Shown: positions 1 through 64,000 of the stretch, one piece after another | How the letters are laid out: each line of letters opens with the position of its first letter | Position numbering within the stretch: the first letter of the stretch is position 1 | From: Fluviicola sp. XM-24bin1 | GTDB taxonomy: Bacteria; Bacteroidota; Bacteroidia; Flavobacteriales_D; Crocinitomicaceae | Direction of reading: 5' to 3' | DNA length: 64,000 nucleotides | NCBI GenBank assembly: GCA_003149635.1 | Contig: QCWI01000002.1 | Location: forward strand, 211,188-275,187 | Notes under the pieces: generated by a model | Databases searched by the model: none | Told to the model about the DNA's origin: nothing | Seen by the model: only the letters and a program-made list of their open reading frames with translations | Made by a program: the position numbers and the translations under genes

Positions 1-2
1 TT

Positions 3-1445
3 CGCGCCGATTTGACGGCATTGTTCGAACAAAAGAACGCAGACGGATCGTATAAATACGCCAAAAAGGACGGCTCACCTTACAACATCTATAACGATGG
101 TTTGCGCATCTACACTACGATCAACGTAGAAATGCAGGAGTACGCGGAAGCTGCCATGAAAAAGCACTTGAAGGAAGATTTGCAACCCGCTTTCGAAAAG
201 AATAACGCTAAATTGAAAAACTTCCCGTTCGCGAATAATATCAAGGAAGATGTTGTTAAAAACCTCATGAAAATGGGGCGCGGACAAACCGAACGTTACC
301 GCAAACTCAAACAGAAAGGCGCTACAGAAAAACAAATTCTAGAAGAGTTTAGCTATCCGGTACCAATGCGTGTTTTCACTTGGGACGGCGAAGTTGATAC
401 TGTAATGAGTCCGGACGATTCGATCCGTTATTACAAAAGTATTCTTCGTTCTAGTTTGATGTCCATGGAACCATCCACTGGCTTTGTGAAGGCATGGGTC
501 GGAGGAATCGACTTCAACCACTTCGCATTCGATCAGGTAAAACAAGGAAAACGCCAGGTAGGTTCGACCATCAAGCCATTCGTTTACGCAACGGCTTTGC
601 AGATGGGAACTTCCATGCCTTGTACAAAATATGAAGAAGGGTCTTCTTTCTGTGTGGATGTTTACGGGCCGAATGGAAAAGTAACTAAGACATGGTGTCC
701 AGCGGGTAAAATTCCATCCAACGCAACGATGGAAATGGGATTGGCAGCATCGAACAACCCGATCACCGTAGGTGTAATGTCCAGTATGGGAGGATACGCC
801 GGGCCAAACAACATTGCCAAGTTGTGTAAAGACGCAGGATTGGAAATTGCGAAAGAGCAAATTGTACCTTCCATGTGTTTGGGAGTAATGGATCTTTCCG
901 TTCACGATATGGTCGCAGCACAAGCCATGTTCGTCAATCAAGGAATTTACGTGCAACCAACCACAGTTTTGCGCATTGAAGATCGAAATGGGAATGTGAT
1001 TTACAGCGCCAATCCGAAAAGTAAAGAAGTGCTGAGTTCGCACATTGCGCACCGAACATTAATGATGATGAAAGGGGTGGTTGATTTTGGAACAAGTACA
1101 TCGCTTCGTTGGCACCAAAAATGGGGTGGCATCAAGCACCCAATGGCTGGTAAAACGGGAACTACGCAAAGTAACTCAGACGGTTGGTTTATCGGATTGA
1201 CGCCTGACCTTGTAACGGGTGTTTGGACAGGTGGTGAAGAACGTGCCGAACGCTTCCGAAGTATGACTTGGGGACAGGGAGCCAGGATGGCCTTACCTAT
1301 CTATGGCTATTACATGCAGAAGGTGTACAAAAGCAAGAAATTGAAAATATCGACGGCAGATTTTGAAGAACCCATTGGGTACGATCCGACCGTATTTGAA
1401 TGTGAAAATAATGGCGGGGATGTTCCCGATTTTGGCCTCGATTGA
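3..1445 (+). CDS. Class A penicillin-binding protein (PBP1A-like), 5' truncated by window
   Basis: Bifunctional peptidoglycan glycosyltransferase/transpeptidase; only the transpeptidase half is in the window. The frame is open to the left edge, so the TTG at 12 is not a real start. Visible penicillin-binding motifs are the active-site SxxK in GSTIKPF (near nt 560), an SxN motif as SNN in AASNNPITVG (near nt 750), and the KTGT box in MAGKTGTTQSNSDGW (near nt 1150). The end, VTGVWTGGEE, is typical of PBP1A C-termini. The enzyme would sit in the inner membrane with its catalytic domains in the periplasm and cross-link murein. It lies 12 nt upstream of the CoA-transferase gene and probably shares its transcript up to the terminator near 2200. 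Family call is secure; the subgroup (mrcA or pbpC type) is not determined. Confidence 0.93.
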   Translation, partial: RADLTALFEQKNADGSYKYAKKDGSPYNIYNDGLRIYTTINVEMQEYAEAAMKKHLKEDLQPAFEKNNAKLKNFPFANNIKEDVVKNLMKMGRGQTERYRKLKQKGATEKQILEEFSYPVPMRVFTWDGEVDTVMSPDDSIRYYKSILRSSLMSMEPSTGFVKAWVGGIDFNHFAFDQVKQGKRQVGSTIKPFVYATALQMGTSMPCTKYEEGSSFCVDVYGPNGKVTKTWCPAGKIPSNATMEMGLAASNNPITVGVMSSMGGYAGPNNIAKLCKDAGLEIAKEQIVPSMCLGVMDLSVHDMVAAQAMFVNQGIYVQPTTVLRIEDRNGNVIYSANPKSKEVLSSHIAHRTLMMMKGVVDFGTSTSLRWHQKWGGIKHPMAGKTGTTQSNSDGWFIGLTPDLVTGVWTGGEERAERFRSMTWGQGARMALPIYGYYMQKVYKSKKLKISTADFEEPIGYDPTVFECENNGGDVPDFGLD

Positions 1446-1457
1446 TTTTAAAAGAAC

Positions 1458-2156
1458 ATGAATAAAGTGGTAAAAAACGCCGAAGAAGCGTTACAAGGTA
1501 TCGAAAGCGATATGACCCTAATGTTGGGTGGATTTGGACTGTGTGGTATTCCTGAAAATTCCATTCAGGAAATGGTTCGACTTGGAATTAACAACCTCAC
1601 ATGCATCTCCAATAATGCCGGAGTGGATGACTTTGGATTGGGATTGCTTTTGCAAGGAAAACAGATCAAAAAAATGATCTCATCATACGTGGGTGAAAAC
1701 GATGAATTCGAGCGCCAAATGCTTTCAGGTGAGTTAGAAGTAGATTTGATTCCTCAAGGATCTCTCGCGGAAAGATGTCGTGCCGGAGGAGCGGGAATCC
1801 CTGCATTCTTCACACCTGCTGGGTATGGAACGGAAGTTGCCGAAGGAAAAGAAGTTCGCGAATTCAACGGAAAACCGCACATTTTGGAATCTGCTTTAAC
1901 CGCTGATTTCGCTATCGTGAAAGCGTGGAAAGGAGATACGGAAGGAAACCTTATTTACAAAGCGACAGCACGTAACTTCAATCCGATGATGGCAATGGCG
2001 GGTAAAATCACCGTTGCTGAAGTGGAAGAATTAGTGCCTGCCGGGGAGTTGGATCCTAACCAAATTCACACACCAGGGATTTTCGTTCAACGGATCTTCC
2101 AAGGTGAACGCTTTGAAAAACGCATTGAGCAACGCACGGTACGACCGAAAGGATAA
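1458..2156 (+). CDS. scoA: 3-oxoacid CoA-transferase subunit A
   Basis: Alpha subunit of the succinyl-CoA:3-ketoacid (acetoacetate) CoA-transferase type, 232 aa, the normal length. The N-terminal CoA-binding motif [13 protein letters not shown] is present, followed by [17 protein letters not shown] and the typical [16 protein letters not shown] segment. The enzyme moves CoA between succinyl-CoA and acetoacetate in ketone-body and branched-chain or aromatic amino-acid breakdown. The subunit works as a heteromer with subunit B, which normally follows directly; here the only subunit B lies at 12502, about 10.3 kb downstream on the same strand. The start ATG is 12 nt after the PBP stop. A hairpin terminator follows at 2179-2209. 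The substrate could instead be another 3-oxoacid such as 3-oxoadipate. Confidence 0.92.
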
Positions 2157-2178
2157 AGCCGCAACTAGAATATTTTAG

Positions 2179-2209
2179 AAAAGCACGGGCGATAGTCTGT
2201 GCTTTTTTT
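2179..2209 (+). terminator. Rho-independent terminator after scoA
   Basis: Perfect 8-bp inverted repeat AAAAGCAC (2179-2186) / GTGCTTTT (2199-2206) with a 12-nt loop, running into a T tract. It sits 22 nt after the scoA stop and closes the PBP-scoA unit. Confidence 0.75.
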
Positions 2210-2220
2210 GTCTAAACTGG

Positions 2221-2308
2221 ACATTGAGCATAGTCGACCGCGAAGCAGAGACGAAGTCAAATGTCAGATCTCTGTGCACTAATGTCACATTTCGGCTACG
2301 CTCAATGT
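2221..2308. repeat. Intergenic inverted repeat with dispersed CATTGAGC-GTAG core
   Basis: The arms ACATTGAGCATAGTC (2221-2235) and GGCTACGCTCAATGT (2294-2308) are inverted copies of each other with two mismatches, about 58 nt apart. The same core, CATTGAGCGTAGCC, recurs at 58138-58151. No ORF is in it. It resembles the short dispersed intergenic repeats common in Bacteroidota. Confidence 0.6.
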
Positions 2309-2346
2309 GCTTCTAACCGCCCGAATTGTTGTAATTTGGAGGAGCA

Positions 2347-4584
2347 ATGAAAACACTTTTCATATCACTTCTTCTACTCTTTTGTATCAGCCCGACTTCT
2401 TGGGGTCAGCAAAACGCCTGCGTTTCTGGGCAGACTTTCAAAATTGTGGTATTGGGATCCTCCACTTCTGCCGGTGCGGGAGCGTCCCACCCAGACAGTG
2501 CTTGGGTCAATCGATATGAGAATTACCTTCAAGGAATCAACCCTGCGAATGAAGTGGTAAATCTGGGTGTTGGGGGGTATAACACCTATCGTATCATGCC
2601 TACAGGATTTGTTCCTCCACTGGGGCGCCCTGATCCAGATCCGACCAAAAATATTACGGCGGCATTGGCCGAAAATCCGGATGCCATCATTATCAATATG
2701 CCGTCCAATGACGTTGCTGCTGGTTTCAGCTATGCAGAACAAATGTTCAACCTGGATACCATCATTTCCATCGCCGAACTAAACAATACACCCATTTGGG
2801 TCTGCACTACGCAACCTCGAAATTTTGGGAATCAAGCACAATTGGATTTGCAGTGGGAAATCAAAGATTCCATCTATGCCTACTTCAATCCCTATACGAT
2901 CGATTTCTGGACGACCATTGCCACTCCGGGCTATACCATCGATTCCACGTATGATTCCGGTGACGGAGTTCACTTGAACGATTTGGGACACGGAATTCTC
3001 GCCAATCGGGTAATTCAAACCTCCATTTTGGATAGTATCGTCTCGCCTCCTGACACCATGGATTATGGAATCATCGCCATGAATGTTAATCCGAGTGTTT
3101 GTGGTGATTCCCTTACCGAAGTTCAGCTCATTGTTGCGAACCTTGGTCTAGACAATCCGACACCAACGAACGTTGATTTGCAATCCGTAAACACGATTTT
3201 CTGGACATCAGAATCGGATAATAATCTATACTCCTCAGGATTGACTTCTTGTATCGCAGATACCTTGTTATTTACGATCAACACGCATGAGGTTGGTAAT
3301 TATCAATTGACCGCAACGATTTCCAATGCACTAGATTCCATTGCTTCCAACGATGTCGTGCAGGTTCAATTCAGTACTTCAGGCCATCCTGATCCGTACA
3401 TCTTAAATGATACACTTTGTGATCCCGGAATGGCGCAGTTATATACTTTGACGAACATTGATGATCACGTTTTTTGGTACGATGATACCACTGCGGCTCC
3501 TATACTAGAGGATGAATTGTTGACGCTCCCATTTATTGATACTACGTCCGTCTTTTATGCGCAAGTTGTTCGAGGAAATTTGTTCTATTCGAGTGATTTG
3601 CAAACAACGCTCAATTCCAACATCAACTTTAATGGAACGATGTTCGATTTGATCGCAACGGACAGCATTGTGATCGATAGCTTTGACGTGAAAATATTCT
3701 CACCGGGCATGCAAGGCGTTGAGGTATTCTATAAATCGGGGTCGCATCTCGGTTTCGAGACAAATTCAGCTGCATGGACTTATTTGGATGATGCCTTTGT
3801 AGATGTTGTCAATCAAAACGAATGGACTACCGTTCCCATTGGAGGTTTGTCCATTGCACAAGGTGATACCGTCGGAATTCATATCCGCATGCAAAACACC
3901 GGATCAAGTCTTTCGTATGCCAGCGTTCCGTCTCCTATCACCCGATCTACACCAGAATTGACCATGGTTACTGGAAGTGGAATCAGTACCAATTTTGGGA
4001 ACAATTATTATCCTAGGGATTGGAGCGGTGGTGTTTATTATCATCACGGATACCGCGCATTAGGCGACTGTGCTACAGAAAAATTAGAGGCAATTGCAGT
4101 CGTTAGCGAGAGCGAATTGTTGGCTGGAAATGACACGATTATTGATATCGCAGACACTTTAATTGCGCAAGCTTCAACTGGATTCAATACGTACAATTGG
4201 TCTACTGGAAGTGATTCATCCAGTACGTTCATTCCCGCCGTTGATCTCGGAATGGGGGTGCATTACATCGATGTTTATGGAACGGATTCTTTGGGCTGTC
4301 AGCGCTTCGATGAATTCGTTGTCGCCGTTGCCGATCTTGTTGGATTGGATGAGCAGTACATGGCCATTTCCATTGCGCCAAATCCAACGAAAGGTGAAGT
4401 GGTGATTCACGCGCCAGCCACATCTACGATATATTTCACGGATTTGAATGGAAACCGATTGGATGTGCCTCAAAAAGGTTGGTTGACCCAGTATTCGCTT
4501 AAACATATGGCTTCGGGGGTCTATCTCGTTCACATCCTTCTTGGAAACGACCATTTCATTGAAAAAATTGTCAAGACGGAATGA
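2347..4584 (+). CDS. Secreted SGNH/GDSL-type hydrolase with T9SS sorting domain
   Basis: 745 aa. Residues 1-21 form a signal peptide ending SWGQ. The SGNH esterase/lipase fold follows: block I is GSSTSAGAG (about residue 37, nucleophile Ser), block II-like GVGGYNT, and block V DGVHLNDLGH (about residue 205, Asp and His of the triad). The middle part holds beta-sandwich regions of CARDB-like and jelly-roll-like appearance that probably bind a surface or glycan. The last ~80 residues (PNPTKGEVVIHAP to HFIEKIVKTE) are a type A T9SS domain, so the protein should be exported across the outer membrane and anchored or released. It overlaps the next gene by 4 nt (ATGA). The natural substrate cannot be told; an acetyl-ester of a polysaccharide is a guess. 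Confidence 0.85.
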   Translation: MKTLFISLLLLFCISPTSWGQQNACVSGQTFKIVVLGSSTSAGAGASHPDSAWVNRYENYLQGINPANEVVNLGVGGYNTYRIMPTGFVPPLGRPDPDPTKNITAALAENPDAIIINMPSNDVAAGFSYAEQMFNLDTIISIAELNNTPIWVCTTQPRNFGNQAQLDLQWEIKDSIYAYFNPYTIDFWTTIATPGYTIDSTYDSGDGVHLNDLGHGILANRVIQTSILDSIVSPPDTMDYGIIAMNVNPSVCGDSLTEVQLIVANLGLDNPTPTNVDLQSVNTIFWTSESDNNLYSSGLTSCIADTLLFTINTHEVGNYQLTATISNALDSIASNDVVQVQFSTSGHPDPYILNDTLCDPGMAQLYTLTNIDDHVFWYDDTTAAPILEDELLTLPFIDTTSVFYAQVVRGNLFYSSDLQTTLNSNINFNGTMFDLIATDSIVIDSFDVKIFSPGMQGVEVFYKSGSHLGFETNSAAWTYLDDAFVDVVNQNEWTTVPIGGLSIAQGDTVGIHIRMQNTGSSLSYASVPSPITRSTPELTMVTGSGISTNFGNNYYPRDWSGGVYYHHGYRALGDCATEKLEAIAVVSESELLAGNDTIIDIADTLIAQASTGFNTYNWSTGSDSSSTFIPAVDLGMGVHYIDVYGTDSLGCQRFDEFVVAVADLVGLDEQYMAISIAPNPTKGEVVIHAPATSTIYFTDLNGNRLDVPQKGWLTQYSLKHMASGVYLVHILLGNDHFIEKIVKTE

Positions 4585-5984
4585 CCCGATTCATCATACC
4601 GATTCTGGCATTTGCATGCGCCTTTTCCAGTTGTTCGGAAGATGAATCCAAAGCAACAAGTTTGCCTCAAATTCACCTCACCTGTGATGAAGAAGAATTG
4701 AATCCAGGAGATTATCAAGTGGGAGATTTGACTTGGCATGATACCCTCGGCAAAAAAGTTTGGGATGAGAAAATCCGCTTGCGATCGCGCGGAAATCGTA
4801 GTGCGACATTCGAAAAACATTCGTTCGCATTGAAATTGAGCGAGGCATATGAGATGCTCGAATTGCCGGAAAATAAGAAGTTCAAATTGAACGCCGAGTA
4901 CATCGATAAAACCTTCATGCGAAACAAGCTCAGCTACGATCTTTTCCGATCCTTTTCTCCCGGGAATTACGCTCCACATGTGGAGTATTGCGTCGTGTAC
5001 ATGAACAAAAAATATCAGGGGATTTATGCGATGACGGAAAGTGTAGACGCTTCAACGCTGCAATTGACCAAAGGTGATAAAGGAGCAGTATTGTTCAAAG
5101 AACCGCCAGTTTCCTATCCTCCCGATGAGCACGCAGATCGGTTCGCGAAATTCAAAAAATACGTGCAACGCAGCGTTCGCTACAAAGACTATTCGATAAA
5201 GGCCCGATACAAACTGGAAGATGAATGCTATTTCAATCAGCGCTATCCGGATCTCAAAAAGGAAAACTGTTCGGATGAAATCTACCGGGTCACCGAATTT
5301 ATTTTCAATACTACCGATGCAGAATTTAGCAATCCAAAACGCTTCAAGAAGTACTTTGACCTTAACAACCTCATTGATTGGCACCTTCTCATTTTGGTCA
5401 CCGCCAACGGAGATGGTACCTACAAAAACTTCTACATGAGTCGGAAGGAATCGGGCGAACCGTATATTTTTACACCGTGGGATTACGATCATTCTTTCGG
5501 GCGCGATGGTGATGGTGAGCCTTCCAAATTGTCTATCATTCCAGTGAAGGACAACATGGCGCTCCTCCATCGATTGATGGAAACCAATGCTTTCAATTAT
5601 CGCCAAAAACTGTACGAAAAGTACCGATCGCTGCAAAAAAGCGGATTGCTCACCGATAAAAATATTCACCGAATGATCGATGCGAATGTGGCGGTGTTGA
5701 AATCGGAAATAAAGGATAATGAAAAGCGCTGGCCACCGGGAGCTATGAAATATTTCAAGAATGCTACGTTTGATACAGAAGTACAGCGCATGAAGAACTG
5801 GATCACCAATCATCTGCCCAATTTGGAGGAATATTTACGCGAACAAAGCGAACTGCCGACTCCCGAAAAGAAAGCAGAACAACTGGTGCTTCCACCCGAT
5901 TTTCCAAATCTCATTCTCACTAGTACTGTACAAATGTTGGAGGAAATGGAAGACTTGACCGATTCAATAAAAACGCCAAACTAA
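4581..5984 (+). CDS. CotH kinase family lipoprotein
   Basis: 467 aa. A signal peptide ends in the lipobox FSSC (Cys18), so this is a lipoprotein. CotH-family features: RLRSRGNRSATFEKHSFALK near the N-terminus, NKLSYDLF, YCVVYMNKKYQGIYAMTE, DLNNLIDWHLLI, then TPWDYDHSFGRDGDG (about residue 300), matching the metal-binding DxD-type motif of CotH kinases, which are atypical protein kinases that phosphorylate secreted proteins in spore formers. In Bacteroidota such proteins are common on the cell surface and their substrates are unknown. Its ATG overlaps the stop of the SGNH hydrolase gene, so the two are translationally coupled; the hydrolase is an obvious candidate partner, by inference only. 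Confidence 0.85.
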   Translation: MTRFIIPILAFACAFSSCSEDESKATSLPQIHLTCDEEELNPGDYQVGDLTWHDTLGKKVWDEKIRLRSRGNRSATFEKHSFALKLSEAYEMLELPENKKFKLNAEYIDKTFMRNKLSYDLFRSFSPGNYAPHVEYCVVYMNKKYQGIYAMTESVDASTLQLTKGDKGAVLFKEPPVSYPPDEHADRFAKFKKYVQRSVRYKDYSIKARYKLEDECYFNQRYPDLKKENCSDEIYRVTEFIFNTTDAEFSNPKRFKKYFDLNNLIDWHLLILVTANGDGTYKNFYMSRKESGEPYIFTPWDYDHSFGRDGDGEPSKLSIIPVKDNMALLHRLMETNAFNYRQKLYEKYRSLQKSGLLTDKNIHRMIDANVAVLKSEIKDNEKRWPPGAMKYFKNATFDTEVQRMKNWITNHLPNLEEYLREQSELPTPEKKAEQLVLPPDFPNLILTSTVQMLEEMEDLTDSIKTPN

Positions 5985-5999
5985 GTCATCAAAACCCGA

Positions 6000-6973
6000 T
6001 TGTACCATAGCACCTTCTGGGTGTTTTCTGCACTCTATATTTTCGATTATCTCGTCGATGAATTTCCCATGCAGGAAGCAATTGGATATACGCTGTTTGA
6101 GACATTTATATTGATTGTCGGATTCTACGTCAATCTTTCGGTATTCATCCCCAAACTCTGGATGCGAGGCAAACCAGCGTTGTATTTCTTGAGCTTGATC
6201 GCTCTTGCAGCTGCGTCTTTCGGACTCTACTTCATCACCGGATTCGATAAACTGCTTCTGTCCGATTTAGTTCCCAGAGCAGCGGTTTCCTTTGTCCTGA
6301 ATTATGCCTTCTTCCTTTTCATCTCTTTCATGATATGGTATTTCGAAAAGTACTCTGAAGAACGCGTCAAAGCCTTGCAATTGGAGAAAGAAAAATTGCG
6401 ATTGGAGATCACCGTTTTAAAGTCTCAGATCAGTCCTCACTTCCTTTTCAATACTTTGAACAACATCTATTCGTTGGCAGTTCAAAAAGATGATAACACG
6501 CCTAAAATGCTGGCAGCTACCTCGGATATTCTGAGATATTATGTCAACAATGGCAATCAATCCTTTGTTACGTTGGAAGAGGAATTGAACATTTTACGCC
6601 AGTTCGTTGAAATTCAGAATAAGAGAAATTGAAAGGATCCATTTCGATGGATTTGCCAGAATCAGATCAGCTTAAAAGCAACCGTATTCCGCCTTTGGTG
6701 CTTTTGACTTTGTTGGAAAATGCGTTCAAGCATGGTGATATCGGTACAAATGAGAATGGATACGTTTCGTTAAAGATGGTCTCCTATGATAGCGAAATGT
6801 CCATAGCAATAGAAAACTCTTTCGGACATCGAAAGGAGGTTCCAGGCATCGGATTGGAAAACGTAAAAACGCAATTGGACATCCTTTTGGGCCATACATT
6901 TACGTGGTCGGTAAACGACAATCACCCGAAGTATGCCATAACTTTACAATGGAAATCGAATGAAAGTGAATGA
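6000..6973 (+). pseudogene. LytS/YehU-family sensor histidine kinase, split by a frameshift
   Basis: The 5' part (6000-6632, TTG start, 210 aa) has about four membrane segments and the His_kinase box around ISPHFLFNTLNNIYSLA (phospho-His about residue 146). The 3' part (TTG at 6629 to 6973) continues with KSNRIPPLVLLTLLENAFKHG, the ATP-binding N box, and the GIGLENVK glycine box. In the family these are one ~320-aa protein. The first frame stops in FVEIQNKRN at 6632, and the second frame picks up the next residues (LKGSISMDLPES) with nothing missing, so one lost base near AAGAGAAATTG explains the split. It could also be a two-piece kinase with coupled translation (4-nt overlap), but neither half would work alone. 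The LytTR regulator follows with a 14-nt overlap. Confidence 0.8.
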
Positions 6974-7679
6974 TTTCTCTTGCATATTGGTCGATGACGA
7001 GACGCTAGCCCAAGATTTGCTTGCGGCACACCTCGAACAGTTTCCTGAACTTTCTGTTGTGGCGCGGTTCAATAATCCGATGGAAGCACTGAAATATGTG
7101 GAATCCAATCCGGTAGATGTTGTTTTCCTGGATATCGAAATGCCGGGGCTAAACGGCATGGATTTCATCCGACAATTGAAGACTGATCCAAAGATCATTT
7201 TGACCACCGCATACGCTGAATTTGGACTAGAAGGCTTCGATTTACAAGTCGTTGATTACCTATTAAAGCCCAATACTTTTGAGCGCTTCAAAATCGCCGT
7301 TCAAAAGGTGTTGCATCTCCTGCGATTGGAGCAAGAATCCGACTCTCAAGAAACGACAACTGAAGTCAAACATTTGGTCATTAAATCCAGTCATGAGTTG
7401 ATTCGAATCGCTATTAGCGATATCCTTTACGTGGAAGGCATGCACAAATACGTCAAAATAGTTACGGCGCACGACAAGCACACCACTTTATACGGATTGA
7501 GCGCACTGGAATCAGAACTTCCATCGCAAGATTTTTCCAGATGTCACCGCTCGTTTCTGGTGAATATCAATCAGGTGGAAAAAGTGTCCGGGAATGAGGT
7601 GATTGTTGGACAACAATCGGTTCCAATCAGCAAAGGAAACAAATCGGGATTGCTTGAAAAGATGGGCAAACAGATTTGA
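6960..7679 (+). CDS. LytTR-family response regulator
   Basis: 239 aa. N-terminal receiver domain: acidic pocket VDDE (residues 11-14), phospho-acceptor Asp58 in VVFLDIEMPG, the conserved Thr in ILTTAYAE and Lys in YLLKPN. C-terminal LytTR DNA-binding domain, about residues 140-235: LVIKSSHELIRIAISDILYV, then HRSFLVNINQV. This is the standard partner of LytS-type kinases; the start overlaps the end of the kinase gene. It probably controls a neighbouring gene, but I could not identify a LytTR box. If the kinase is really broken, the regulator may be unphosphorylated or driven by another kinase. Confidence 0.93.
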   Translation: MKVNDFSCILVDDETLAQDLLAAHLEQFPELSVVARFNNPMEALKYVESNPVDVVFLDIEMPGLNGMDFIRQLKTDPKIILTTAYAEFGLEGFDLQVVDYLLKPNTFERFKIAVQKVLHLLRLEQESDSQETTTEVKHLVIKSSHELIRIAISDILYVEGMHKYVKIVTAHDKHTTLYGLSALESELPSQDFSRCHRSFLVNINQVEKVSGNEVIVGQQSVPISKGNKSGLLEKMGKQI

Positions 7680-7778
7680 AATTGACTTTCTGTACCCAAA
7701 ACAGGTCGATTGGGAGAAAATAATTGTAGCGAAAGGGCAGATGGCTCAAATTTGATGAAACGGACAAAACGAAATGTC

Positions 7779-9161
7779 ATGAAAATCGTCAAAAACACTT
7801 TACTTCTAGCCCTAATTAGTCTTGTCTCATTTGGGGCCGATGCACAACCTACTTATTTTATGCCAGGAGAGGATCTCCCGCACGAAGGAACTTGGTTGCA
7901 ATGGCCACACAACAATCTGTATGGCCCGTTTTATCAAGGTGATGTACAATCGACATTTGTGGGAATGGCGAACGCATTGCAATCTGGAGAAAACGTGCAC
8001 ATCATTGCCTACGATGCTAATCATCAGAATCAGATAATCCAAGCGCTCAACAATGCCTCTGTTCCGATGACGAACATTGATTTTTATATCTACCCGACCA
8101 ATGACGTGTGGGTGCGCGATAACGGCCCGATCTTCGTCTTCGATTCCAATGATGAAATGCATATTCTGGATTGGGGATTCAACGGATGGGGAAATGATTC
8201 TCCATACAACCTTTGCGATCCGATTCCCGGGATGATTAGCAGCGATCTTCAAATTCCATCCGTGGATTTATCAGCGATGATTTTGGAAGGCGGCGCTATC
8301 GAACATGACGGTCAAGGAACCATGATGGCAACAAGCAGTTCTGTAACACATAGCAGTCGGAATCCGAATCTGACAGAACAAGAAATCGAAACGTACTTAA
8401 CGAATTACATGGGCTTCACCAACTTCATTTGGTTGGATGGCGTATATGGAACCGAGATTACCGACATGCACATTGACGGATTTGTGAAGTTCGCGAATGA
8501 TTCCACTATTGTTACAATGAACACTGCAGATTTAACTTATTGGCAAGTAAGTCTAGCGGATCAATCCACATTGATCAATGCAACCAACGTAAACAACGAG
8601 CCCTTCAATTTCGTAGCGGTTCCGCTTACGCAGAACGATGTTGTGACCACATATGGAAACAACTTGGGTTATAAAGGATCGTACTGCAATTACTACATCG
8701 GAAATGATGTTGTTGTAGTTCCAACGTATAACGATCCGAACGATAATGTTGCACTTGGCATTATACAAAGTGTGCATCCGAATAGAACCGTTGTTGGTGT
8801 GGATGTCCGAAATATTTACGAATATGGAGGGATGATTCATTGTCTTACACAACAACAGCCCGAAGCTTCCGAATTCGTTGGAATGAATGAAGTCGCTCCG
8901 GCGAATGTGTTGAACGCAAGTTTGCACCCGAATCCCGTTTCCGATGTAGCGACTGTGCAACTATCTGAAGAATTAACAGGAAAAGTTACGGTTCGCATCT
9001 TCCAAATGAATGGACAAGAAGTGACGCAACATCAATTCAATACGGTATCGACCAATACGCTATCCTTTCCAGTGAGCAATTTGGCTGATGGAATGTACCT
9101 CTATCAGGTAGAAATCAATGGAGACCTATCCGCCCTACAGCGAATGATCGTTCAGCAATAG
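7779..9161 (+). CDS. Secreted agmatine/peptidylarginine deiminase family protein with T9SS domain
   Basis: About 460 aa from the ATG at 7779, chosen because MKIVKNTLLLALISLVSFG is a clean signal peptide; ATG 7755 (MKRTKRNVM) is possible. Family motifs: EGTWLQWPHNN, NDVWVRDNGPIF (about 107-118), ILEGGAIEHDG, the catalytic His/Asp pair HIDGFVKF (about 230), and the nucleophile Cys in YGGMIHCLTQQQP (about 353). These belong to the guanidino-group-modifying amidinotransferase/deiminase superfamily. The last ~80 residues (LHPNPVSDVATVQL to SALQRMIVQQ) are a T9SS type A domain. Deiminase plus T9SS anchor is the layout of the Porphyromonas gingivalis peptidylarginine deiminase (PPAD), but free agmatine or arginine is equally possible as substrate. 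Confidence 0.85.
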   Translation: MKIVKNTLLLALISLVSFGADAQPTYFMPGEDLPHEGTWLQWPHNNLYGPFYQGDVQSTFVGMANALQSGENVHIIAYDANHQNQIIQALNNASVPMTNIDFYIYPTNDVWVRDNGPIFVFDSNDEMHILDWGFNGWGNDSPYNLCDPIPGMISSDLQIPSVDLSAMILEGGAIEHDGQGTMMATSSSVTHSSRNPNLTEQEIETYLTNYMGFTNFIWLDGVYGTEITDMHIDGFVKFANDSTIVTMNTADLTYWQVSLADQSTLINATNVNNEPFNFVAVPLTQNDVVTTYGNNLGYKGSYCNYYIGNDVVVVPTYNDPNDNVALGIIQSVHPNRTVVGVDVRNIYEYGGMIHCLTQQQPEASEFVGMNEVAPANVLNASLHPNPVSDVATVQLSEELTGKVTVRIFQMNGQEVTQHQFNTVSTNTLSFPVSNLADGMYLYQVEINGDLSALQRMIVQQ

Positions 9162-9162
9162 A

Positions 9163-9546
9163 TCAGTCCTTTCCTGTAGCGTCGAACTTGTGCACACGAC
9201 TCGGTGAAATCACATAATCAATATTCCCTGCGATCTGAGAAAACATTGCTTTCAGATCGTCTAGCGTTACTTCATTCAAGTGATACACACGCATAATCGT
9301 ACCGTCTTCAGTATATAGGAACTGTACGTCGAATACAAGGTCTTTTGTGAACAACATCTCACGACTTGCTTCTTCCATGCCCTGTGTCATATCCTGTTTC
9401 GAGAACACGAAATCGGTAGTCGAAGCACCTTCGCTGAATCCTTTATAAACGCGGAATGCGCAGTGCTCGTACCGTTCGTCATTCACTTGAGTATAACCCA
9501 ATACAACAAACAACAAACAGATAGTGGTGATAATAGTTTTTTTCAT
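9163..9546 (-). CDS. Small secreted protein, unknown function
   Basis: 127 aa with a signal peptide (MKKTIITTICLLFVVLGYTQ). The mature part holds HCAFRVYKGF and a C-terminal half with IMRVYHLNEVTLDDLKAMFS. No family recognised. Its ATG overlaps the stop codon of the large upstream repeat protein by one base (TAATG), so it is co-translated with it. It ends 2 nt from the converging deiminase gene, leaving no room for a separate terminator. It may assist or accompany the large secreted protein; this rests on position only. Confidence 0.7.
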   Translation of the reverse strand: MKKTIITTICLLFVVLGYTQVNDERYEHCAFRVYKGFSEGASTTDFVFSKQDMTQGMEEASREMLFTKDLVFDVQFLYTEDGTIMRVYHLNEVTLDDLKAMFSQIAGNIDYVISPSRVHKFDATGKD

Positions 9547-12266
9547 TATTCTACGATTAAACGTGTCATTTCAAATTCGTTCGCTTGACGTACAACCACG
9601 TTATACACACCTTTCGAAAGGTTCGCGATATTAATATTCTTTTTAATCAATCCGTTGATGGTAATTACTTCGTTATAAACCATTTGTCCGGACATTGATA
9701 CGATTTCGATTGTCGCATCTGCAAAGCTTTCGTTATACAATTCCAAAGTAACCGTACTCTTCGCCGGGTTTGGATACATGTTCAAGAATCCTTCACGCAT
9801 TGGCTTGCGGTTCAATGAAATCATATCACTCACGGTTGTTGTTCCGTCTACGTCTACTTGCTCCAATTGGTAGTAAGTATCTCCGTTACGCACGTCCATG
9901 TCGTTGAATTGGTAGTTCGTTGCGATACTTGAATTTCCTTTACCATTAACAATTGCAATCTCTTCGAAATTTTCTCCGTCGTAGGAGCGCATCACACGGA
10001 AGTAATCGTTGTTGTACTCCGTTTCCGTTTGCCAGGAGATAATGTTGTGATGCGTTGACGCGATCGCGTTGAAGTGCACCAGCTCAACCGGAAGAATTCC
10101 AGTTGCTGTCCAGTTGGATACCGTGAACTCACAGTTATCTCCTCCCCAGCCATCTACCATCAATACATACGTATTTCCAATGGTCAATCCTGTTGCCGTA
10201 ACCGTTCCAGTGGTTGCAGTTGCTGGATTCCAACAGTTAGAAACCGAAGTCAATGAAGTACAACATCCATTTACATCCGTTGTTGCTTCGTACACCTCAG
10301 CCTGGATTCCACTATTAGAAACACAATTCGTTACCGATGTAAAGTCGAACGTCTCCGTCGTACTCAAAGCGGTAAACTGATACCATGAGTTGTTCTCCAC
10401 ACTACCACAGAAGGTTCCTGCTCCATAGTTCGATGGTGGATCGGCTGTATAATAGTTGTATGTGCTCGAAGTCCATGATCCTGGCCCTTGGGTCAAAATT
10501 GCTGGCGCTTGACAGTAGTCATTATTATTAGCTCCACCGCATACTGTACCTTCTGTTAAACAAACGTCAAAAGTGGATGTGGCTCCCGATGTAGAACTCC
10601 AAGTGTTGACACGTAGATAGTATGTATTTCCTGGTGTCAATCCTGTAACAGACTGCGAGTTCGGGTCACTACATGATCCTGCTACCAAGGTAAGTGAAGG
10701 ACATGTTCCCTCCCAAACAGAGTGGTACATATCTGTTGTTGAACCTGCAATGTTCAATAGACTAACGTTTACTGAACCTGTAGCCGGAGCAACAAATGAA
10801 AACCAAACGTCATCGTTTTCTGTACCTCCACATGCTGTTGGGTCTTGTGTGGAAGCAGTCGCCCCGCTCACTGTACCTGCAGTTGTTGAAGTACAAGTAG
10901 AGGTATTCACCGTCAGAGGCAAGGCTCCTACACAATCATCATTTGATGGCGCTGGTGGCGGTGTATATTCCGTAATACAAACGTCGAAAGTCGATGTTTG
11001 TCCAGTAGTTGCTGTCCAGGTGTACACTCGAACAAAATACGTAACACCCGGTGTCAGTCCATTCACTTGTTGGCTATTTGGATCGCTACACGTAGCTCCG
11101 AAAAGTGTTAATGTTGGACATGTTCCTTCCCAAACAGAGTGAAACATATCTGTTGTACTACCAGCAATATTTAAAAGATCGATATCTACCGCTCCTGTTG
11201 CCGGTGCTACGAAAGAGAACCAAACATCATCGTCTTCAGTTCCGCCACATGATGTAGTATTTTGCGAAGACGCTGTTGCTCCATCCACCGTTCCGGCTGT
11301 TACTGAAGCACAACCAGCAGTGGTGTTAACCGTAACTGGATACGCCCCTGAACAATCATCATTGGCTGGTGGTGGTGCTACAACGGGTTCGAAGGCACAA
11401 ATATCAAAGGTTCCGTTGTTGTTATTTCCGTATTCCCACACACGAACCCAAAGTGTTGCTCCCGGTGTTTGTCCTGTTAGGGCAATCATTGGCATCAATC
11501 CATTCGGGCTATCGTCGTCGTCACATTCAATTAACGTAAGTGACGCACAAGACCCTGAATAAATGGCCATTCCCCCATCTGTAATTACTCCAGTGTTTAA
11601 ATCCACTGTTACATCACCACTTGCCGGAACGGTAACCGTGAACCATACATCTCCACCTGAGTAACTCGCACATCCTGGTGCAGGTACACCAGCAGATGCT
11701 GTAGCTCCTGCATTTGTGTACGTTGCAAAAGAACACGATGCTCCAACCGTCAATGCCGTTGCAGCACAAGGATCATCATTCGCTGGTGTACCAACTGGTG
11801 TTGGTTCGTAAGCACAAATATCAAAGGTTCCGTTATTATTGTTTCCGTATTCCCACACACGAACCCAAAGTGTTGCTCCCGGCGTTTGCCCAGTCAAGGC
11901 AATCATCGGCATCAACCCGTTCGGGCTATCATCATCATCACATTCTACCAACGATAGAGATCCACAAGTTCCAGAGTAGATGGCCATTCCTCCATCAGTA
12001 ATAACTCCTTGACTCAAATCGACAGTTACATCACCACTTGCTGGAACGGTAATCGTAAACCATACATCTCCTCCAGAGTAGCTGGCACAACCTGGTGCTG
12101 GCACTCCAGCTGAAGCTGTAGCCGTTGCATTGGTGTATGTTGCATAAGAACATGAGGCTCCAACAGTTAATGCTGGCGCTCCACAGGGATCGTCACTTTG
12201 TGCAAGGGAAAGTCCTCCGAGGAAGGAGGTGACTAGCATGGTTAGTGCTAATTTGTAGTTTTTCAT
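9546..12266 (-). CDS. Large T9SS-secreted protein with tandem ~139-aa repeat domains
   Basis: 906 aa from the ATG at 12266 (MKNYKLALTMLVTSFLGG signal peptide); the frame extends upstream to 12293, but that would put nine residues ahead of the signal. Domain order: repeat A1 (starts at residue 25, nt 12194-11778) and A2 (nt 11777-11361), each 139 aa, with GGDVWFT and ECDDDDSPNGLMPM; then B1 (nt 11360-10941, 140 aa) and B2 (from nt 10940), with DDVWFSFVAPATG and MYHSVWEGTCPSLTL; then a divergent fifth unit; then LPVELVHFNAIAS and a fibronectin-like part; and a type A T9SS domain (MYPNPAKSTVTLEL to EMTRLIVE). The repeats look like pre-peptidase C-terminal-type beta-sandwiches and carry conserved Cys pairs and acidic clusters that could bind calcium. 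Likely a surface adhesin or structural protein; no enzyme motif seen. Confidence 0.85.
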   Translation of the reverse strand: MKNYKLALTMLVTSFLGGLSLAQSDDPCGAPALTVGASCSYATYTNATATASAGVPAPGCASYSGGDVWFTITVPASGDVTVDLSQGVITDGGMAIYSGTCGSLSLVECDDDDSPNGLMPMIALTGQTPGATLWVRVWEYGNNNNGTFDICAYEPTPVGTPANDDPCAATALTVGASCSFATYTNAGATASAGVPAPGCASYSGGDVWFTVTVPASGDVTVDLNTGVITDGGMAIYSGSCASLTLIECDDDDSPNGLMPMIALTGQTPGATLWVRVWEYGNNNNGTFDICAFEPVVAPPPANDDCSGAYPVTVNTTAGCASVTAGTVDGATASSQNTTSCGGTEDDDVWFSFVAPATGAVDIDLLNIAGSTTDMFHSVWEGTCPTLTLFGATCSDPNSQQVNGLTPGVTYFVRVYTWTATTGQTSTFDVCITEYTPPPAPSNDDCVGALPLTVNTSTCTSTTAGTVSGATASTQDPTACGGTENDDVWFSFVAPATGSVNVSLLNIAGSTTDMYHSVWEGTCPSLTLVAGSCSDPNSQSVTGLTPGNTYYLRVNTWSSTSGATSTFDVCLTEGTVCGGANNNDYCQAPAILTQGPGSWTSSTYNYYTADPPSNYGAGTFCGSVENNSWYQFTALSTTETFDFTSVTNCVSNSGIQAEVYEATTDVNGCCTSLTSVSNCWNPATATTGTVTATGLTIGNTYVLMVDGWGGDNCEFTVSNWTATGILPVELVHFNAIASTHHNIISWQTETEYNNDYFRVMRSYDGENFEEIAIVNGKGNSSIATNYQFNDMDVRNGDTYYQLEQVDVDGTTTVSDMISLNRKPMREGFLNMYPNPAKSTVTLELYNESFADATIEIVSMSGQMVYNEVITINGLIKKNINIANLSKGVYNVVVRQANEFEMTRLIVE
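11361..12194 (-). repeat. Two 417-bp direct tandem repeats inside the T9SS protein gene
   Basis: Unit A1 (12194-11778) and A2 (11777-11361) have the same length, 417 bp (139 codons), and code for nearly the same protein; only about ten residues differ by my reading. They abut with no gap. This points to an in-frame tandem duplication. Confidence 0.85.
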
Positions 12267-12301
12267 AGCTAAATGTAATAACCTTGGTAGCAAGGGTGTT
12301 A

Positions 12302-12328
12302 GTTAGTCTGGCGCTAAGATAGACTAAC
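12302..12328. promoter_or_regulatory. Perfect 8-bp inverted repeat in the leader of the large T9SS gene
   Basis: GTTAGTCT (12302-12309) and AGACTAAC (12321-12328) are perfect inverted copies, 11 nt apart, 36 nt upstream of the minus-strand ATG at 12266. It could be a leader hairpin or an operator. No T tract follows on the minus strand, so a terminator is unlikely. Confidence 0.45.
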
Positions 12329-12460
12329 TTTGTTTATTTAATAGTAGTGATTTTATTGATGAAGAAATTAACACCTCCGTCGATCATTTTTGTGCTTTCA
12401 TCGTATATTTACCCTCGCAACTATTTCACATGTCGTTAAATTTATAACTGAATAAAATAT

Positions 12461-12468
12461 TACTTTTG
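12461..12468 (+). promoter_or_regulatory. Candidate -7 promoter element for scoB
   Basis: TACTTTTG matches the Bacteroidetes -7 consensus TAnnTTTG and lies 33 nt upstream of the scoB ATG. I see no TTTG at the expected -33 position. If real, scoB has its own promoter, as its separation from scoA requires. Confidence 0.35.
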
Positions 12469-12501
12469 AATTAGGATTAAATCACTCAAAAAAAGAACAA
12501 A

Positions 12502-13158
12502 ATGGCCCTCGACAAAAATGGCATTGCGCAACGAATCGCACAGGAACTTCAAGATGGATGGTATGTAAATCTTGGCATTGGGATCCCGACGTTGGTTGCC
12601 AACTACATTCCCGACGGAATTGAAGTTGAATTTCAATCTGAAAATGGAATTTTGGGGATGGGGCCGTTCCCTATTGACGGTGAAGAAGATGCCGATTTAA
12701 TCAACGCGGGTAAGCAAACGATTACTGCGCGTCAAGGAGCCGTTTTCTTTGATTCAGCGACATCGTTTGCTATGATTCGTGGTCAGCACGTTCAATTGAC
12801 AGTTCTTGGTGCCATGGAGGTGGCTCAAAATGGAGATATCGCAAATTGGAAGATCCCAGGAAAGATGGTAAAAGGTATGGGTGGCGCCATGGATTTAGTT
12901 GCTTCTGCAGATAATATCATCGTTGCTATGATGCATACGAATAAGGCGGGTGTGTCCAAACTGTTGAAATCGTGTTCACTTCCATTAACCGGGGTTGGAT
13001 GCGTTAAAAAGGTGGTTACGAACCTAGCTGTAATGGAAATCAAAGACAATCAATTCCATTTGATCGAACGCGCTCCGGGCGTGAGTGTTGAAGAAATCGT
13101 TGCTGCCACCGAAGGAGATTTGGTGGTTCCAGATAACGTTCCAGAGATGGTTTTGTAG
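12502..13158 (+). CDS. scoB: 3-oxoacid CoA-transferase subunit B
   Basis: 218 aa, normal length for the beta subunit. The catalytic glutamate motif is SENGILGMGPFP (about residue 50), whose Glu forms the acyl-CoA intermediate. Also typical are NLGIGIPTLVANYIP at the N-terminus and GGAMDLVASADN in the middle. Partner of scoA at 1458: succinyl-CoA plus acetoacetate gives acetoacetyl-CoA plus succinate. It stands alone here, between a divergent T9SS gene and a converging hydroxylase-like gene, so it must have its own promoter (candidate at 12461). No other alpha subunit is visible in the window. Confidence 0.93.
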   Translation: MALDKNGIAQRIAQELQDGWYVNLGIGIPTLVANYIPDGIEVEFQSENGILGMGPFPIDGEEDADLINAGKQTITARQGAVFFDSATSFAMIRGQHVQLTVLGAMEVAQNGDIANWKIPGKMVKGMGGAMDLVASADNIIVAMMHTNKAGVSKLLKSCSLPLTGVGCVKKVVTNLAVMEIKDNQFHLIERAPGVSVEEIVAATEGDLVVPDNVPEMVL

Positions 13159-13169
13159 TGAGATACTAG

Positions 13170-13310
13170 ACTTTTGTTCAAGTGGACTGTTTGATCGTTC
13201 GACTTCTTGACTTTCTGACCTTTTGACGAATTAGTGCACTGAGGCTCTCGAAGTGGACTTTTAGACTGCTTGATTGTTCGACTGTTAGACTGTTAGACTT
13301 TTCGAGGTCT
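13170..13310. repeat. Degenerate tandem GACTGTT(A/T/C) intergenic repeat
   Basis: The space between scoB and the converging hydroxylase gene is filled with 8-10-nt units of the form GACTGTTA, GACTTTTG or GATTGTTC, densest in 13256-13302. A CACTGAGGCTCTCGAAGTG motif (13237-13255) interrupts them. No coding potential and no terminator were seen. Confidence 0.6.
13237..13255. repeat. Dispersed motif GAGGCTCTCGAAG, copy 1
   Basis: CACTGAGGCTCTCGAAGTG has short palindromic ends (CACT/AGTG). Related copies are at 29535-29554 and 58151-58165, all intergenic. Confidence 0.6.
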
Positions 13311-13339
13311 TGTTTATCTAGTGTCTTAGAATCTAGGCT

Positions 13340-14206
13340 CTAGCGTCTCTCAAAAGGATATTTACCCTGACCGATGAAATCTACCGGAACGTCATTTTCT
13401 ACAGTTCCAACTTCTCCCACATGCTTGTTTTTGGGCAAATAGAATGTCCCGAATAGTAGATCCCAAAGAATTAAAATCTTTCCGTAATTCGTATTGGACT
13501 CTTTTATAATCCTTGAGTGATGCCATCGGTGCAATTGTGCCGAATTGAATACATAGTTCAACCATCCGGCTTCGAAATCTACATTGATGTGCTCTAGAAA
13601 TCCGGTGATGGAGGAAATGGAAACCACCATGATCGCCACTTCAGGCTCCGGCCCGAGGAACAATACAGGGAGGAAATAAAACATCCCACTGAAGAAAGCC
13701 TCAACCAAGTGGAACCGACCGGCGTTCATCCAATACACGCGATGTGCTCCATGATGAACCGCGTGAAATCGCCACAAGAACGTGATCTCGTGCGTGGCGC
13801 GATGAAACCAATAATAGAAGAATTCGCTGGCGAGAAGTAGCAAGAGCACTTGAGCGGCAAATCCGTAATCAAAGAAATGACTCAAGGTCCCATACGAATC
13901 ATGCATCCACAACACTGGATAATAAAAGAGCAAGGGCATCAGAAATTCCGCTGATTTCAAACCAACCGGTAATACCAGAATTGTTCTGAGAAAATCTGAT
14001 TTAGTGTCCTCATGCACACCATTCCATTCCGGTCGATAGGGTAAATATCTTTCGCCATAGATGAAGATCGGCAAGCAAATAACGATGAGCGCGAAGGGAA
14101 TGATCGAATAATAAATAGGATCGATCCACTGCGACATGCTCCAGGTGACGAGCACCGTTATAACGAGCAAAAAGGGATAATATGTGTATCGAAAGAACGA
14201 TCGCAT
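13340..14206 (-). CDS. Sterol desaturase/fatty acid hydroxylase family membrane protein
   Basis: About 288 aa from ATG 14206 (MRSFFRYTYYPFLLVI); a GTG at 14239 is possible but weaker. Several membrane segments. The di-iron histidine boxes of the fatty acid hydroxylase superfamily are clear: HRATH (HxxxH), HAVHHGAH (HxxHH) and a third box HRWHHSR near QLHRWHH. Members hydroxylate or desaturate lipid substrates with O2 in the membrane. Bacterial substrates include sterols, carotenoids and fatty acyl chains; which applies here cannot be told. It converges on scoB and is divergent from the GAF kinase gene. Confidence 0.88.
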   Translation of the reverse strand: MRSFFRYTYYPFLLVITVLVTWSMSQWIDPIYYSIIPFALIVICLPIFIYGERYLPYRPEWNGVHEDTKSDFLRTILVLPVGLKSAEFLMPLLFYYPVLWMHDSYGTLSHFFDYGFAAQVLLLLLASEFFYYWFHRATHEITFLWRFHAVHHGAHRVYWMNAGRFHLVEAFFSGMFYFLPVLFLGPEPEVAIMVVSISSITGFLEHINVDFEAGWLNYVFNSAQLHRWHHSRIIKESNTNYGKILILWDLLFGTFYLPKNKHVGEVGTVENDVPVDFIGQGKYPFERR

Positions 14207-14361
14207 GGAGCTCCCGCTAAGATACGGCTTCTGATGCACTACATAATGTAAGTATTAATGAATTTCGAAACTTGCTTTAATTCAACGAATTAGATTTATA
14301 CTTTCCTAGGAATTGCCACAGATAATGCTATTTTTATCGTGCCCATTCTTTCAAACTACTC

Positions 14362-15510
14362 ATGAAGGACATTGATCTACTACAGGAATTAAACAGCATA
14401 TCCAAAACACATACGCTTCAGCGAAACGAAATCGATGAAATCATGATCGAATTTGCTGGAAGAATTACGCGCTCTCTGAAAATTGAGCGAATGAGCGTTT
14501 GGCTCTTGGATTACAACAAACAGGAAATGACATCCATGGGTGAATACGATTTACGGGACGAATCCTTCAAAAAGGAGAGTGTGATTCCGATGTCAATGTG
14601 CCCGGAATATTTTGCCGCTCTTGAGAAGGATGAATTGCTTTACGTTCCTAATGTTTTGGAGTCACCAATAACGAAAGGTCTTAACGAGAGCTACAACAAA
14701 CCTTCTGGAATTATCACTTTGCTGGATATCCCTTTGCGCTTTGACGGGCAAATGATTGGCGTGATGTGCTTTGAAAAAACGGGGGATGAAGTCAAAGAAT
14801 TCGACAGCAAAGAACGCTTTTTCGCACAGGCGATATCCATGGTATTCTCTTCAAACTTAGAAGCCAGAAAACGACGTGCCTTGCAAGCGCATTTGGATCA
14901 AGAACTGCATGAAAAAGAAACGTTATTGAAGGAAATCCATCACCGGGTGAAGAACAATCTGGCAGTCGTTTCAAGCTTGGTCAACATGCAAAGTGCGAAG
15001 GCGAAAGACGATTATCACCGTCAATTGCTGGATGATTGTCGGGGTAAAATTCAATCCATTGCCGACATTCACGATATCGTTTATCAGACAAATTCCTTCT
15101 CGGCCATCAGCGTTCGAAAGTACTTTTCCCAATTGTTGGAGGAGATTCTTCAGTTTTATGATGGAGACGAAAAAGATATTTCGGTAGCACTGAGAATTGA
15201 CGATTTTGAACTTTCAACGCAATCATTAATTCCCTTAGGACTTATCGTCAATGAAGTGGTGACCAATGCTTTCAAACATGCTTTCGAGGGCATGCAAGGT
15301 GGTGAGGTGTCGTTTACATTGATTCGGGACAAAGGATTTCTGCAATTGAATATTATCGATAATGGCGTTGGTTTTGGGGATTCAGAAAATGGACATGAAC
15401 GCTTGGGCATGGAGATCATTAAGGACTTAGCCGAGCAAATCGATGCGACGTTTTCGTTTTATAGTGATGAAGATGGAGTGACGTTTCATTTGAAGGCGCC
15501 ATTGGAGTAA
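14362..15510 (+). CDS. GAF-domain sensor histidine kinase, HisKA_2 family
   Basis: 382 aa, no membrane segment, so cytoplasmic. Residues ~20-170 form a GAF domain (LKIERMSVWLLDYN, PLRFDGQMIGVMCFEKTG). A short coiled coil leads to the HisKA_2 box KEIHHRVKNNLAVVSSL (phospho-His about residue 193), and the HATPase domain has LIPLGLIVNEVVTNAFKHAF and the glycine-rich IIDNGVGFG. HisKA_2 kinases usually pass phosphate to response regulators encoded elsewhere; none is adjacent. Stand-alone gene. The ligand of the GAF domain is unknown. Confidence 0.92.
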   Translation: MKDIDLLQELNSISKTHTLQRNEIDEIMIEFAGRITRSLKIERMSVWLLDYNKQEMTSMGEYDLRDESFKKESVIPMSMCPEYFAALEKDELLYVPNVLESPITKGLNESYNKPSGIITLLDIPLRFDGQMIGVMCFEKTGDEVKEFDSKERFFAQAISMVFSSNLEARKRRALQAHLDQELHEKETLLKEIHHRVKNNLAVVSSLVNMQSAKAKDDYHRQLLDDCRGKIQSIADIHDIVYQTNSFSAISVRKYFSQLLEEILQFYDGDEKDISVALRIDDFELSTQSLIPLGLIVNEVVTNAFKHAFEGMQGGEVSFTLIRDKGFLQLNIIDNGVGFGDSENGHERLGMEIIKDLAEQIDATFSFYSDEDGVTFHLKAPLE

Positions 15511-15554
15511 GTGTCCACCGTTTTGGAATTACGGAATATTCGAATAATGGTATA

Positions 15555-15628
15555 TCGGAATATTCCGATTTAGATTGTGTTAAATCAATAGGAATCACTA
15601 AAATTTCTCCTTAACTTATTAAGTTACC
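15555..15628 (+). repeat. Dispersed intergenic element with TCGGRATATYCCGA head, copy 1
   Basis: Begins with the perfect palindrome TCGGAATATTCCGA (15555-15568) and ends with AAAATTTCTCCTTAACTT-ATTAAGTTACC. Copies 2 (16633-16707) and 3 (49614-49683, inverted) share the head and the tail. It lies upstream of the VanW gene. It contains no ORF. Confidence 0.55.
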
Positions 15629-15719
15629 GCCAGCTCAACACCCCTAGTCAAAACGCATAATCAACAAATTGTAGCGCTTAATATTTCAAGTCGCTTTTTC
15701 TCACGTATCTGCGCGATAC

Positions 15720-16556
15720 TTGAAGAAAAGCACAGTTCTGTTTGAAATCAGAAAACCTCAAAATCGAAAAGTGATACGTCAAATTGTTGGTAAATGGTAC
15801 TATCGAACAAAGCGCCGAATGGATTGGACGTTCAGTGACAAAAAATGGGCCCAAGAACGCGGCGAGTTGATCACACAACATACTTTCTTCCAACATCAAT
15901 CGCTTATCCTTCGTCCTTTGAAAGACGTGGATATGTATTTGCAAGAGAACAAGCGGGTCAACTTGCAATTGGCCGTGGCACATCTGAATAACATTATCAT
16001 CCGACCGGGCGAGACCTTCTCCATCTGGAAACTTGTTGGGCGACCTTCTCAACAAAAGGGATACCTGGATGGATTGGTGCTCAAACAAGGGCAAATTAGC
16101 AAAGGAACCGGCGGCGGATTGTGTCAATTGGGAAATTTGCTTTTCTGGATGTTCGCTCACAGTCCATTGACAATTAAGGAGCGATACCGCCACGGATTTG
16201 ATGTCTTCCCCGATGTCAATAGAAAAGTACCTTTCGGTGCTGGTGTTACGCTGGCTTACAATCACATCGATTTGCAAGTGAAAAATGAGACGAATGAAAG
16301 CTTTCAATTGAAAGTCTGGCTGGATGAAACGCATTTGCGCGGCGCACTTATTTCTAGTGAACCTGTGGCGGCGAACTACTCGGTAGAAGAACGCAATCAT
16401 ATTATCAAACAACAAATTTGGGGAGGTTATTCGCGTCACAATCAAATCGTTCAAATCAAAGAATCTCCTGACGGATCTTTCGAAGAGCGCTTGCTGGTCG
16501 AAAATCACACCATCATGATGTACAATCCGTTTCTGGAAAATTCGAAGGCGGGGTAA
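15720..16556 (+). CDS. VanW family protein
   Basis: 278 aa from a TTG start (LKKSTVLFEIRKPQ); no ATG alternative near the N-terminus. Contains the VanW core: NNIIIRPGETFSIWKLVGRP (about residues 90-110), then GQISKGTGGGLCQLGNLLFW (about 125-145), and HGFDVFPD. VanW occurs as an accessory protein in some VanB-type vancomycin clusters, but its biochemical role is unknown and most homologues, like this one, lie outside resistance loci. No signal peptide seen. It is flanked on both sides by copies of the same dispersed intergenic element. The antisense frame at 15678-16508 is open but has no coding character. Confidence 0.85.
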   Translation: MKKSTVLFEIRKPQNRKVIRQIVGKWYYRTKRRMDWTFSDKKWAQERGELITQHTFFQHQSLILRPLKDVDMYLQENKRVNLQLAVAHLNNIIIRPGETFSIWKLVGRPSQQKGYLDGLVLKQGQISKGTGGGLCQLGNLLFWMFAHSPLTIKERYRHGFDVFPDVNRKVPFGAGVTLAYNHIDLQVKNETNESFQLKVWLDETHLRGALISSEPVAANYSVEERNHIIKQQIWGGYSRHNQIVQIKESPDGSFEERLLVENHTIMMYNPFLENSKAG

Positions 16557-16615
16557 TAACAGAATGGGAACAACGAAACATCTAAATTTTGGAAAAAGCT
16601 ATGTTGGAATGCCGT

Positions 16616-16629
16616 GCCTGACGGCAGGC
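16616..16629. repeat. GCCTG-ACGG-CAGGC hairpin, dispersed repeat
   Basis: Perfect 5-bp arms (16616-16620 and 16625-16629) in the VanW-nadD gap. A related CCTGCCTGCCTTAGGC stretch is at 61743-61758. No T tract, so probably not a terminator. Confidence 0.5.
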
Positions 16630-16632
16630 AGG

Positions 16633-16707
16633 TCGGAATATCCCGACGTAAAAGAATTCGGATAAATTGGAATTGCCGAAATTTCTACTAACTTCTCAAG
16701 TCAAACC
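16633..16707 (+). repeat. Dispersed intergenic element with TCGGRATATYCCGA head, copy 2
   Basis: Head TCGGAATATCCCGA (16633-16646); tail GAAATTTCTACTAACTT-CTCAAGTC. It is in the same orientation as copy 1 and lies just downstream of the VanW gene, so the two copies bracket it as direct repeats. Confidence 0.55.
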
Positions 16708-16726
16708 AGTGTTTCTTTGCCAACCC

Positions 16727-17344
16727 CTACTTATAAAAATTCATCTCGTCCAAGTACTTGAAAACCGGCTCGGTCAATAAGTATTGAACGTCTTTTTTCT
16801 CAGAAATCAATTTTCGGATGAACGATGAGGAAATTTTCATCACCGGAACTTCATCGCACAAATGCACGTTCGGATGATCAGAAAAAGCATTCGCACTTCC
16901 GGCTAATGATTTCGTCATTTCTTCTTTCTCCTGAATAGTAAGTGCACGCGGATACACGTATATCTCGTGGTTCTCCAAAATGTGATCGTGATTGTGCCAT
17001 TTATGGAAGGTGCGCAAATTGTCCTCGCCCATGATCAGCGCAAACTCTTTGTCGGCAAATTCATCCTTGAGATAGGCCAAAGTCTTGGAAGTATAACTAG
17101 GGATCGGCAGTTTGAATTCAATATCGCTCGCTTTCAATTTCGGGTTGTTCTCTATCCCGATGCGAACCAGTGCCAATCGATGGTAATCTGCCAATAATGA
17201 ACTCTTCTCTTTCAAGGGGTTTTGCGGCGAAACAACCAACCAAACCTCATCCAAATCGGTATTGTCTGCCATGTAATTGGCAATGATCAGGTGTCCTACA
17301 TGCACCGGATTGAAGGTGCCGAAATACAATCCAACTTTCGTCAT
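16727..17344 (-). CDS. nadD: Nicotinate-nucleotide adenylyltransferase
   Basis: 205 aa, normal length. The nucleotidyltransferase signature GLYFGTFNPVHVGHL (residues 5-19) gives the HxGH ATP-binding motif, and the second motif ISSSFIRKLI is near the C-terminus. It adenylates nicotinate mononucleotide to deamido-NAD in NAD biosynthesis. Its ATG overlaps the gmk stop by 4 nt (ATGA), and yicC lies just upstream: a yicC-gmk-nadD operon. This order is common in Bacteroidota. Confidence 0.96.
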   Translation of the reverse strand: MTKVGLYFGTFNPVHVGHLIIANYMADNTDLDEVWLVVSPQNPLKEKSSLLADYHRLALVRIGIENNPKLKASDIEFKLPIPSYTSKTLAYLKDEFADKEFALIMGEDNLRTFHKWHNHDHILENHEIYVYPRALTIQEKEEMTKSLAGSANAFSDHPNVHLCDEVPVMKISSSFIRKLISEKKDVQYLLTEPVFKYLDEMNFYK

Positions 17345-17919
17345 TTATCTAAAAATTCCCTCACAAATGATGCTGCCTGATCACACGCTACGTCCAGGTC
17401 ATCATTCACCAACACTATATCAAACTCCTTCGAAAACGCCAATTCCTTGGTCGCCTTCTCCATTCGTTGATTGATTTTATCCTCTGATTCTGTACTGCGC
17501 CCGCGTAATCGTTTTTCCAATTCTTCGTAGCTCGGTGGCTTCACGAAAACCGCTAAGGCGTTATCCTGAAATTGCTTCTTTAAATTGAGTCCCCCGATGA
17601 CATCAACGTCGAAAATCACGGCTTTGCCTTGTGACCAAATGCGCTCCATTTCCGATTTCAGGGTTCCGTAGAAGTTGTTCGTGTAGACTTCCTCCCACTC
17701 CACAAATGCATCTGATTCAATTTTTTGCTTGAATCCCTCTACGCCGAGGAAATAGTAATCTTTCCCATCTACTTCATTGGGGCGTGGATCACGACTACAG
17801 GCCGAAACGGAAAATTCCAATCCCAAATCGCGGCTCAATAAATTATGAACGATGGTCGTTTTCCCGGCTCCCGATGGCGCGGAAAAGATGATGCATTTGC
17901 CTTGTAACGGTGATGACAT
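17341..17919 (-). CDS. gmk: Guanylate kinase
   Basis: 192 aa. P-loop SAPSGAGKTT (residues 13-22), the GMP-binding segment SACSRDPRPNEVDGKDYYF, the AVIFDVDVIGG region of the core, and KPPSYEELEKRLRGR in the lid. Phosphorylates GMP to GDP. Middle gene of yicC-gmk-nadD; overlaps nadD by 4 nt and starts 20 nt after yicC ends. Confidence 0.97.
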   Translation of the reverse strand: MSSPLQGKCIIFSAPSGAGKTTIVHNLLSRDLGLEFSVSACSRDPRPNEVDGKDYYFLGVEGFKQKIESDAFVEWEEVYTNNFYGTLKSEMERIWSQGKAVIFDVDVIGGLNLKKQFQDNALAVFVKPPSYEELEKRLRGRSTESEDKINQRMEKATKELAFSKEFDIVLVNDDLDVACDQAASFVREFLDK

Positions 17920-17939
17920 ACCTCCTTCTACGTAAAGAT

Positions 17940-18803
17940 TTACAAAGTGTTCAGTATTTGCTCCTTTATTTTTTCGAGTGCGTCTTTCATCCCGATGACC
18001 AACTTCTGCATTTTCGCATGATTACTCTTGCTTCCAAGCGTATTGATCTCGCGTCCGATTTCCTGCCCGATGAATCCTAGTTTCTTTCCAGACCCCTCAT
18101 TGCACATGGTTTCCTCGAAGTAATCCAAATGGTTGGAAAGGCGCATTTTTTCTTCGGAAATATCCAGTTTCTCTAGGTAGAAAATCATCTCTTGCTCGAA
18201 ACGATTCTCATCGTAACCACCTTCCACTTCCTCCAATCCTTTGCGCATGCGTTCGCGGATCACAGAAATTCGCTCGTCTTCGTAGTTGGGAACCTCTTCC
18301 AAATATCCTCGGATGTCACCGATGCGACCCATGAATTCTTGTTCTAGCTCCTTCCCTTCTTTACGGCGGAAATCGCACAAATTGTTGGTCGCTTCTTCGA
18401 TCAATTCCATCAACCAAATCACTTCCGATTCCTCCAAAGCTTCGGTCTTGCTTTCCATTACTTCCGGCATTCGCAACACCAATGACAGATAATCTTGCGA
18501 TTCTTCGTTGAGCGCTTCCCCAAGGGATTTTAGCTCTTCGTAATACTTCTTTGCGAGACTTTGATTGATAGAAACAGAACTTTCCTCGCCCATGCTATCC
18601 AAGCTAATCGATACGTCCACCTTTCCACGATTCAACGCATTTGAAACGTATTTGCGAACATCAGCATCAAGCTCCTTGTAGCGCTGTGGCATACGAACGT
18701 TCAAATCGATGGATTTGCTGTTCAAAGAGCGAATTTCAACGGATACTTTTTTTGATTGGTGGCTTCCGGAGGCTTTCCCGAAACCGGTCATGGACATGAG
18801 CAT
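17940..18803 (-). CDS. yicC: YicC family endoribonuclease
   Basis: 287 aa, family length. N-terminal SMTGFGKASG and VEIRSLNSKSIDLNVRMPQR are hallmark YicC sequences; the C-terminal DUF1732 part has ETMCNEGSGKKLGFIGQEIG and REINTLGSKSNHAKM. E. coli YicC is a metal-dependent endoribonuclease that affects sRNA turnover. Start at MLMSMTGFG (18803); the ATG at 18797 is nearly equivalent. First gene of the operon with gmk and nadD. Confidence 0.93.
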   Translation of the reverse strand: MLMSMTGFGKASGSHQSKKVSVEIRSLNSKSIDLNVRMPQRYKELDADVRKYVSNALNRGKVDVSISLDSMGEESSVSINQSLAKKYYEELKSLGEALNEESQDYLSLVLRMPEVMESKTEALEESEVIWLMELIEEATNNLCDFRRKEGKELEQEFMGRIGDIRGYLEEVPNYEDERISVIRERMRKGLEEVEGGYDENRFEQEMIFYLEKLDISEEKMRLSNHLDYFEETMCNEGSGKKLGFIGQEIGREINTLGSKSNHAKMQKLVIGMKDALEKIKEQILNTL

Positions 18804-18850
18804 ATCTCAAATTTTAGGCGAAGGTACGAAAAACAGGATGATGTGGAGTT

Positions 18851-18907
18851 GTGAGTAAAAGGTAGAAGGATTATTCACCTCACTATTTTTATCCTTCTAC
18901 TTTTCAC
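18851..18907. repeat. Intergenic inverted repeat
   Basis: GTGAGTAAAAGGTAGAAGGAT (18851-18871) pairs with ATCCTTCTACTTTTCAC (18891-18907), imperfectly at the outer end. It lies between the divergent yicC and alkB-like genes. A similar AGAAGGAT-containing inverted repeat is at 44243-44303. Confidence 0.55.
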
Positions 18908-18979
18908 TTTCAACCTTTTACCAACCCAGCACGTTCCTCCCCTTGCAATTCCAGAGAATAATTCGGAAATTAGTGTACG

Positions 18980-20023
18980 ATGCATCGTTTAAAATATCTA
19001 CTTGTTTTTACCTTGCCGTTGACTGTGGTGGTGGCTTTTGAGATGGAGGGATTGTGGACTTTCTTCCCTATGTTAATCTTCTTTTGTGTGGTTCCGATTT
19101 TGGAGTTATTCATTCCTCCGGATAGGGCTAATTTGGAAAAGAAAATCGCGGAGGACGAAAAGAACAAACGGATTTACGATTACATTCTGTACGCCACACT
19201 GCCCATTCAAGTGGGATTCGTGGGATACTTTCTCTTCGTGATGAACAACACGGTTTTCGGATCTCTCGAATTTTTTGGAAGAATCATATCCATGGGATTG
19301 ATGTGCGGTGTGATTGGAATCAATGTGGGTCATGAACTAGGACATCGATTGAATCGCTGGGAGCAGTTGGTTGGAGAAATGTTGCTATTAACTTCTCTGA
19401 ATACGCATTTTCTGCCGTACCACAATGGTGGACATCATAAGAATGTGGCCACCCCTGCCGATTCAGCAACAGCCCGAAAGAACGAGATCATTTTCCTCTA
19501 TTGGATCCGCTCTCATTTTGGAAGTTACGTGGAAGCCTGGCAACTGGAAAACGAACGTTTGCAGCGAGAAAATAAACCCTGGTTTTCCTTTCGAAATAGA
19601 ATGATTGGTTATTCGATTGCCAATGTTTTGTTGCTTTCAGGAATTGGTTTCTTTTTGGGAATCTACACGCTAATGGCTTTCGTAATTGCTGCAGTTATTG
19701 GGATTTTGCTTTTGGAAACGGTTAATTATATCGAACACTACGGCCTCTTGCGAAATCAACGGGATAATGGTTCCTATGAACCCGTTCGACACCAACATTC
19801 TTGGAATTCTGATCACGTTCTCGGCAGAACGATCCTTTTCAATTTATCGCGCCACTCTGATCATCATTTTAGCGGAAGTAAGAAATATCAGGTGCTGAAA
19901 TCACACGCGAATAGTCCACAGATGCCAACGGGTTATCCGGGAATGATGCTCATGGCCTTGGCGCAACCCGTCTGGTTCCGAATTATGAACGAACGACTGA
20001 AAAAATATCAACCTGAAACCTAA
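18980..20023 (+). CDS. AlkB-type alkane 1-monooxygenase / membrane hydroxylase
   Basis: 347 aa integral membrane protein with about six hydrophobic segments. It carries the full set of AlkB histidine motifs: NVGHELGHRLN (about residue 117), LPYHNGGHHKNVATPADSAT (about 147), NYIEHYGL (about 249) and LSRHSDHHFSGS (about 291). These bind the di-iron centre of AlkB, which hydroxylates terminal carbons of n-alkanes with electrons from rubredoxin. No rubredoxin gene is adjacent. Several Bacteroidota carry AlkB-like proteins; alkane or fatty-acyl substrate cannot be told from sequence. A lipoprotein gene follows after 5 nt. Confidence 0.88.
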   Translation: MHRLKYLLVFTLPLTVVVAFEMEGLWTFFPMLIFFCVVPILELFIPPDRANLEKKIAEDEKNKRIYDYILYATLPIQVGFVGYFLFVMNNTVFGSLEFFGRIISMGLMCGVIGINVGHELGHRLNRWEQLVGEMLLLTSLNTHFLPYHNGGHHKNVATPADSATARKNEIIFLYWIRSHFGSYVEAWQLENERLQRENKPWFSFRNRMIGYSIANVLLLSGIGFFLGIYTLMAFVIAAVIGILLLETVNYIEHYGLLRNQRDNGSYEPVRHQHSWNSDHVLGRTILFNLSRHSDHHFSGSKKYQVLKSHANSPQMPTGYPGMMLMALAQPVWFRIMNERLKKYQPET

Positions 20024-20028
20024 GACCA

Positions 20029-20439
20029 ATGAAACGATTCTATTCCCTATCCCTACTAATAGTATCCTTTGCCTTCCTAATCTCCAGTTGTGGATTGGGA
20101 GATGCCGCGGAAAAAGCAGAAAAGCAAGCCGATAAGTTTCACACCTTCCTTAAGGCTGGAAATGAAAATGCCATGTTAGATATGGTGCATGAAGTTGGAA
20201 TGCGAGACGATGGCCCAGCATTTAAAGAACTCATACACCAATTGGCTACGGAAACCAATATCACCAAAATCGAAAAATCAATGGGATTCAATACCTCCAT
20301 TAGTAACGGGGTTGCCACGGTTCGATTGAACTATGTTCTCCATGATAAAGAACAAGGCAAGGTGACCGAGGAAATCGTGTTGAGAGACTCGAAAGATGGG
20401 GTAATGAAGATTGTTTCATTGAACTACGTTCAGAATTAA
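20029..20439 (+). CDS. Small lipoprotein (DUF4019/DUF4864-like fold possible)
   Basis: 136 aa. Signal peptide with lipobox LISSC (Cys21). The mature part begins with a helix rich in Ala, Lys and Glu (GDAAEKAEKQADKFHTFLKA), then a region with alternating strands ending DGVMKIVSLNYVQ. The layout, a short helix followed by a cystatin/NTF2-like sheet, suggests a DUF4019- or DUF4864-type protein, but I am not sure. It follows the alkB-like gene by 5 nt and probably shares its transcript; role unknown. Confidence 0.7.
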   Translation: MKRFYSLSLLIVSFAFLISSCGLGDAAEKAEKQADKFHTFLKAGNENAMLDMVHEVGMRDDGPAFKELIHQLATETNITKIEKSMGFNTSISNGVATVRLNYVLHDKEQGKVTEEIVLRDSKDGVMKIVSLNYVQN

Positions 20440-20443
20440 TCCA

Positions 20444-21371
20444 TTGATTAGTCACGTCAACATAAATTGGATTCTGAGATTCGTCTGCCTTGGCCTACTA
20501 CTTTTCTTGATAGTGAGATGCAATAATCCGGATGTCAAGGAAGATTCGCAGAGAAAGACTCCTTCGGAAGAAACAGTTTCAAAGGAACAACGAGTAAGCT
20601 TTAGCGAAATTAGAAAATCGCTTCGTCCAGATGTTCAGTCATTTCAATGGAGTGGAAAACGAGATAACATAATCACTTGCGAACAAGGAACCAAAATCTT
20701 CCTGCCTAAAAATTGCATCCAAAAAATCGATAAAAACGCAGCTATTGAAATTGAGGTGAAAGAGTGTTACCAACTTTCTGACTTCATTTCAGAACACCTA
20801 ACTACTCTGAGCGACGATCAAATTTTAGAGACAGGGGGCATGATTCATATCTGGTTGCATCAAGACGACGAAGGAGTAACACTTAAAGGTGATGAAGAAT
20901 ATGCGGTTCTATTTCCAAAAAGTGCGGACAACAACGGAGAAATGTCAACATTTTACGGAGTTAATGATAGTTCGGTAAACGTGACATGGCAACAAGCCCC
21001 GAGTTGACAAGGCAGAGCTCAACTACTACGTTTTGAGTGCGAGTAAGTTTGGATGGATCAACTGTGATCGTTTTTGGGAAACCAAGGATCCAAAAATTGA
21101 TTATTACGCAGAAACGGGTAGTATGACGTCAAAGCTTTATTTGGTATTTGAGGACATCAACTCAATTATGCCCGCCACTCAAGAAGGAGATCGCTATGTA
21201 TTTCGAAATATTCCTTTGGGAAGAAAAGTGAAAATCGTTGGTATTGGATACATCAATAAAACACCACAACTCGTTGTAACGAACTCCAAAGTAAGCAAGT
21301 CCGAACTCCAGATAAGTGGATTCAAACCCTTCAAATTAGATGAGCTGAAAAAAGAACTTAATTCGTTTTAA
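20444..21371 (+). pseudogene. Lipoprotein gene broken by a one-base frameshift at CCCC
   Basis: The first frame starts at TTG 20444, has a membrane segment and lipobox (LFLIVRC), and runs to a TGA at 21007. It holds QGTKIFLPKNCIQK, AAIEIEVKECYQLSDFI and ILETGGMIHIWL, the pattern of a Bacteroidota surface domain that continues into a part reading ...GWINCDRFW. That continuation is in the next frame, open from about 21000 to 21371 (VDKAELNYYVLSASKFGWIN, then YLVFEDINSIMPA). Removing one C from the CCCC run at 20997-21000 joins them as WQQARVDKAEL with no residue lost, giving about 308 aa. Either a true frameshift, phase variation, or a sequence error. 4 nt after the preceding lipoprotein gene. 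Confidence 0.75.
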
Positions 21372-21395
21372 ACTCTCTGGGCATCTTTCTTTGAA

Positions 21396-22334
21396 TCAGG
21401 AACTCGATTGACTTTTTCGTTTCAGCAATGCACCTGAACCTGTTAGGAATACTCCGACGAAGATCAACAACATGTACCCAATTTTCTCCCAGGATATGCT
21501 ATCAGTGTAATCCTCTGCCCAACCCATCGCGCTGAAGAAAACGGCAAAGAACATCACCAATACAGGCTGTAGGTAAATATAAGCGCTGGAAACGGCTGGG
21601 CTCACATACTGCAATCCATAAACCGTGAGAAGATACGTGAGAAAGGTAACCCCGATGATTACATAGACGATTACCCCCCATTCTGTGCCTGAAATTGCTG
21701 AAAAATCCATTTGACTTACTTCCATCAATGAAGGCGGGTACATGGCGACATAACACAATCCGAAGGTGAAAACCCATGTGATTACGGTCACGGGTTTGTA
21801 ACGTGCCATTAACGGCTTCACCAGAACGAGATACATCGCGTAGCTCGCCGCATTGATGAAAATAAACAAGTCACCAATCGCCGAATCTGTCGCTCCAGAT
21901 GCACCTGTCAAGGTCAATAATACTGCCCCGGTAGCACCAATTAAAATTCCAACAGATTTGCGCCAAGTAATTTTTTCCTTCAGAATGAAGTACGAGAGAA
22001 TCACGACCAGAATCGGATTCACAGTCATGATAATCCCTGTATTTATGGAAGACGTAAGGTTCAGTCCGTTGAAGAAAAACAACTGATTCAAAGCTACACC
22101 AAAGAGTCCGCAAAGTGCCATCAGGAAGAGGTCTTTGCGCGCCACTTTCTCCTTAACGAAAATGGATTTTACAAGCCAGAACAATAGCACGGCACCAGCC
22201 GCCCTGAAGAATATGAATGCATTGGGTTCCATTTCTCCCGCCATGACATCTTTAGCAACGACATGATTGGCGCCATACAAGGCGTTAACCAAAAATAAAG
22301 CGAGATGCGCCTTTAAAATGGAACTGATTTTCAC
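21396..22334 (-). CDS. EamA/DMT-family transporter
   Basis: 312 aa with about ten predicted membrane segments in two EamA halves (each near 130-140 aa). The first half has VNALYGANHVVAK and PNAFIFFRAAGAVLLF; between the halves sits KPLMARYKPVTVITWVF; the second ends in a basic tail. Start is GTG at 22334, 1 nt after the stop of the ArsC-like gene, so the two are coupled. Drug/metabolite exporters of this family move small metabolites; the substrate is not predictable. Confidence 0.9.
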   Translation of the reverse strand: MKISSILKAHLALFLVNALYGANHVVAKDVMAGEMEPNAFIFFRAAGAVLLFWLVKSIFVKEKVARKDLFLMALCGLFGVALNQLFFFNGLNLTSSINTGIIMTVNPILVVILSYFILKEKITWRKSVGILIGATGAVLLTLTGASGATDSAIGDLFIFINAASYAMYLVLVKPLMARYKPVTVITWVFTFGLCYVAMYPPSLMEVSQMDFSAISGTEWGVIVYVIIGVTFLTYLLTVYGLQYVSPAVSSAYIYLQPVLVMFFAVFFSAMGWAEDYTDSISWEKIGYMLLIFVGVFLTGSGALLKRKSQSSS

Positions 22335-22335
22335 C

Positions 22336-22689
22336 TTACGATTGGAACGAAGCTACAGCGGCTTCAACCGTTTTTTTCGCATTTCCGATAAATACTTCCT
22401 CTCCGTTAATCATGAACGGACGCTTTAAAAAGGTGTATTCCTCTAGCATCAATTTGCGATAATCGTCTTCGGTAAGCTCCTTTTCGTGCAATCCCATTTG
22501 GCGGTATTTCATCGCCTTTTTGGAGAACAAAGCTTCATACGATCCTACTTTTTCTTTCAAAAAATCTAATACTTCCGGTTCGATGTTTTGCTCCTTGATA
22601 TTCTGCATTTCCACATCGCTTCCCGGGTTGACTTCCTTGAGAATGCGCTGATTCGTGCTGCACGTTTTGAGGTGATAAATCTTCTTCAT
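22336..22689 (-). CDS. ArsC/Spx family thioredoxin-fold protein
   Basis: 117 aa. N-terminal IYHLKTCSTNQRIL with a single Cys in the CST position of the ArsC family and no CXXC, and the C-terminal signature FLKRPFMINGEEVFIGNAKK typical of ArsC/YffB/Spx proteins. It may be a glutaredoxin-dependent arsenate reductase-like enzyme or an uncharacterised YffB-type protein; there is no ars operon nearby, so detoxification is not supported. Its ATG overlaps the stop of the upstream gene (TAATG), and the EamA gene follows after 1 nt. Confidence 0.82.
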   Translation of the reverse strand: MKKIYHLKTCSTNQRILKEVNPGSDVEMQNIKEQNIEPEVLDFLKEKVGSYEALFSKKAMKYRQMGLHEKELTEDDYRKLMLEEYTFLKRPFMINGEEVFIGNAKKTVEAAVASFQS

Positions 22690-23636
22690 TAACGATTTCT
22701 TTGCGTGTCTTTATCTTGATCGTTCGTGATTCCCGTTGCACATCCTTTTTGTCTTTTCGGGAAGCAGTACATGAACTTCACTTGGAATAAAATCGGCCAG
22801 TAGCGCGATGAGAAAAAGTGCATGGATGGTTTTCCCCAATAGTTTTGCTTATCTCCTGATCCGTCCATAGCTTGGGCTGCTGAGTGATATCCTACAATTG
22901 GAAGACGAACCCCAGGAATGATAAACACACTTCTTCGTGGGCTCCAACCGAAGCCAAGTCCGTAGTGTAATTGCGCATGGAACGGTCGGTAATATTGCTG
23001 ATTTTGCTCCATCACTGGATACCAATCCGTGTATGTGTCCGCTGTATTCAATACACGATAATCAAAGTTCAATCCCAATGAATTGTCAAGGAAAAAATTC
23101 GCTTTCTTTCCTGTTTTCTTTGACTTGAAATAAACGTTCTTATGTGCTGAGAAACGCCCGTAAACGTTACCATTCGAGAAATTAAATGTACGATCTTCCG
23201 AACCGAGATAACCTCCACTAGCATCTTCGAAATTTGCGGTTATTTGCTCAGCTCCACGGAAGTATTTGAAGCCCAATCCCCAATCGAAATAGCTTAATAG
23301 GATTAGGTATTTCTGTTTCCCGTTATCGTCTTTCCCAATTTTGATTTTTGGGAACTTCTTAGGAAAATGAAACATACCGATTTCCCCGTATGCCCCTATT
23401 CGCGTCTTCGGATTCAAAACGTAATCTCCACGGAAAACGCCGTCAACATCAACCCGCTCATTGCGTGGTGAATTCATCAAAAACGCAGGCCCCAACTGGA
23501 ATTGAATTCCATACAGGTTGTAATCTTTGAACGATTGTGCTCCTCCGAATGGGTTACCGTTTCTTGGGTTCAAATCGCGCTGTGCCATCCCGGCAAATGC
23601 CATTCCAACTAGCGCTGTGGTGAGTATCCATTTCAT
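22689..23636 (-). CDS. Outer-membrane beta-barrel-like protein, unknown function
   Basis: About 315 aa from ATG 23636, which gives the signal peptide MKWILTTALVGMAFAGMAQ; the frame extends to 23684 but that reads through the likely leader. The mature part shows alternating aromatic/hydrophobic strands (YLILLSYFDWGLGFKYF, HAQLHYGLGFGWSPRRSVF, YWPILFQVKFMYCF) suggesting an outer-membrane barrel. It ends in a basic Gln/Arg-rich tail, odd for a barrel, which normally ends in an aromatic residue; the tail may result from read-on. Its stop overlaps the ArsC-like start. Confidence 0.68.
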   Translation of the reverse strand: MKWILTTALVGMAFAGMAQRDLNPRNGNPFGGAQSFKDYNLYGIQFQLGPAFLMNSPRNERVDVDGVFRGDYVLNPKTRIGAYGEIGMFHFPKKFPKIKIGKDDNGKQKYLILLSYFDWGLGFKYFRGAEQITANFEDASGGYLGSEDRTFNFSNGNVYGRFSAHKNVYFKSKKTGKKANFFLDNSLGLNFDYRVLNTADTYTDWYPVMEQNQQYYRPFHAQLHYGLGFGWSPRRSVFIIPGVRLPIVGYHSAAQAMDGSGDKQNYWGKPSMHFFSSRYWPILFQVKFMYCFPKRQKGCATGITNDQDKDTQRNR

Positions 23637-23732
23637 ACTTGTTATTTTTTTAGAGCAATTGGACTGGTTAGATATAATGGACATATCAGAATGTCAAAAA
23701 CATCTAATTTTGTCTAATCCGTCGAATTTCCT

Positions 23733-25085
23733 CTATCCTATTTTCTCAAGGATTTGCTCCATTACTTCAGGAGAATCCCATTTTTCTTCAATATTCGGTG
23801 TGGACGCCATCACATCTTTCATGATCTTGTCCTGCTGCATTCCCAATCGATGTGCATCGCTATAACGTACTTCGCTAAAGGTTACCATCGAGTATAACGG
23901 CATCCATTTGTCTGGATACAGTTCAGAGAATTTCGCTTCAATTTTCTTCTGCAATAAAAAGTCGGGATCTGCCACATAATCACGCATTACGTAGTAATTG
24001 TGCAGCGATAAATCTTGCAGTGCATCTCCATCCGGCTTGCGGACTACGCTGTATTCTGCAAATACTTTATCCCAGTCTTCGTTGTGTTTTTGCATCAATT
24101 CAGACAGTACGGTACAATCTTCAAAACCGCCGTTCATTCCTTGTCCGTAGAAAGGAACAGTTGCATGTGCTGCATCGCCCATCAAGGCCATTTTGCCATC
24201 GTGCCAAGGATACGAACGCATAATTGCCAATGACGAAAGTGGATGATCCTCCCAAGCATCGCCAATTTCCGGCATCATTTCGAAGAAATCAGGGAACGTC
24301 GTTTTAAAGAAATTCTCCACTTTTTCCTTCGAATCCAGTACATCGAACGAATTCTCATCCCCCGAATGCGGCATGAATAACGTACATGTAAACGAACCAT
24401 CTTCATTCGGCAATGCGATCAACATAAAACGACCACGCGGCCAGATGTGCAATGCGTTTAACTCCAATTTATAACTTCCATCTTCGTTGGCTGGAAGCAA
24501 AATTTCGCGGTACCCATCTTCAATATACATTTGACTGAAGTTGAATCGATCCAGCTTCTGAAATGCATTGTATCGAACGGCTGAAAAAGCCCCATCCGCA
24601 GCAAAAACAACATCTGCTTTCGCATCAATAACCTCACCTGTCTCACTATTCTTAACGCGAATTGAACCGTTTTTTGTATCCGCACTCAAACATTCGTGGT
24701 TGTAATGGATCTCCGCGTTTCCATATTCTTCCGCGATATCCATCATTTTTGCATTCACTCCCCCACGAGAAATGGAATAAATCGCTTGCCCTTCTTTTCC
24801 ATAAGGTTGATAGGTCAAATTTCCTTCCGTATCGTGCATCACACGTCCCGTCATTGGGATGGCAATCTTTCGGATTTCATCTCCTACTCCAACCGCATCC
24901 AATGCTTTCCATCCTCTGTTTGATAACGCCAAGTTGATCGATTTTCCCGCTGAAATTTCCGCGAGTCGGATATCTGGACGTCTTTCGTAGATCGTTACTT
25001 TGTAGCCAGCTTTAGACAGATACACTGCCCACAGGGAACCGACCAATCCGGCCCCAACAATTATCGCTGATTTACCTTCGTTCAT
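23733..25085 (-). CDS. kmo: Kynurenine 3-monooxygenase
   Basis: 450 aa, family length. FAD-binding GxGxxG as IIVGAGLVGSLWAVYLSKAG (residues 8-27), then RRPDIR and AGKSINLALSNRGWKAL, the DG motif VVFAADGAFSAVR, and the FAD-ribityl motif LMGDAAHATVPFYGQGMNGG. These match kynurenine 3-monooxygenases. It hydroxylates kynurenine to 3-hydroxykynurenine with NADPH and O2. Kynureninase (kynU) lies two genes upstream in the same orientation, giving two successive steps of tryptophan breakdown toward 3-hydroxyanthranilate and quinolinate. The genes for tryptophan dioxygenase and 3-hydroxyanthranilate dioxygenase are not in the window. Confidence 0.95.
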   Translation of the reverse strand: MNEGKSAIIVGAGLVGSLWAVYLSKAGYKVTIYERRPDIRLAEISAGKSINLALSNRGWKALDAVGVGDEIRKIAIPMTGRVMHDTEGNLTYQPYGKEGQAIYSISRGGVNAKMMDIAEEYGNAEIHYNHECLSADTKNGSIRVKNSETGEVIDAKADVVFAADGAFSAVRYNAFQKLDRFNFSQMYIEDGYREILLPANEDGSYKLELNALHIWPRGRFMLIALPNEDGSFTCTLFMPHSGDENSFDVLDSKEKVENFFKTTFPDFFEMMPEIGDAWEDHPLSSLAIMRSYPWHDGKMALMGDAAHATVPFYGQGMNGGFEDCTVLSELMQKHNEDWDKVFAEYSVVRKPDGDALQDLSLHNYYVMRDYVADPDFLLQKKIEAKFSELYPDKWMPLYSMVTFSEVRYSDAHRLGMQQDKIMKDVMASTPNIEEKWDSPEVMEQILEKIG

Positions 25086-25091
25086 TTGAGT

Positions 25092-25310
25092 TTATTTTCG
25101 TTTCCACCCCTTGGCATAAGGAGTTTCAAAAAATTCGTTTTTTCTTCGTTGCTTCTGCTTTCGCTTGTGCATGTAATTGGAGATTCTCCAAAGGATGATT
25201 CCTCCAACGAGGATGGCAATAGTTTGAACGGCTAGACCCGTGTACAATTCCGCGTCGGTATGCGCTCCAGAGAATTGAACCTTAATGATATTTTGATAAC
25301 CGTCTGCCAT
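25092..25310 (-). CDS. Small single-pass membrane protein between kynU and kmo
   Basis: 72 aa. One membrane segment (LAVQTIAILVGGIILW, about residues 27-43) followed by a strongly basic tail (HKRKQKQRRKNE), so the C-terminus should be cytosolic. It lies 6 nt before kmo and 19 nt after kynU, on the same strand, hence in the same transcript. Not recognised. Real rather than spurious, judging by the tight spacing and the clean membrane topology. It might tether the pathway enzymes to the membrane, a guess from position. Confidence 0.65.
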   Translation of the reverse strand: MADGYQNIIKVQFSGAHTDAELYTGLAVQTIAILVGGIILWRISNYMHKRKQKQRRKNEFFETPYAKGWKRK

Positions 25311-25329
25311 GCTTCTAATTTACCGAATT

Positions 25330-26607
25330 CTACTGAATTGCCGCTTCCAAACATTGCCCAAAACGGAAGCAATCTTCGAATGAATTATACAATGGCGCTG
25401 GCGCAATTCGGATCACATTCGGTTCGCGCCAATCGGCAATGACTCCTTGCTCTGTCAACGCATCAAACAATGCTTTTCCTTGACCATGTGCCAAAATGGA
25501 TAGTTGCGCGCCGCGTTTCTTGATATCTCGTGGTGTTACAATCTCGAAAGTACATCGATCGGCATTGCGCTCCGAAATATCGTCTATCACGGATTCCAAA
25601 TAGGCCGTCAATACATCACGTTTAGCTCCAATGCGATCCATTCCTGCTTCATCGAAAATATCCAATGAAGCCAAATGCGCAGCCATTCCCAAAACAGGTG
25701 CATTACTCAATTGCCATCCTTCAGCTCCGTACATCGGTTTGAATCCTGGTTCCATTTGGAAACGCGTTTCTTTATCGTATCCCCACCAACCCGCAAATCG
25801 TGGCAAGTTGGGATTGTTCGCATGACGTTCGTGGACAAACATCCCGGAAACACCTCCGGGAGAAGAATTCAAATATTTATATCCACACCAGGCAGCGAAG
25901 TCCATACCCCAATCGTGCAGTTGCAAATTGATGTTTCCTGCGGCATGCGCCAAATCAAATCCAACAGTCGCACCAACCGCATGTCCTGCTTCAGTGATCT
26001 TTTTCATATCGAACAACTGCCCCGTGTAGTAATTCACTCCTCCAATCATGACCAAGGCTAACGTATCTCCAGCTTCTTCGATGGCAGCAAGAATATCCTC
26101 TTCGCGGATTAAGTGCTCCCCTTCTCTCGGTGCCACTTCGATTAAGTCCTTTTCAAGGTCTAATCCATGAAATTTCACCTGAGACTCTAGCGCGTAAGCA
26201 TCGCTTGGGAAGGCTTTTGCCTCACACAAAATCTTTGTTCTGTTTCCTTCCGGACGATAAAAAGAAACCATCAATAAATGCAAGTTCGTTGTCAAGGAAT
26301 GCGTTACTACCACTTCTTCAGGCTTTGCTCCTACAACTTTGGCCGCTTTTCCCGTTAGGAACTCATGATACGAGAACCAAGGCTTTTTCGCCATAAAGTG
26401 CCCTTCTACACCATATTTTGCCCACGCGTCCAGTTCTTCTTGAATGTACGCTTGCGCTGTCTTTGGCTGCAGTCCTAGTGAGTTTCCAGTGAAGTACACG
26501 ACTTCTTTCTCATGAAAATCAGGGAAATGGAACGCATCTCGAAATTTTCTAAGTGGATCTTTAGCATCCATATCACGTGCGTATTCCAAGGTATTTTGAT
26601 GGGACAT
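25330..26607 (-). CDS. kynU: Kynureninase
   Basis: 425 aa, family length. PLP-dependent fold type I enzyme: [13 protein letters not shown] near the N-terminus, the substrate region [36 protein letters not shown], and the PLP lysine in [13 protein letters not shown]. Cleaves kynurenine or 3-hydroxykynurenine to anthranilate or 3-hydroxyanthranilate plus alanine. First gene of a probable kynU-orf-kmo operon. Bacteroidota with this pathway use it for tryptophan breakdown and de novo NAD synthesis. Confidence 0.96.
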
Positions 26608-26809
26608 GTTCTAGTTTTTAAGCGCTGTAAAGATACTCAAAAGACCTCTTGAGAATTCCAGAAAACTCCTGCATTTATGCACAATGGAGTATGGAAGTTT
26701 TCCAACATTAGAACAATTGGTGAGATTGGATACATGTGCTCGAAATTCAGATTTATGGCTTACGACACCATCAATTCCCTACCTTTAGGAACGACTTAAA
26801 ACTATTCAC

Positions 26810-27600
26810 ATGAAAACAATCTCTTTTTATACAAAGATGGCTGTGGTGCTATTTATCACCTCCACACTTCTTATTGGCACGTCTTGTTGTCAGAAAAAGA
26901 ACCTTGCTGTCCAGACAAAGATCCAACTCCAAGCATGGGCGAAAATACTATTGAAACCGCTAGTTTGGCGCAACACGATTCGTTTTGGATCGAATGGCGA
27001 GTAGCCTGCAGCGTTCCAACCAGTAGCTGGGATTCAACTTCATTTACTACAGCAGGTGTTCACTATGATACCTTCCAAAAATACTATCCTCGAATTCGAA
27101 CAGCAATGATTGGCATGTACAGCTCACCTAGCTTAGGAGCGCAATATTTACCCGACGTAGTTGAATCTGGAAGCACGTATCCAGTGACCGCTTATGCCGA
27201 CAGTGCCACAAATCTCTACAAGTTAGTTGCAAAAGGCGGAAGCATTATTAATAGTCCGTCTGCCTATTACTTGACGAAGACACAACTGGACGCGCTCAAA
27301 GCACATCCGGCTCTTATGGAACAAGACCTGGGACTGCCATTAACAAGTGTTTCAGGTGAATATTGGATCTACACAATCACTTCTTTGAAGGATAGTAATT
27401 TATTTTTCCAGTCTACAGTTGCGCCAACAGTTCAATACGGAACGAGACCGCTGCATCCTATTTACAATACTCCGGGTGGAGCTACTCAATCGTTGATCCT
27501 GAACAACATGGACACAACACTTTGGTTGAAAAGTACGACATATGAAGTCTTCGCGCCGACTGTTTTGCCCAATTTAAAATGCAACTCACTTGTAAAATAG
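26810..27600 (+). pseudogene. Lipoprotein gene with a one-base frameshift after the signal peptide
   Basis: The first frame (26810-27004) codes a signal peptide and lipobox region ending LLIGTSCCQKK, then goes off into nonsense. The second frame (from about 26884 to 27600) continues as EPCCPDKDPTPSMGENTIE and then a 220-residue extracytoplasmic part (WIEWRVACSVPTSSW, then YYPRIRTAMIGMYSS). Adding one A to the AAAAA run at about 26895-26899 joins them as SCCQKKEPCCPDKD, about 263 aa. The mature part is not a family I recognise; it may be a surface lipoprotein. Stand-alone, between the divergent kynU gene and hemL. Confidence 0.72.
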
Positions 27601-27683
27601 AGTCGAATTAATTTGAGTTTCGAGGAACAAAAAAGATCGGTTTGAAATAGCCCGAAATCCTACCTTCTTGCCCCTTTTATTCG

Positions 27684-27691
27684 TAAATTTG
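27684..27691 (+). promoter_or_regulatory. Candidate -7 promoter element for hemL
   Basis: TAAATTTG fits TAnnTTTG and lies 20 nt before the hemL ATG. No TTTG at the right distance upstream was seen, so this is tentative. Confidence 0.35.
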
Positions 27692-27711
27692 CAAAAACTC
27701 ATTTGGTAGGT

Positions 27712-29022
27712 ATGCGAAATATTTCAACGCCCAATTCAGATGCTTTATTTGAGAAAGCACAAACCTATTTTCCAGGAGGCGTAAATTCCCCTGTTCGAGC
27801 ATTCAAATCCGTAGAAGGCGGGCCTTTATTTATGAAGAAAGGCGATGGATGTTATCTGTGGGATGAAGACGATAATAAGTTCATCGATTTCAATTGCAGT
27901 TGGGGGCCGCTAATTTTGGGACACAATCATCCGAAAGTGTATCAAAATGTGATGGAGACCATGCAAAATGGAGCGAGTTTCGGAACGCCGACGTTGAAGG
28001 AAAACGAATTGGCCGAGTTAATTTTATCTCGTAATACCTTTATCGACAAAATTCGATTTGTAAGTTCAGGTACGGAGGCCGTAATGTCCGCGCTTCGATT
28101 GGCTCGTGGATACACTGGAAGAAAGAAAGTTTTGAAGTTCGAGGGCTGTTATCACGGTCACGTAGATTCCATGTTGGTGAAAGCCGGAAGTGGATTGGCA
28201 ACGTTGGGGACTTCCTCCAGCGCAGGTGTTCCTGAAGAATACGCGAACGAAACTTTGGTGCTTCCGTTGAATGATGTTGACGCATTGAAAGCATGTGTCG
28301 CGGAGCATATGGATCAAATTGCCTGCGCGATCATTGAACCGATTCCAGCAAACAACGGGTTATTACTTCAGGACAAAACGTTCTTGACAGCGCTTCGTGA
28401 AGTGTGTACTGAAAATGGCATCCTTCTTTTCTTCGACGAGGTAATCTCAGGATTCCGCGTAGCATTTGGAGGAGCAACAGAATATTTGGGCATTACTCCG
28501 GATATCGTTACTTACGGTAAAATCATCGGAGGTGGACTTCCTGTTGGAGCTTATGGAGCCAAGAAAGAAATCATGAGTCATGTGGCACCTGACGGCCCAG
28601 TTTATCAAGCTGGAACGCTTTCAGGAAACCCGGTCGCAATGGCCGCTGGAATTGCCCAATTGACGGAATGTGCGAAGGAAGGCTTCTACGAAGAGCAGCA
28701 GCGTAAAACGGAAATGTTTGTGGGACGCATCAATGAATATGCGAGCGACAAAGGTTATCCATTTGAAATGGTGACAATCGGTTCTATCTTCTGGTTGTCC
28801 TTCGAGGGTAAAAAGCGCATACAACGTGCCGATCAAATTGATCCGGACATGACGCACTTCAAAAACTTATTCTCGGAATTGTTGAATCGCGGTGTGTATT
28901 TGGGGCCAAGTGGCTACGAAGTAGGGTTTGTTTCTCAAGCGCATACTCCAGAAGTTTTAGCAGAAGCAGCGAATGTTTTCAAAGAAGCTTTGGATGTGAT
29001 ATTTGCCGAGGAGTTAGCTTAA
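27712..29022 (+). CDS. hemL: Glutamate-1-semialdehyde 2,1-aminomutase
   Basis: About 436 aa from ATG 27712 (MRNISTPNSDALFEKA); a TTG at 27703 is three codons upstream and less likely. Diagnostic GSAM features: YFPGGVNSPVRAFKSV, SWGPLILGHNHP, VSSGTEAVMSALRLARG, LLFFDEVISGFR and the PLP lysine in TYGKIIGGGLPVGAYG. Converts glutamate-1-semialdehyde to 5-aminolevulinate, the last step of the C5 route to haem. Single gene. Confidence 0.97.
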   Translation: MRNISTPNSDALFEKAQTYFPGGVNSPVRAFKSVEGGPLFMKKGDGCYLWDEDDNKFIDFNCSWGPLILGHNHPKVYQNVMETMQNGASFGTPTLKENELAELILSRNTFIDKIRFVSSGTEAVMSALRLARGYTGRKKVLKFEGCYHGHVDSMLVKAGSGLATLGTSSSAGVPEEYANETLVLPLNDVDALKACVAEHMDQIACAIIEPIPANNGLLLQDKTFLTALREVCTENGILLFFDEVISGFRVAFGGATEYLGITPDIVTYGKIIGGGLPVGAYGAKKEIMSHVAPDGPVYQAGTLSGNPVAMAAGIAQLTECAKEGFYEEQQRKTEMFVGRINEYASDKGYPFEMVTIGSIFWLSFEGKKRIQRADQIDPDMTHFKNLFSELLNRGVYLGPSGYEVGFVSQAHTPEVLAEAANVFKEALDVIFAEELA

Positions 29023-29119
29023 AGCTTATTCCTTTTTCTTGATACAGAGGAATCAAAAATCACGAAGGATTTATAGCGTCCTGTTCATTCGACGATTTGG
29101 CCAAAAGTATGAGCCAGAA

Positions 29120-29437
29120 TTACTTCTTACACCCCTTTTGGCGTTTCTTCATCTCATCACCTGACATTTGGTAATAACGTTTGCACGCTTTGTCACGATC
29201 ATTGCGAAGCTTTTTCATCTTCTTAGCATCAGATGCATTAGCCTGGCGTTCCAATAAGTCCGCTGAGAACTTGTTGAGTTTGTCCGTCACCTTGATGCAT
29301 TTACAAAACTCCGGATCGTCGATACTGCCATCTGCCTCTTCGCCCGAACATGCCCACAACATCGCAAGTAAAAGTACTGGGAGCATCCAGATTCCTAAGT
29401 TTTTGCGTTTCAGAGAAAATTTCGGTGTACCAGACAT
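29120..29437 (-). CDS. Small lipoprotein
   Basis: 105 aa from ATG 29437; upstream frame to 29557 lacks a signal and is probably not translated. Signal peptide with lipobox MLWAC (Cys30), then SGEEADGSIDDPEFCKCIKV and a Lys/Arg-rich helical C-terminus ending KKRQKGCKK. Three or four Cys remain in the mature part. Unknown function. It converges on hemL. Confidence 0.7.
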   Translation of the reverse strand: MSGTPKFSLKRKNLGIWMLPVLLLAMLWACSGEEADGSIDDPEFCKCIKVTDKLNKFSADLLERQANASDAKKMKKLRNDRDKACKRYYQMSGDEMKKRQKGCKK

Positions 29438-29534
29438 ATTGATGATTTTAAACGAAAATACAGATTCTTTCCGATCAACCCCCTCTACTACGACTTCGAG
29501 AACCTCAGTCTTCGTTTTTCGAATAAAGCCAAGG

Positions 29535-29595
29535 CCACTAAGGCTCTCGAAGCGCAACTATTCATCATTCATAACTCATAATTCATCATTCCACC
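29535..29595. repeat. Dispersed intergenic repeats: GGCTCTCGAAG and ATTCAT-rich string
   Basis: CCACTAAGGCTCTCGAAGCG (29535-29554) is copy 2 of the motif seen at 13237. It runs into GCGCAA followed by ATTCATCATTCATAACTCAT and more ATTCAT-type units ending TTCCAC. A parallel string from GCGCAATTCAT to TTCCAC lies at 61789-61827. Confidence 0.6.
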
Positions 29596-29619
29596 TTATT
29601 TTTATCCCAAAACCAACAA

Positions 29620-30747
29620 ATGTCCAAACTTCCAAACCTAGGAACGACCATTTTCACGGTGATGTCAAAACTGGCAAACGACCATCAAGCCATCAACCTT
29701 TCGCAAGGATTCCCCAATTTCCCGGTAGATCCGAAACTCACCGGAATTCTTGAACGCAAAGCCACGGAAGATGTGCATCAATACATGCCTATGCCAGGAT
29801 CGCCTGCAATACGAACCGAAATTTCAGCAATGATTGAAAAGGTCTACGGACGCAGTTTGAATCCAGATGGAGAATTGCTGATTACCGCTGGTGCGACTCA
29901 GGCTATATTCACTGCAATAATGGCTTTGGTTGAAAACGGTGACGAAGTGATTGTTCTGGATCCGGCATACGACTGTTACGATCCAACCATTCGTCTGTCT
30001 GGCGGAACTCCCATTCATATTCCATTGAACGATTCCTATCAACCGGATTGGGAGAAAATCAATGCGGCGTGTAATGAGAAAACACGAATGATCATCACTA
30101 ATAATCCGCACAATCCATCAGGAAGAATGTGGAATGATTCGGATTTCGATGCTCTGGAAGAATTGATGGAAAACAACGAGCGGATTCTATGGCTCTCAGA
30201 TGAAGTCTACGAGTTCATCACGTTTGAGAATGATCACATTTCGGCGCATCATCGACCTGCATTGCACGATCGAAGCATCATTACTTCATCTTTTGGAAAA
30301 ACCTTCCATATCACAGGATGGAAAATGGGATACATGGTCGCTCCAGAGGCATTGATGTCGGAAATCAAAAAAGTGCATCAATTCAATGTCTTCTGCGTGA
30401 ATAGTGTTGCACAAGCTTCACTTACCGAATACTTGCCGCAAGTAGATGTCAACCAATTGGGAGCCTTCTATCAAGAAAAACGCGATTTGTTTACCTCCTT
30501 AATGAAGGAAAGTAGATTCAAATTATTGCCTTGTGACGGAACCTATTTCCAACTGGCAGATTACAGTGAAATCAGCGACGAAAGCGATGTCGATTTCTGT
30601 AAGCGTTTGACGACTGAATTTGGCGTAGCAGCAATTCCGGTTTCCGTGTTCAACGATCCACCAATAGATCGAAAACACATTCGTTTTTGTTTCGCAAAAG
30701 ACGACAACACATTGATTAAAGCAACTGAGAAACTATGCAAGATTTAA
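29620..30747 (+). CDS. PLP-dependent aminotransferase, methionine aminotransferase (YbdL)-like
   Basis: 375 aa, class I/II fold type I. SKLPNLGTTIFTVMSKLAN and INLSQGFPNFPVDPKL are typical of YbdL and kynurenine/glutamine transaminase K. PLP contacts NNPHNPSGRMW and LSDEVYEFITF; PLP lysine in SFGKTFHITGWKMGY. It overlaps by 13 nt a nitrilase-family omega-amidase gene. In bacteria and animals this pair works together: the transaminase takes glutamine as amino donor for a keto acid such as 2-keto-4-methylthiobutyrate, and the amidase hydrolyses the 2-oxoglutaramate formed. Kynurenine transamination is a second possibility given kynU and kmo 3 kb upstream. Confidence 0.88.
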   Translation: MSKLPNLGTTIFTVMSKLANDHQAINLSQGFPNFPVDPKLTGILERKATEDVHQYMPMPGSPAIRTEISAMIEKVYGRSLNPDGELLITAGATQAIFTAIMALVENGDEVIVLDPAYDCYDPTIRLSGGTPIHIPLNDSYQPDWEKINAACNEKTRMIITNNPHNPSGRMWNDSDFDALEELMENNERILWLSDEVYEFITFENDHISAHHRPALHDRSIITSSFGKTFHITGWKMGYMVAPEALMSEIKKVHQFNVFCVNSVAQASLTEYLPQVDVNQLGAFYQEKRDLFTSLMKESRFKLLPCDGTYFQLADYSEISDESDVDFCKRLTTEFGVAAIPVSVFNDPPIDRKHIRFCFAKDDNTLIKATEKLCKI

Positions 30748-31499
30748 GAGTAACCCTCGTTCAGGCGAATCAGGTTTGGGAAGATCCCAGTGCCAATTTC
30801 GAAAACTACACAAAGCTTCTAGAAGGTGTCGAAACCGATTTGATCTTGCTCCCGGAGATGTTTCATACCTGCTTTAGTATGAATCTCGCCCTCGCCGATC
30901 CTTATGATGGCAATGCAACAGTTCAATGGCTGAAAGACTTGTCTAAAGCAAAAGATTCCGCAATCTATACTTCTTTAATGGTAAAGGATAGCGATCGGTA
31001 TTTCAATCGCGGTGTTTTTATCACTCCAAGCGGTGACATTTCTACCTATGACAAGCGAAAAACCTTCGGAATGGCGAAAGAAGATGAAAATTTCGCTTCA
31101 GGTCAGGACGCCACGATTGTATCCTACAAAGATTGGAATTTTAATCTACAAATCTGCTACGACCTTCGTTTTCCTGAAATCGCGCGAAATAAAATTTCCA
31201 ACCAATCACCGATGTATGACGTTCTTCTCTACGTGGCAAACTGGCCGCAGAAACGATCAGTGCACTGGAAATCCCTCCTGCGCGCGCGGGCAATTGAAAA
31301 TCAATGCTTTGTTGTGGGAGTGAATCGTGTTGGAACCGACGGCAATGGATTTGAATATTCCGGCGATTCCCGATTGATTGATGCTTTGGGCCAGGAGCAT
31401 TTGCTCGAACAAGGAAAAGAAATGACACAAACGTTTGTTATGAAAAAGGGCGAATTGGAAGTAATTCGTGAAAAGTTGCCTTTTTTGAAGGATGCTTAA
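30735..31499 (+). CDS. Carbon-nitrogen hydrolase, omega-amidase (YafV/Nit2)-like
   Basis: 254 aa. The nitrilase triad is readable: Glu in DLILLPEMFHT, Lys in STYDKRKTFGMA, Cys in LQICYDLRFPE. The length, the YDKRKTF loop and NWPQKRSVHWKSLLRARAIE match the omega-amidase branch (YafV/Nit2) rather than other nitrilases. It would hydrolyse 2-oxoglutaramate to 2-oxoglutarate and ammonia. Its start lies inside the end of the aminotransferase gene (13-nt overlap), strongly suggesting joint use. Confidence 0.9.
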   Translation: MQDLRVTLVQANQVWEDPSANFENYTKLLEGVETDLILLPEMFHTCFSMNLALADPYDGNATVQWLKDLSKAKDSAIYTSLMVKDSDRYFNRGVFITPSGDISTYDKRKTFGMAKEDENFASGQDATIVSYKDWNFNLQICYDLRFPEIARNKISNQSPMYDVLLYVANWPQKRSVHWKSLLRARAIENQCFVVGVNRVGTDGNGFEYSGDSRLIDALGQEHLLEQGKEMTQTFVMKKGELEVIREKLPFLKDA

Positions 31500-31544
31500 T
31501 CCTCAAAGGCACTGATAATTCTGGAAATCTAATATGAATCACAT

Positions 31545-31552
31545 ATATTTGT
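31545..31552 (+). promoter_or_regulatory. Candidate -7 promoter element for the T9SS gene at 31574
   Basis: TATATTTG matches TAnnTTTG, 21 nt before the ATG at 31574. No clear -33 TTTG. The downstream gene appears strongly expressed, which favours a real promoter here. Confidence 0.4.
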
Positions 31553-31573
31553 TACACTTTAATTTTTAGATCT

Positions 31574-33448
31574 ATGAAAAAAGTATACCTAAGCTTTCTC
31601 CTAGCAGGTTTTGCGGCTACTGCTTCGTACGCGCAGCACAACACAAAGCCGATTACTTTCGGAGAATTACCAAATGAGGCTTCATTGAAGCCAACACAAT
31701 CGCAAAACCAAGCAAAAGCCTTGGGAGTTACCATCTTCGAAGACCTTTTCGATAATGGTAGCAACTGGGTTATCGACAATGACGGTCAACCTGGTGGAGC
31801 ATTCGGATGGACAATCGACGCAACTAATGACGGTTGGTGGAGTACTAACGGAATCTCTTCTACTTCAGGTGGAGGATATGCTGAGTTGTCTAACGGAGAT
31901 GCACAAGCAAGTACACAAGCATTGGACGTAACGTACACAATGACAAGTATCGCAATCAACGTTGATTCATTGACTCAAGATGCATTGGGTACAGCTACGA
32001 ACTTGGTTACATTGGAGTTCGAGCAGTACGGAGCATTGTTCAACGATGAGCAAACAATCCAAATCTCTACTGATGGTGGAAACACTTGGGAGATTATGCG
32101 TGACAACCGTGATTACTACGAAGTATTGTCTGCAAGTGGAGGAGATCCATACCCGAACCCGGATTTGATCACTATTCCACTAGGGCCATACCTTACAGGA
32201 GCATACACAGATGTTCGTATCCGCTTCCAGTGGACGACTGCATTCCCGCAGTTCTCTACAAACAGCGCTGTATGGATTACTTACGGATGGTACATTGATG
32301 ATCTTCGTATCAACACAAACCCTGATTACGATGCAGCAGCAGTTGCACCTTACTGGGGAACTGCAGGATTGAACTACTCTCGTATCCCAGGTACTCAAGT
32401 AGCTCCAATCGACTTCGCTACTTTCGTAAGCAACGACGGATCAAACACATTGACTGACGTTACTTTGAACGTTGATGTGAACACAGGAGGATGGACTGGA
32501 ACTTCTACACCAGTAGATATCCCCGTATTGACTACTGATTCAATCGGTACTTCAACTCAGTACACACCAGCATCTACGCCAGGATCTCACTCTTTCACTT
32601 GGGAAGTAACTCAAAACGAAACGGATGACGTTCCTGCGAACAACATCATTACAGGTGATGCATTCGACGTAACTGAATTTGTTTACGCGATGGATGATGA
32701 TGTAATTGACGGATCAACTGGTAACGGTGGATTTGGATTCGAGAAAGGAAACTTCTACGATATCTGGGCGGATCAAACTGCTTACGCTATCCAAACGAAG
32801 ATTGCTTCTAACGCTGTAGTTGGATCTATTGTTTACGGAAAATTGTACCGTTGGGATCCAACAAACGCAACAACGTTTGCTGACGCATTGTTCTATGAGC
32901 AACAAACAGATTTCTACGAAATTACTCAGCAGGATCTTTCAGGAGGATTGTTGACACTTCCATTGTTGGCTCCAACTTCATTGACTGCAGCAAACAACAC
33001 TTACTTTGTCGTTGTATGTTCTGACGGTGACGGTGGCGCTTCTGACGATGTACAGATCGCAACTTCTGGAATTTCACCAACAGGATTCTCTTACTTCTAC
33101 GCTGCGGATGATGATGCATGGTACTTGCAGCCTCAAACGCCAATCGTACGTTTGGACTTCGAGAACACTATCGGATTGGAGGAATTGTCTAACGTATCTG
33201 CGTTGAACGTATTCCCTAACCCAGCGACTGACGAAGTAAAAGTTAGCTTCGATATCACTGACGCTTCTGACGTTAAAGTTACAGTAATGGATATCACAGG
33301 AAAAGCTATCGAAACTGTAGTTGACGCTGCTAACGTAACTGGAATGCAGAACAACACAGTGAACATTTCTGATTACGCTGCTGGTGTTTACGTGATCAAC
33401 ATCACAACAAACGCTGGAACTATCCAACGTAAATTCGTTAAGAAGTAA
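31574..33448 (+). CDS. T9SS-secreted protein with jelly-roll (MAM/laminin-like) domain
   Basis: 624 aa. Signal peptide MKKVYLSFLLAGFAATASYA. Residues ~50-240: a beta-sandwich domain (IFEDLFDNGSNWVIDNDG, TLEFEQYGALFNDEQTIQIS, YGWYIDDLRI) as in MAM/laminin G-like folds. Residues ~250-370: CARDB/Ig-like. C-terminus: T9SS type A domain (LNVFPNPATDEVKVSF to AGTIQRKFVKK). Codon use is strikingly uniform (AAC, TTC, TAC, TCT, GGA, CGT), unlike its neighbours, which suggests high expression. It is followed by a strong terminator. Likely a surface or matrix protein; no catalytic motif seen. Confidence 0.85.
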   Translation: MKKVYLSFLLAGFAATASYAQHNTKPITFGELPNEASLKPTQSQNQAKALGVTIFEDLFDNGSNWVIDNDGQPGGAFGWTIDATNDGWWSTNGISSTSGGGYAELSNGDAQASTQALDVTYTMTSIAINVDSLTQDALGTATNLVTLEFEQYGALFNDEQTIQISTDGGNTWEIMRDNRDYYEVLSASGGDPYPNPDLITIPLGPYLTGAYTDVRIRFQWTTAFPQFSTNSAVWITYGWYIDDLRINTNPDYDAAAVAPYWGTAGLNYSRIPGTQVAPIDFATFVSNDGSNTLTDVTLNVDVNTGGWTGTSTPVDIPVLTTDSIGTSTQYTPASTPGSHSFTWEVTQNETDDVPANNIITGDAFDVTEFVYAMDDDVIDGSTGNGGFGFEKGNFYDIWADQTAYAIQTKIASNAVVGSIVYGKLYRWDPTNATTFADALFYEQQTDFYEITQQDLSGGLLTLPLLAPTSLTAANNTYFVVVCSDGDGGASDDVQIATSGISPTGFSYFYAADDDAWYLQPQTPIVRLDFENTIGLEELSNVSALNVFPNPATDEVKVSFDITDASDVKVTVMDITGKAIETVVDAANVTGMQNNTVNISDYAAGVYVINITTNAGTIQRKFVKK

Positions 33449-33469
33449 TTCTTAATTAGAAATATTGAA

Positions 33470-33499
33470 AGCCTCGGCCATTTGGTCGGGGCTTTTTTT
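33470..33499 (+). terminator. Rho-independent terminator
   Basis: AGCCTCGGCC (33470-33479) pairs with GGTCGGGGCT (33484-33493) through 10 bp including two G-U pairs, with a 4-nt loop, followed by TTTTTT. It lies 21 nt after the stop of the T9SS gene. Confidence 0.88.
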
Positions 33500-33534
33500 G
33501 TTGGGATTTTATCATAGGCAAATTTATTTTCTTG

Positions 33535-33580
33535 TCACCCTCCCAAGACCTTCCTCAAGGGAGGAGGAAAAATCCCCTCT
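33535..33580. repeat. Dispersed GTCACCCTCCC / CTCAAGGGAGGAGG element, copy 1
   Basis: GTCACCCTCCC, then CCTTCCTCAAGGGAGGAGG and AAAAATCCCCTC. A related stretch lies at 58058-58125 (GTCACCCCTC, CCCTCAAGGGGAGAG, GAGGGAGGTGAC). It is an intergenic hairpin-forming repeat upstream of fbp. Confidence 0.5.
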
Positions 33581-33630
33581 ATCATCAATCCATCCACCTA
33601 TTTTCACGATATTTGCCAAAATTTTCCGGC

Positions 33631-34635
33631 ATGAAGAAACTCGTAACACTTCACGAATTTATCATGGATCGTCAGGCTGACTTTCCTTACGCAACTGGTG
33701 AATTATCCCGTTTGTTGTCAGACATTGCTGTGGCATCGAAAGTGGTAAGTAAAGATGTCCGTCGTGCCGGATTGTTGGAAGATTTCCTCGGTGCCCAAGG
33801 ATCCACCAACGTACAGGGAGAAGAACAACAAAAGTTGGACGTTATTGCCGACAACCAGTTCATTCAGATGTTCCAATCTGGAGGGGAGGTTTGTGGAATT
33901 GCATCGGAGGAGAACGACGATTTCATGGCCTTCGAAACGGAGTATTCGAAAAAAGGTAAATACGTGGTGTTGTTCGATCCGTTGGATGGTTCATCCAATA
34001 TTGATGTGAACGTTTCCATCGGAACCATTTTCTCCATCTATCGCAGAAAGAGTGAAGTGGGAACAAAGGCAACATTGGAAGACATGATGCAAGTTGGAAG
34101 CGAGCAAATTGCTGCCGGATATGTTCTTTACGGATCATCAACCATGTTGGTGTACACTACAGGACGTGGTGTCAACGGATTTACATTAGATCCATCTATT
34201 GGTGAATTCTGCTTGTCGCATCCTGATATGAAAATGCCGGAAACAGGTCGTCTGTATGCGATGAATGAAGGAAACATCAATATCTGCGAGTCGGGATTGA
34301 AAGAATACATCGAAACGTATTGTCAGCAGACATTACCAGGAGCTTCGCGTCCGTATTCAGGTCGTTACATTGGTTCGTTGGTAGCAGATTTCCACAGAAA
34401 TCTGATCAAGGGAGGAATTTACATTTACCCAGATACAGAAACAGATCCAGAAGGAAAACTACGTCTGTTGTACGAGTGTAATCCTTTGGCTTTCATTGCT
34501 GAGCAAGCAGGTGGATTGGCAACCACAGGACGCCAACGCGTCATGGATATAGTTCCAGAAAAACTCCACCAGCGAATTCCATATATCGTTGGTTCCAAAA
34601 CCATGGTGGAGCAAGCCATGAGCTTTCTAAAATAA
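33631..34635 (+). CDS. fbp: Class I fructose-1,6-bisphosphatase
   Basis: 334 aa from ATG 33631 ([15 protein letters not shown]); the frame runs back to 33532, but that part has no coding character and overlaps a repeat. Metal and substrate motifs: [10 protein letters not shown], the FBPase signature [20 protein letters not shown], then [20 protein letters not shown] and [19 protein letters not shown]. Hydrolyses fructose-1,6-bisphosphate in gluconeogenesis. Start of mfd follows 2 nt after its stop. Confidence 0.96.
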
Positions 34636-34637
34636 TT

Positions 34638-37600
34638 ATGGAGCGTAAGGATTTACGTACATCTTTCTCGAAACTTGAACCCATCAATCGCACCGCGAAT
34701 GAGCTGCAACTTGTGAGTACAAAAATTGCTTGGAACGGTCTCATTGGTTCGTCGCGATCTATTTGCGCAGCAGCGGTTGCTCAACAAGCTCCTGGAAACC
34801 ATTTGTTCCTTCTTGGTGACAAAGAAGAAGCCGCGTATTTCCTAAATGATTTGCAGGAAATGCACCCGGATCAATCCAATATCCTGTTCTATCCTGCTTC
34901 CTATCGCGTTCCTTACGAAATAGAAAAAACGGACAACGCCAATGTCGTTTCTCGCGCCGAAGTTTTGGAAAAGATCAACAGCGGAAACAACCTCTGGATT
35001 GTTACTTATCCCAAAGCACTTTTCGAGAAAATTCCGAGTAAAAAAGTACTGGATCAAAATACGCTGAAGCTGGAAGTTAGGAAATCGTACAGCATCGATT
35101 TTATCAATGAAATGCTCATTGAATTGCACTTCGACCGAGTGGATTTTGTGTACGAACCAGGACAATTTTCCATTCGTGGCGGAATTGTAGATGTCTATTC
35201 GTATTCGAATGACGAACCGTTCCGAATTGAGTTTTTTGGAGACGAAGTGGAAAGTATTCGAACCTTCGACGCCAGCACGCAGTTGTCCATCAACCAGCAT
35301 CAGTTCTTTACCGTTGTTCCGAATGTACAAGGGGAAATGGTCAACGCCGGGAACGAATCATTTTTGAGTTATCTAGGCGATAGCGCCACCATCTGGCTGG
35401 ATTCTTTCTCGAAAACGCACGACACCCTAGACAAAGAATACCGTAAAGCACTCAAGATTTACGATAATCTGGATCATCAAACCACACCTACCATTCCTGA
35501 TCATTTGTTCCTACATCCTTCGAAACTGGAGGAGACGTTGCAAGCGCAGTCTGTGATTGAATTCGGGATGGAGCAGCATTTCACGGCGCAAACTACCGAG
35601 ACTTTCAATTTCAAGCCGCAACCGAGCTTCAATAAGAATTTTGAAATCTTGGCAGAGGACATTCTGGAACGTACGAAGCAAGGATATACGGTTTGTATTT
35701 TTTCAAATCAGCCGAAGCAGATTGTACGTCTGGAGCAAATTTTCGCGGATACGAATTCTGAAGTTTCCTTCCGACCAGTGCCTGCTGCTTTGCACGAAGG
35801 ATTTATCAGTCCTGAGAATAAGTTGGTCTGCTATACCGATCATCAGATCTTTGAACGCTACCATCGATTCCGTTTGAAGGAAGGGTTCCGTCAAGCAAAA
35901 CAAGCGTTGACGCTGAAGGAATTGTATAATCTTCAAAGCGGCGATTACGTAACACACATCGATCACGGGGTTGGTAAATTTTCCGGATTGGAAACCATTG
36001 AGGTCAACGGTAAACCGCAAGAAGCCATTCGATTGCTGTATCGCGATAACGATGTGCTATACGTTGGAATTCACGCATTGCATCGCATTTCCAAATTTAC
36101 TGGAAAGGATGGCGCTGCTCCAAAAATGAATAAGCTGGGAACGGCTGCATGGTCGAATCTCAAACAAAAGACAAAGAAAAAGATCAAGGAATTGGCCTTC
36201 GATCTAATCAAATTGTACGCGAAACGAAAAGCGCAAGCTGGATTTGCTTACAGTCCTGACACCTATCTTCAAAATGAGCTGGAGGCTTCGTTTATGTATG
36301 AGGATACGCCGGATCAGTTGAAAGCAACGATTGCCGTGAAGGAAGACATGGAATCGGACACGCCCATGGATCGCTTGGTTTGTGGTGACGTTGGATTTGG
36401 AAAAACGGAGATTGCCATCCGTGCGGCGTTTAAGGCGGTTGCCGACAACAAACAAGTCGCCATTCTCGTTCCAACGACGATTCTCTCCATGCAGCACTAT
36501 CGTAGTTTCAAGGAGCGATTGAAAGATTTCCCGTGCAACATTGATTACATCAATCGATTCAAATCGGCGAAGCAAACCACCGAGACTTTAAAGAAACTCG
36601 CCAGCGGTGAAATAGATATTCTCATTGGGACACATGCAATCGTTGGAAATCGGGTCAAATTCAAAGATTTGGGCTTGATGATTATCGACGAGGAGCAGAA
36701 ATTTGGTGTTTCCGTAAAGGACAAATTGAAGACGTTACGCGCCACGGTGGACACCTTGACGTTGACCGCTACACCGATTCCGAGAACTTTGCAATTCTCT
36801 TTGATGGGCGCACGTGATTTGAGTATCATTAATACCCCTCCACCGAACCGTCAACCGGTTTTAACGGAAGTGATCCAATTCAAAGAAGAGACTTTGCGCG
36901 ATGCTATTGCCTATGAAGTGAGTCGTGGTGGACAAGTCTTCTTTGTACACAACCGCTTGCAGAATATCATGGAAATCTCCGGTATGATTCAGCGATTATG
37001 TCCGGGAGTTCGCGTTGGAATTGGTCATGGGCAAATGGACGGTCAGGAATTGGAAAAAATCATGATGGGGTTCATCAATCATGAGTACGATGTTCTGCTC
37101 GCCACCACGATTATCGAATCTGGAATTGATATCTCGAACGCGAATACGATTATCATCAACAACGCGCACAATTTTGGGATTAGCGACTTGCATCAATTGC
37201 GAGGGCGTGTCGGAAGATCGAATAAGAAAGGATTCTGTTATTTGGTCGCTCCAACAACTTCGGCCATGACGACCGAGGCACGCAAAAGATTGGAAGCACT
37301 GGTTCAATTCTCCGATTTGGGATCAGGATTCAACATTGCAATGAAAGATTTGGACATTCGCGGTGCCGGAAATATGCTGGGTGGTGAACAAAGTGGATTC
37401 ATCGCGGATATCGGATTTGATATGTATCAAAAGATTCTGAACGAGGCGATTGAAGAATTGAGAGAATCGGAATTCAAGGAATTGTTTGAGCAGCGCAACT
37501 CGGATAACCTTACGCAATTCGTTAAAGACTGTGTCTTCGAAACCGATTTGGAAATTCGCATTCCTGATGATTACGTCAACAATGTTGCCGAGCGCTTGAG

Positions 37601-37976
37601 TTTGTATCAGGATTTGGACAGTATTAAGGATCAAGCTGGGTTGGACGAATTCCTTGAAATGCTTACCGACCGATTTGGGCCGGTACCGGATTCCGTTCAT
37701 GAGTTGGTTCGCTCTTTCCGTTTGCGTTGGCAAGCACAGGAATTAGGTATGGAAAAACTTGTTTTGAAATCGAACAAGATGATCGGTTACTTCATTTCAA
37801 ATGCGCAATCGCCTTTCTATGAATCGCCTGTATTCACCAAAATCCTAGATTTTATGCAGCGCTATCCTTCCAGAGCAAAGTTGAGCGAAAAGAACGATCG
37901 TTTGCGCATCATCATTGAGGATGTGAGCTCATTGGGCGATGCATTCAATCGTTTGGAGCAGATTATGAAAGCATAA
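34638..37976 (+). CDS. mfd: Transcription-repair coupling factor
   Basis: 1112 aa. Order: UvrB-homology region (ILFYPASYRVPYEIEKT, YEPGQFSIRGGIVDVYS), RNA-polymerase-interacting CarD-like domain (about residues 430-500, LQSGDYVTHIDHGVGKFSGL), RecG-like translocase with Walker A VCGDVGFGKTEIAIRAAFK (about 585-603), DEEQ box IIDEEQKFGV, motif III TLTATPIPRTLQ, motif VI QLRGRVGRSNKKGFCY, and a C-terminal TRCF domain. It displaces stalled RNA polymerase and recruits UvrA. Complete. Just behind fbp (2 nt), likely co-transcribed. Confidence 0.97.
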   Translation: MERKDLRTSFSKLEPINRTANELQLVSTKIAWNGLIGSSRSICAAAVAQQAPGNHLFLLGDKEEAAYFLNDLQEMHPDQSNILFYPASYRVPYEIEKTDNANVVSRAEVLEKINSGNNLWIVTYPKALFEKIPSKKVLDQNTLKLEVRKSYSIDFINEMLIELHFDRVDFVYEPGQFSIRGGIVDVYSYSNDEPFRIEFFGDEVESIRTFDASTQLSINQHQFFTVVPNVQGEMVNAGNESFLSYLGDSATIWLDSFSKTHDTLDKEYRKALKIYDNLDHQTTPTIPDHLFLHPSKLEETLQAQSVIEFGMEQHFTAQTTETFNFKPQPSFNKNFEILAEDILERTKQGYTVCIFSNQPKQIVRLEQIFADTNSEVSFRPVPAALHEGFISPENKLVCYTDHQIFERYHRFRLKEGFRQAKQALTLKELYNLQSGDYVTHIDHGVGKFSGLETIEVNGKPQEAIRLLYRDNDVLYVGIHALHRISKFTGKDGAAPKMNKLGTAAWSNLKQKTKKKIKELAFDLIKLYAKRKAQAGFAYSPDTYLQNELEASFMYEDTPDQLKATIAVKEDMESDTPMDRLVCGDVGFGKTEIAIRAAFKAVADNKQVAILVPTTILSMQHYRSFKERLKDFPCNIDYINRFKSAKQTTETLKKLASGEIDILIGTHAIVGNRVKFKDLGLMIIDEEQKFGVSVKDKLKTLRATVDTLTLTATPIPRTLQFSLMGARDLSIINTPPPNRQPVLTEVIQFKEETLRDAIAYEVSRGGQVFFVHNRLQNIMEISGMIQRLCPGVRVGIGHGQMDGQELEKIMMGFINHEYDVLLATTIIESGIDISNANTIIINNAHNFGISDLHQLRGRVGRSNKKGFCYLVAPTTSAMTTEARKRLEALVQFSDLGSGFNIAMKDLDIRGAGNMLGGEQSGFIADIGFDMYQKILNEAIEELRESEFKELFEQRNSDNLTQFVKDCVFETDLEIRIPDDYVNNVAERLSLYQDLDSIKDQAGLDEFLEMLTDRFGPVPDSVHELVRSFRLRWQAQELGMEKLVLKSNKMIGYFISNAQSPFYESPVFTKILDFMQRYPSRAKLSEKNDRLRIIIEDVSSLGDAFNRLEQIMKA

Positions 37977-38020
37977 TTAGCAGTGCGAAGGGAACAGTGA
38001 GGAATGGGAAGCAGTGACAA

Positions 38021-38283
38021 TCAATACAACACAACCACATGCCCGACGAGTACCTGCTCATCATTAATCGCATCATCTTATGTAAGTTTCCAAGTGTACA
38101 CACCGGTTTGAACCATTCTGAAATTGTACGTTCCGTCCCAGAATACGGCAGGGTCTTGCGTTTCGAAGATGCGCTGACCTCTGCTTCTGTTTTTTCCTCT
38201 GTGAGCTCCAACACGTAAATGTTCTGAAGTTTTGGATGAATGAACGGACAACTGTATTCCTTGATCCACGGAATGGTGTTCAA
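38021..38283 (-). pseudogene. Remnant of a T9SS type B / gliding-motility C-terminal domain
   Basis: On the minus strand the stretch RGQRIFETQDPAVFWDGTYN and FRMVQTGVYTWKLT is the end of a gliding-motility-associated (CHU_C, type B T9SS) domain. It is followed by an in-frame TAA (38078-38080), after which the domain reading resumes as DDAINDEQVLVGHVVVLY to the TGA at 38021. The part before RGQRIF shifts frame (IPWIKEYS is readable in another frame). Nothing upstream of 38283 codes for the rest of such a protein, which should be hundreds of residues long. Hence a decayed 3' end. Confidence 0.7.
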
Positions 38284-38640
38284 TGATTAAACATCACGCG
38301 TCGACTTTACATTTAGGAAAAAAGAAGTTGATTGACCAAATGAGAAGTTCGAAAATAGGAAGACTAGCACGCTTGTAAACAACGTCAACTTCAAAAATCG
38401 AAGGTGATCATTCTTATGAATCAGTCTGTTCATATGTTTACGCATTCAGTTATTTAGTAGGCCCGTTGCACGCAAAGTTAAGGATAAACAAGGATTTATG
38501 CATATTACCAAAATCCTTTTATCAAAGATATGCTTTGATTGAGCAATGTGAATCAATGAGATGACGATTTAACATAGATTTATTACACAATTGCCAAACC
38601 AAATGTAGATTCGTATCGTTAGACGAATAAATTCACTGCC
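38284..38640. other. 357-bp AT-rich gap without recognisable gene
   Basis: Between the T9SS type B remnant and the lipoprotein gene at 38641. No ORF with coding character, no tRNA, no terminator; it includes several short palindromic AT-rich stretches. It is probably the eroded body of the gene whose 3' end survives at 38021-38283. Confidence 0.5.
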
Positions 38641-39264
38641 ATGCGCTACGTTTATTTCTTGCTGCTCTTTGTTTTTGTGACCAGTTGTGCACAAGGTCGT
38701 CTGCGTTTGAAAAAGGTAGACAAAGAGGATCGCATCGAAGTGGCTTCGTTAGAAAACAAGAAGAAGCGTTCCGTACAATCAGACGAGCCGGATCAGGAAG
38801 TAATTACTCCTTCTTCGATGGAAGAAGAATCAGAGTTCTTCGCAGAATTTACCGAAGCATCAAACGAAGTTAATTCTATTGGTACATTGGATTCGCCGGA
38901 AAATGAAGGAGTAGAATCTTTGGACGAAACTACTGAAGACATTGAAGAAGGCCCCACGAAGAGACAAAAACTCCGAATAGCACTAATTGCGGAACGAGAT
39001 GCACGAAAAGCTAAAAATGCCTTCATATGGTCGTTAGCCATGCTCGGATCTTTCTTCATTCCTATTTTGGGTATTGCGGCGCTCTTTTCTCTCATTCCTT
39101 TTATCATCGGAAGCATCAAATTGAATCAGTCGAATAAATCCGATTATATCACTCCCGAAGGAGAGTACAATGCTAGATCTGCTCGTGTTATGCAGTTGGT
39201 TTATTCTGGACTCGTAATTCTGATGATCCTTTTCATTCTGCTGCTGATTTTCGTGATCTTCTAA
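38641..39264 (+). CDS. Lipoprotein with two C-terminal membrane segments
   Basis: 207 aa. Lipobox VTSC (about Cys16), then a charged, Glu-rich, low-complexity linker (about residues 20-120; EDIEEGPTKRQKLRI), then two membrane segments: IWSLAMLGSFFIPILGIAAL and VILMILFILLLIFVIF, the first with FIIGSIKLNQSNKS like DUF4190-type membrane proteins. Unknown role. If the lipobox is real, the linker crosses the periplasm. It lies 27 nt before a glycosyltransferase gene. Confidence 0.7.
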   Translation: MRYVYFLLLFVFVTSCAQGRLRLKKVDKEDRIEVASLENKKKRSVQSDEPDQEVITPSSMEEESEFFAEFTEASNEVNSIGTLDSPENEGVESLDETTEDIEEGPTKRQKLRIALIAERDARKAKNAFIWSLAMLGSFFIPILGIAALFSLIPFIIGSIKLNQSNKSDYITPEGEYNARSARVMQLVYSGLVILMILFILLLIFVIF

Positions 39265-39291
39265 ATCCCGTGTTTTTACTACCTTCGAAGC

Positions 39292-40416
39292 ATGTCCAGA
39301 CCTTTGAAGGCAATTGTCTCTGTTACCAACGATTTGTACACCGATAATCGGGTTCATAAGGTATGTACTTTTTTGCATGAAAATGGGTATGAAGTCCTCT
39401 TGGTTGGGCGTAAACGCCGTTCTAGCGTTGCTCTATCGCCGAGAGCGTATGAAACGAAGCGCATGAAGCTGTTGTTCGAAAAAGGGGCGGCATTCTATGC
39501 CTTTTTTAATCTCCGTTTGTTTTTCTTTCTGCTCTTTCGCAAATGCGATGTTCTGGTATCAAACGATTTGGACACCTTATTAGCCAATCACATGGCCAAG
39601 AAGTTCAAGCGCAATTGTAGATTGGTTTACGATTCTCACGAGTACTTTACCGAAGTTCCAGAGCTCGTTAACCGACCGAGCGTGCAACGTATTTGGCTCA
39701 GCGTAGAAAAGTGGATTTTTCCACAACTCAAAGATGTGTACACTGTGAATGATTCCATCGCGAAGATCTACACGGATTTGTATCAGAAGGAGATCAAAGT
39801 GGTTCGAAATATTTCGCAACAATGGAAACCGGAGAAGATCCGATCGAAAGCGGAACTGGACATTCCTGAAAACGTTCCGTTGATCATTTTGCAAGGTGCT
39901 GGAATCAATGTAGATCGTGGTGCAGAAGAGGCGGTGGAAGCCATACAACAAATAGAGGCAGTTCTCATGATTGTGGGAGATGGCGATGTCGTAGGACAAT
40001 TGAAAGACCGCGTCAAGGAATTGGGATTGGAATCGAAAGTGCGTTTCTACGGAAGACGCCCGTATTTGGAGATGATGCAATTCACCTATCACGCCGATTT
40101 GGGACTTACTTTAGATAAGGATACCAATCCTAATTATAAATTCTCGCTGCCCAATAAGGTCTTCGATTACATGCACGCTCGTACTCCGGTGGTAGCAACA
40201 AATATCATCGAGGTAGCCAACGTCATTCGCAGAAACGACATCGGTGTAGTGTTGGAAACTTTCACTCCAGATTCATTGGCAACGGCCCTTCGTGAAATAA
40301 TCGACGACCCCAAACGTTTGGATGCCATGAAGTCAAGTTGCGCGAAAGCTGCGGAAGTCGAAAATTGGGAAAACGAAACTTCTGTTCTCGCAGAAATCTA
40401 TTTAAATCATGGCTGA
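39292..40416 (+). CDS. Glycosyltransferase (GT-B, GT4-like)
   Basis: 374 aa. N-terminal acceptor half (VSVTNDLYTDNRVHKVCTFL, LVYDSHEYFTEVPELVN) and C-terminal nucleotide-sugar half: ILQGAGINVDRGAEEAV, VRFYGRRPYLEMMQF and the GPGTP/E-x7-E equivalent around KFSLPNKVFDYMHARTPVVA. This layout is that of family 1/4 GT-B enzymes. It overlaps the next gene, another GT, by 8 nt. The two would act in the same surface-glycan, glycoprotein or lipid glycosylation route; acceptor unknown. Confidence 0.85.
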   Translation: MSRPLKAIVSVTNDLYTDNRVHKVCTFLHENGYEVLLVGRKRRSSVALSPRAYETKRMKLLFEKGAAFYAFFNLRLFFFLLFRKCDVLVSNDLDTLLANHMAKKFKRNCRLVYDSHEYFTEVPELVNRPSVQRIWLSVEKWIFPQLKDVYTVNDSIAKIYTDLYQKEIKVVRNISQQWKPEKIRSKAELDIPENVPLIILQGAGINVDRGAEEAVEAIQQIEAVLMIVGDGDVVGQLKDRVKELGLESKVRFYGRRPYLEMMQFTYHADLGLTLDKDTNPNYKFSLPNKVFDYMHARTPVVATNIIEVANVIRRNDIGVVLETFTPDSLATALREIIDDPKRLDAMKSSCAKAAEVENWENETSVLAEIYLNHG

Positions 40417-41521
40417 AAAGCGATTGCATATCATCAGTTTTGACGTACCGCTTCCGGCGGATTACGGAGGAGCCATCGACGTGTTTTATCGTTTGAAAGC
40501 CTTGCACGAATTGGGCGTAAAAATTACGTTGCACTGTTATGAATACGGACGTGGGGAATCTTCCGAATTGGAACAGTACGCCGATCTAGTGATTTACTAT
40601 CCGCGACGCAAACGTTTGATGGATGTTCTGGACAAATTACCCTTCATAGTAAAGACACGATCTTCCCGTGCATTGATGCGCAACTTGTTGTTCAATGACG
40701 ACCCCATTTTATTCGAAGGATTGCACACCACTTTCATGCTCAACGACGAACGATTGAAGAACCGAATTCGCATGGTTCGAACTCATAATATTGAGCACGA
40801 ATATTACGGCGCATTGGCAAAACAAGCTACTGGATTTCGAAAGAAATTTTATCAATCAGAAGCAAAGAAATTGAAGACGTACGAACCCCGATTGAAATTC
40901 GCAACTCACATTTTTGCCATCAAAGAAGACGACGCTTTTTACTTCAAACAGTATTGCAAAAACACTTACGTTTTGCCTGCTTGTGCATTCACGGAAAGTG
41001 GCGCAAGTGAAGACACGCTCCCCTATTGTTTGTTCCAAGGAAATCTCTCGGTACCAGAAAATGAGAAAGGTCTTCTTTGGTTGATCGATAACGTTTTTGC
41101 GCCACATAATCTCACAAATAAGTTAAAAGTTGCGGGAAAACGACCTTCAGAAGCAGTTATGCAACATTGTAAGCAATATGATATTGAGCTCATCGCCAAT
41201 CCAGATGATGCCCAAATGACCGAGTTAATTCAAGAGGCGCGCGTGCATGTTTTCTATTCGCATCAAGATACAGGTGTGAAGTTGAAAGTGGTGAATGCGT
41301 TACGATCTCCCGGAGCGATTTTGGCGAATAAGAAAATGTTGCACGGATCAGATTTCGAACACCTCTGCGACGAAACGAATTCGCCTGAAGAATATGTCGA
41401 GCGCATTAACTCGTATCTTATTTCTCCGGTTACTGAAATTCACTTGGAATTGCGCAATGCCTTTTTAGAAGAACACCTCAACCCGGTTCGAAATTGTCGA
41501 ATGATTTCCGATCTCTTATGA
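40409..41521 (+). CDS. Glycosyltransferase family protein (GT-B)
   Basis: 370 aa. N-terminal HIISFDVPLPADYGGAIDVF is typical of GT4 enzymes that start with a glycine-rich donor/acceptor loop. Middle: HNIEHEYYGALAKQA. C-terminal Rossmann part: FQGNLSVPENEKGLLWLI and KLKVVNALRSPGAILANKKM. Overlaps the first GT gene by 8 nt and its stop overlaps the next ATG (ATGA at 41518), so the three genes are translated together. Confidence 0.83.
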   Translation: MAEKRLHIISFDVPLPADYGGAIDVFYRLKALHELGVKITLHCYEYGRGESSELEQYADLVIYYPRRKRLMDVLDKLPFIVKTRSSRALMRNLLFNDDPILFEGLHTTFMLNDERLKNRIRMVRTHNIEHEYYGALAKQATGFRKKFYQSEAKKLKTYEPRLKFATHIFAIKEDDAFYFKQYCKNTYVLPACAFTESGASEDTLPYCLFQGNLSVPENEKGLLWLIDNVFAPHNLTNKLKVAGKRPSEAVMQHCKQYDIELIANPDDAQMTELIQEARVHVFYSHQDTGVKLKVVNALRSPGAILANKKMLHGSDFEHLCDETNSPEEYVERINSYLISPVTEIHLELRNAFLEEHLNPVRNCRMISDLL

Positions 41522-42900
41522 TACAACGTTTACTCATTTTATTCCTCCTCCTTCCCCTATCGAATTACGCACAAAAGTTTGAGGGAAAATGGTACTCCAG
41601 TTTTACGGTAATGGGAACTTCCATGCGGATGAATTTGGACGTCACAGAATCGCCTGAAGTGAAAGTTTTGATTTCGAACCCAGACGTTCCAGCGTTAAAA
41701 CAGGAATGCAATGAGGTCACCATTGATGGCAACGATTTCTACTTTGAGTTGGAGTCGTTCGGACTGGATTTCAACGGCTCTTTATACGGAGATAGCATCC
41801 GCGGTGAGATGCAACAACATGGGGTCAAGTGGATGGTCACTTTTACTAGAGAGGAACAAAAACCAAAAGTTGTCAATCGACCGCAAGAACCAAAACCTCC
41901 GTTCGATTACACCATCGATTCTTTGCAGATTGAAAATGGTGACATCAGTCTTGGAGCGACTTTGATACTGCCGAAAGACTTTAATGAGAATACACCTATT
42001 ATCATTTTGTCGTCAGGATCAGGCGCTCAGGATCGAGATTGCCACATAGCCGGACACAAGCCATTCTGGGTAATTGCAGATCATATGGCCCGACAGAAAA
42101 TTGCAACCATCCGATTTGATGATCGTGGTCAGGGAACCAGCACCGGAAAATTTCAGGAAGCCACATTGATGGATTTTGGATCGGACGTTGAAGCCATTGC
42201 CCGCCATGTCAGAAAGAAATTAAAATTCAAGAAAAATCCATTGGGAATGCTCGGACATTCTGAAGGAGGTATGCATACGTTAATCGCAGCGAACAATTAC
42301 AAGAAGATTGATTTCCTTGTGCAAATGGCAACCGTTGGAACGAATGGAATGGATGTGTTGGTACAACAACAATATGATATTCCCAAAGCTTCGGGAGAAT
42401 CACACGAACTATCCGAATGGAATAAATTCTTGTACGTTGGAATGTGCAACATCGTTTTGCAGTATCCACAAGATATCGCATCGGATTCTCTAACGGCTTA
42501 CCTAGGAAATAAGTACGACAATGCACCGGAGGAATTTAATAAAAGTGGTGCAACCAGACTGCAATTCATCATAGGGAATATCATGTTCATGAACAACCTA
42601 TGGATGCGAGAATTCTTGCTGTTCGAAACAGAAAACTATTTGCCAAAATTGGCGAAACAGGGAACTCCAATCCTCACGGTGCATGGAGAAAAAGACATTC
42701 AGGTGGCTCCCGAATCGAACTCGGCTGGTTTCAGTGGTTATCCGTATGCCCAGCGTGAAATAATGCCGGAGGTTAATCACCTGATGCAACATTGTAAAAA
42801 CTGTTCGATGCAAGAATACGGAACATTGGAAGAGACCATCTCTTCTAATGTCCTCTACCTTATTTCGGATTGGGTTCGGGAGTTGTATCTGACGCACTAG
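41518..42900 (+). CDS. Secreted alpha/beta hydrolase (peptidase S9/dienelactone-hydrolase-like)
   Basis: About 460 aa from ATG 41518, which gives a signal peptide MIQRLLILFLLLPLSNYAQ; the frame start at 41494 lies inside the upstream gene. N-terminal ~110 aa lipocalin-like region (GKWYSSFTVMGTSMRMNLDV) precedes an alpha/beta hydrolase: FDDRGQGTSTGKFQ, nucleophile Ser in LGMLGHSEGGMHTLIAAN, acidic residue in TVHGEKDIQVAP, His in MPEVNHLMQHC. The substrate is not clear. Its last 41 nt overlap the converging LETM1-like gene. Confidence 0.85.
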   Translation: MIQRLLILFLLLPLSNYAQKFEGKWYSSFTVMGTSMRMNLDVTESPEVKVLISNPDVPALKQECNEVTIDGNDFYFELESFGLDFNGSLYGDSIRGEMQQHGVKWMVTFTREEQKPKVVNRPQEPKPPFDYTIDSLQIENGDISLGATLILPKDFNENTPIIILSSGSGAQDRDCHIAGHKPFWVIADHMARQKIATIRFDDRGQGTSTGKFQEATLMDFGSDVEAIARHVRKKLKFKKNPLGMLGHSEGGMHTLIAANNYKKIDFLVQMATVGTNGMDVLVQQQYDIPKASGESHELSEWNKFLYVGMCNIVLQYPQDIASDSLTAYLGNKYDNAPEEFNKSGATRLQFIIGNIMFMNNLWMREFLLFETENYLPKLAKQGTPILTVHGEKDIQVAPESNSAGFSGYPYAQREIMPEVNHLMQHCKNCSMQEYGTLEETISSNVLYLISDWVRELYLTH

Positions 42901-44170
42901 GAGCTTCGTCATCCTCGTCGTCTTCAACTGTGTTTTCCTTAAAAGCAGATGGAATCAAATCTGGGATTAGTTTCAAAAGTAAAGGCATTAACACCGCACC
43001 TCCGGGGAGCATGAACACGGTGAGCGCCGGAATGGATTTCGCCAAATCTTTGAACTGATTTTTCAACGCATCTTTCTCTTCTGGGGTCAATTCCTGACTT
43101 CCCGACTTACGGATGAGCAGCACCAATTCTTTGCTTTCACGCAACTCCACTTTGAGCTTTTCGCTGTTTCTAGAGATGACTTTCGTCCAACGTTTCGAAA
43201 AGCTTGAATACACCTTATCGTATTTCGAGCGATCGCTCAAATAAGCCACTTGATCTTTACTCTTTAACACGAAGTTTTCAACCATTCGCATGGATGCCTC
43301 CATCTCCAATTCTTCTATAAGCAAATGTTCTCCCAATTCAATAAGGAAAGCCACCTCCTCAGGTTGCGCCTCATGCGTTGCCAAAATGGTAACTATCGAA
43401 ATATCAAACAGGAATCGTTTCAGCAAGAAATGTCGTGGAACAAAGGCTGAAAAATCTTTGAGTGTCGCACCTTTTTTAAAACGCTCCAGAACCAAATCAC
43501 GATCGTCTTCATCTAAATTCGCACTGGCTAGAAAGAAATGAAATAAGTCCGATTCTTTCGCTTCAATAATGCCATCTGAGTATACCGAAAGTGTAATCGC
43601 AGTGAGTGCGTTTTCTGCATAATTGTCGTACTTCTTCAAAGCTTCGTCTTCACGCTTGTGCTCAAAATCATCGAATAGAATAACGTCCAAATAAGCGAAG
43701 GCATTACTCAAGGAATTCACCCACCATTTGTTCTCAAAAATATTTGCCTTGATATCGACACGCTTGGCTAAAACGGTCTCCAACATTTCCTCATTGGATT
43801 CCTTGCGAAAGGCCTTAAACATTCTTGAAATGGCACTGGCATTGTGGTGGCGATAAAAGTTCGTCAGCGACTGAAGAAATGCGTCTTTGTCGAATTCATC
43901 TCGCACATAAATCTGCTGATACACCAAAAGATGCGATTCGAACAGCAACAACTTCAATTTCTCTTCAATCGTCCACTTAGAATCATTCAGATCTTTGGCA
44001 AAAATCAGTTGCAAGGGATATCCAAACATGATTCCGCTATGTCCCAAGGTAAGATGCATGAATTGCAACTTTCTTGTTTCATCCGGGCGGTATAAATCCA
44101 GCGAGATCTCGCCATGTTCGACAAGGTCAAAGTATTTATGAATCCAGCCTTTTGCTCCCGGTGATAGCAT
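42860..44170 (-). CDS. LETM1-related, TerB-like domain protein
   Basis: About 436 aa from ATG 44170 (MLSPGAKGWIHKYFDL); the upstream frame to 44281 has a hydrophobic stretch but lies in a repeat, so it is less likely. The middle segment NALTAITLSVYSDGIIEAKE with SDLFHFFLASANLDEDDR is TerB-like. The C-terminal SIPALTVFMLPGGAVLMPLL is the LETM1 ribosome-binding-like/membrane signature. It ends in an acidic tail (VEDDEDDEAP). Mitochondrial LETM1 is an ion-exchange protein; the bacterial relatives are uncharacterised. It overlaps the converging hydrolase gene by 41 nt. Confidence 0.78.
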   Translation of the reverse strand: MLSPGAKGWIHKYFDLVEHGEISLDLYRPDETRKLQFMHLTLGHSGIMFGYPLQLIFAKDLNDSKWTIEEKLKLLLFESHLLVYQQIYVRDEFDKDAFLQSLTNFYRHHNASAISRMFKAFRKESNEEMLETVLAKRVDIKANIFENKWWVNSLSNAFAYLDVILFDDFEHKREDEALKKYDNYAENALTAITLSVYSDGIIEAKESDLFHFFLASANLDEDDRDLVLERFKKGATLKDFSAFVPRHFLLKRFLFDISIVTILATHEAQPEEVAFLIELGEHLLIEELEMEASMRMVENFVLKSKDQVAYLSDRSKYDKVYSSFSKRWTKVISRNSEKLKVELRESKELVLLIRKSGSQELTPEEKDALKNQFKDLAKSIPALTVFMLPGGAVLMPLLLKLIPDLIPSAFKENTVEDDEDDEAPSASDTTPEPNPK

Positions 44171-44242
44171 GCGTTTCGCGTTTGTTGGCGTTGAAACAAA
44201 AATAGAGAAAAGACGGAAAGATGAAAGAAGAAAGACAGTGCT

Positions 44243-44303
44243 GGCAGAAAGTATAAAGTAAAAAGCAGAAGGATCTCTCACTTTCTATCTTTTACTTTCT
44301 GCC
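44243..44303. repeat. Intergenic inverted repeat
   Basis: GGCAGAAAGTA (44243-44253) and TACTTTCTGCC (44293-44303) are perfect 11-bp arms with further partial pairing inside. It shares the AGAAGGAT inner sequence with the inverted repeat at 18851-18907. It lies between two minus-strand genes. Confidence 0.6.
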
Positions 44304-44316
44304 TAATTACCCTTTT

Positions 44317-44793
44317 CTACCTCGCTCCAAACGCATATCGCGCGGCGAATCCAACTTTGAAGCCTAATTCGAAATCGGGAATCATTCGGAAGGTAGGGCC
44401 GGCATCCAGTGCTACGTTGATTGGTATGAAATCGAAGGTGTGTTCAACTCCGAAGACGCCCGTGGCTCCGCCCCAGAATCCATTCGTGATAGGAGAGAAA
44501 ACACGTCCATTTGTGTAGCCGAGATCAAGCCCGCCACCCGCGTACCAATCGAAATTGTTCTTCAAAGGATGATTGTAGAGGTACAATCCTTCGAGCCAAA
44601 TAAACCGTCGACCGGCACCGAAGTTCACTTCAAAGGCATTGGGTGCTGCAAAGAAATGTTTGACACTAAACTGTGCCATATCAATATTGAGTGTTGACCA
44701 ATCGCCCTTGATTCCAACGGCTGTTTTGTACTGTTGTGCAAAGGCGTGAGATCCCAGCATGGAGAGTGCCAGGATAAGGAGATGTTTTTTCAT
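44317..44793 (-). CDS. Small outer-membrane beta-barrel-like protein
   Basis: 158 aa. Signal peptide MKKHLLILALSMLGSHAFA. The mature part alternates Gly/aromatic strands (YAGGGLDLGYTNGRVF, FWGGATGVFGVEHTFDF, GFKVGFAARYAFG), typical of 8-stranded outer-membrane barrels and ending in an aromatic-rich strand. Function unknown. Own transcription unit between an inverted repeat and the upstream secreted protein. Confidence 0.72.
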   Translation of the reverse strand: MKKHLLILALSMLGSHAFAQQYKTAVGIKGDWSTLNIDMAQFSVKHFFAAPNAFEVNFGAGRRFIWLEGLYLYNHPLKNNFDWYAGGGLDLGYTNGRVFSPITNGFWGGATGVFGVEHTFDFIPINVALDAGPTFRMIPDFELGFKVGFAARYAFGAR

Positions 44794-44855
44794 TTTCTTG
44801 CTGGTTTGTAGTATTCAAACGCGCAGGAAAACAAATTTAGTATGTGTGCACAAGA

Positions 44856-45926
44856 TTATTTGGCTATCATCAGCGTGATGTCGAAGGTCTTCGTGCCGTC
44901 CATATTTTTCCATTCACCATCCAACTTACCGCCTTGCATTACTTGCAAATCGAACTTTCCTGTGGTTTTGTCATTCACTTCTTCAGTGAAATGAACATAA
45001 GCGGCATCATCCAATTCTCCGCTTAGCTTGATCGGTTGTTTTACTTTATCGTACCAGTACACGCCGTAATAACTATCACCATAGGAATGTTTCACGATCA
45101 TCGTGATCGGATACTTACCTGCAATTTTTCCCTTCAATACTTTACCAACAGGAACCGTTACGTGATTGTAATTCAGTTGTTCTCGGAACATGAGCGCGAT
45201 TCCGTCATCCGACATCATAGATTGTAATTCGACCAAAGAATATTCTTCGTAAAACTCCCAGAGTTCGTCTAGCGCAGCCATCATGTGATTGGAACAACGT
45301 CCTTTAACAAAGGTGATACTCGAATCCGTGAGGAAATAGTATTCTTCCGAAAGACTTTGTGGCTCCACATACCATTCAGCGCATTCTGCATACAATTCAT
45401 ATTGCTCTTGGCCATAACCTTCGGGATCTTCCAGATCGATGTTGTTCATGTAGGAAACAATCTGCTCGTGAATGGACGACGATACCCAATCTGCCAGATC
45501 GTACATAGCAGATAAACCGAACATGTCTGATAGTTGAATCGGCTGCCCCGTCTTGGCGTCGAAGTTGAAGTATTGCGTGTGGTATTCGGTATACGCTCCG
45601 GTGTACGCACACGTAATCGAAACGGAAAAATAACGATCATTATTTGCAGTGATGTTGTAGGAAAAATCATCTGCCCCGTGAAATTCTCCTTCCGGAGGAA
45701 AGACATTTTCAAATCGGTTTTCATCTTCTTCCTCATACACTTTCTCCAAAGCATAATGATGTAATACAATGTTGATCAACTCAGCTGCTTGAGGATTTTC
45801 AGACGAACGGATGATGGGAAACTTGCTATCATCATATTCGCTGTCGTACACGAACGAATCGATTTCAAATTGAGCTTGAGCAGAAAGCGCTCCGACAATA
45901 AAGGTGAGTAGTGTAAGTGTTCTCAT
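44856..45926 (-). CDS. Secreted DUF3298/DUF4163-like protein
   Basis: 356 aa with a signal peptide (MRTLTLLTFIVGALSAQAQ). Central part DDFSYNITANNDRYFSVSIT, then AYTEYHTQYFNFDAKTGQPI and LSDMFGLSAMYDLADWVSSS is the pattern of the DUF4163-RsiV/DUF3298 pair, in which a short N-terminal domain precedes a PepSY-like one. RsiV is an anti-sigma factor with a lysozyme-binding domain in Gram-positives, but the secreted Bacteroidota relatives are uncharacterised. Its ATG overlaps the stop of the upstream T9SS-like gene (ATGA, 45923-45926). Confidence 0.75.
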   Translation of the reverse strand: MRTLTLLTFIVGALSAQAQFEIDSFVYDSEYDDSKFPIIRSSENPQAAELINIVLHHYALEKVYEEEDENRFENVFPPEGEFHGADDFSYNITANNDRYFSVSITCAYTGAYTEYHTQYFNFDAKTGQPIQLSDMFGLSAMYDLADWVSSSIHEQIVSYMNNIDLEDPEGYGQEQYELYAECAEWYVEPQSLSEEYYFLTDSSITFVKGRCSNHMMAALDELWEFYEEYSLVELQSMMSDDGIALMFREQLNYNHVTVPVGKVLKGKIAGKYPITMIVKHSYGDSYYGVYWYDKVKQPIKLSGELDDAAYVHFTEEVNDKTTGKFDLQVMQGGKLDGEWKNMDGTKTFDITLMIAK

Positions 45927-48499
45927 AGGGTTCCTGCTACAACAAATACTTTCCTTCCGACAAAAATCAGTCCACCTTGAACATCAAAGGCTTCAAAGAT
46001 GCCAACGTATGGCCCAATGGATGCTTTGGTTCCGTTGTCCGTTACCCCCTGCCATGAGAGTGTTCCTGTGGTGGAAAGCAATTCGTTATCAATAACTGTG
46101 GCTACTTTTCTACCGCGATCGTCGTACACCGTGAAAGTTCCAACGTAACCCGGTGCGTTCATTTCGTAATTGATCTGCAATACGTCCTCAAAACCGTCAT
46201 TGTCCGGTGAGATAGTTTCGCTCGTATAACTGAAAGTTCCATTGCTCAGAGCAGGATAGAATTGGGAATTTTCGCCTCCAGGAGTTCCAAATCCAACATT
46301 TTCAGCCGCCGTATGCCAGTTGTTCTGATCATTAGAAGATGCGTTTGGATCGATACGCTCCAAGGACTTTCCATCATCGTCGTCCATCAGTTGGAAGTGC
46401 CAATCGTCTAGATACGAAACGGCATCAATTACTTGATTTCCGTTGATCAAATACACCGTTCCTTCATCATTACTGTAGGTAGGTAAATCGCTTTGAACAA
46501 ATCGACCGATTACCGCAGCCGGATATTGCTGTTGTACCTGAGTTGAATCTTCTGTGATGACAACATATTCGCCTGGGAACAGCAAAAAGTTCGTTTCTAT
46601 GATATCATTATTACTAATGGTATCGTTAGCGAGATTGGCCAATTCCAGTCCGTTCACATCAAGCAACTTGTCGGAATTGTTGTACAGTTCGACGTAATCG
46701 TATCCGCCTGTTACTGGGTTGAAAAGAATTTCATTGATGATTAAATCCCCGGTTTCGATAATCGCAGGAAGCGCAAAAATGGCATTAAGATTGGCCGAAT
46801 TTGACCAACAATCCGCGACGTTTTGCAACTCAATTTGATACACCTGAGAAGTTGCGAGGTTTTCTTGAAACTGTAACGTCATCATCGATGGATACGCCTC
46901 AATCACATAGTTATTCTGGATCGTTAGCGTCGGATTGATGGTAATGTTCGCATTCGATAATGACGTTGAATCCATCCCTTCTGAGAAATGTACTTCTAGG
47001 AAGTTAGGCGCCAAAGCAACGGTTTGAGCAATGGTTGGAGCATCAACATCTGGAGAGAGATCGTAAATCGAATTTTGAGCTCCTGGCGTTCCTCCACTAG
47101 CATCATTACTCGCTGCCCAATCATCTATATCAGAACACGGATCTTGTGGATTGATGCGCTCAATGGAATATCCACCTCCGTCTTTTGTGTCGTCTTTATA
47201 CCAGTCGTCGGTGTAAACAATGGAATCGATTGCAACGCCTAAATCGCTAGTCAACACGATATGATCTCCCGCATTGTTCAAGTTCGGAAAACTGGTCACA
47301 CCGACTGTCGCAAGAGCGAATGAATCTACATTTGTAGTTGAGGTCAAAATCAAATATTCTCCGGGTAATAACCATGCATCTTGTACAGTTCCATCGCCAG
47401 TTTCATCACCTAATTGCCACGATTGGACATTGAAGATTTTACTGCTTCGGTTGTACACCTCAACGAACTCAGCATCGGGCATTCCTACCACAGGCGTTGG
47501 ATCACAAACAAACTCATTAATTACCACATCTCCCCAAACAGGAATTTCAGCAATCAGATACGCAAAATTCTCATCCTGACTTGTGAGCGAGTTTCCTTCC
47601 TGATCCTCCACATTCGTAACCGTCATAGTGTAGTTGGTTCCGTTTGTTAACGTCCCTGCAATGTCCAAATGAACCAATGCTGGATTCACACCGTCCAAGG
47701 TTGCAGTTGTAATTGCTGAGCCATTCGGAGCGTATGAATAATTGGAAGTCGTTTCAGCCGTTACCTGATCCACCGCTTCATCGAAAAGAACATCAATTTG
47801 GTTGGCGCTTATTGCTGTCACCGAAGAAACCGTAGGTGGTGTCACATCAATAATTTCATCTCCAACATACACGTCGTCGTAAAAGAAATTATCTGCGTTG
47901 CTCATCGTGTACTCACTGAAAAATCCGAAATGCGTACCTGACAAGCTCAAAGGTTCGGTTCCCGTTGCAGCCAATGCATAAGATGTTCCTCCGGTATCAT
48001 CCAAATACAATTCCCACATTCCTGCATTGTCGCGCACGACGCGTACGCCCATCTGAAAACTAGAAGCTATTTGACCTATTGTTCCGGCACAAATTTCAAC
48101 ATCTAAACCTCCCTGAACGATAAAAAGTCGCACGGCATCCGTTGAACCGGCTTCACCAAATTGGAGATAATATCCGTCGGGATCTGTAGTCAAATCTGCC
48201 GATGAAGCCGAAAGGTACACCCGTCCGTAATTACTCCCTGAAGGAGAAAAAGATTGACGCACATGAAACCTCCATTCTTTATTGTCCAGATTGGCAAGAA
48301 GATGCGGCGTCGATAAGTACGATGTCGCAGCAATGGTGTTATTCAATTGCAACTCAAATGATGCATTTACAGTGTAATCTGCGTCGGTTCCCGACCAAGT
48401 AGGATTGGTCGTGAAATTACCATCGTTAAAATCGTCTGTTAATTGTGAATATAAAGTGTAATGTGTTAAAATAAACACAATAACGAAAAACTGCTTCAT
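45923..48499 (-). CDS. Secreted protein with two lamin-tail domains and C-terminal FlgD-like Ig domain
   Basis: About 858 aa from ATG 48499 (MKQFFVIVFILTHYTLYS signal peptide); the frame runs back to 48685 but that reaches into the divergent asd gene. Order: a jelly-roll (laminin-like) domain to ~220, an SbsA-like Ig (VTAISANQIDVLFDEAVDQV), lamin-tail domain 1 (GDVVINEFVCDPTPVVG), a second Ig-like, lamin-tail domain 2 (GDLIINEILFNPVTGGYDYV), and a C-terminal gliding/FlgD-like domain (ISPDNDGFEDVLQINYEMNA). The C-terminus lacks a clear type A T9SS motif and may act as a type B signal. Likely surface adhesin or nuclease-accessory protein; no catalytic motif. Stop overlaps the next start by 4 nt. 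Confidence 0.82.
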   Translation of the reverse strand: MKQFFVIVFILTHYTLYSQLTDDFNDGNFTTNPTWSGTDADYTVNASFELQLNNTIAATSYLSTPHLLANLDNKEWRFHVRQSFSPSGSNYGRVYLSASSADLTTDPDGYYLQFGEAGSTDAVRLFIVQGGLDVEICAGTIGQIASSFQMGVRVVRDNAGMWELYLDDTGGTSYALAATGTEPLSLSGTHFGFFSEYTMSNADNFFYDDVYVGDEIIDVTPPTVSSVTAISANQIDVLFDEAVDQVTAETTSNYSYAPNGSAITTATLDGVNPALVHLDIAGTLTNGTNYTMTVTNVEDQEGNSLTSQDENFAYLIAEIPVWGDVVINEFVCDPTPVVGMPDAEFVEVYNRSSKIFNVQSWQLGDETGDGTVQDAWLLPGEYLILTSTTNVDSFALATVGVTSFPNLNNAGDHIVLTSDLGVAIDSIVYTDDWYKDDTKDGGGYSIERINPQDPCSDIDDWAASNDASGGTPGAQNSIYDLSPDVDAPTIAQTVALAPNFLEVHFSEGMDSTSLSNANITINPTLTIQNNYVIEAYPSMMTLQFQENLATSQVYQIELQNVADCWSNSANLNAIFALPAIIETGDLIINEILFNPVTGGYDYVELYNNSDKLLDVNGLELANLANDTISNNDIIETNFLLFPGEYVVITEDSTQVQQQYPAAVIGRFVQSDLPTYSNDEGTVYLINGNQVIDAVSYLDDWHFQLMDDDDGKSLERIDPNASSNDQNNWHTAAENVGFGTPGGENSQFYPALSNGTFSYTSETISPDNDGFEDVLQINYEMNAPGYVGTFTVYDDRGRKVATVIDNELLSTTGTLSWQGVTDNGTKASIGPYVGIFEAFDVQGGLIFVGRKVFVVAGTL

Positions 48500-48528
48500 A
48501 GTACCAGTATCAGTGCTGTTAAATATAC

Positions 48529-48536
48529 TAATTTTG
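48529..48536 (+). promoter_or_regulatory. Candidate -7 promoter element for asd
   Basis: TAATTTTG matches TAnnTTTG, 24 nt before the asd ATG, inside the 61-bp divergent gap. No clear -33 TTTG. Confidence 0.35.
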
Positions 48537-48560
48537 ACATCGAACGAAAGTAGATATTCA

Positions 48561-49553
48561 ATGAAAGTAGCTGTTGTTGGCGCCACTGGTATGGTGGGAG
48601 GTGTTATGATGGAAGTGTTGAAAGAACGCGCATTTCCAATTACTGAATTTATTCCGGTTGCATCGGAGCGATCTGTGGGTACCAAGGTTTCTTATGATGG
48701 CACTGAATATTCCATCGTAAGTCTTGCAACTGCCTTTGAAATGCAACCAGATATCGCGATCTTCTCAGCTGGAGGTTCTACCTCTTTGGAATGGGCACCG
48801 AAGTTTGCGGAGGTTGGAACAACAGTTATCGATAATTCTTCAGCATGGCGTATGCATCCAGATCACAAATTGATCGTTCCGGAAATTAACGGGCATCTGC
48901 TGACAACAGAGGATAAAATCATTGCGAATCCAAATTGTTCGACCATTCAGTTGGTATTGGCGATGAAGCCTTTGCACGAAAAGTACGGAATCAAACGTGC
49001 TGTCGTTTCCACGTATCAATCCATTACTGGAACCGGAATGGCAGCGAAGCGCCAGATGGAAAATGAGCGTAACGGCGTGGAAGGTGAGATGGCATATCCA
49101 TACACTATTGATCGAAATTGTTTGCCGCATTGCGATGTCTTCCTTGAGAACGGTTACACAAAGGAAGAAATGAAACTCACGAACGAGACGAAGAAGATTT
49201 TGGATCCGAAAATCAACGTAACGGCGACCGCTGTGCGCGTACCCGTAATGGGAGGTCACTCAGAATCGGTGAACATCGAATTTGAGAATGATTTTGATCT
49301 GAACGAGGTTCGACGTTTGTTGCACGAACAAGATGGGATTACTGTGAAGGATGATCCTACAACCAATACCTATCCAATGCCGCTTTATGCAGCTAACAAA
49401 GATGATGTTTTTGTGGGTAGAATCCGACGCGATGAATCACAGCCGAACACGCTGAACATGTGGGTGGTTTCTGATAATCTTAGAAAGGGAGCTGCAACAA
49501 ATGCGGTGCAAATTGCCCAGTTGATTTTGGAAAGAGAGTTAGTAGGGGCTTAA
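48561..49553 (+). CDS. asd: Aspartate-semialdehyde dehydrogenase
   Basis: 330 aa from ATG 48561 (MKVAVVGATGMVGGVMMEVL); the frame opens at 48513 but the NADP-binding GATGMVG motif should begin right after the start. Catalytic Cys in IANPNCSTIQLV; YQSITGTGMAAKRQM and VPVMGGHSESVNIEF are family signatures. Reduces aspartyl phosphate to aspartate semialdehyde for lysine, threonine and methionine synthesis. Single gene, divergent from the lamin-tail protein. Confidence 0.97.
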   Translation: MKVAVVGATGMVGGVMMEVLKERAFPITEFIPVASERSVGTKVSYDGTEYSIVSLATAFEMQPDIAIFSAGGSTSLEWAPKFAEVGTTVIDNSSAWRMHPDHKLIVPEINGHLLTTEDKIIANPNCSTIQLVLAMKPLHEKYGIKRAVVSTYQSITGTGMAAKRQMENERNGVEGEMAYPYTIDRNCLPHCDVFLENGYTKEEMKLTNETKKILDPKINVTATAVRVPVMGGHSESVNIEFENDFDLNEVRRLLHEQDGITVKDDPTTNTYPMPLYAANKDDVFVGRIRRDESQPNTLNMWVVSDNLRKGAATNAVQIAQLILERELVGA

Positions 49554-49613
49554 TAACGCATCGACTTTAAAAACATTCCGAACGTGATAGATCTTCATTC
49601 GTGGGGAATGTAA

Positions 49614-49683
49614 CTTACTTAAGTTCTTAAGAATCTTTAGGAATTCCTAAATTTTCGAATGTCTCTTCGTCGGGATATTCCGA
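49614..49683 (-). repeat. Dispersed intergenic element with TCGGRATATYCCGA head, copy 3
   Basis: TCGGGATATTCCGA (49670-49683) is the exact reverse complement of the head of copy 2. On the minus strand it leads to AAAATTTAGGAATTCC and ends AACTTAAGTAAGTTAC near 49614, similar in layout to copies 1 and 2 but inverted. Confidence 0.5.
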
Positions 49684-49763
49684 CATTGCGATATTGTGGT
49701 GGGATCGTTTCCAATAACTCCATTCGATTCCTGTATTTACTGTCTATTCAATCACTGAACTGA

Positions 49764-50602
49764 AAAAACATAGACCAATTATCTGAAGCTATTTCCCTTC
49801 TTCAAGCCAATCAATTTGCAAGTGCAGAAACTGCCTTTTCGAACCTTCTGGAAAATGGAGAAACCAACCCTCAAATCCATCAACATCTTGCTGAAAGTCA
49901 GCTGCATCAGCAAAAGTTTCCCGAAGCCATTGACACGCTGGAAGCTGGGTTGAAAATCGATCCAGAAAAGAAAGAGTTGCTTACCTATTTAAGCCAGGTT
50001 TTCTGGGGGACCGGGCAACGAGATAGGGCGCTGACCCTTCATGAAAAAGTAGTAGAACTGAACCCACAAGACACCCAATTGATTTCCAATCAGGCTTCCA
50101 TGCACTACGAATTGAATCGGAAAGATGATGCCGTTCGAATGTTCGAAAGAATCCTTGAGGCAGCTCCAGAAGCACATCAGATCCATTTCAGCATCGGAAC
50201 GATTCACTTGGAAGAAAATAGATACGAGGATGCTATCAATTCATTCCGAAACGGACTTCCGAATGAGCCCAACAACAGCTATGCGAATAAGCAATTGGGC
50301 ATGGCATTGCATATTTCTGGGGCAATCAAATAAGGATTGGAGTACTATGAAATTGCATTCGAACATGCTGCAACGGAGGTAGAAAAAGTGGAGACAATGG
50401 TCTTACAGGGAAATGCATATCGTGATTTGAATAAAACGGATCGGGCCAAAGAATTGTACGAGCAAGCATTAGAACTAGACCCTGCCAGCGAGATCGCCAA
50501 GAAAAACTTAGAGACTTTGGCGAAGCGTACGATTCCTTCTTGGCACTTCAATATGCTAGCGGATGCCTCTCGAAATGACGCAGCAAGCAGAACAAGTTGT
50601 TG
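49764..50602 (+). pseudogene. Decayed TPR protein, N-terminal part of a TPR-methyltransferase-like protein
   Basis: Tetratricopeptide repeats are readable in one frame from 49764: LSEAISLLQANQFASAETAF, FPEAIDTLEAGLKIDPE, DDAVRMFERILEAAPE, AINSFRNGLPNEP, DRAKELYEQALELDP. There is no in-frame ATG at the beginning (a TGA at 49761 precedes; TTG 49944 is the first standard alternative), and an in-frame TAA at 50331 interrupts between repeats (GAIK-stop-GLEYYEIAFEHA). After the repeats comes KRTIPSWHFNMLADASRNDA, which I know as the junction to the methyltransferase part of TPR-type protein arginine methyltransferase-like proteins, then a stop at 50603. No methyltransferase follows. The break in the last residues may be a deletion joint. 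Confidence 0.72.
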
Positions 50603-50868
50603 AAGTGCCAAGAAAAGCGGTTGGCGCCTATCGAAGTGTTCAAGGTGTGATGGATCCATTGAGTTGTTATTGCAGTAATGGTGGTTATGTGGATAGTCCA
50701 ACAGGAGAAACGGTGGCAGTGTGTTTCGACAATAATCAAAATGTTGGAAACACAGATTACTTTTTTATAGAAGGAGTAATGACCACGCGCACGATTGATT
50801 CCAACGGGCCGTGTCCAGCTGGGACAATGAGTTATTTGGTCGCGGAGTCTTATTCTTTGACGCCTTAA
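50563..50868 (+). pseudogene. Fragment of a Cys-containing secreted protein fused to the decayed TPR gene
   Basis: 101 codons from ATG 50563, overlapping the end of the TPR frame in a different frame. The readable part begins at about QQAEQVVEVPRKAVGAYRSV, followed by DPLSCYCSNGGYVDSPTGE, TVAVCFDNNQN and SNGPCPAGTMSYLVAESYSL. Four Cys suggest an extracytoplasmic domain, but no signal peptide remains. The most likely reading is the 3' end of a lost gene brought next to the TPR gene by a deletion. It could also be a short intact gene. Its stop overlaps the converging phosphatase stop (TTAA). Confidence 0.5.
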
Positions 50869-52946
50869 TCTATTTCAATTCCAGCAATACATACATCATC
50901 CACTTGTTCGTTGGATCCTTTCCAAGCCTCAAACTCTGTGGCGATTGCCAATCTTTGATCTAAAATGGATTGTGTGGATGTCTCCAACAAAAAGCGCTTC
51001 AGCTTGGATGTTTTATATTTCTTATTGTCCGATCCTCCGAATTGATCTCCGAAACCATCCGTGAACAAGAACAGGCGATCACCAGAATTCAGTTCTAGGT
51101 CGATTGAATTAAACGGCACACGATTTTCGTAATACCCCACAGGCTGTCGGTTCGCTTTGATTTCAATCAAAGATTTGCCCTCGCCTTCCATCACGCGGAA
51201 CTGATTGGATTGTAATTGACCCGTAATTGCCTTGACGTCTTCTGATACGATCCAAAGTCCATTGTAGGCTCCAGAAAATTGAACGGTTTTGTCCTTTAAT
51301 CGAATCAGCGATACGTCCATCCCATCATTCACATTTTCTTTCGATTCACTGAACGATTCCAGCACCAGTTCCGTCGTTTTATCCAAAATCGCGCCTGTCT
51401 CTTTCAATCCAAATTCCTTCGTCGCACGGTTCATCGCATTGCTACAAACGATACTTACCAATGCGCCCGGTACGCCGTGACCGGTACAATCTGAAACGGC
51501 GAAAAAAGTATGCTCAAGGGAAGTATGCATCCAATAGAAATCTCCAGCAACAATATCCTTTGGACGGTACCAAACGAATTGCTCAGGAAGATGTTTGTTC
51601 AAACTTTGCTCGGAAGGTAAAATGGCATCTTGTAAACGTTTTGCGTAGGTTATAGATCCTATGATTTCATCATTTTTCTCTTCGAGTGAATTCTTCTGCT
51701 GACTGATTTGTTTATTCGATCGTACTTTGTTGCGATAATTCCGCAGGAGCAATCCTAAAATGAGAAGCAATCCGACCAATGCGAATCCCAAACCATATTT
51801 GATTACTTCTTCTCTTCTGCTTTTCTCTTCAAAAATCTTCCGATTAGCCACACGATTCAAACTATCGCTCAATGCCTGTTCTCGCAATTCTTGTTTGTAG
51901 CTGGAGCGCAACAATTCCTTCGTTTCCTCCAATCCGTACAAACTATCGCGAACCAAATAGTAATTGCCCAGTGCTGAATAGGCGGCCTTCAAGTCTCCTT
52001 CCGAGGCATACAACTCATGAAGGATTTCGTAATTGCGCTTCATGATCGCCATATTGTTGGCGCGCTTGCAATACTCCAGGCTTTTCTCTAGTAGCTCTTT
52101 CGCTTTGGTCGGATTCCCCAATCGGAAGTGCGTTTTCCCAATATTCGTCCAACTTTCTGCTAAACTGGATTCCGTAGCCTCCGATGATACCGATCGAAAA
52201 TGATAACCCTTTTCGAAATAAACCAATGCCGAATCGAATGCCTGAATTTCATAATACATCGCACCGATGTTGTTCAGACTTTGACCCATGGCGTAGGTGC
52301 TATTCTCCTTTTTTCGGATGTTGAACGCCTTCCGATGGTAATAAATGGTGGAGTCGGGATTGTTGAGTCTCGAATGGGCCAGTCCAATATTGTTATAAAT
52401 ACTCGACCGTACCAAAGGCTTATTCTTTTCTACTTGAGCTGTTATCTCGGAAAGTGCCCGTCGGTATTTCGAAATGGCGCGATCTGGCAATTGAAAGTTC
52501 AATTCCAAATTCCCGAGTATCATCAAACATTCAATTCTGGAAAGAGTTGGCAATCGGTATTCCTTGGCTAATATTTTGTTGAGGATGTCTGTAGTGCCTT
52601 CAGCTTGATCGTTATCGTAATAAGCATATGCTAACCGCTTTAGGTATTTAGCCATCACCGGCTTCGATAACTTTGAACGACGACCTGAAGAGACCAAGGT
52701 ATCCATGTACACCTGACGTTCAAAGTACATTTCGCGCGCAACAAGAGAATCGTCAATTGCGAGGAGGGCCTTTCCATGCTTAGATTCCTTTTCTATAAAT
52801 CTTCCCGCCGATTGAAAATCTTTCAGCAGCTCCGTTCGGTTATCAAGATGCACATAGACTTTTGATTTCCAAATTTGGAAGGATTCCTGCCCAAAGGTGT
52901 TCAGTGAAGCAAAAAATGCAACTATATAGACAATGCGGTTCGGCAC
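50865..52946 (-). CDS. TPR sensor with SpoIIE-type PP2C phosphatase domain
   Basis: 693 aa from GTG 52946. Signal peptide MPNRIVYIVAFFASLNTFG, then TPR-rich periplasmic part (about 100-340; SSIYNNIGLAHSRLNNPDST, QSLNNIGAMYYEIQAF, AESWTNIGKTHFRLGNP), one membrane segment (GLGFALVGLLLILGLLLRN), a coiled coil (NKQISQQKNSLEEKNDEI) and the SpoIIE phosphatase domain (YRPKDIVAGDFYWMHTS, AVSDCTGHGVPGALVSI, GDRLFLFTDGFGDQFGG), with the metal-binding Asp residues. Such proteins act as partner-switch phosphatases on anti-anti-sigma-like proteins. No partner is adjacent. Confidence 0.92.
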   Translation of the reverse strand: MPNRIVYIVAFFASLNTFGQESFQIWKSKVYVHLDNRTELLKDFQSAGRFIEKESKHGKALLAIDDSLVAREMYFERQVYMDTLVSSGRRSKLSKPVMAKYLKRLAYAYYDNDQAEGTTDILNKILAKEYRLPTLSRIECLMILGNLELNFQLPDRAISKYRRALSEITAQVEKNKPLVRSSIYNNIGLAHSRLNNPDSTIYYHRKAFNIRKKENSTYAMGQSLNNIGAMYYEIQAFDSALVYFEKGYHFRSVSSEATESSLAESWTNIGKTHFRLGNPTKAKELLEKSLEYCKRANNMAIMKRNYEILHELYASEGDLKAAYSALGNYYLVRDSLYGLEETKELLRSSYKQELREQALSDSLNRVANRKIFEEKSRREEVIKYGLGFALVGLLLILGLLLRNYRNKVRSNKQISQQKNSLEEKNDEIIGSITYAKRLQDAILPSEQSLNKHLPEQFVWYRPKDIVAGDFYWMHTSLEHTFFAVSDCTGHGVPGALVSIVCSNAMNRATKEFGLKETGAILDKTTELVLESFSESKENVNDGMDVSLIRLKDKTVQFSGAYNGLWIVSEDVKAITGQLQSNQFRVMEGEGKSLIEIKANRQPVGYYENRVPFNSIDLELNSGDRLFLFTDGFGDQFGGSDNKKYKTSKLKRFLLETSTQSILDQRLAIATEFEAWKGSNEQVDDVCIAGIEID

Positions 52947-52984
52947 AAAACAAAGATAGGGAATTGTGATTTCTAACCCACTGA

Positions 52985-53596
52985 CTAGTGACGTCGATGA
53001 AATATCCTTGATTTCATCACGCTTTCACGGAAATCGTCCAGATTTTCATCCACTTTATTATTCAGCATGCGCTTCAGCAACTTGTGTGTTGTCTTTCCTT
53101 GCTTGTACATGAATTCGCGCTCGAAAAGGGGTACGATGGCTAAAAAATTAACCTCTTTATCTCCAACTTTCAATGGACGCAACTGTTGTTCCAGCAAAAT
53201 CGGATTGGAAAGCATGAAGTAATTCTGTTTCATGGTATCAGAAAGGGGCAATGCTTCTTTTCCAGTAGGCATCGTGTGTCCATGGCCAAACCATGTTTCC
53301 TTCTCCTCCACATATTTCGCGATGCGCTGAATCCAATAATAAATCCAATTCATACGAGGATTATCCAACTCTTCCGGCTCCCAATAAGACGGCAAACAGA
53401 AATACAATTCGTTGTATTCTTTCCCCACTTCTGCCTCAGGTACGGGCATCTTGTAATTATAGAGGCCGTTGGTCATAAGCACGCGAACTTTGCTTCCAAG
53501 ATCCAACTCAATCATAAGTAAGGGCATTTCACCCTCCTTTACCGGAACCTCAGAAACATTTTGTTCTCCAAATCGCTGTATGAGCTCATTTTTCAC
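52985..53596 (-). CDS. Suppressor of fused (SUFU) domain protein
   Basis: 203 aa from GTG 53596, start not certain. NELYFCLPSYWEPEEL, then NPRMNWIYYWIQRIAKYVEE, ETWFGHGHTM and VNFLAIVPLFEREFM follow the SUFU domain pattern. In bacteria this domain occurs in immunity proteins against secreted nucleases or toxins and in uncharacterised cytosolic proteins. No toxin gene is next to it here. Stand-alone, 38 nt upstream of the phosphatase gene. Confidence 0.8.
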   Translation of the reverse strand: MKNELIQRFGEQNVSEVPVKEGEMPLLMIELDLGSKVRVLMTNGLYNYKMPVPEAEVGKEYNELYFCLPSYWEPEELDNPRMNWIYYWIQRIAKYVEEKETWFGHGHTMPTGKEALPLSDTMKQNYFMLSNPILLEQQLRPLKVGDKEVNFLAIVPLFEREFMYKQGKTTHKLLKRMLNNKVDENLDDFRESVMKSRIFHRRH

Positions 53597-53726
53597 AGGG
53601 CAAAAGTAAGTAATAGTGAGATGGAAAAGGTGGGAAGGAAGAAGTTTGGATGCAATACTGGAATAATTCTTGATTTCTAGCGCATATCATCCCTTCTCAA
53701 TTCGTGCAAACACTTCTTCAATTCAT

Positions 53727-53857
53727 GTAACATTATCCCAATGTTACGCTAATGTTAATTCGTAAAAACACATATAAATAAGGGTTTTATTCAAATTTAT
53801 TGTAACAAAATTTGGATTACTGCGTCTAATGTTACTATATTGTTAACACAATGTTAA
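53727..53857 (+). promoter_or_regulatory. Cluster of AATGTTA motifs upstream of the T9SS gene at 53851
   Basis: GTAACATT-ATCCC-AATGTTAC is a perfect inverted repeat (53727-53747). Further copies: TAATGTTAA (53750-53758), TAATGTTAC (53827-53835) and AATGTTAA (53850-53857, which contains the ATG itself). An overlapping ATTGT-TAAC-ACAAT palindrome is at 53839-53852. They may be operators of one repressor or activator. No such cluster appears at other genes here. Confidence 0.5.
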
Positions 53858-55377
53858 GTAATATTATAGAAATAGTGCGTCGAATTATCTTCATATCGTT
53901 CTTGTTTTTTCTTACCATTCCAGTGGTAATGGGGCAAGATACGCGCATCATCTGGCAAAAGTCAATTGGTGGTATCGGATACGATCGTATCAATGATATA
54001 ATTACTGATGATGCCGGTGATGCTTACGTGCTTTCTACAGTGCAAGTCACTAACAATCATGAGATTCAAGTTTCCAAAATCAGTGAAGATGGTGACTTCC
54101 TGTGGACGAAAACAATTGGCGGTGAGCGCGACGATCGCGGGCACAAATTGTTGTTGGATGCATATGGAGATTTGTTGATTTTAGGAGAGACGAATTCTCA
54201 GAACATCGAAGGAAAGTCTACGCACGGCTATATTGATATTCTTTTGATCCGATTGACATTATCTGGGGGGGTTAAAGATGTACACGTGTACGGAGGATCG
54301 AAATTCGAAGAATCGGCATCCATCCTTCAAAAACCGGATGGAAATTACATCTTGACTGGTACCACTATGTCTACGGATTTTGATGTCTCTTCCAACAATG
54401 GACAAATGGACGCTTGGTTGCTTGAGATCGATTCCAAAGGGAAAATTGTTTGGGAACAAACGTATGGCGGTGTTGACGACGAATGGGCGGTAAATACAAA
54501 ATTGCTTGATGATGGATCATTGATCACAGTTTCCAGCACCTCAACATATCAAAATGATTATTCAGACAATCATGGCGATGCTGATGTAGTAGTGTACCAT
54601 ACTTCTGGTTCTGGTGACTTGCTTTGGAAAAACCTCTACGGTGGATTCATGTCGGATTACCCAGCGGATTTGGAAATCCTACCGAACGGACATTTCCTTG
54701 TTGGAGCAAACACGTATTCGAATGACGGAGATATTCCTTCAAACAACGGAGGCCAGGATGCTTTACTGATGGAGATCGACCAAAACGGAGATTTGATTTC
54801 GGCGCAAACCTATGGTTCTTTCGGAAACGATCGCATTGCTGCCATTGAACCAAAGGGTAACGGATATGTGATTTTTGGATCTAGTAACTCTGCATCGTTG
54901 AATGCTGCAGTTGGTAACGGAAGTCAAGATTTCTGGATGTACGAAATCGATAATAACAAAGAAGTAATTCATCAGTATTTGTTTGGAGCTTCTGGCTTCG
55001 ATGAAGGAGTGACGTTCAGTTTGACGAAAGACGGCAGCGTAATCATGGGAGGTGAATCCAACTCTAACGATGGAGTGATTGGTTCCAACATGGGAAAAAA
55101 TGACGGTTGGCTCTTAAAAGTTAGCAGCAACTTCGATGAAAATATGACGGAAGCTTCTGTGCATCCGAACCCTTCGAAAGGCATCGTGTACATCAACGAA
55201 TTAGAAGAAGGTGCCGTGTTGACCTTGACGAACATGCAAGGGGCTCCTATCAATAGCACTATCACGCCTTACGGTACGTCGCGAATCCTGGATTTAAGTA
55301 TGGAACCAGCTGGCGTTTACATCCTACAGGTGGCGTATCCGGATCGAAAAGAAGTGCACCGAATCGTGCGTAACTAG
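53851..55377 (+). CDS. T9SS-secreted repeat protein
   Basis: 508 aa. Start MLSNIIEIVRRIIFISFLFF, signal peptide ending MGQ. About eight repeats of ~50 aa, each starting like KSIGGIGYDRINDII, KTIGGERDDRGHKLL, QTYGGVDDEWAVNTK, NLYGGFMSDYPADLE and QTYGSFGNDRIAAIE; they resemble beta-propeller/SBBP-type blades. The C-terminal ~80 aa (VHPNPSKGIVYINEL to RKEVHRIVRN) is a type A T9SS domain. A cluster of AATGTTA motifs precedes it. Its end overlaps the next, converging gene by 4 nt. Confidence 0.85.
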   Translation: MLSNIIEIVRRIIFISFLFFLTIPVVMGQDTRIIWQKSIGGIGYDRINDIITDDAGDAYVLSTVQVTNNHEIQVSKISEDGDFLWTKTIGGERDDRGHKLLLDAYGDLLILGETNSQNIEGKSTHGYIDILLIRLTLSGGVKDVHVYGGSKFEESASILQKPDGNYILTGTTMSTDFDVSSNNGQMDAWLLEIDSKGKIVWEQTYGGVDDEWAVNTKLLDDGSLITVSSTSTYQNDYSDNHGDADVVVYHTSGSGDLLWKNLYGGFMSDYPADLEILPNGHFLVGANTYSNDGDIPSNNGGQDALLMEIDQNGDLISAQTYGSFGNDRIAAIEPKGNGYVIFGSSNSASLNAAVGNGSQDFWMYEIDNNKEVIHQYLFGASGFDEGVTFSLTKDGSVIMGGESNSNDGVIGSNMGKNDGWLLKVSSNFDENMTEASVHPNPSKGIVYINELEEGAVLTLTNMQGAPINSTITPYGTSRILDLSMEPAGVYILQVAYPDRKEVHRIVRN

Positions 55378-55841
55378 AACAACGCTTTTTCCAACTGCAT
55401 CCAAAATGCTTCACTGGAATTCACACATCCTTGATTTAACATTTCATGAATTTCCAATTCGCGTTCTTTCGTGTACGCCTTTGTGTTTCTAAAGAAGGTA
55501 AGTTCTGAAGCATCATGCACCAACGCTTCATGAATTCCCTCCGGAGTAGATAAGTCCACCGACTCACTTTTAGCGTTGATGGAAATCATCTCAATTGCAT
55601 CGGGTTTCAACTGAAAAACCATGCAAGACGGCTTCGATCGATGCTCAATAAATTTGATTTTCTCGTACACTTTCTGAAGTACGGTATCCGAAAACAAGCC
55701 CACCAAGTTTCTGGCTTCATCAGGATGTTCCTCATTCATTTTCGCCCATTCATCGCCGTGCACGCCATGTACAATTAAGAACTGTTTCAAATCCTCTTCG
55801 AACAGCGGCAACTCATCATCGGTAAGCATACGGTATTTCAT
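55374..55841 (-). CDS. DUF6495-like cytosolic protein
   Basis: 155 aa, no signal peptide. MKYRMLTDDELPLFEEDLKQ and VHGDEWAKMNEEHPDEARNL resemble the Bacteroidota family DUF6495; the middle has IKFIEHRSKPSCMVFQLKPD. Unknown function. Divergent from the next gene by 137 nt and converging with the T9SS gene (4-nt overlap). Confidence 0.68.
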   Translation of the reverse strand: MKYRMLTDDELPLFEEDLKQFLIVHGVHGDEWAKMNEEHPDEARNLVGLFSDTVLQKVYEKIKFIEHRSKPSCMVFQLKPDAIEMISINAKSESVDLSTPEGIHEALVHDASELTFFRNTKAYTKERELEIHEMLNQGCVNSSEAFWMQLEKALF

Positions 55842-55978
55842 GAGGCAAAGGTAGTGAACCGTACGGAGTAAGATGTGAGAAGTGATCGGTAAATCCCATT
55901 TGCGAATTTCGCAATTAACGATTTAGTACTTGCCGAATTGAGGAATGATTCCGGACGTCTGAGCGATACATTTGGAAT

Positions 55979-56197
55979 ATGAAAACACTTCAAATGAAAA
56001 CGATTCGTACTTCGATCATTAGCTACATCCAAAAGGATATGGGGCTGTACAAAGGTCATGGTTTGATCCAAAACAGTCGATCCCTTTCACGATACACCAT
56101 CGAACAAATTCTATTGAAAACGCGTGAGCATTCACTGAGCCGAACGATGGAAAAAGTTTCAATTCTATACCATAACCTTGCTCAAATCATCGCCTAA
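55979..56197 (+). CDS. Small protein, unknown
   Basis: 72 aa, helical and basic (MKTLQMKTIRTSIISYIQKD), with no membrane segment. Its TAA overlaps the ATG of the next gene (TAATG at 56195-56199), which suggests it is real and co-translated with the membrane protein. Not recognised. Alternative start at the second ATG (55994). Confidence 0.55.
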   Translation: MKTLQMKTIRTSIISYIQKDMGLYKGHGLIQNSRSLSRYTIEQILLKTREHSLSRTMEKVSILYHNLAQIIA

Positions 56198-56784
56198 TGA
56201 CAACACTGCTACCCTACTTCGCACAATTCCGAACTCGAATTATCGACCATCGCTACGCTTGTATTTCCATTGGAAGTATGGCCATTTTAATGCCTTTCGT
56301 TTTAATCGCTGGAGACATTTTCATGGAAGGGAAAATGCAATTGCAACCTTCACTTAGCCACTATTATTACACTAAAATCGGTGGACTCTTCGTTGCTTGT
56401 CTCTTACTCTTCTCTTGCTTCTTGTTGTTGGATCAAACGGCAACACCTCGGGAAAAAGCTTGGACTTTGTTCGCCAGTATTTGCGGATTTGGAACGGTGG
56501 CGCTTCCAACGATGCCGATCGGTAGCAAACTTGATTTTGTATATACATTGCACTTAATCTTTGCATTATCACTATTCATTTCTATGGCCGTTCTTGCTAT
56601 TCGCCATTACGCTAAAAGATCGACTGGAAGCATCCGTCAATATTTCCATTGGGCAGGATACGGACTCTTGATCAGCCTCGCTGGATTGATCGCGTTTTTC
56701 GTTGTCGTTACTTTGAGTGGCGGTCATACGGTAGATAGTAATGTCGTTTTGTATATCGAAATTATCATGATCGCATTGCTTTGA
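56197..56784 (+). CDS. Multi-pass membrane protein, probably truncated by a nonsense codon
   Basis: 195 aa with about six membrane segments (SIGSMAILMPFVLIAGDIF, GLFVACLLLFSCFLLL, LHLIFALSLFISMAVLAI, LLISLAGLIAFFVVV). It looks like the DUF998 or frag1-type membrane family. The frame stops at TGA 56782 after IIMIALL, and the same frame continues as SVWLVKGLDATDGEK to a TAA at 56830, which reads like the natural end of the last helix. A Trp codon TGG changed to TGA would explain this. Coupled to the small gene before it by TAATG. Confidence 0.7.
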   Translation: MTTLLPYFAQFRTRIIDHRYACISIGSMAILMPFVLIAGDIFMEGKMQLQPSLSHYYYTKIGGLFVACLLLFSCFLLLDQTATPREKAWTLFASICGFGTVALPTMPIGSKLDFVYTLHLIFALSLFISMAVLAIRHYAKRSTGSIRQYFHWAGYGLLISLAGLIAFFVVVTLSGGHTVDSNVVLYIEIIMIALL

Positions 56785-56897
56785 AGTGTTTGGTTGGTAA
56801 AAGGACTGGATGCGACTGATGGGGAGAAGTAAAAACCTTCATACTTTCTACTTATCCAAACTCACGCTCATACCTGTATATATAGTACCTTTGTTTC

Positions 56898-58055
56898 ATG
56901 CAGCAGAAAAAAGGCATCGCCATTTTAGGATCAACGGGTTCCATTGGCACACAAGCACTGGAAGTTTTAGAGCAATACCCGGATTATTTCGACTTACAGG
57001 TAATTACAGCCAATCGCAATGCTGACCTGCTGATTGAACAAGCCAAGAAACATCATCCAAACACAGTTGTTATTGCAGACGAATCTCTTTACGAGAAAGT
57101 GAAAAATGCGCTTTGGGACGATGATATTCATGTATATGCCGGAGCCGATGCTTTGTCGCAAGTTGTTTCTAGCAATGAAGTCCATACCGTATTGACTGCT
57201 ATGGTCGGTTATTCTGGATTGAAGCCAACCATTGCGGCTATTGAAGCGAAGAAGACCATCGCATTAGCCAACAAAGAAACATTGGTGGTAGCCGGAGAGT
57301 TGATCAAGAAGATGGCACTGGAAAACAACGTTGCCATCTATCCTGTAGATTCTGAACATTCGGCAATTTTCCAATGTTTGACGGGCGAATTCCAAAATCC
57401 AATTGAGAAAATTTACCTTACTGCTTCCGGTGGGCCGTTCCGAGGATTTACTACCGAGCAATTGCAATCCGTAACGAGAGCACAAGCACTGAAACATCCG
57501 AACTGGAGTATGGGGGCGAAAATTACCATTGATTCGGCCAGCATGATGAACAAAGGCTTGGAAGTTATCGAAGCGAAATGGCTCTTCGATTTACGACCGG
57601 ATCAAGTAGATGTCATTGTGCATCCGCAATCCATTGTACACTCTTTAGTGCAATTTGAAGATGGAAGCATGAAAGCACAATGGGGATTGCCGGATATGAA
57701 ATTGCCCATTCAATATGCCCTTACCTATCCAGATCGGTTCCCAACAAAGTTTGAGCGTTTCAACTTCATGGACTACCCAGAATTGACTTTCGAAAAACCG
57801 GATCCGAAAACCTTCCGCAATTTGCAACTGGCCTACGATGCGATGGACGCAGGAGGAACCATGCCTTGTGCACTGAATGCCGCTAATGAAATTGCCGTTC
57901 AAGCGTTTCTAGAGGAAAAAATCTCGTTCTTACAAATCGCTGAGATCAACGAAAAGACGATGCATGCCGCTGCAACAAAAGGAACTCCTGGATTGGAAGA
58001 TTTCGTGGCCATTGATTCTGAATCACGTGCGTTCGCTACAGGATTGATTAAGTAA
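56898..58055 (+). CDS. dxr: 1-deoxy-D-xylulose 5-phosphate reductoisomerase
   Basis: 385 aa, family length. NADPH-binding GIAILGSTGSIGTQALEVL (residues 6-24), IALANKETLVVAGELI, the catalytic metal-site EHSAIFQC, SGGPFRGF, KITIDSASMMNKGLEVIEA and IVHPQSIVHSLV. Second step of the MEP isoprenoid pathway: converts DXP to MEP. A repeat-rich gap separates it from blaI. Confidence 0.97.
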   Translation: MQQKKGIAILGSTGSIGTQALEVLEQYPDYFDLQVITANRNADLLIEQAKKHHPNTVVIADESLYEKVKNALWDDDIHVYAGADALSQVVSSNEVHTVLTAMVGYSGLKPTIAAIEAKKTIALANKETLVVAGELIKKMALENNVAIYPVDSEHSAIFQCLTGEFQNPIEKIYLTASGGPFRGFTTEQLQSVTRAQALKHPNWSMGAKITIDSASMMNKGLEVIEAKWLFDLRPDQVDVIVHPQSIVHSLVQFEDGSMKAQWGLPDMKLPIQYALTYPDRFPTKFERFNFMDYPELTFEKPDPKTFRNLQLAYDAMDAGGTMPCALNAANEIAVQAFLEEKISFLQIAEINEKTMHAAATKGTPGLEDFVAIDSESRAFATGLIK

Positions 58056-58057
58056 CT

Positions 58058-58171
58058 GTCACCCCTCTTTGATTCTCCCTCAAGGGGAGAGTAAATTATC
58101 CCTCCTCCCGTGAGGGAGGTGACGTTGATACAAAGAGCATTGAGCGTAGCCTGAGGCTCTCGAAGGCTACC
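58058..58171. repeat. Intergenic composite repeat downstream of dxr
   Basis: GTCACCCCTC with a matching GAGGGAGGTGAC about 50 nt on, plus CCCTCAAGGGGAGAG, then CATTGAGCGTAGCC (58138-58151, cf. 2221) and GTAGCC-TGAGGCTCTCGAA-GGCTAC (58146-58170, cf. 13237 and 29535). Three dispersed repeat families are joined here. Confidence 0.6.
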
Positions 58172-58211
58172 CTCCCCAATCCCAACACTTCACTCAATAA
58201 AAACCACACTC

Positions 58212-58267
58212 AACTAACTTTTTAGTTAATTAACTATGTTTTTAGTTTGTCAACTAAAGAATTAGTT
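58212..58267 (+). promoter_or_regulatory. Array of TTAGTT/AACTAA half-sites, probable BlaI operators
   Basis: AACTAA-CTTT-TTAGTT (58212-58227), the palindrome TAGTTAATTAACTA (58223-58236), TTTAGTT-TGTC-AACTAAA (58241-58258), and one more TTAGTT (58262-58267). The last sites overlap or sit between the -33 and -7 elements of the blaI promoter. Each pair has the dyad form expected for a dimeric BlaI/MecI winged-helix repressor. Confidence 0.7.
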
Positions 58268-58276
58268 ATATGTTTG
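58246..58276 (+). promoter_or_regulatory. Bacteroidetes-type promoter of blaI-blaR1
   Basis: TTTG (58246-58249), 19 nt, then TATGTTTG (58269-58276): both consensus elements at the canonical spacing, 19 nt before the blaI ATG. The TTTG is inside an operator dyad, so repressor binding would block the polymerase. Confidence 0.7.
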
Positions 58277-58295
58277 TGATGTAATCTTAATTACT

Positions 58296-58652
58296 ATGCA
58301 AGAATTAACAAAAGCAGAAGCGCAGGTGATGCAATACCTCTGGGAATTGAAGGAGGGCTTTGTAAAAGACATCGTGGAGAAGTTTCCCGATCCAAAACCT
58401 GCCTATAATACAGTATCTACCATCATTCGAATTTTGGAAAAGAAAGAAGTTGTAGGTCACAAGGCGTACGGTAGATCTTTCATGTATTACCCTCTTATTA
58501 CCAAAGAGAGTTACACGAAGAACACAACCAATCAACTTGTAGATAATTACTTCTCTGGCTCGGTGGAGAATCTGGTTTCCTTCTTCGTTAAAGAAAAAGA
58601 AATCAGCGTAGATGAGCTGGAAAAAATCCTAAACGAAATCAAAAAGTCATGA
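58296..58652 (+). CDS. BlaI/MecI family transcriptional repressor
   Basis: 118 aa winged-helix regulator. LTKAEAQVMQYLWELKEGFV and KPAYNTVSTIIRILEKKEVV hold the DNA-binding helices; the C-terminal half has FMYYPLITKESY, the dimerisation region of the family. It represses its own operon until the sensor BlaR1 cleaves or signals it. Its ATG lies 19 nt after a full promoter with operator dyads. Stop overlaps the blaR1 ATG by 4 nt. In Bacteroidota such pairs often serve cell-envelope or copper/stress responses rather than beta-lactam resistance; no beta-lactamase gene is nearby. Confidence 0.93.
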   Translation: MQELTKAEAQVMQYLWELKEGFVKDIVEKFPDPKPAYNTVSTIIRILEKKEVVGHKAYGRSFMYYPLITKESYTKNTTNQLVDNYFSGSVENLVSFFVKEKEISVDELEKILNEIKKS

Positions 58653-59839
58653 CATTATTACAATTTATCCTCATTCAAGCGAACTTGGTTGTATTGTTTG
58701 GATTGTACAAATGGTTGGCTGCTAAAAATGGTCAATATAACTTCAATCGTTGGTATCTGATTTTAGGGCCTGCAGTAGCGATCGCATTACCATTCATGAT
58801 CTTTGAAAGATCCACGGAAACTACCTTGTCGGTATTGCTTCCTGCTGTTGAAGTTCTAAAAGATGCCCAAGCTTCCAATGCAACGGTAATCGACTGGTCG
58901 CAAATTGCTATTATCGTCGGATCTGCCTTAGTTTTTGGAATTTTTGCCTATTCCCTTTGGAAACTCATCGGTGCGAAACGCGCCACGTATGTGGAAGAAT
59001 TCCGAGGAAAGGAAGTGTACATGTTATCCTCAGAAGATGGAACCACACACTCACTTTTCAATCGTATTTACTTGCATCCAACGCACGAAAATTTCCGAGA
59101 AATTGTGTTAGAACACGAATACGCACATTGCAAAGGTCGTCACTCATGGGATTTAGTCCTGATGGCATTTTATAAAGCTCTTTTTTGGTACAATCCTGCG
59201 ATTTACCGCTGGGGAAAAGAGATGCAATTGAATCACGAATACTTGGCTGATGCACACGTGCTCTCGCTAGGCGTTCCACCCAAAACATATGGAGCAACCT
59301 TGCTCGCTCTTAATTTTTCACACAGTGGAGGACATCTCGTGCACGCGTTCAATCAACCGTCGTCGCTCCGCAAAAGAATCGTTCACTTTAAACATCAAAA
59401 TAAATTCAACATGAAACATCTATTGCTTATCCCAGCAGTTGCCGCAATGGCATTCGCGACTACGTCAATGGTTTCTTCCAACCCAACAAAGCAGACTACT
59501 GCTCCGACTATTCAAACTGTGGAAGTTACTGGTGACGAGGACGTAACCCAAGCCGAATACCCCGGTGGAAAAGAAGGGTTGATGAACTACCTAATGACTA
59601 ATCTTACCTATCCAAAACAATTGGAGAAAGAAGGTGCAGAAGGAAAAGTTTTCGTGAAGTTTACCATCGCAAAAGACGGTCAGGTGAAAGACGTAAACGT
59701 TGTTAAATCATCTGGATTCGAAGCGTTAGATGCGGAAGCCGTTCGCGTGATTAACAACATGCAAAGCTGGAAGCCTGCTACGAAGGACGGAAAGAAAGTA
59801 GCTTCAGAAATGACACTTCCAATCGTATTCAAGCTGTAG
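58649..59839 (+). CDS. BlaR1-type M56 peptidase with C-terminal TonB domain
   Basis: 396 aa. N-terminal membrane segments, then the M56 zinc site HEYAHCKGRHSWD (HExxH, about residue 155), KALFWYNPAIYRWGKEMQLN with the third ligand near NHEYLADAHVLSLG. After a further membrane segment (MKHLLLIPAVAAMAFATT) comes a TonB C-terminal domain: YPGGKEGLMNYLMTN, then GKVFVKFTIAKDGQVKDVNV and EAVRVINNMQSWKPA. The sensor cleaves the repressor BlaI. The TonB domain replaces the penicillin-binding sensor of classical BlaR1, so the ligand is not a beta-lactam in the usual manner. Confidence 0.92.
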   Translation: MTLLQFILIQANLVVLFGLYKWLAAKNGQYNFNRWYLILGPAVAIALPFMIFERSTETTLSVLLPAVEVLKDAQASNATVIDWSQIAIIVGSALVFGIFAYSLWKLIGAKRATYVEEFRGKEVYMLSSEDGTTHSLFNRIYLHPTHENFREIVLEHEYAHCKGRHSWDLVLMAFYKALFWYNPAIYRWGKEMQLNHEYLADAHVLSLGVPPKTYGATLLALNFSHSGGHLVHAFNQPSSLRKRIVHFKHQNKFNMKHLLLIPAVAAMAFATTSMVSSNPTKQTTAPTIQTVEVTGDEDVTQAEYPGGKEGLMNYLMTNLTYPKQLEKEGAEGKVFVKFTIAKDGQVKDVNVVKSSGFEALDAEAVRVINNMQSWKPATKDGKKVASEMTLPIVFKL

Positions 59840-59867
59840 TATCTTTTTGATTTACAGACTCTTTTAA

Positions 59868-59909
59868 AGCATCGATCCCACCTAACTTTCGGATCGGCGC
59901 TTTTTTTTG
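59868..59909 (+). terminator. Terminator after blaR1
   Basis: AGCATCGATCC (59868-59878) and GGATCGGCGCT (59891-59901) form a stem with two internal mismatches, followed by eight T. It lies 28 nt after the blaR1 stop. Confidence 0.78.
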
Positions 59910-59987
59910 TCCCAACGCACAATAGTTCTCTTACGTTATCGTTGTTACTATCGAGCTCCTTATTAGAAAACAAACGAAAACTACTTT

Positions 59988-60269
59988 ATGCGTTTTACGA
60001 CCAAGAACGTCAGTGAAAAGGACGACTCTGTCATATTGCTAATCTGTGCAGTTGTTGTCGCGCTGATCACACTTTTTCTCACATCTGGAATCGAACATTT
60101 TGAGTGGATAATTTTCACCTTATATGCCGTGTTCATTTTCATGGGAGAGTTCTTGATGTCTTCGTATATCTTCCGTCGCAAAAGTATTTTGTACACGATT
60201 GCCAGCATCGCATCTGGATCTGCATTTGGAATTGTTTTCGTCTTGAAAGCCATTCTTCCTTTTTGGTAG
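59988..60269 (+). CDS. Small membrane protein
   Basis: 93 aa with three membrane segments (VILLICAVVVALITLFLT, WIIFTLYAVFIFMGEFLM, SILYTIASIASGSAFGI). Not recognised. ATG start. It lies 12 nt before the GNAT gene and is probably in its transcript. Confidence 0.6.
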   Translation: MRFTTKNVSEKDDSVILLICAVVVALITLFLTSGIEHFEWIIFTLYAVFIFMGEFLMSSYIFRRKSILYTIASIASGSAFGIVFVLKAILPFW

Positions 60270-60281
60270 AAATACGTCAGC

Positions 60282-60596
60282 GTGGAAATCGAAATCACCA
60301 ACAATAAACAAAACGGTCAGTTTGAATACCGCACTGATGAGCATTTGGCTTATCTGGCCTATCGCATGCGCAAAAAGACCATGTTTTTCATGCACACCAA
60401 AGTACCGGATGAATTGGCCGGACAAGGAATTGCATCAGCTCTTGCGTCCACAGCATTGAATTATGCAAAAGAGAAAAAATACCAAATCGCGGTGATGTGT
60501 CCATTCGTTTCAGGTTATGTCGAAAAGCATCCCGAATGGCATGAATTGTATGATGACGAATACCACGAGCACTTTCGCAAGCCGAGAAGGCCGTAA
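60282..60596 (+). CDS. GNAT family N-acetyltransferase (YidJ/NATD1-like)
   Basis: 104 aa from GTG 60282. Short, single-domain GNAT: YRTDEHLAYLAYRMRKKTMF, then HTKVPDELAGQGIASALAS, the acetyl-CoA loop (QGIASAL), and the MCPFVSGYVEKHPEW ending typical of the NATD1 branch. Substrate unknown. Follows a small membrane protein by 12 nt. Confidence 0.82.
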   Translation: MEIEITNNKQNGQFEYRTDEHLAYLAYRMRKKTMFFMHTKVPDELAGQGIASALASTALNYAKEKKYQIAVMCPFVSGYVEKHPEWHELYDDEYHEHFRKPRRP

Positions 60597-60721
60597 ATAG
60601 AAATCACATTCGATGCTAGCCGCATCGCAGGAGATAGGTACAAATACACATTCCAGTACGTACAAATACCCTATTTAAAATTAGAGTCTAGTTACCCCAA
60701 TTTTTTTGCCTAGTATTAAGC

Positions 60722-61687
60722 ATGGCTAAAATAATTTTCAATGCAGACGATTACGGATTCTGCGATCAGATTGACGATGGAGTGGTTAAGGCGATTAACC
60801 AAGGATTGATTAACTCAGTTGCCGCTTTCGGTAATGGAAACAATGGATTGCAACGCCTCAAAAGATTGGCGGCATTACAAGATAAGGCCGATATCGGCTG
60901 CCACATCACGATTACCTCCGGAAGACCGCTTACGGATTGTGACCTGTTTTACGAGACTTCTGGAAACTATCGTTACTTCCGTAAGTTCACTCAATTGGAA
61001 CGTCCAAAAGATGATGCACATCAGGAAAAAGCCAAAGCGCAATTGAAGAAAGAAATCAATGCGCAAATCGATGTTTTGGTAGACGCTGGAATCGATGTGA
61101 AGCATTTGAGTAGCCACCATAATTCACTGATTTTCTTCCCTGAATACTTCGAAGCGCAAGTCGAAATCGCTCGTGATCGCGGGATCAAACTGCGTTCTAC
61201 GTCCATTATTCCTGAGGGAAAAAACAACTTATACATCGCTCAATTGGCGGTTCGATCATTGGACAATCTCGGCGTTAAAAACGTAGTGGAGCTCTTCACA
61301 TTTATGAAGAAGATCGATAAATGGAAATCGGGCTACACACAGCCTATTCCACCTATGCCAGATGCGATTGATGGAAGTCATTACGGGCCGCTCGGAATGG
61401 ATAACATCAAAACGAAAGGCGAATTCAAACGTGAGCTGAAGCGCAAAGTGAAAGATCTGAAAAAGAACTTGGCGGAATTGCCATCTGATGCTGTAATGGA
61501 GTATTGTATTCACATGACGGATCCAGATGGATTGCAATCGTACGCGTTCACGAAAGAAGGCACCGATGATTACTATCCAGGGGTAGATTGGAAATACTTC
61601 GATTCCCGCAAAGTGGAGTTCGCATCCTTGGCGCAGCTCAAAGAAGACGGAGACTTCCCGACTTTATCTCGCTGGAACGACATTTAA
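60722..61687 (+). CDS. ChbG/HpnK (YdjC) family deacetylase
   Basis: 321 aa, cytosolic. IIFNADDYGFCDQIDDGVVK gives the metal-binding Asp pair (ADDYG), IGCHITITSGRPLTD the next ligand, and VKHLSSHHNSLIFFPEYFE the His pair. The family deacetylates chitooligosaccharide or hopanoid precursors. No chitinase, hpn or transport genes nearby, so the substrate is open; cell-wall-derived sugar is a guess. Confidence 0.87.
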   Translation: MAKIIFNADDYGFCDQIDDGVVKAINQGLINSVAAFGNGNNGLQRLKRLAALQDKADIGCHITITSGRPLTDCDLFYETSGNYRYFRKFTQLERPKDDAHQEKAKAQLKKEINAQIDVLVDAGIDVKHLSSHHNSLIFFPEYFEAQVEIARDRGIKLRSTSIIPEGKNNLYIAQLAVRSLDNLGVKNVVELFTFMKKIDKWKSGYTQPIPPMPDAIDGSHYGPLGMDNIKTKGEFKRELKRKVKDLKKNLAELPSDAVMEYCIHMTDPDGLQSYAFTKEGTDDYYPGVDWKYFDSRKVEFASLAQLKEDGDFPTLSRWNDI

Positions 61688-61742
61688 ACAGTGTGAGTGT
61701 GAAGTGTGAATAAGGAAGCCCTATTCATGATTCTTTATTCAA

Positions 61743-61827
61743 CCTGCCTGCCTTAGGCGCGGTATTCATTATTGCTACGCTACGCGTGCGCAATTCATAA
61801 TTCATAACTCATCACTCATAATTCCAC
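61743..61827. repeat. Mosaic of dispersed intergenic repeats
   Basis: CCTGCCTGCCTTAGGC (cf. the hairpin at 16616) followed by a TACGCTACGCGTGCGC stretch and an ATTCAT-type string ending TTCCAC, the same layout as 29555-29595. No coding potential in the 243-bp gap. Confidence 0.55.
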
Positions 61828-61930
61828 TCTGCGCTCAATCAAAAATCACCTACGAATTATGTTACATTAACATCAGTAGAGCGTTGTACCTATAATATGC
61901 GTTCGATCATTACGTATATTTAACACTACA

Positions 61931-64000
61931 ATGTTTTTTATGAAGTATTTGAACCTAACACTACTAGTTCTCAGTTTGCTAGTTGTGACACCACTAATTT
62001 CACAAGTCGACTCTCTTCAAATTGACGGTAAGTATTACAAAGTGTATCCCATTCGCCAAAGGATGGAAATCACCGAAGAATACTGGATCGCCGTTGACGA
62101 CGAAGCTTATTTTCAGGACGAAGAAAATTACTTTAAAGTATTCGGTGAAGGCGATGCCTGGTTTACTCGTGCAGCCTTTGATACTTCGGATGCGATTGAT
62201 CAGGCATTCTTGAGAGAAGAATTGGAAGAGCGCTGGAACGATTTAACCAAAAAGCGCAAATATTTCCGAGGTAAGTTTGTCAAAGCCGTCCGAAAAAATC
62301 CGACGAGTTTGTTGGATCCGCACATTTCAAACGATACAGATGTCTTGCCTGCATTTAGTGCCCTTCCCGATGGAGATTACGTCCAATTATTCACCGATTT
62401 CTGCTATCTGAATGAAGATGGAACATGCCAAGAGCAGGCGCCACGGGTCGCAGCGTACTTCAGCATGAAGAACAATCTTTTGGACGGGCCCGCCCTTTGG
62501 ATCAATACGAAAGGAGACACGCTTCGCTACGGTCAATACAAAAACGGACTTCGCACCGGAACTTGGAAATTTACACAGATTGGTACCTACAGTTACTATT
62601 TCTACAGTTGGGAGGCCAAGTATTTTGCCAAATATGGAGCACGCCCCATGGATACCTCCTTTATCACCAAAACCTATCAGGCAGGTGAGTTGGATGGGCC
62701 GTATGAATACAGAACTCCAAGCGGCTGGTCTCGAAGCACGGGGTTCTACAAGAATGGTGAACCTGCCGGGAATTGGCGCACCTATCGATACGATACACTA
62801 ACATCCAATTTGACCTACGCCAATCCTTCGGACACTACCGTTTCACACAAACCCATTCTGAGAACATCCATGCCTCTGGAGGACTACATCGAATGGAATG
62901 TCGCCTACGATTTTACTTCAGCCGTCTATCCTCGTTTGTCCATTCCACAAATCCTCAAATTCGACTTCGGAAATGATATAGAGCGCGAGTTGGAACTGGA
63001 AGAAGAAGGTTTTCAATCCCATACCCTAGAGTACGATCGTTATGGCTATGATTATGGAGAAGGCCCGATATATTACGACGAATACGGACTTCCCATTAAT
63101 AAGTATCCAGAGCGCGTAAACGAACGATTAAATGCCAATCTTCCGGGATATCGACGCGCGCAATCGGGATTGTTCTCATTGATTGATGATCCGAACAACG
63201 ACACCACAGAAACCAGAGGATATTTCATCGATAGCCTAGGGGCTACAATGTTGTACCAGGGCACCTACGAAACGTTCTACCCGAACGGTCAGTTGTTTAC
63301 ACGTTACGAGTTCCAAAACGGCGAATTAGTTGAAGAAGGCCCATTGTATTGGGACAATGGTCAAGTGTGGGATGCCATCGAATTTGTTCCGGACTCCAAT
63401 CATTATCTCCGCACGGTGTACGATTACAACGGTCTGAAAACCAACGTAGCCATCTACGATTCACTCGGTGATTTCTTACGCTATGATGTGGAAGAGGAAG
63501 TAAGAGAAGTCGATGAACTTCACATTGACGGCCTTGTAGCAGAAAAAGAAGGGTTGCGCGGAGAATTTTACTACGGCTACCGCTCACGTGATTCACACAA
63601 AAAACTTAGAACCTTATTCACTGGAAATTATACCTACCAAAATCCGATTGTGGTTGCGGATAGCATCATTCCAGATACGTCTTTTATCATGTATCGTGAG
63701 TATAACGGATTCGATAAGAAGACCAAAACGCGAGACATCACGTTCGACCCTGCGACAAGAACCTATGTCCACAACAACATTTCATTTACCGGTGTGAACT
63801 ACACAAATACCTCACGCACGTTCACGGAGAATTATAATGGTTGGACGGGCAAAAGCACTTGGAAATATGGCAAGTTTACCGTGATCGAAACATCATCTGG
63901 AATTTGGCGTGAAGATCCTTTGGATCCGGAAGAAGATACCGTAATTCATATGGGGCGAATTATGTACCCGTACGACGGTTACTACGTGACAACCGATGTT
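61931..64000 (+). CDS. Large secreted protein with MORN/YwqK-like repeats, 3' end outside window
   Basis: The frame is open from ATG 61931 to the right edge (690 codons, no stop). MFFMKYLNLTLLVLSLLVV is a signal peptide, cleaved near ISQ; MKYLN at 61940 is an alternative start. The mature part holds glycine/aromatic repeats of the kind LDGPALWINTKGDTLRYGQY, ELDGPYEYRTPSG, NGEPAGNWRTYRYDTL, QGTYETFYPNGQLF and EEGPLYWDNGQVWD, which are MORN-like and common in the YwqK family of toxin-antitoxin-associated and secreted proteins. No catalytic domain seen in the visible part. Confidence 0.85.
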   Translation, partial: MFFMKYLNLTLLVLSLLVVTPLISQVDSLQIDGKYYKVYPIRQRMEITEEYWIAVDDEAYFQDEENYFKVFGEGDAWFTRAAFDTSDAIDQAFLREELEERWNDLTKKRKYFRGKFVKAVRKNPTSLLDPHISNDTDVLPAFSALPDGDYVQLFTDFCYLNEDGTCQEQAPRVAAYFSMKNNLLDGPALWINTKGDTLRYGQYKNGLRTGTWKFTQIGTYSYYFYSWEAKYFAKYGARPMDTSFITKTYQAGELDGPYEYRTPSGWSRSTGFYKNGEPAGNWRTYRYDTLTSNLTYANPSDTTVSHKPILRTSMPLEDYIEWNVAYDFTSAVYPRLSIPQILKFDFGNDIERELELEEEGFQSHTLEYDRYGYDYGEGPIYYDEYGLPINKYPERVNERLNANLPGYRRAQSGLFSLIDDPNNDTTETRGYFIDSLGATMLYQGTYETFYPNGQLFTRYEFQNGELVEEGPLYWDNGQVWDAIEFVPDSNHYLRTVYDYNGLKTNVAIYDSLGDFLRYDVEEEVREVDELHIDGLVAEKEGLRGEFYYGYRSRDSHKKLRTLFTGNYTYQNPIVVADSIIPDTSFIMYREYNGFDKKTKTRDITFDPATRTYVHNNISFTGVNYTNTSRTFTENYNGWTGKSTWKYGKFTVIETSSGIWREDPLDPEEDTVIHMGRIMYPYDGYYVTTDV

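Follow-up and report, generated by a model that had tools for sequence, protein, structure and literature searches.

The window, by which we mean the whole 64,000-nucleotide stretch of DNA analysed here, from a bacterium of the Bacteroidota, carries two plus-strand genes that overlap by 4 bp. The first (58296..58652) encodes a 118-aa repressor of the BlaI/MecI family, whose Penicillinase_R domain (PF03965) scored 117.6 bits (4.9e-34) compared to a curated cut-off of 22.6; TIGR02698, the model used to compare it with the CopY copper repressors, matched the same protein with 55.5 bits, below its cut-off of 121.95. The second (58649..59839) encodes a BlaR1-like protein of 396 aa, in which an M56 metallopeptidase domain (Peptidase_M56, PF05569; 47.3 bits, cut-off 31) with HEYAH at residues 156-160 is joined to a C-terminal TonB domain (TonB_C, PF03544; 84.8 bits, residues 318-396). 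In the 3.63-Mb genome, these are the sole BlaI gene and the sole M56 gene above the cut-off, a second M56 match lying below it, and TonB_C is found at five further places besides the M56-TonB gene.

Upstream of blaI lie three perfect AACTA-N6-TAGTT dyads, none assigned to a strand, that start at 58212, 58232 and 58252 and thus repeat in an exact 20-bp phase: a distal dyad AACTAACTTTTTAGTT (58212..58227), a middle dyad AACTATGTTTTTAGTT (58232..58247), and a proximal dyad AACTAAAGAATTAGTT (58252..58267). They are interlaced with a plus-strand promoter, whose -33 and -7 elements we name after the Bacteroidota promoter consensus. The last bases of the middle dyad and the two that follow it make up the -33 element TTTG (58246..58249), and the proximal dyad occupies most of the 19-bp spacer that separates this element from the -7 element TATGTTTG (TAnnTTTG; 58269..58276). 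The sequence-only reading of this DNA had described four dyads or half-sites within 56 bp, overlapping a TTTG-N19-TAnnTTTG promoter. The 56 bp and the overlap with the promoter stand as claimed; the count does not, as there are three complete dyads, that is, six half-sites. When the 240 bp from 58056 to 58295 were shuffled with dinucleotide composition preserved, at least one exact dyad arose in 22 of 20,000 shuffles and two or more in none. Within the 64-kb window, exact dyads occurred in this array alone, with one one-mismatch site at 47324.

Conservation of the dyads and of the promoter geometry

A BlaI match was present in 32 of 60 genomes, the window's own included, and absent from 28, some of which are incomplete drafts. 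We fetched 30 of the 36 loci with BlaI matches, again counting the window's own, and dropped one contig fragment (L049). All 29 remaining loci, the window's among them, had at least one upstream dyad with no more than one mismatch. A pair of dyads spaced by 20 bp was found in 26 of them, again counting the window's locus, and three dyads in phase in nine. L022-L026, all near relatives, have the distal dyad at the same place, although that of L025 carries one mismatch.

A second sample, the named set, comprised the best 80 of 590 relatives, and therefore close ones. Their labels are mostly Bacteroidota, with three Chlorobiota, one Aminicenantes, and one archaeal MAG. The loci on short contigs labelled Methanoregulaceae (L182) and Aminicenantes (L172) have Bacteroidota-like blaI genes (55-56% identity), and the labels probably reflect binning contamination. 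One locus with 78 bp of upstream sequence (L147) was dropped, leaving 79 of the best 80 with a full 150 bp upstream. An exact dyad was present in 59 of these and a dyad with up to one mismatch in 68; pairs spaced by 20 bp occurred in 36 and pairs spaced by 18 bp in 16. For the same four categories, the means over shuffles of the 79 loci were 0.085, 2.15, 0, and 0, and 754 random stretches of the named loci gave 0, 10, 2, and 0. A search for gapped 5-mer palindromes that presupposed no motif ranked AACTA with a gap of 6 first, in 59 of these loci compared to 4 for the best shuffle. Judged from the sequence comparisons, the array at the blaI promoter is real.

A dyad was missing from the 150 bp upstream in 11 of the 79 loci drawn from the best 80 of 590. 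Three of these had several exact dyads further upstream, one had dyads of the variant form GACTA-N6-TAGTC, two had a single distant dyad with one mismatch, and in five we found no clear operator. At L134, where blaI starts at 6001, such variant dyads precede a -7 box in the last 90 bp before the gene, and they match the GACTAT half-site of Clostridium thermocellum BlaI_1845.

The placement of the -7 box relative to the dyad is nearly fixed. Among the 38 named loci (best 80 of 590) with both elements, the box starts 17 bp (20 loci) or 15 bp (11 loci) from the start of the dyad in 31. In the window it lies 17 bp after the start of the proximal dyad, as in those 20 named loci, and in the window and its relatives together the offset was 17, 16, or 15 in 13, 2, and 6 cases. 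Offset 15 was paired with 18-bp dyad spacing in 10 of 11 named loci (best 80 of 590). By contrast, all 6 offset-15 loci among the window's relatives have 20-bp spacing, indicating no strict coupling between spacing and offset. With the two samples in disagreement, we dropped the idea of a tight link. The promoter design that emerges is a -33 element at a dyad junction, a spacer filled by a dyad, and a -7 box at a near-fixed offset.

Reach of the predicted operator

It had been suggested from the sequence that the same dyad at other promoters would disclose a regulon. The search led back essentially to the blaI operon alone. In the window's own genome (3.63 Mb), there was no second tandem pair at up to three mismatches: the two overlapping pairs recovered both lie in the array, and a reversed control pattern also gave two. 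Dyads with up to one mismatch were not enriched in this genome (112 places compared to 453 for the reversed control). The combined dyad-plus-promoter unit, allowed two mismatches, matched blaI at zero and three other places at two, and the reversed control had 8 matches. Six exact dyads occur genome-wide: besides those of the array, which account for three, two fall within ORFs and one lies between two type IX secretion (T9SS) genes.

This last dyad, a single exact copy at L007:1501-1516 (G000:C6:168058), lies in the gap between a gldK-like and a gldL-like gene. We searched 12 genomes for it and fetched 11 loci; one could not be read by motif, leaving 10 relatives. The dyad was kept in the two nearest sister species and absent, at up to two mismatches, from the 8 others. 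Accordingly, we rejected it as a regulon member.

Across a phylum sample, tandem arrays at 20-bp spacing, with no more than one mismatch allowed, were found in 35 of 296 genomes, at 38 places, and the reversed control in 2 of 296. Since a blaI gene follows directly at 35 of the 38 places, the regulon visible by strict patterns appears to be the blaI operon itself; these patterns are stringent, and single or degenerate dyads would escape them. Of 295 class genomes, 4 had arrays with 18-bp spacing. Two of these arrays lie directly in front of blaI, a third is about 500 bp away from it on the upstream side, and the fourth is in a coding region. An exact dyad with the promoter was found once each in 16 of the 60 relatives' genomes, although the reversed control was less clean here, with 7 matches in 5 genomes, and all 16 sites are within about 165 bp of blaI, the one in G058 being oppositely oriented. 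Similarly, the dyad followed at +17 by TAnnTTTG occurred once in each of 32 of 395 class genomes (reversed control, 3 matches), and 25 of the 30 sites fetched lie 5-122 bp before blaI. The other five fetched sites have no blaI gene directly downstream; four look like background and one precedes an ABC permease gene in G184.

In that genome (L089:7042-12150), the operator is followed by a MacB/FtsX-type permease gene, then blaI, then an M56 gene with Amidase_3 and Plug domains. In G180, the tandem array and blaI are separated by a small lipoprotein-like gene. The tandem array at G176:C1:1976531 lies between HU-like and rng-like genes and is a near-perfect self-complementary palindrome, so we took it for a terminator-like hairpin and rejected it as an operator.

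Among the closest described parallels are two C. thermocellum repressors, BlaI_1845 and BlaI_0696, for which BlaR1 genes in the blaI operon, paired inverted repeats, half-sites near AACTA, and small autoregulatory regulons are reported in the part of the study available to us (PMC8457756). Both repressors, whose motifs are GACTAT and GTCTAT, have EMSA support, although the effect was more modest for the second, and the regulons comprise one operon for BlaI_1845 and three for BlaI_0696 (PMC8457756, same part). However, that system belongs to another phylum and has two dyads rather than three, and the same part of the report describes neither a TonB domain nor a link to a TTTG/TAnnTTTG promoter (PMC8457756). 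The CopR-CopY copper repressors belong to the same superfamily, and, in the portion of the source consulted, recognize a 16-bp operator, RNYKACANNYGTMRNY, often present as two operators with a modal spacing of 26 bases (PMC7253601). The outer ten bases of RNYKACANNYGTMRNY fit AACTA-N6-TAGTT. Unlike the system described here, these repressors rely on metal-responsive Cys-X-Cys motifs instead of control by a protease (PMC7253601, same portion); the 118-aa BlaI has no C-terminal Cys-X-Cys motif and no cysteine at all. One further hit (PMC12578637) was rejected as an M56/BlaI paper because the match was a catalogue number. Chu, Peacock and Vogel reportedly noted in 2007, from database analysis, TonB proteins with a MecR1-like N-terminal extension, the same domain fusion as in the window's protein, and are said to have described no operator or regulon. 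In the literature covered, mostly non-subscription, we found no functional study of the TonB-fused form or of this operator-promoter arrangement. Many Bacteroidota carry this regulator, and the array, with the promoter built around it, offers an operator code for it that can be put to the test.

Protease, predicted cleavage sites and sensor domain

In staphylococci, a BlaI-type switch turns on penicillin resistance. AlphaFold models of the two window proteins had mean pLDDT values of 85 and 83, with low confidence (57-62) in the C-terminal part of BlaI, residues 81-118. The BlaI model matched MecI (1sd7; Z 14.4, rmsd 2.6, 113 aligned) and the MecI-operator complex (2d45; Z 13.4), and winged helices from outside the family followed from Z 11.0 down. 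Residues 2-238 of the M56-TonB model matched BlaR1 (8exs; Z 15.6, rmsd 4.7, 219 aligned), the next protease being ZMPSTE24 at Z 6.3, and residues 299-396 matched the C-terminal domain of TonB (6i97; Z 10.7, rmsd 1.5, 88 aligned). The whole-chain Foldseek TM-score to BlaR1 was low (0.38 to 0.43) because the sensor domains differ. The penicillin-binding, class D beta-lactamase-like C-terminal sensor is absent from the M56-TonB protein, in which residues 318-396 are TonB_C; Pfam reported no transpeptidase or beta-lactamase domain in it, and the NCBIfam BlaR1 models matched its protease part alone, far below cut-off.

We compared catalytic residues in 73 M56 proteins, the window's and 72 relatives, selected for HExxH from the best 80 of 590. 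HExxH is present in 75 of these 80 named loci, 3 of the 75 being cut by contig ends, and the 8 that lack a complete ORF with HExxH were left out. H156, E157, H160, E197, D201, Y214, and R243 are the same in all 73 proteins, HExxH having been the selection criterion, and align in that order to BlaR1 H201, E202, H205, E242, D246, Tyr261, and Arg294. F234, which corresponds to the autocleavage P1' residue Phe284 of BlaR1, is kept in 69 of the 73. The roles of these active-site and cleavage residues come from the accessible part of a BlaR1 study, which names P4 Leu, P2 His, and P1' Phe as determinants of autocleavage specificity (PMC9834060). The window's M56 protein has all three: its predicted autocleavage loop reads LVHA/F compared to LSHS/F in S. 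aureus BlaR1, where the slash marks the site of cleavage. At P2, Asn is found in 51 and His in 6 of the 73 proteins from the best 80 of 590. In BlaI, Phe97 aligns with the P1' residue Phe102 of MecI/BlaI and is kept in 103 of 109 sequences, and Ser95 is invariant in 109 of 109.

The S. aureus BlaI-BlaR1/MecI-MecR1 systems, as far as the part of the study drawn on describes them (PMC9834060), share with the window's pair the repressor and membrane-protease folds, the catalytic residues checked, the autocleavage pattern, the P1' Phe, and the pairing in an operon. They differ in having a penicillin-binding sensor where TonB is found here, the half-site TACA rather than AACTA, and Asn rather than Phe at the P1 position of BlaI (PMC9834060, same part). 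No resistance gene is visible under the operator in the window's genome.

The TonB domain is present in 64 of the 73 M56 proteins (window plus closest named relatives, from the best 80 of 590), indicating that, among the closest relatives, fusion to TonB is the rule and no oddity. All examined BlaR1 active-site residues are kept in these proteins. The locus is a warning that annotations such as "BlaR1" or "beta-lactam sensor" in these genomes may mislead. The same 73 proteins carried CarbopepD_reg_2 and CarboxypepD_reg (8 each), Plug (5), TonB_2 (4), M48 and eCIS_core (2 each), and ExbD, SPOR, Big_1, and CooC_C (1 each), and all these counts may overlap. The commonest of the domains are modules known from TonB-dependent transport, and so point to the outer membrane.

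TonB energy transducers have a membrane helix with a conserved His for ExbB/ExbD. In an alignment of the 73 M56 proteins with one another (best 80 of 590), His predominates in no column of helix 255-275, and residue 257, His in the window's protein, is mostly Tyr, Ile, or Leu. Without a conserved His in this last helix, coupling to ExbB/ExbD seems unlikely, and the alignment does not support ExbB/ExbD drive of the M56-TonB protein.

The helix that precedes the TonB domain has an aligned Cys at its end in 36 of the 73 proteins from the best 80 of 590, and 23 of these fit a loose lipobox. The column, at residue 273 of the window's protein, which has no Cys there, is near the signal peptidase site of S. 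aureus BlaR1. The sensor of the Cys-bearing relatives may be shed as a lipoprotein.

Proposed switch and its possible signals

The reading we prefer, and consider likely, is an autorepressed proteolytic switch of the BlaI-BlaR1 type whose signal is probably envelope-related. By homology, BlaI dimers would bind the three 16-bp dyads in their 20-bp phase and exclude RNA polymerase from the blaI promoter, a steric effect that we infer from the geometry, with the middle dyad overlapping the -33 element and the proximal dyad in the spacer. The M56-TonB protein would sit in the inner membrane, with the zinc protease in the cytoplasm and the TonB domain on the periplasmic side. When an event in the periplasm acts on the TonB domain, the autocleavage loop would no longer block the protease site, and the freed protease would cut BlaI before Phe97, inducing the operon. 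The sequence-only reading had proposed an autoregulated unit with a well-readable operator, and a sensor that pairs an M56 zinc site with a TonB domain in place of the penicillin-binding one. Phylogenetic footprinting of the predicted operator, the conserved catalytic and cleavage-site residues, and the fold matches to BlaR1, TonB, and MecI support this reading.

As to the signal, our best guess is the state of the outer membrane or envelope, read via the TonB fold. Contact with the TonB boxes of transporters is a more specific guess that we hold only tentatively, and contact with peptidoglycan is one we regard as unlikely though worth keeping in mind. Consistent with a link between iron and TonB, a BlaI gene beside an M56 gene in Porphyromonas gingivalis was under-expressed in excess hemin (LFC -1.74), a weak hint given that 429 of 1,992 genes changed, in the part of the report available (PMC10470040). 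A fuller version of the switch would make blaI-M56-TonB, across Bacteroidota, a widespread one-operon sensor of the machinery for outer-membrane transport, in which contact with or pull by TonB-box transporters releases the protease and BlaI is removed. With the operon as the sole output, the TonB-like protease is what would rise, so that the supply of a TonB-type component would follow demand; relatives with the lipobox-like Cys, about half of them, would also shed the sensor as a lipoprotein. We consider this complete scenario rather improbable.

Among the alternatives, the one that survives best, although we think it unlikely, is a sensor of cell-wall stress (beta-lactam or peptidoglycan) like classical BlaR1, with the TonB domain simply taking the place of the penicillin-binding one and reading peptidoglycan or muropeptides. 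TonB domains can bind peptidoglycan. The Amidase_3 domain in the blaI-linked M56 protein of G184 (L089:9958-12150) and the SPOR domain in one of the 73 M56 proteins (best 80 of 590) point to the cell wall, and in Bacillus licheniformis a peptidoglycan dipeptide acts on BlaI itself, as stated in the part of that study consulted (PMC3305447). However, a transpeptidase or beta-lactamase domain was found neither in the M56-TonB protein nor among the 12 families of the 73 M56 proteins, and the tandem operator occurs nowhere else in the genome, so no resistance gene is visibly controlled.

We judge it distinctly improbable that the TonB domain is a mere structural or dimerisation module, with the M56 protein a steady antirepressor and the array keeping expression of the operon constant, low, and damped against noise. 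Such an arrangement would suit an operator whose sole visible target is its own operon and a protein whose C-terminal domains differ among M56 relatives. Yet TonB_C is kept in most of the M56 proteins (64 of 73, best 80 of 590) and resembles in fold the TonB domains seen bound to transporters (Z 7.5 to 10.7), which speaks for a ligand. Finally, that the dyads belong to another regulator and lie beside blaI by chance or shared ancestry is very improbable: binding by BlaI is a prediction, but the dyad tracks blaI across the phylum, since 35 of the 38 tandem arrays, and 25 of the 30 dyad-plus-promoter units fetched, lie directly upstream of it. Part of the half-site also recurs in the motifs of the C. 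thermocellum BlaI proteins, ACTA in GACTAT and CTA in GTCTAT (PMC8457756, part available).

The signal of the TonB-fused BlaR1 of our preferred switch becomes a simple question for a reporter experiment. In several named loci, a gene for a secreted-looking protein follows blaI-M56 (among them L118:7881-9131, L126:7746-9044, L187:7917-9185), and the three scanned with Pfam encode TPR proteins, which are candidates for a periplasmic partner or an output of blaI-M56. In five loci (L115, L121, L130, L150, and L159), an apparent second M56-like gene follows the first, confirmed with Pfam for L121.
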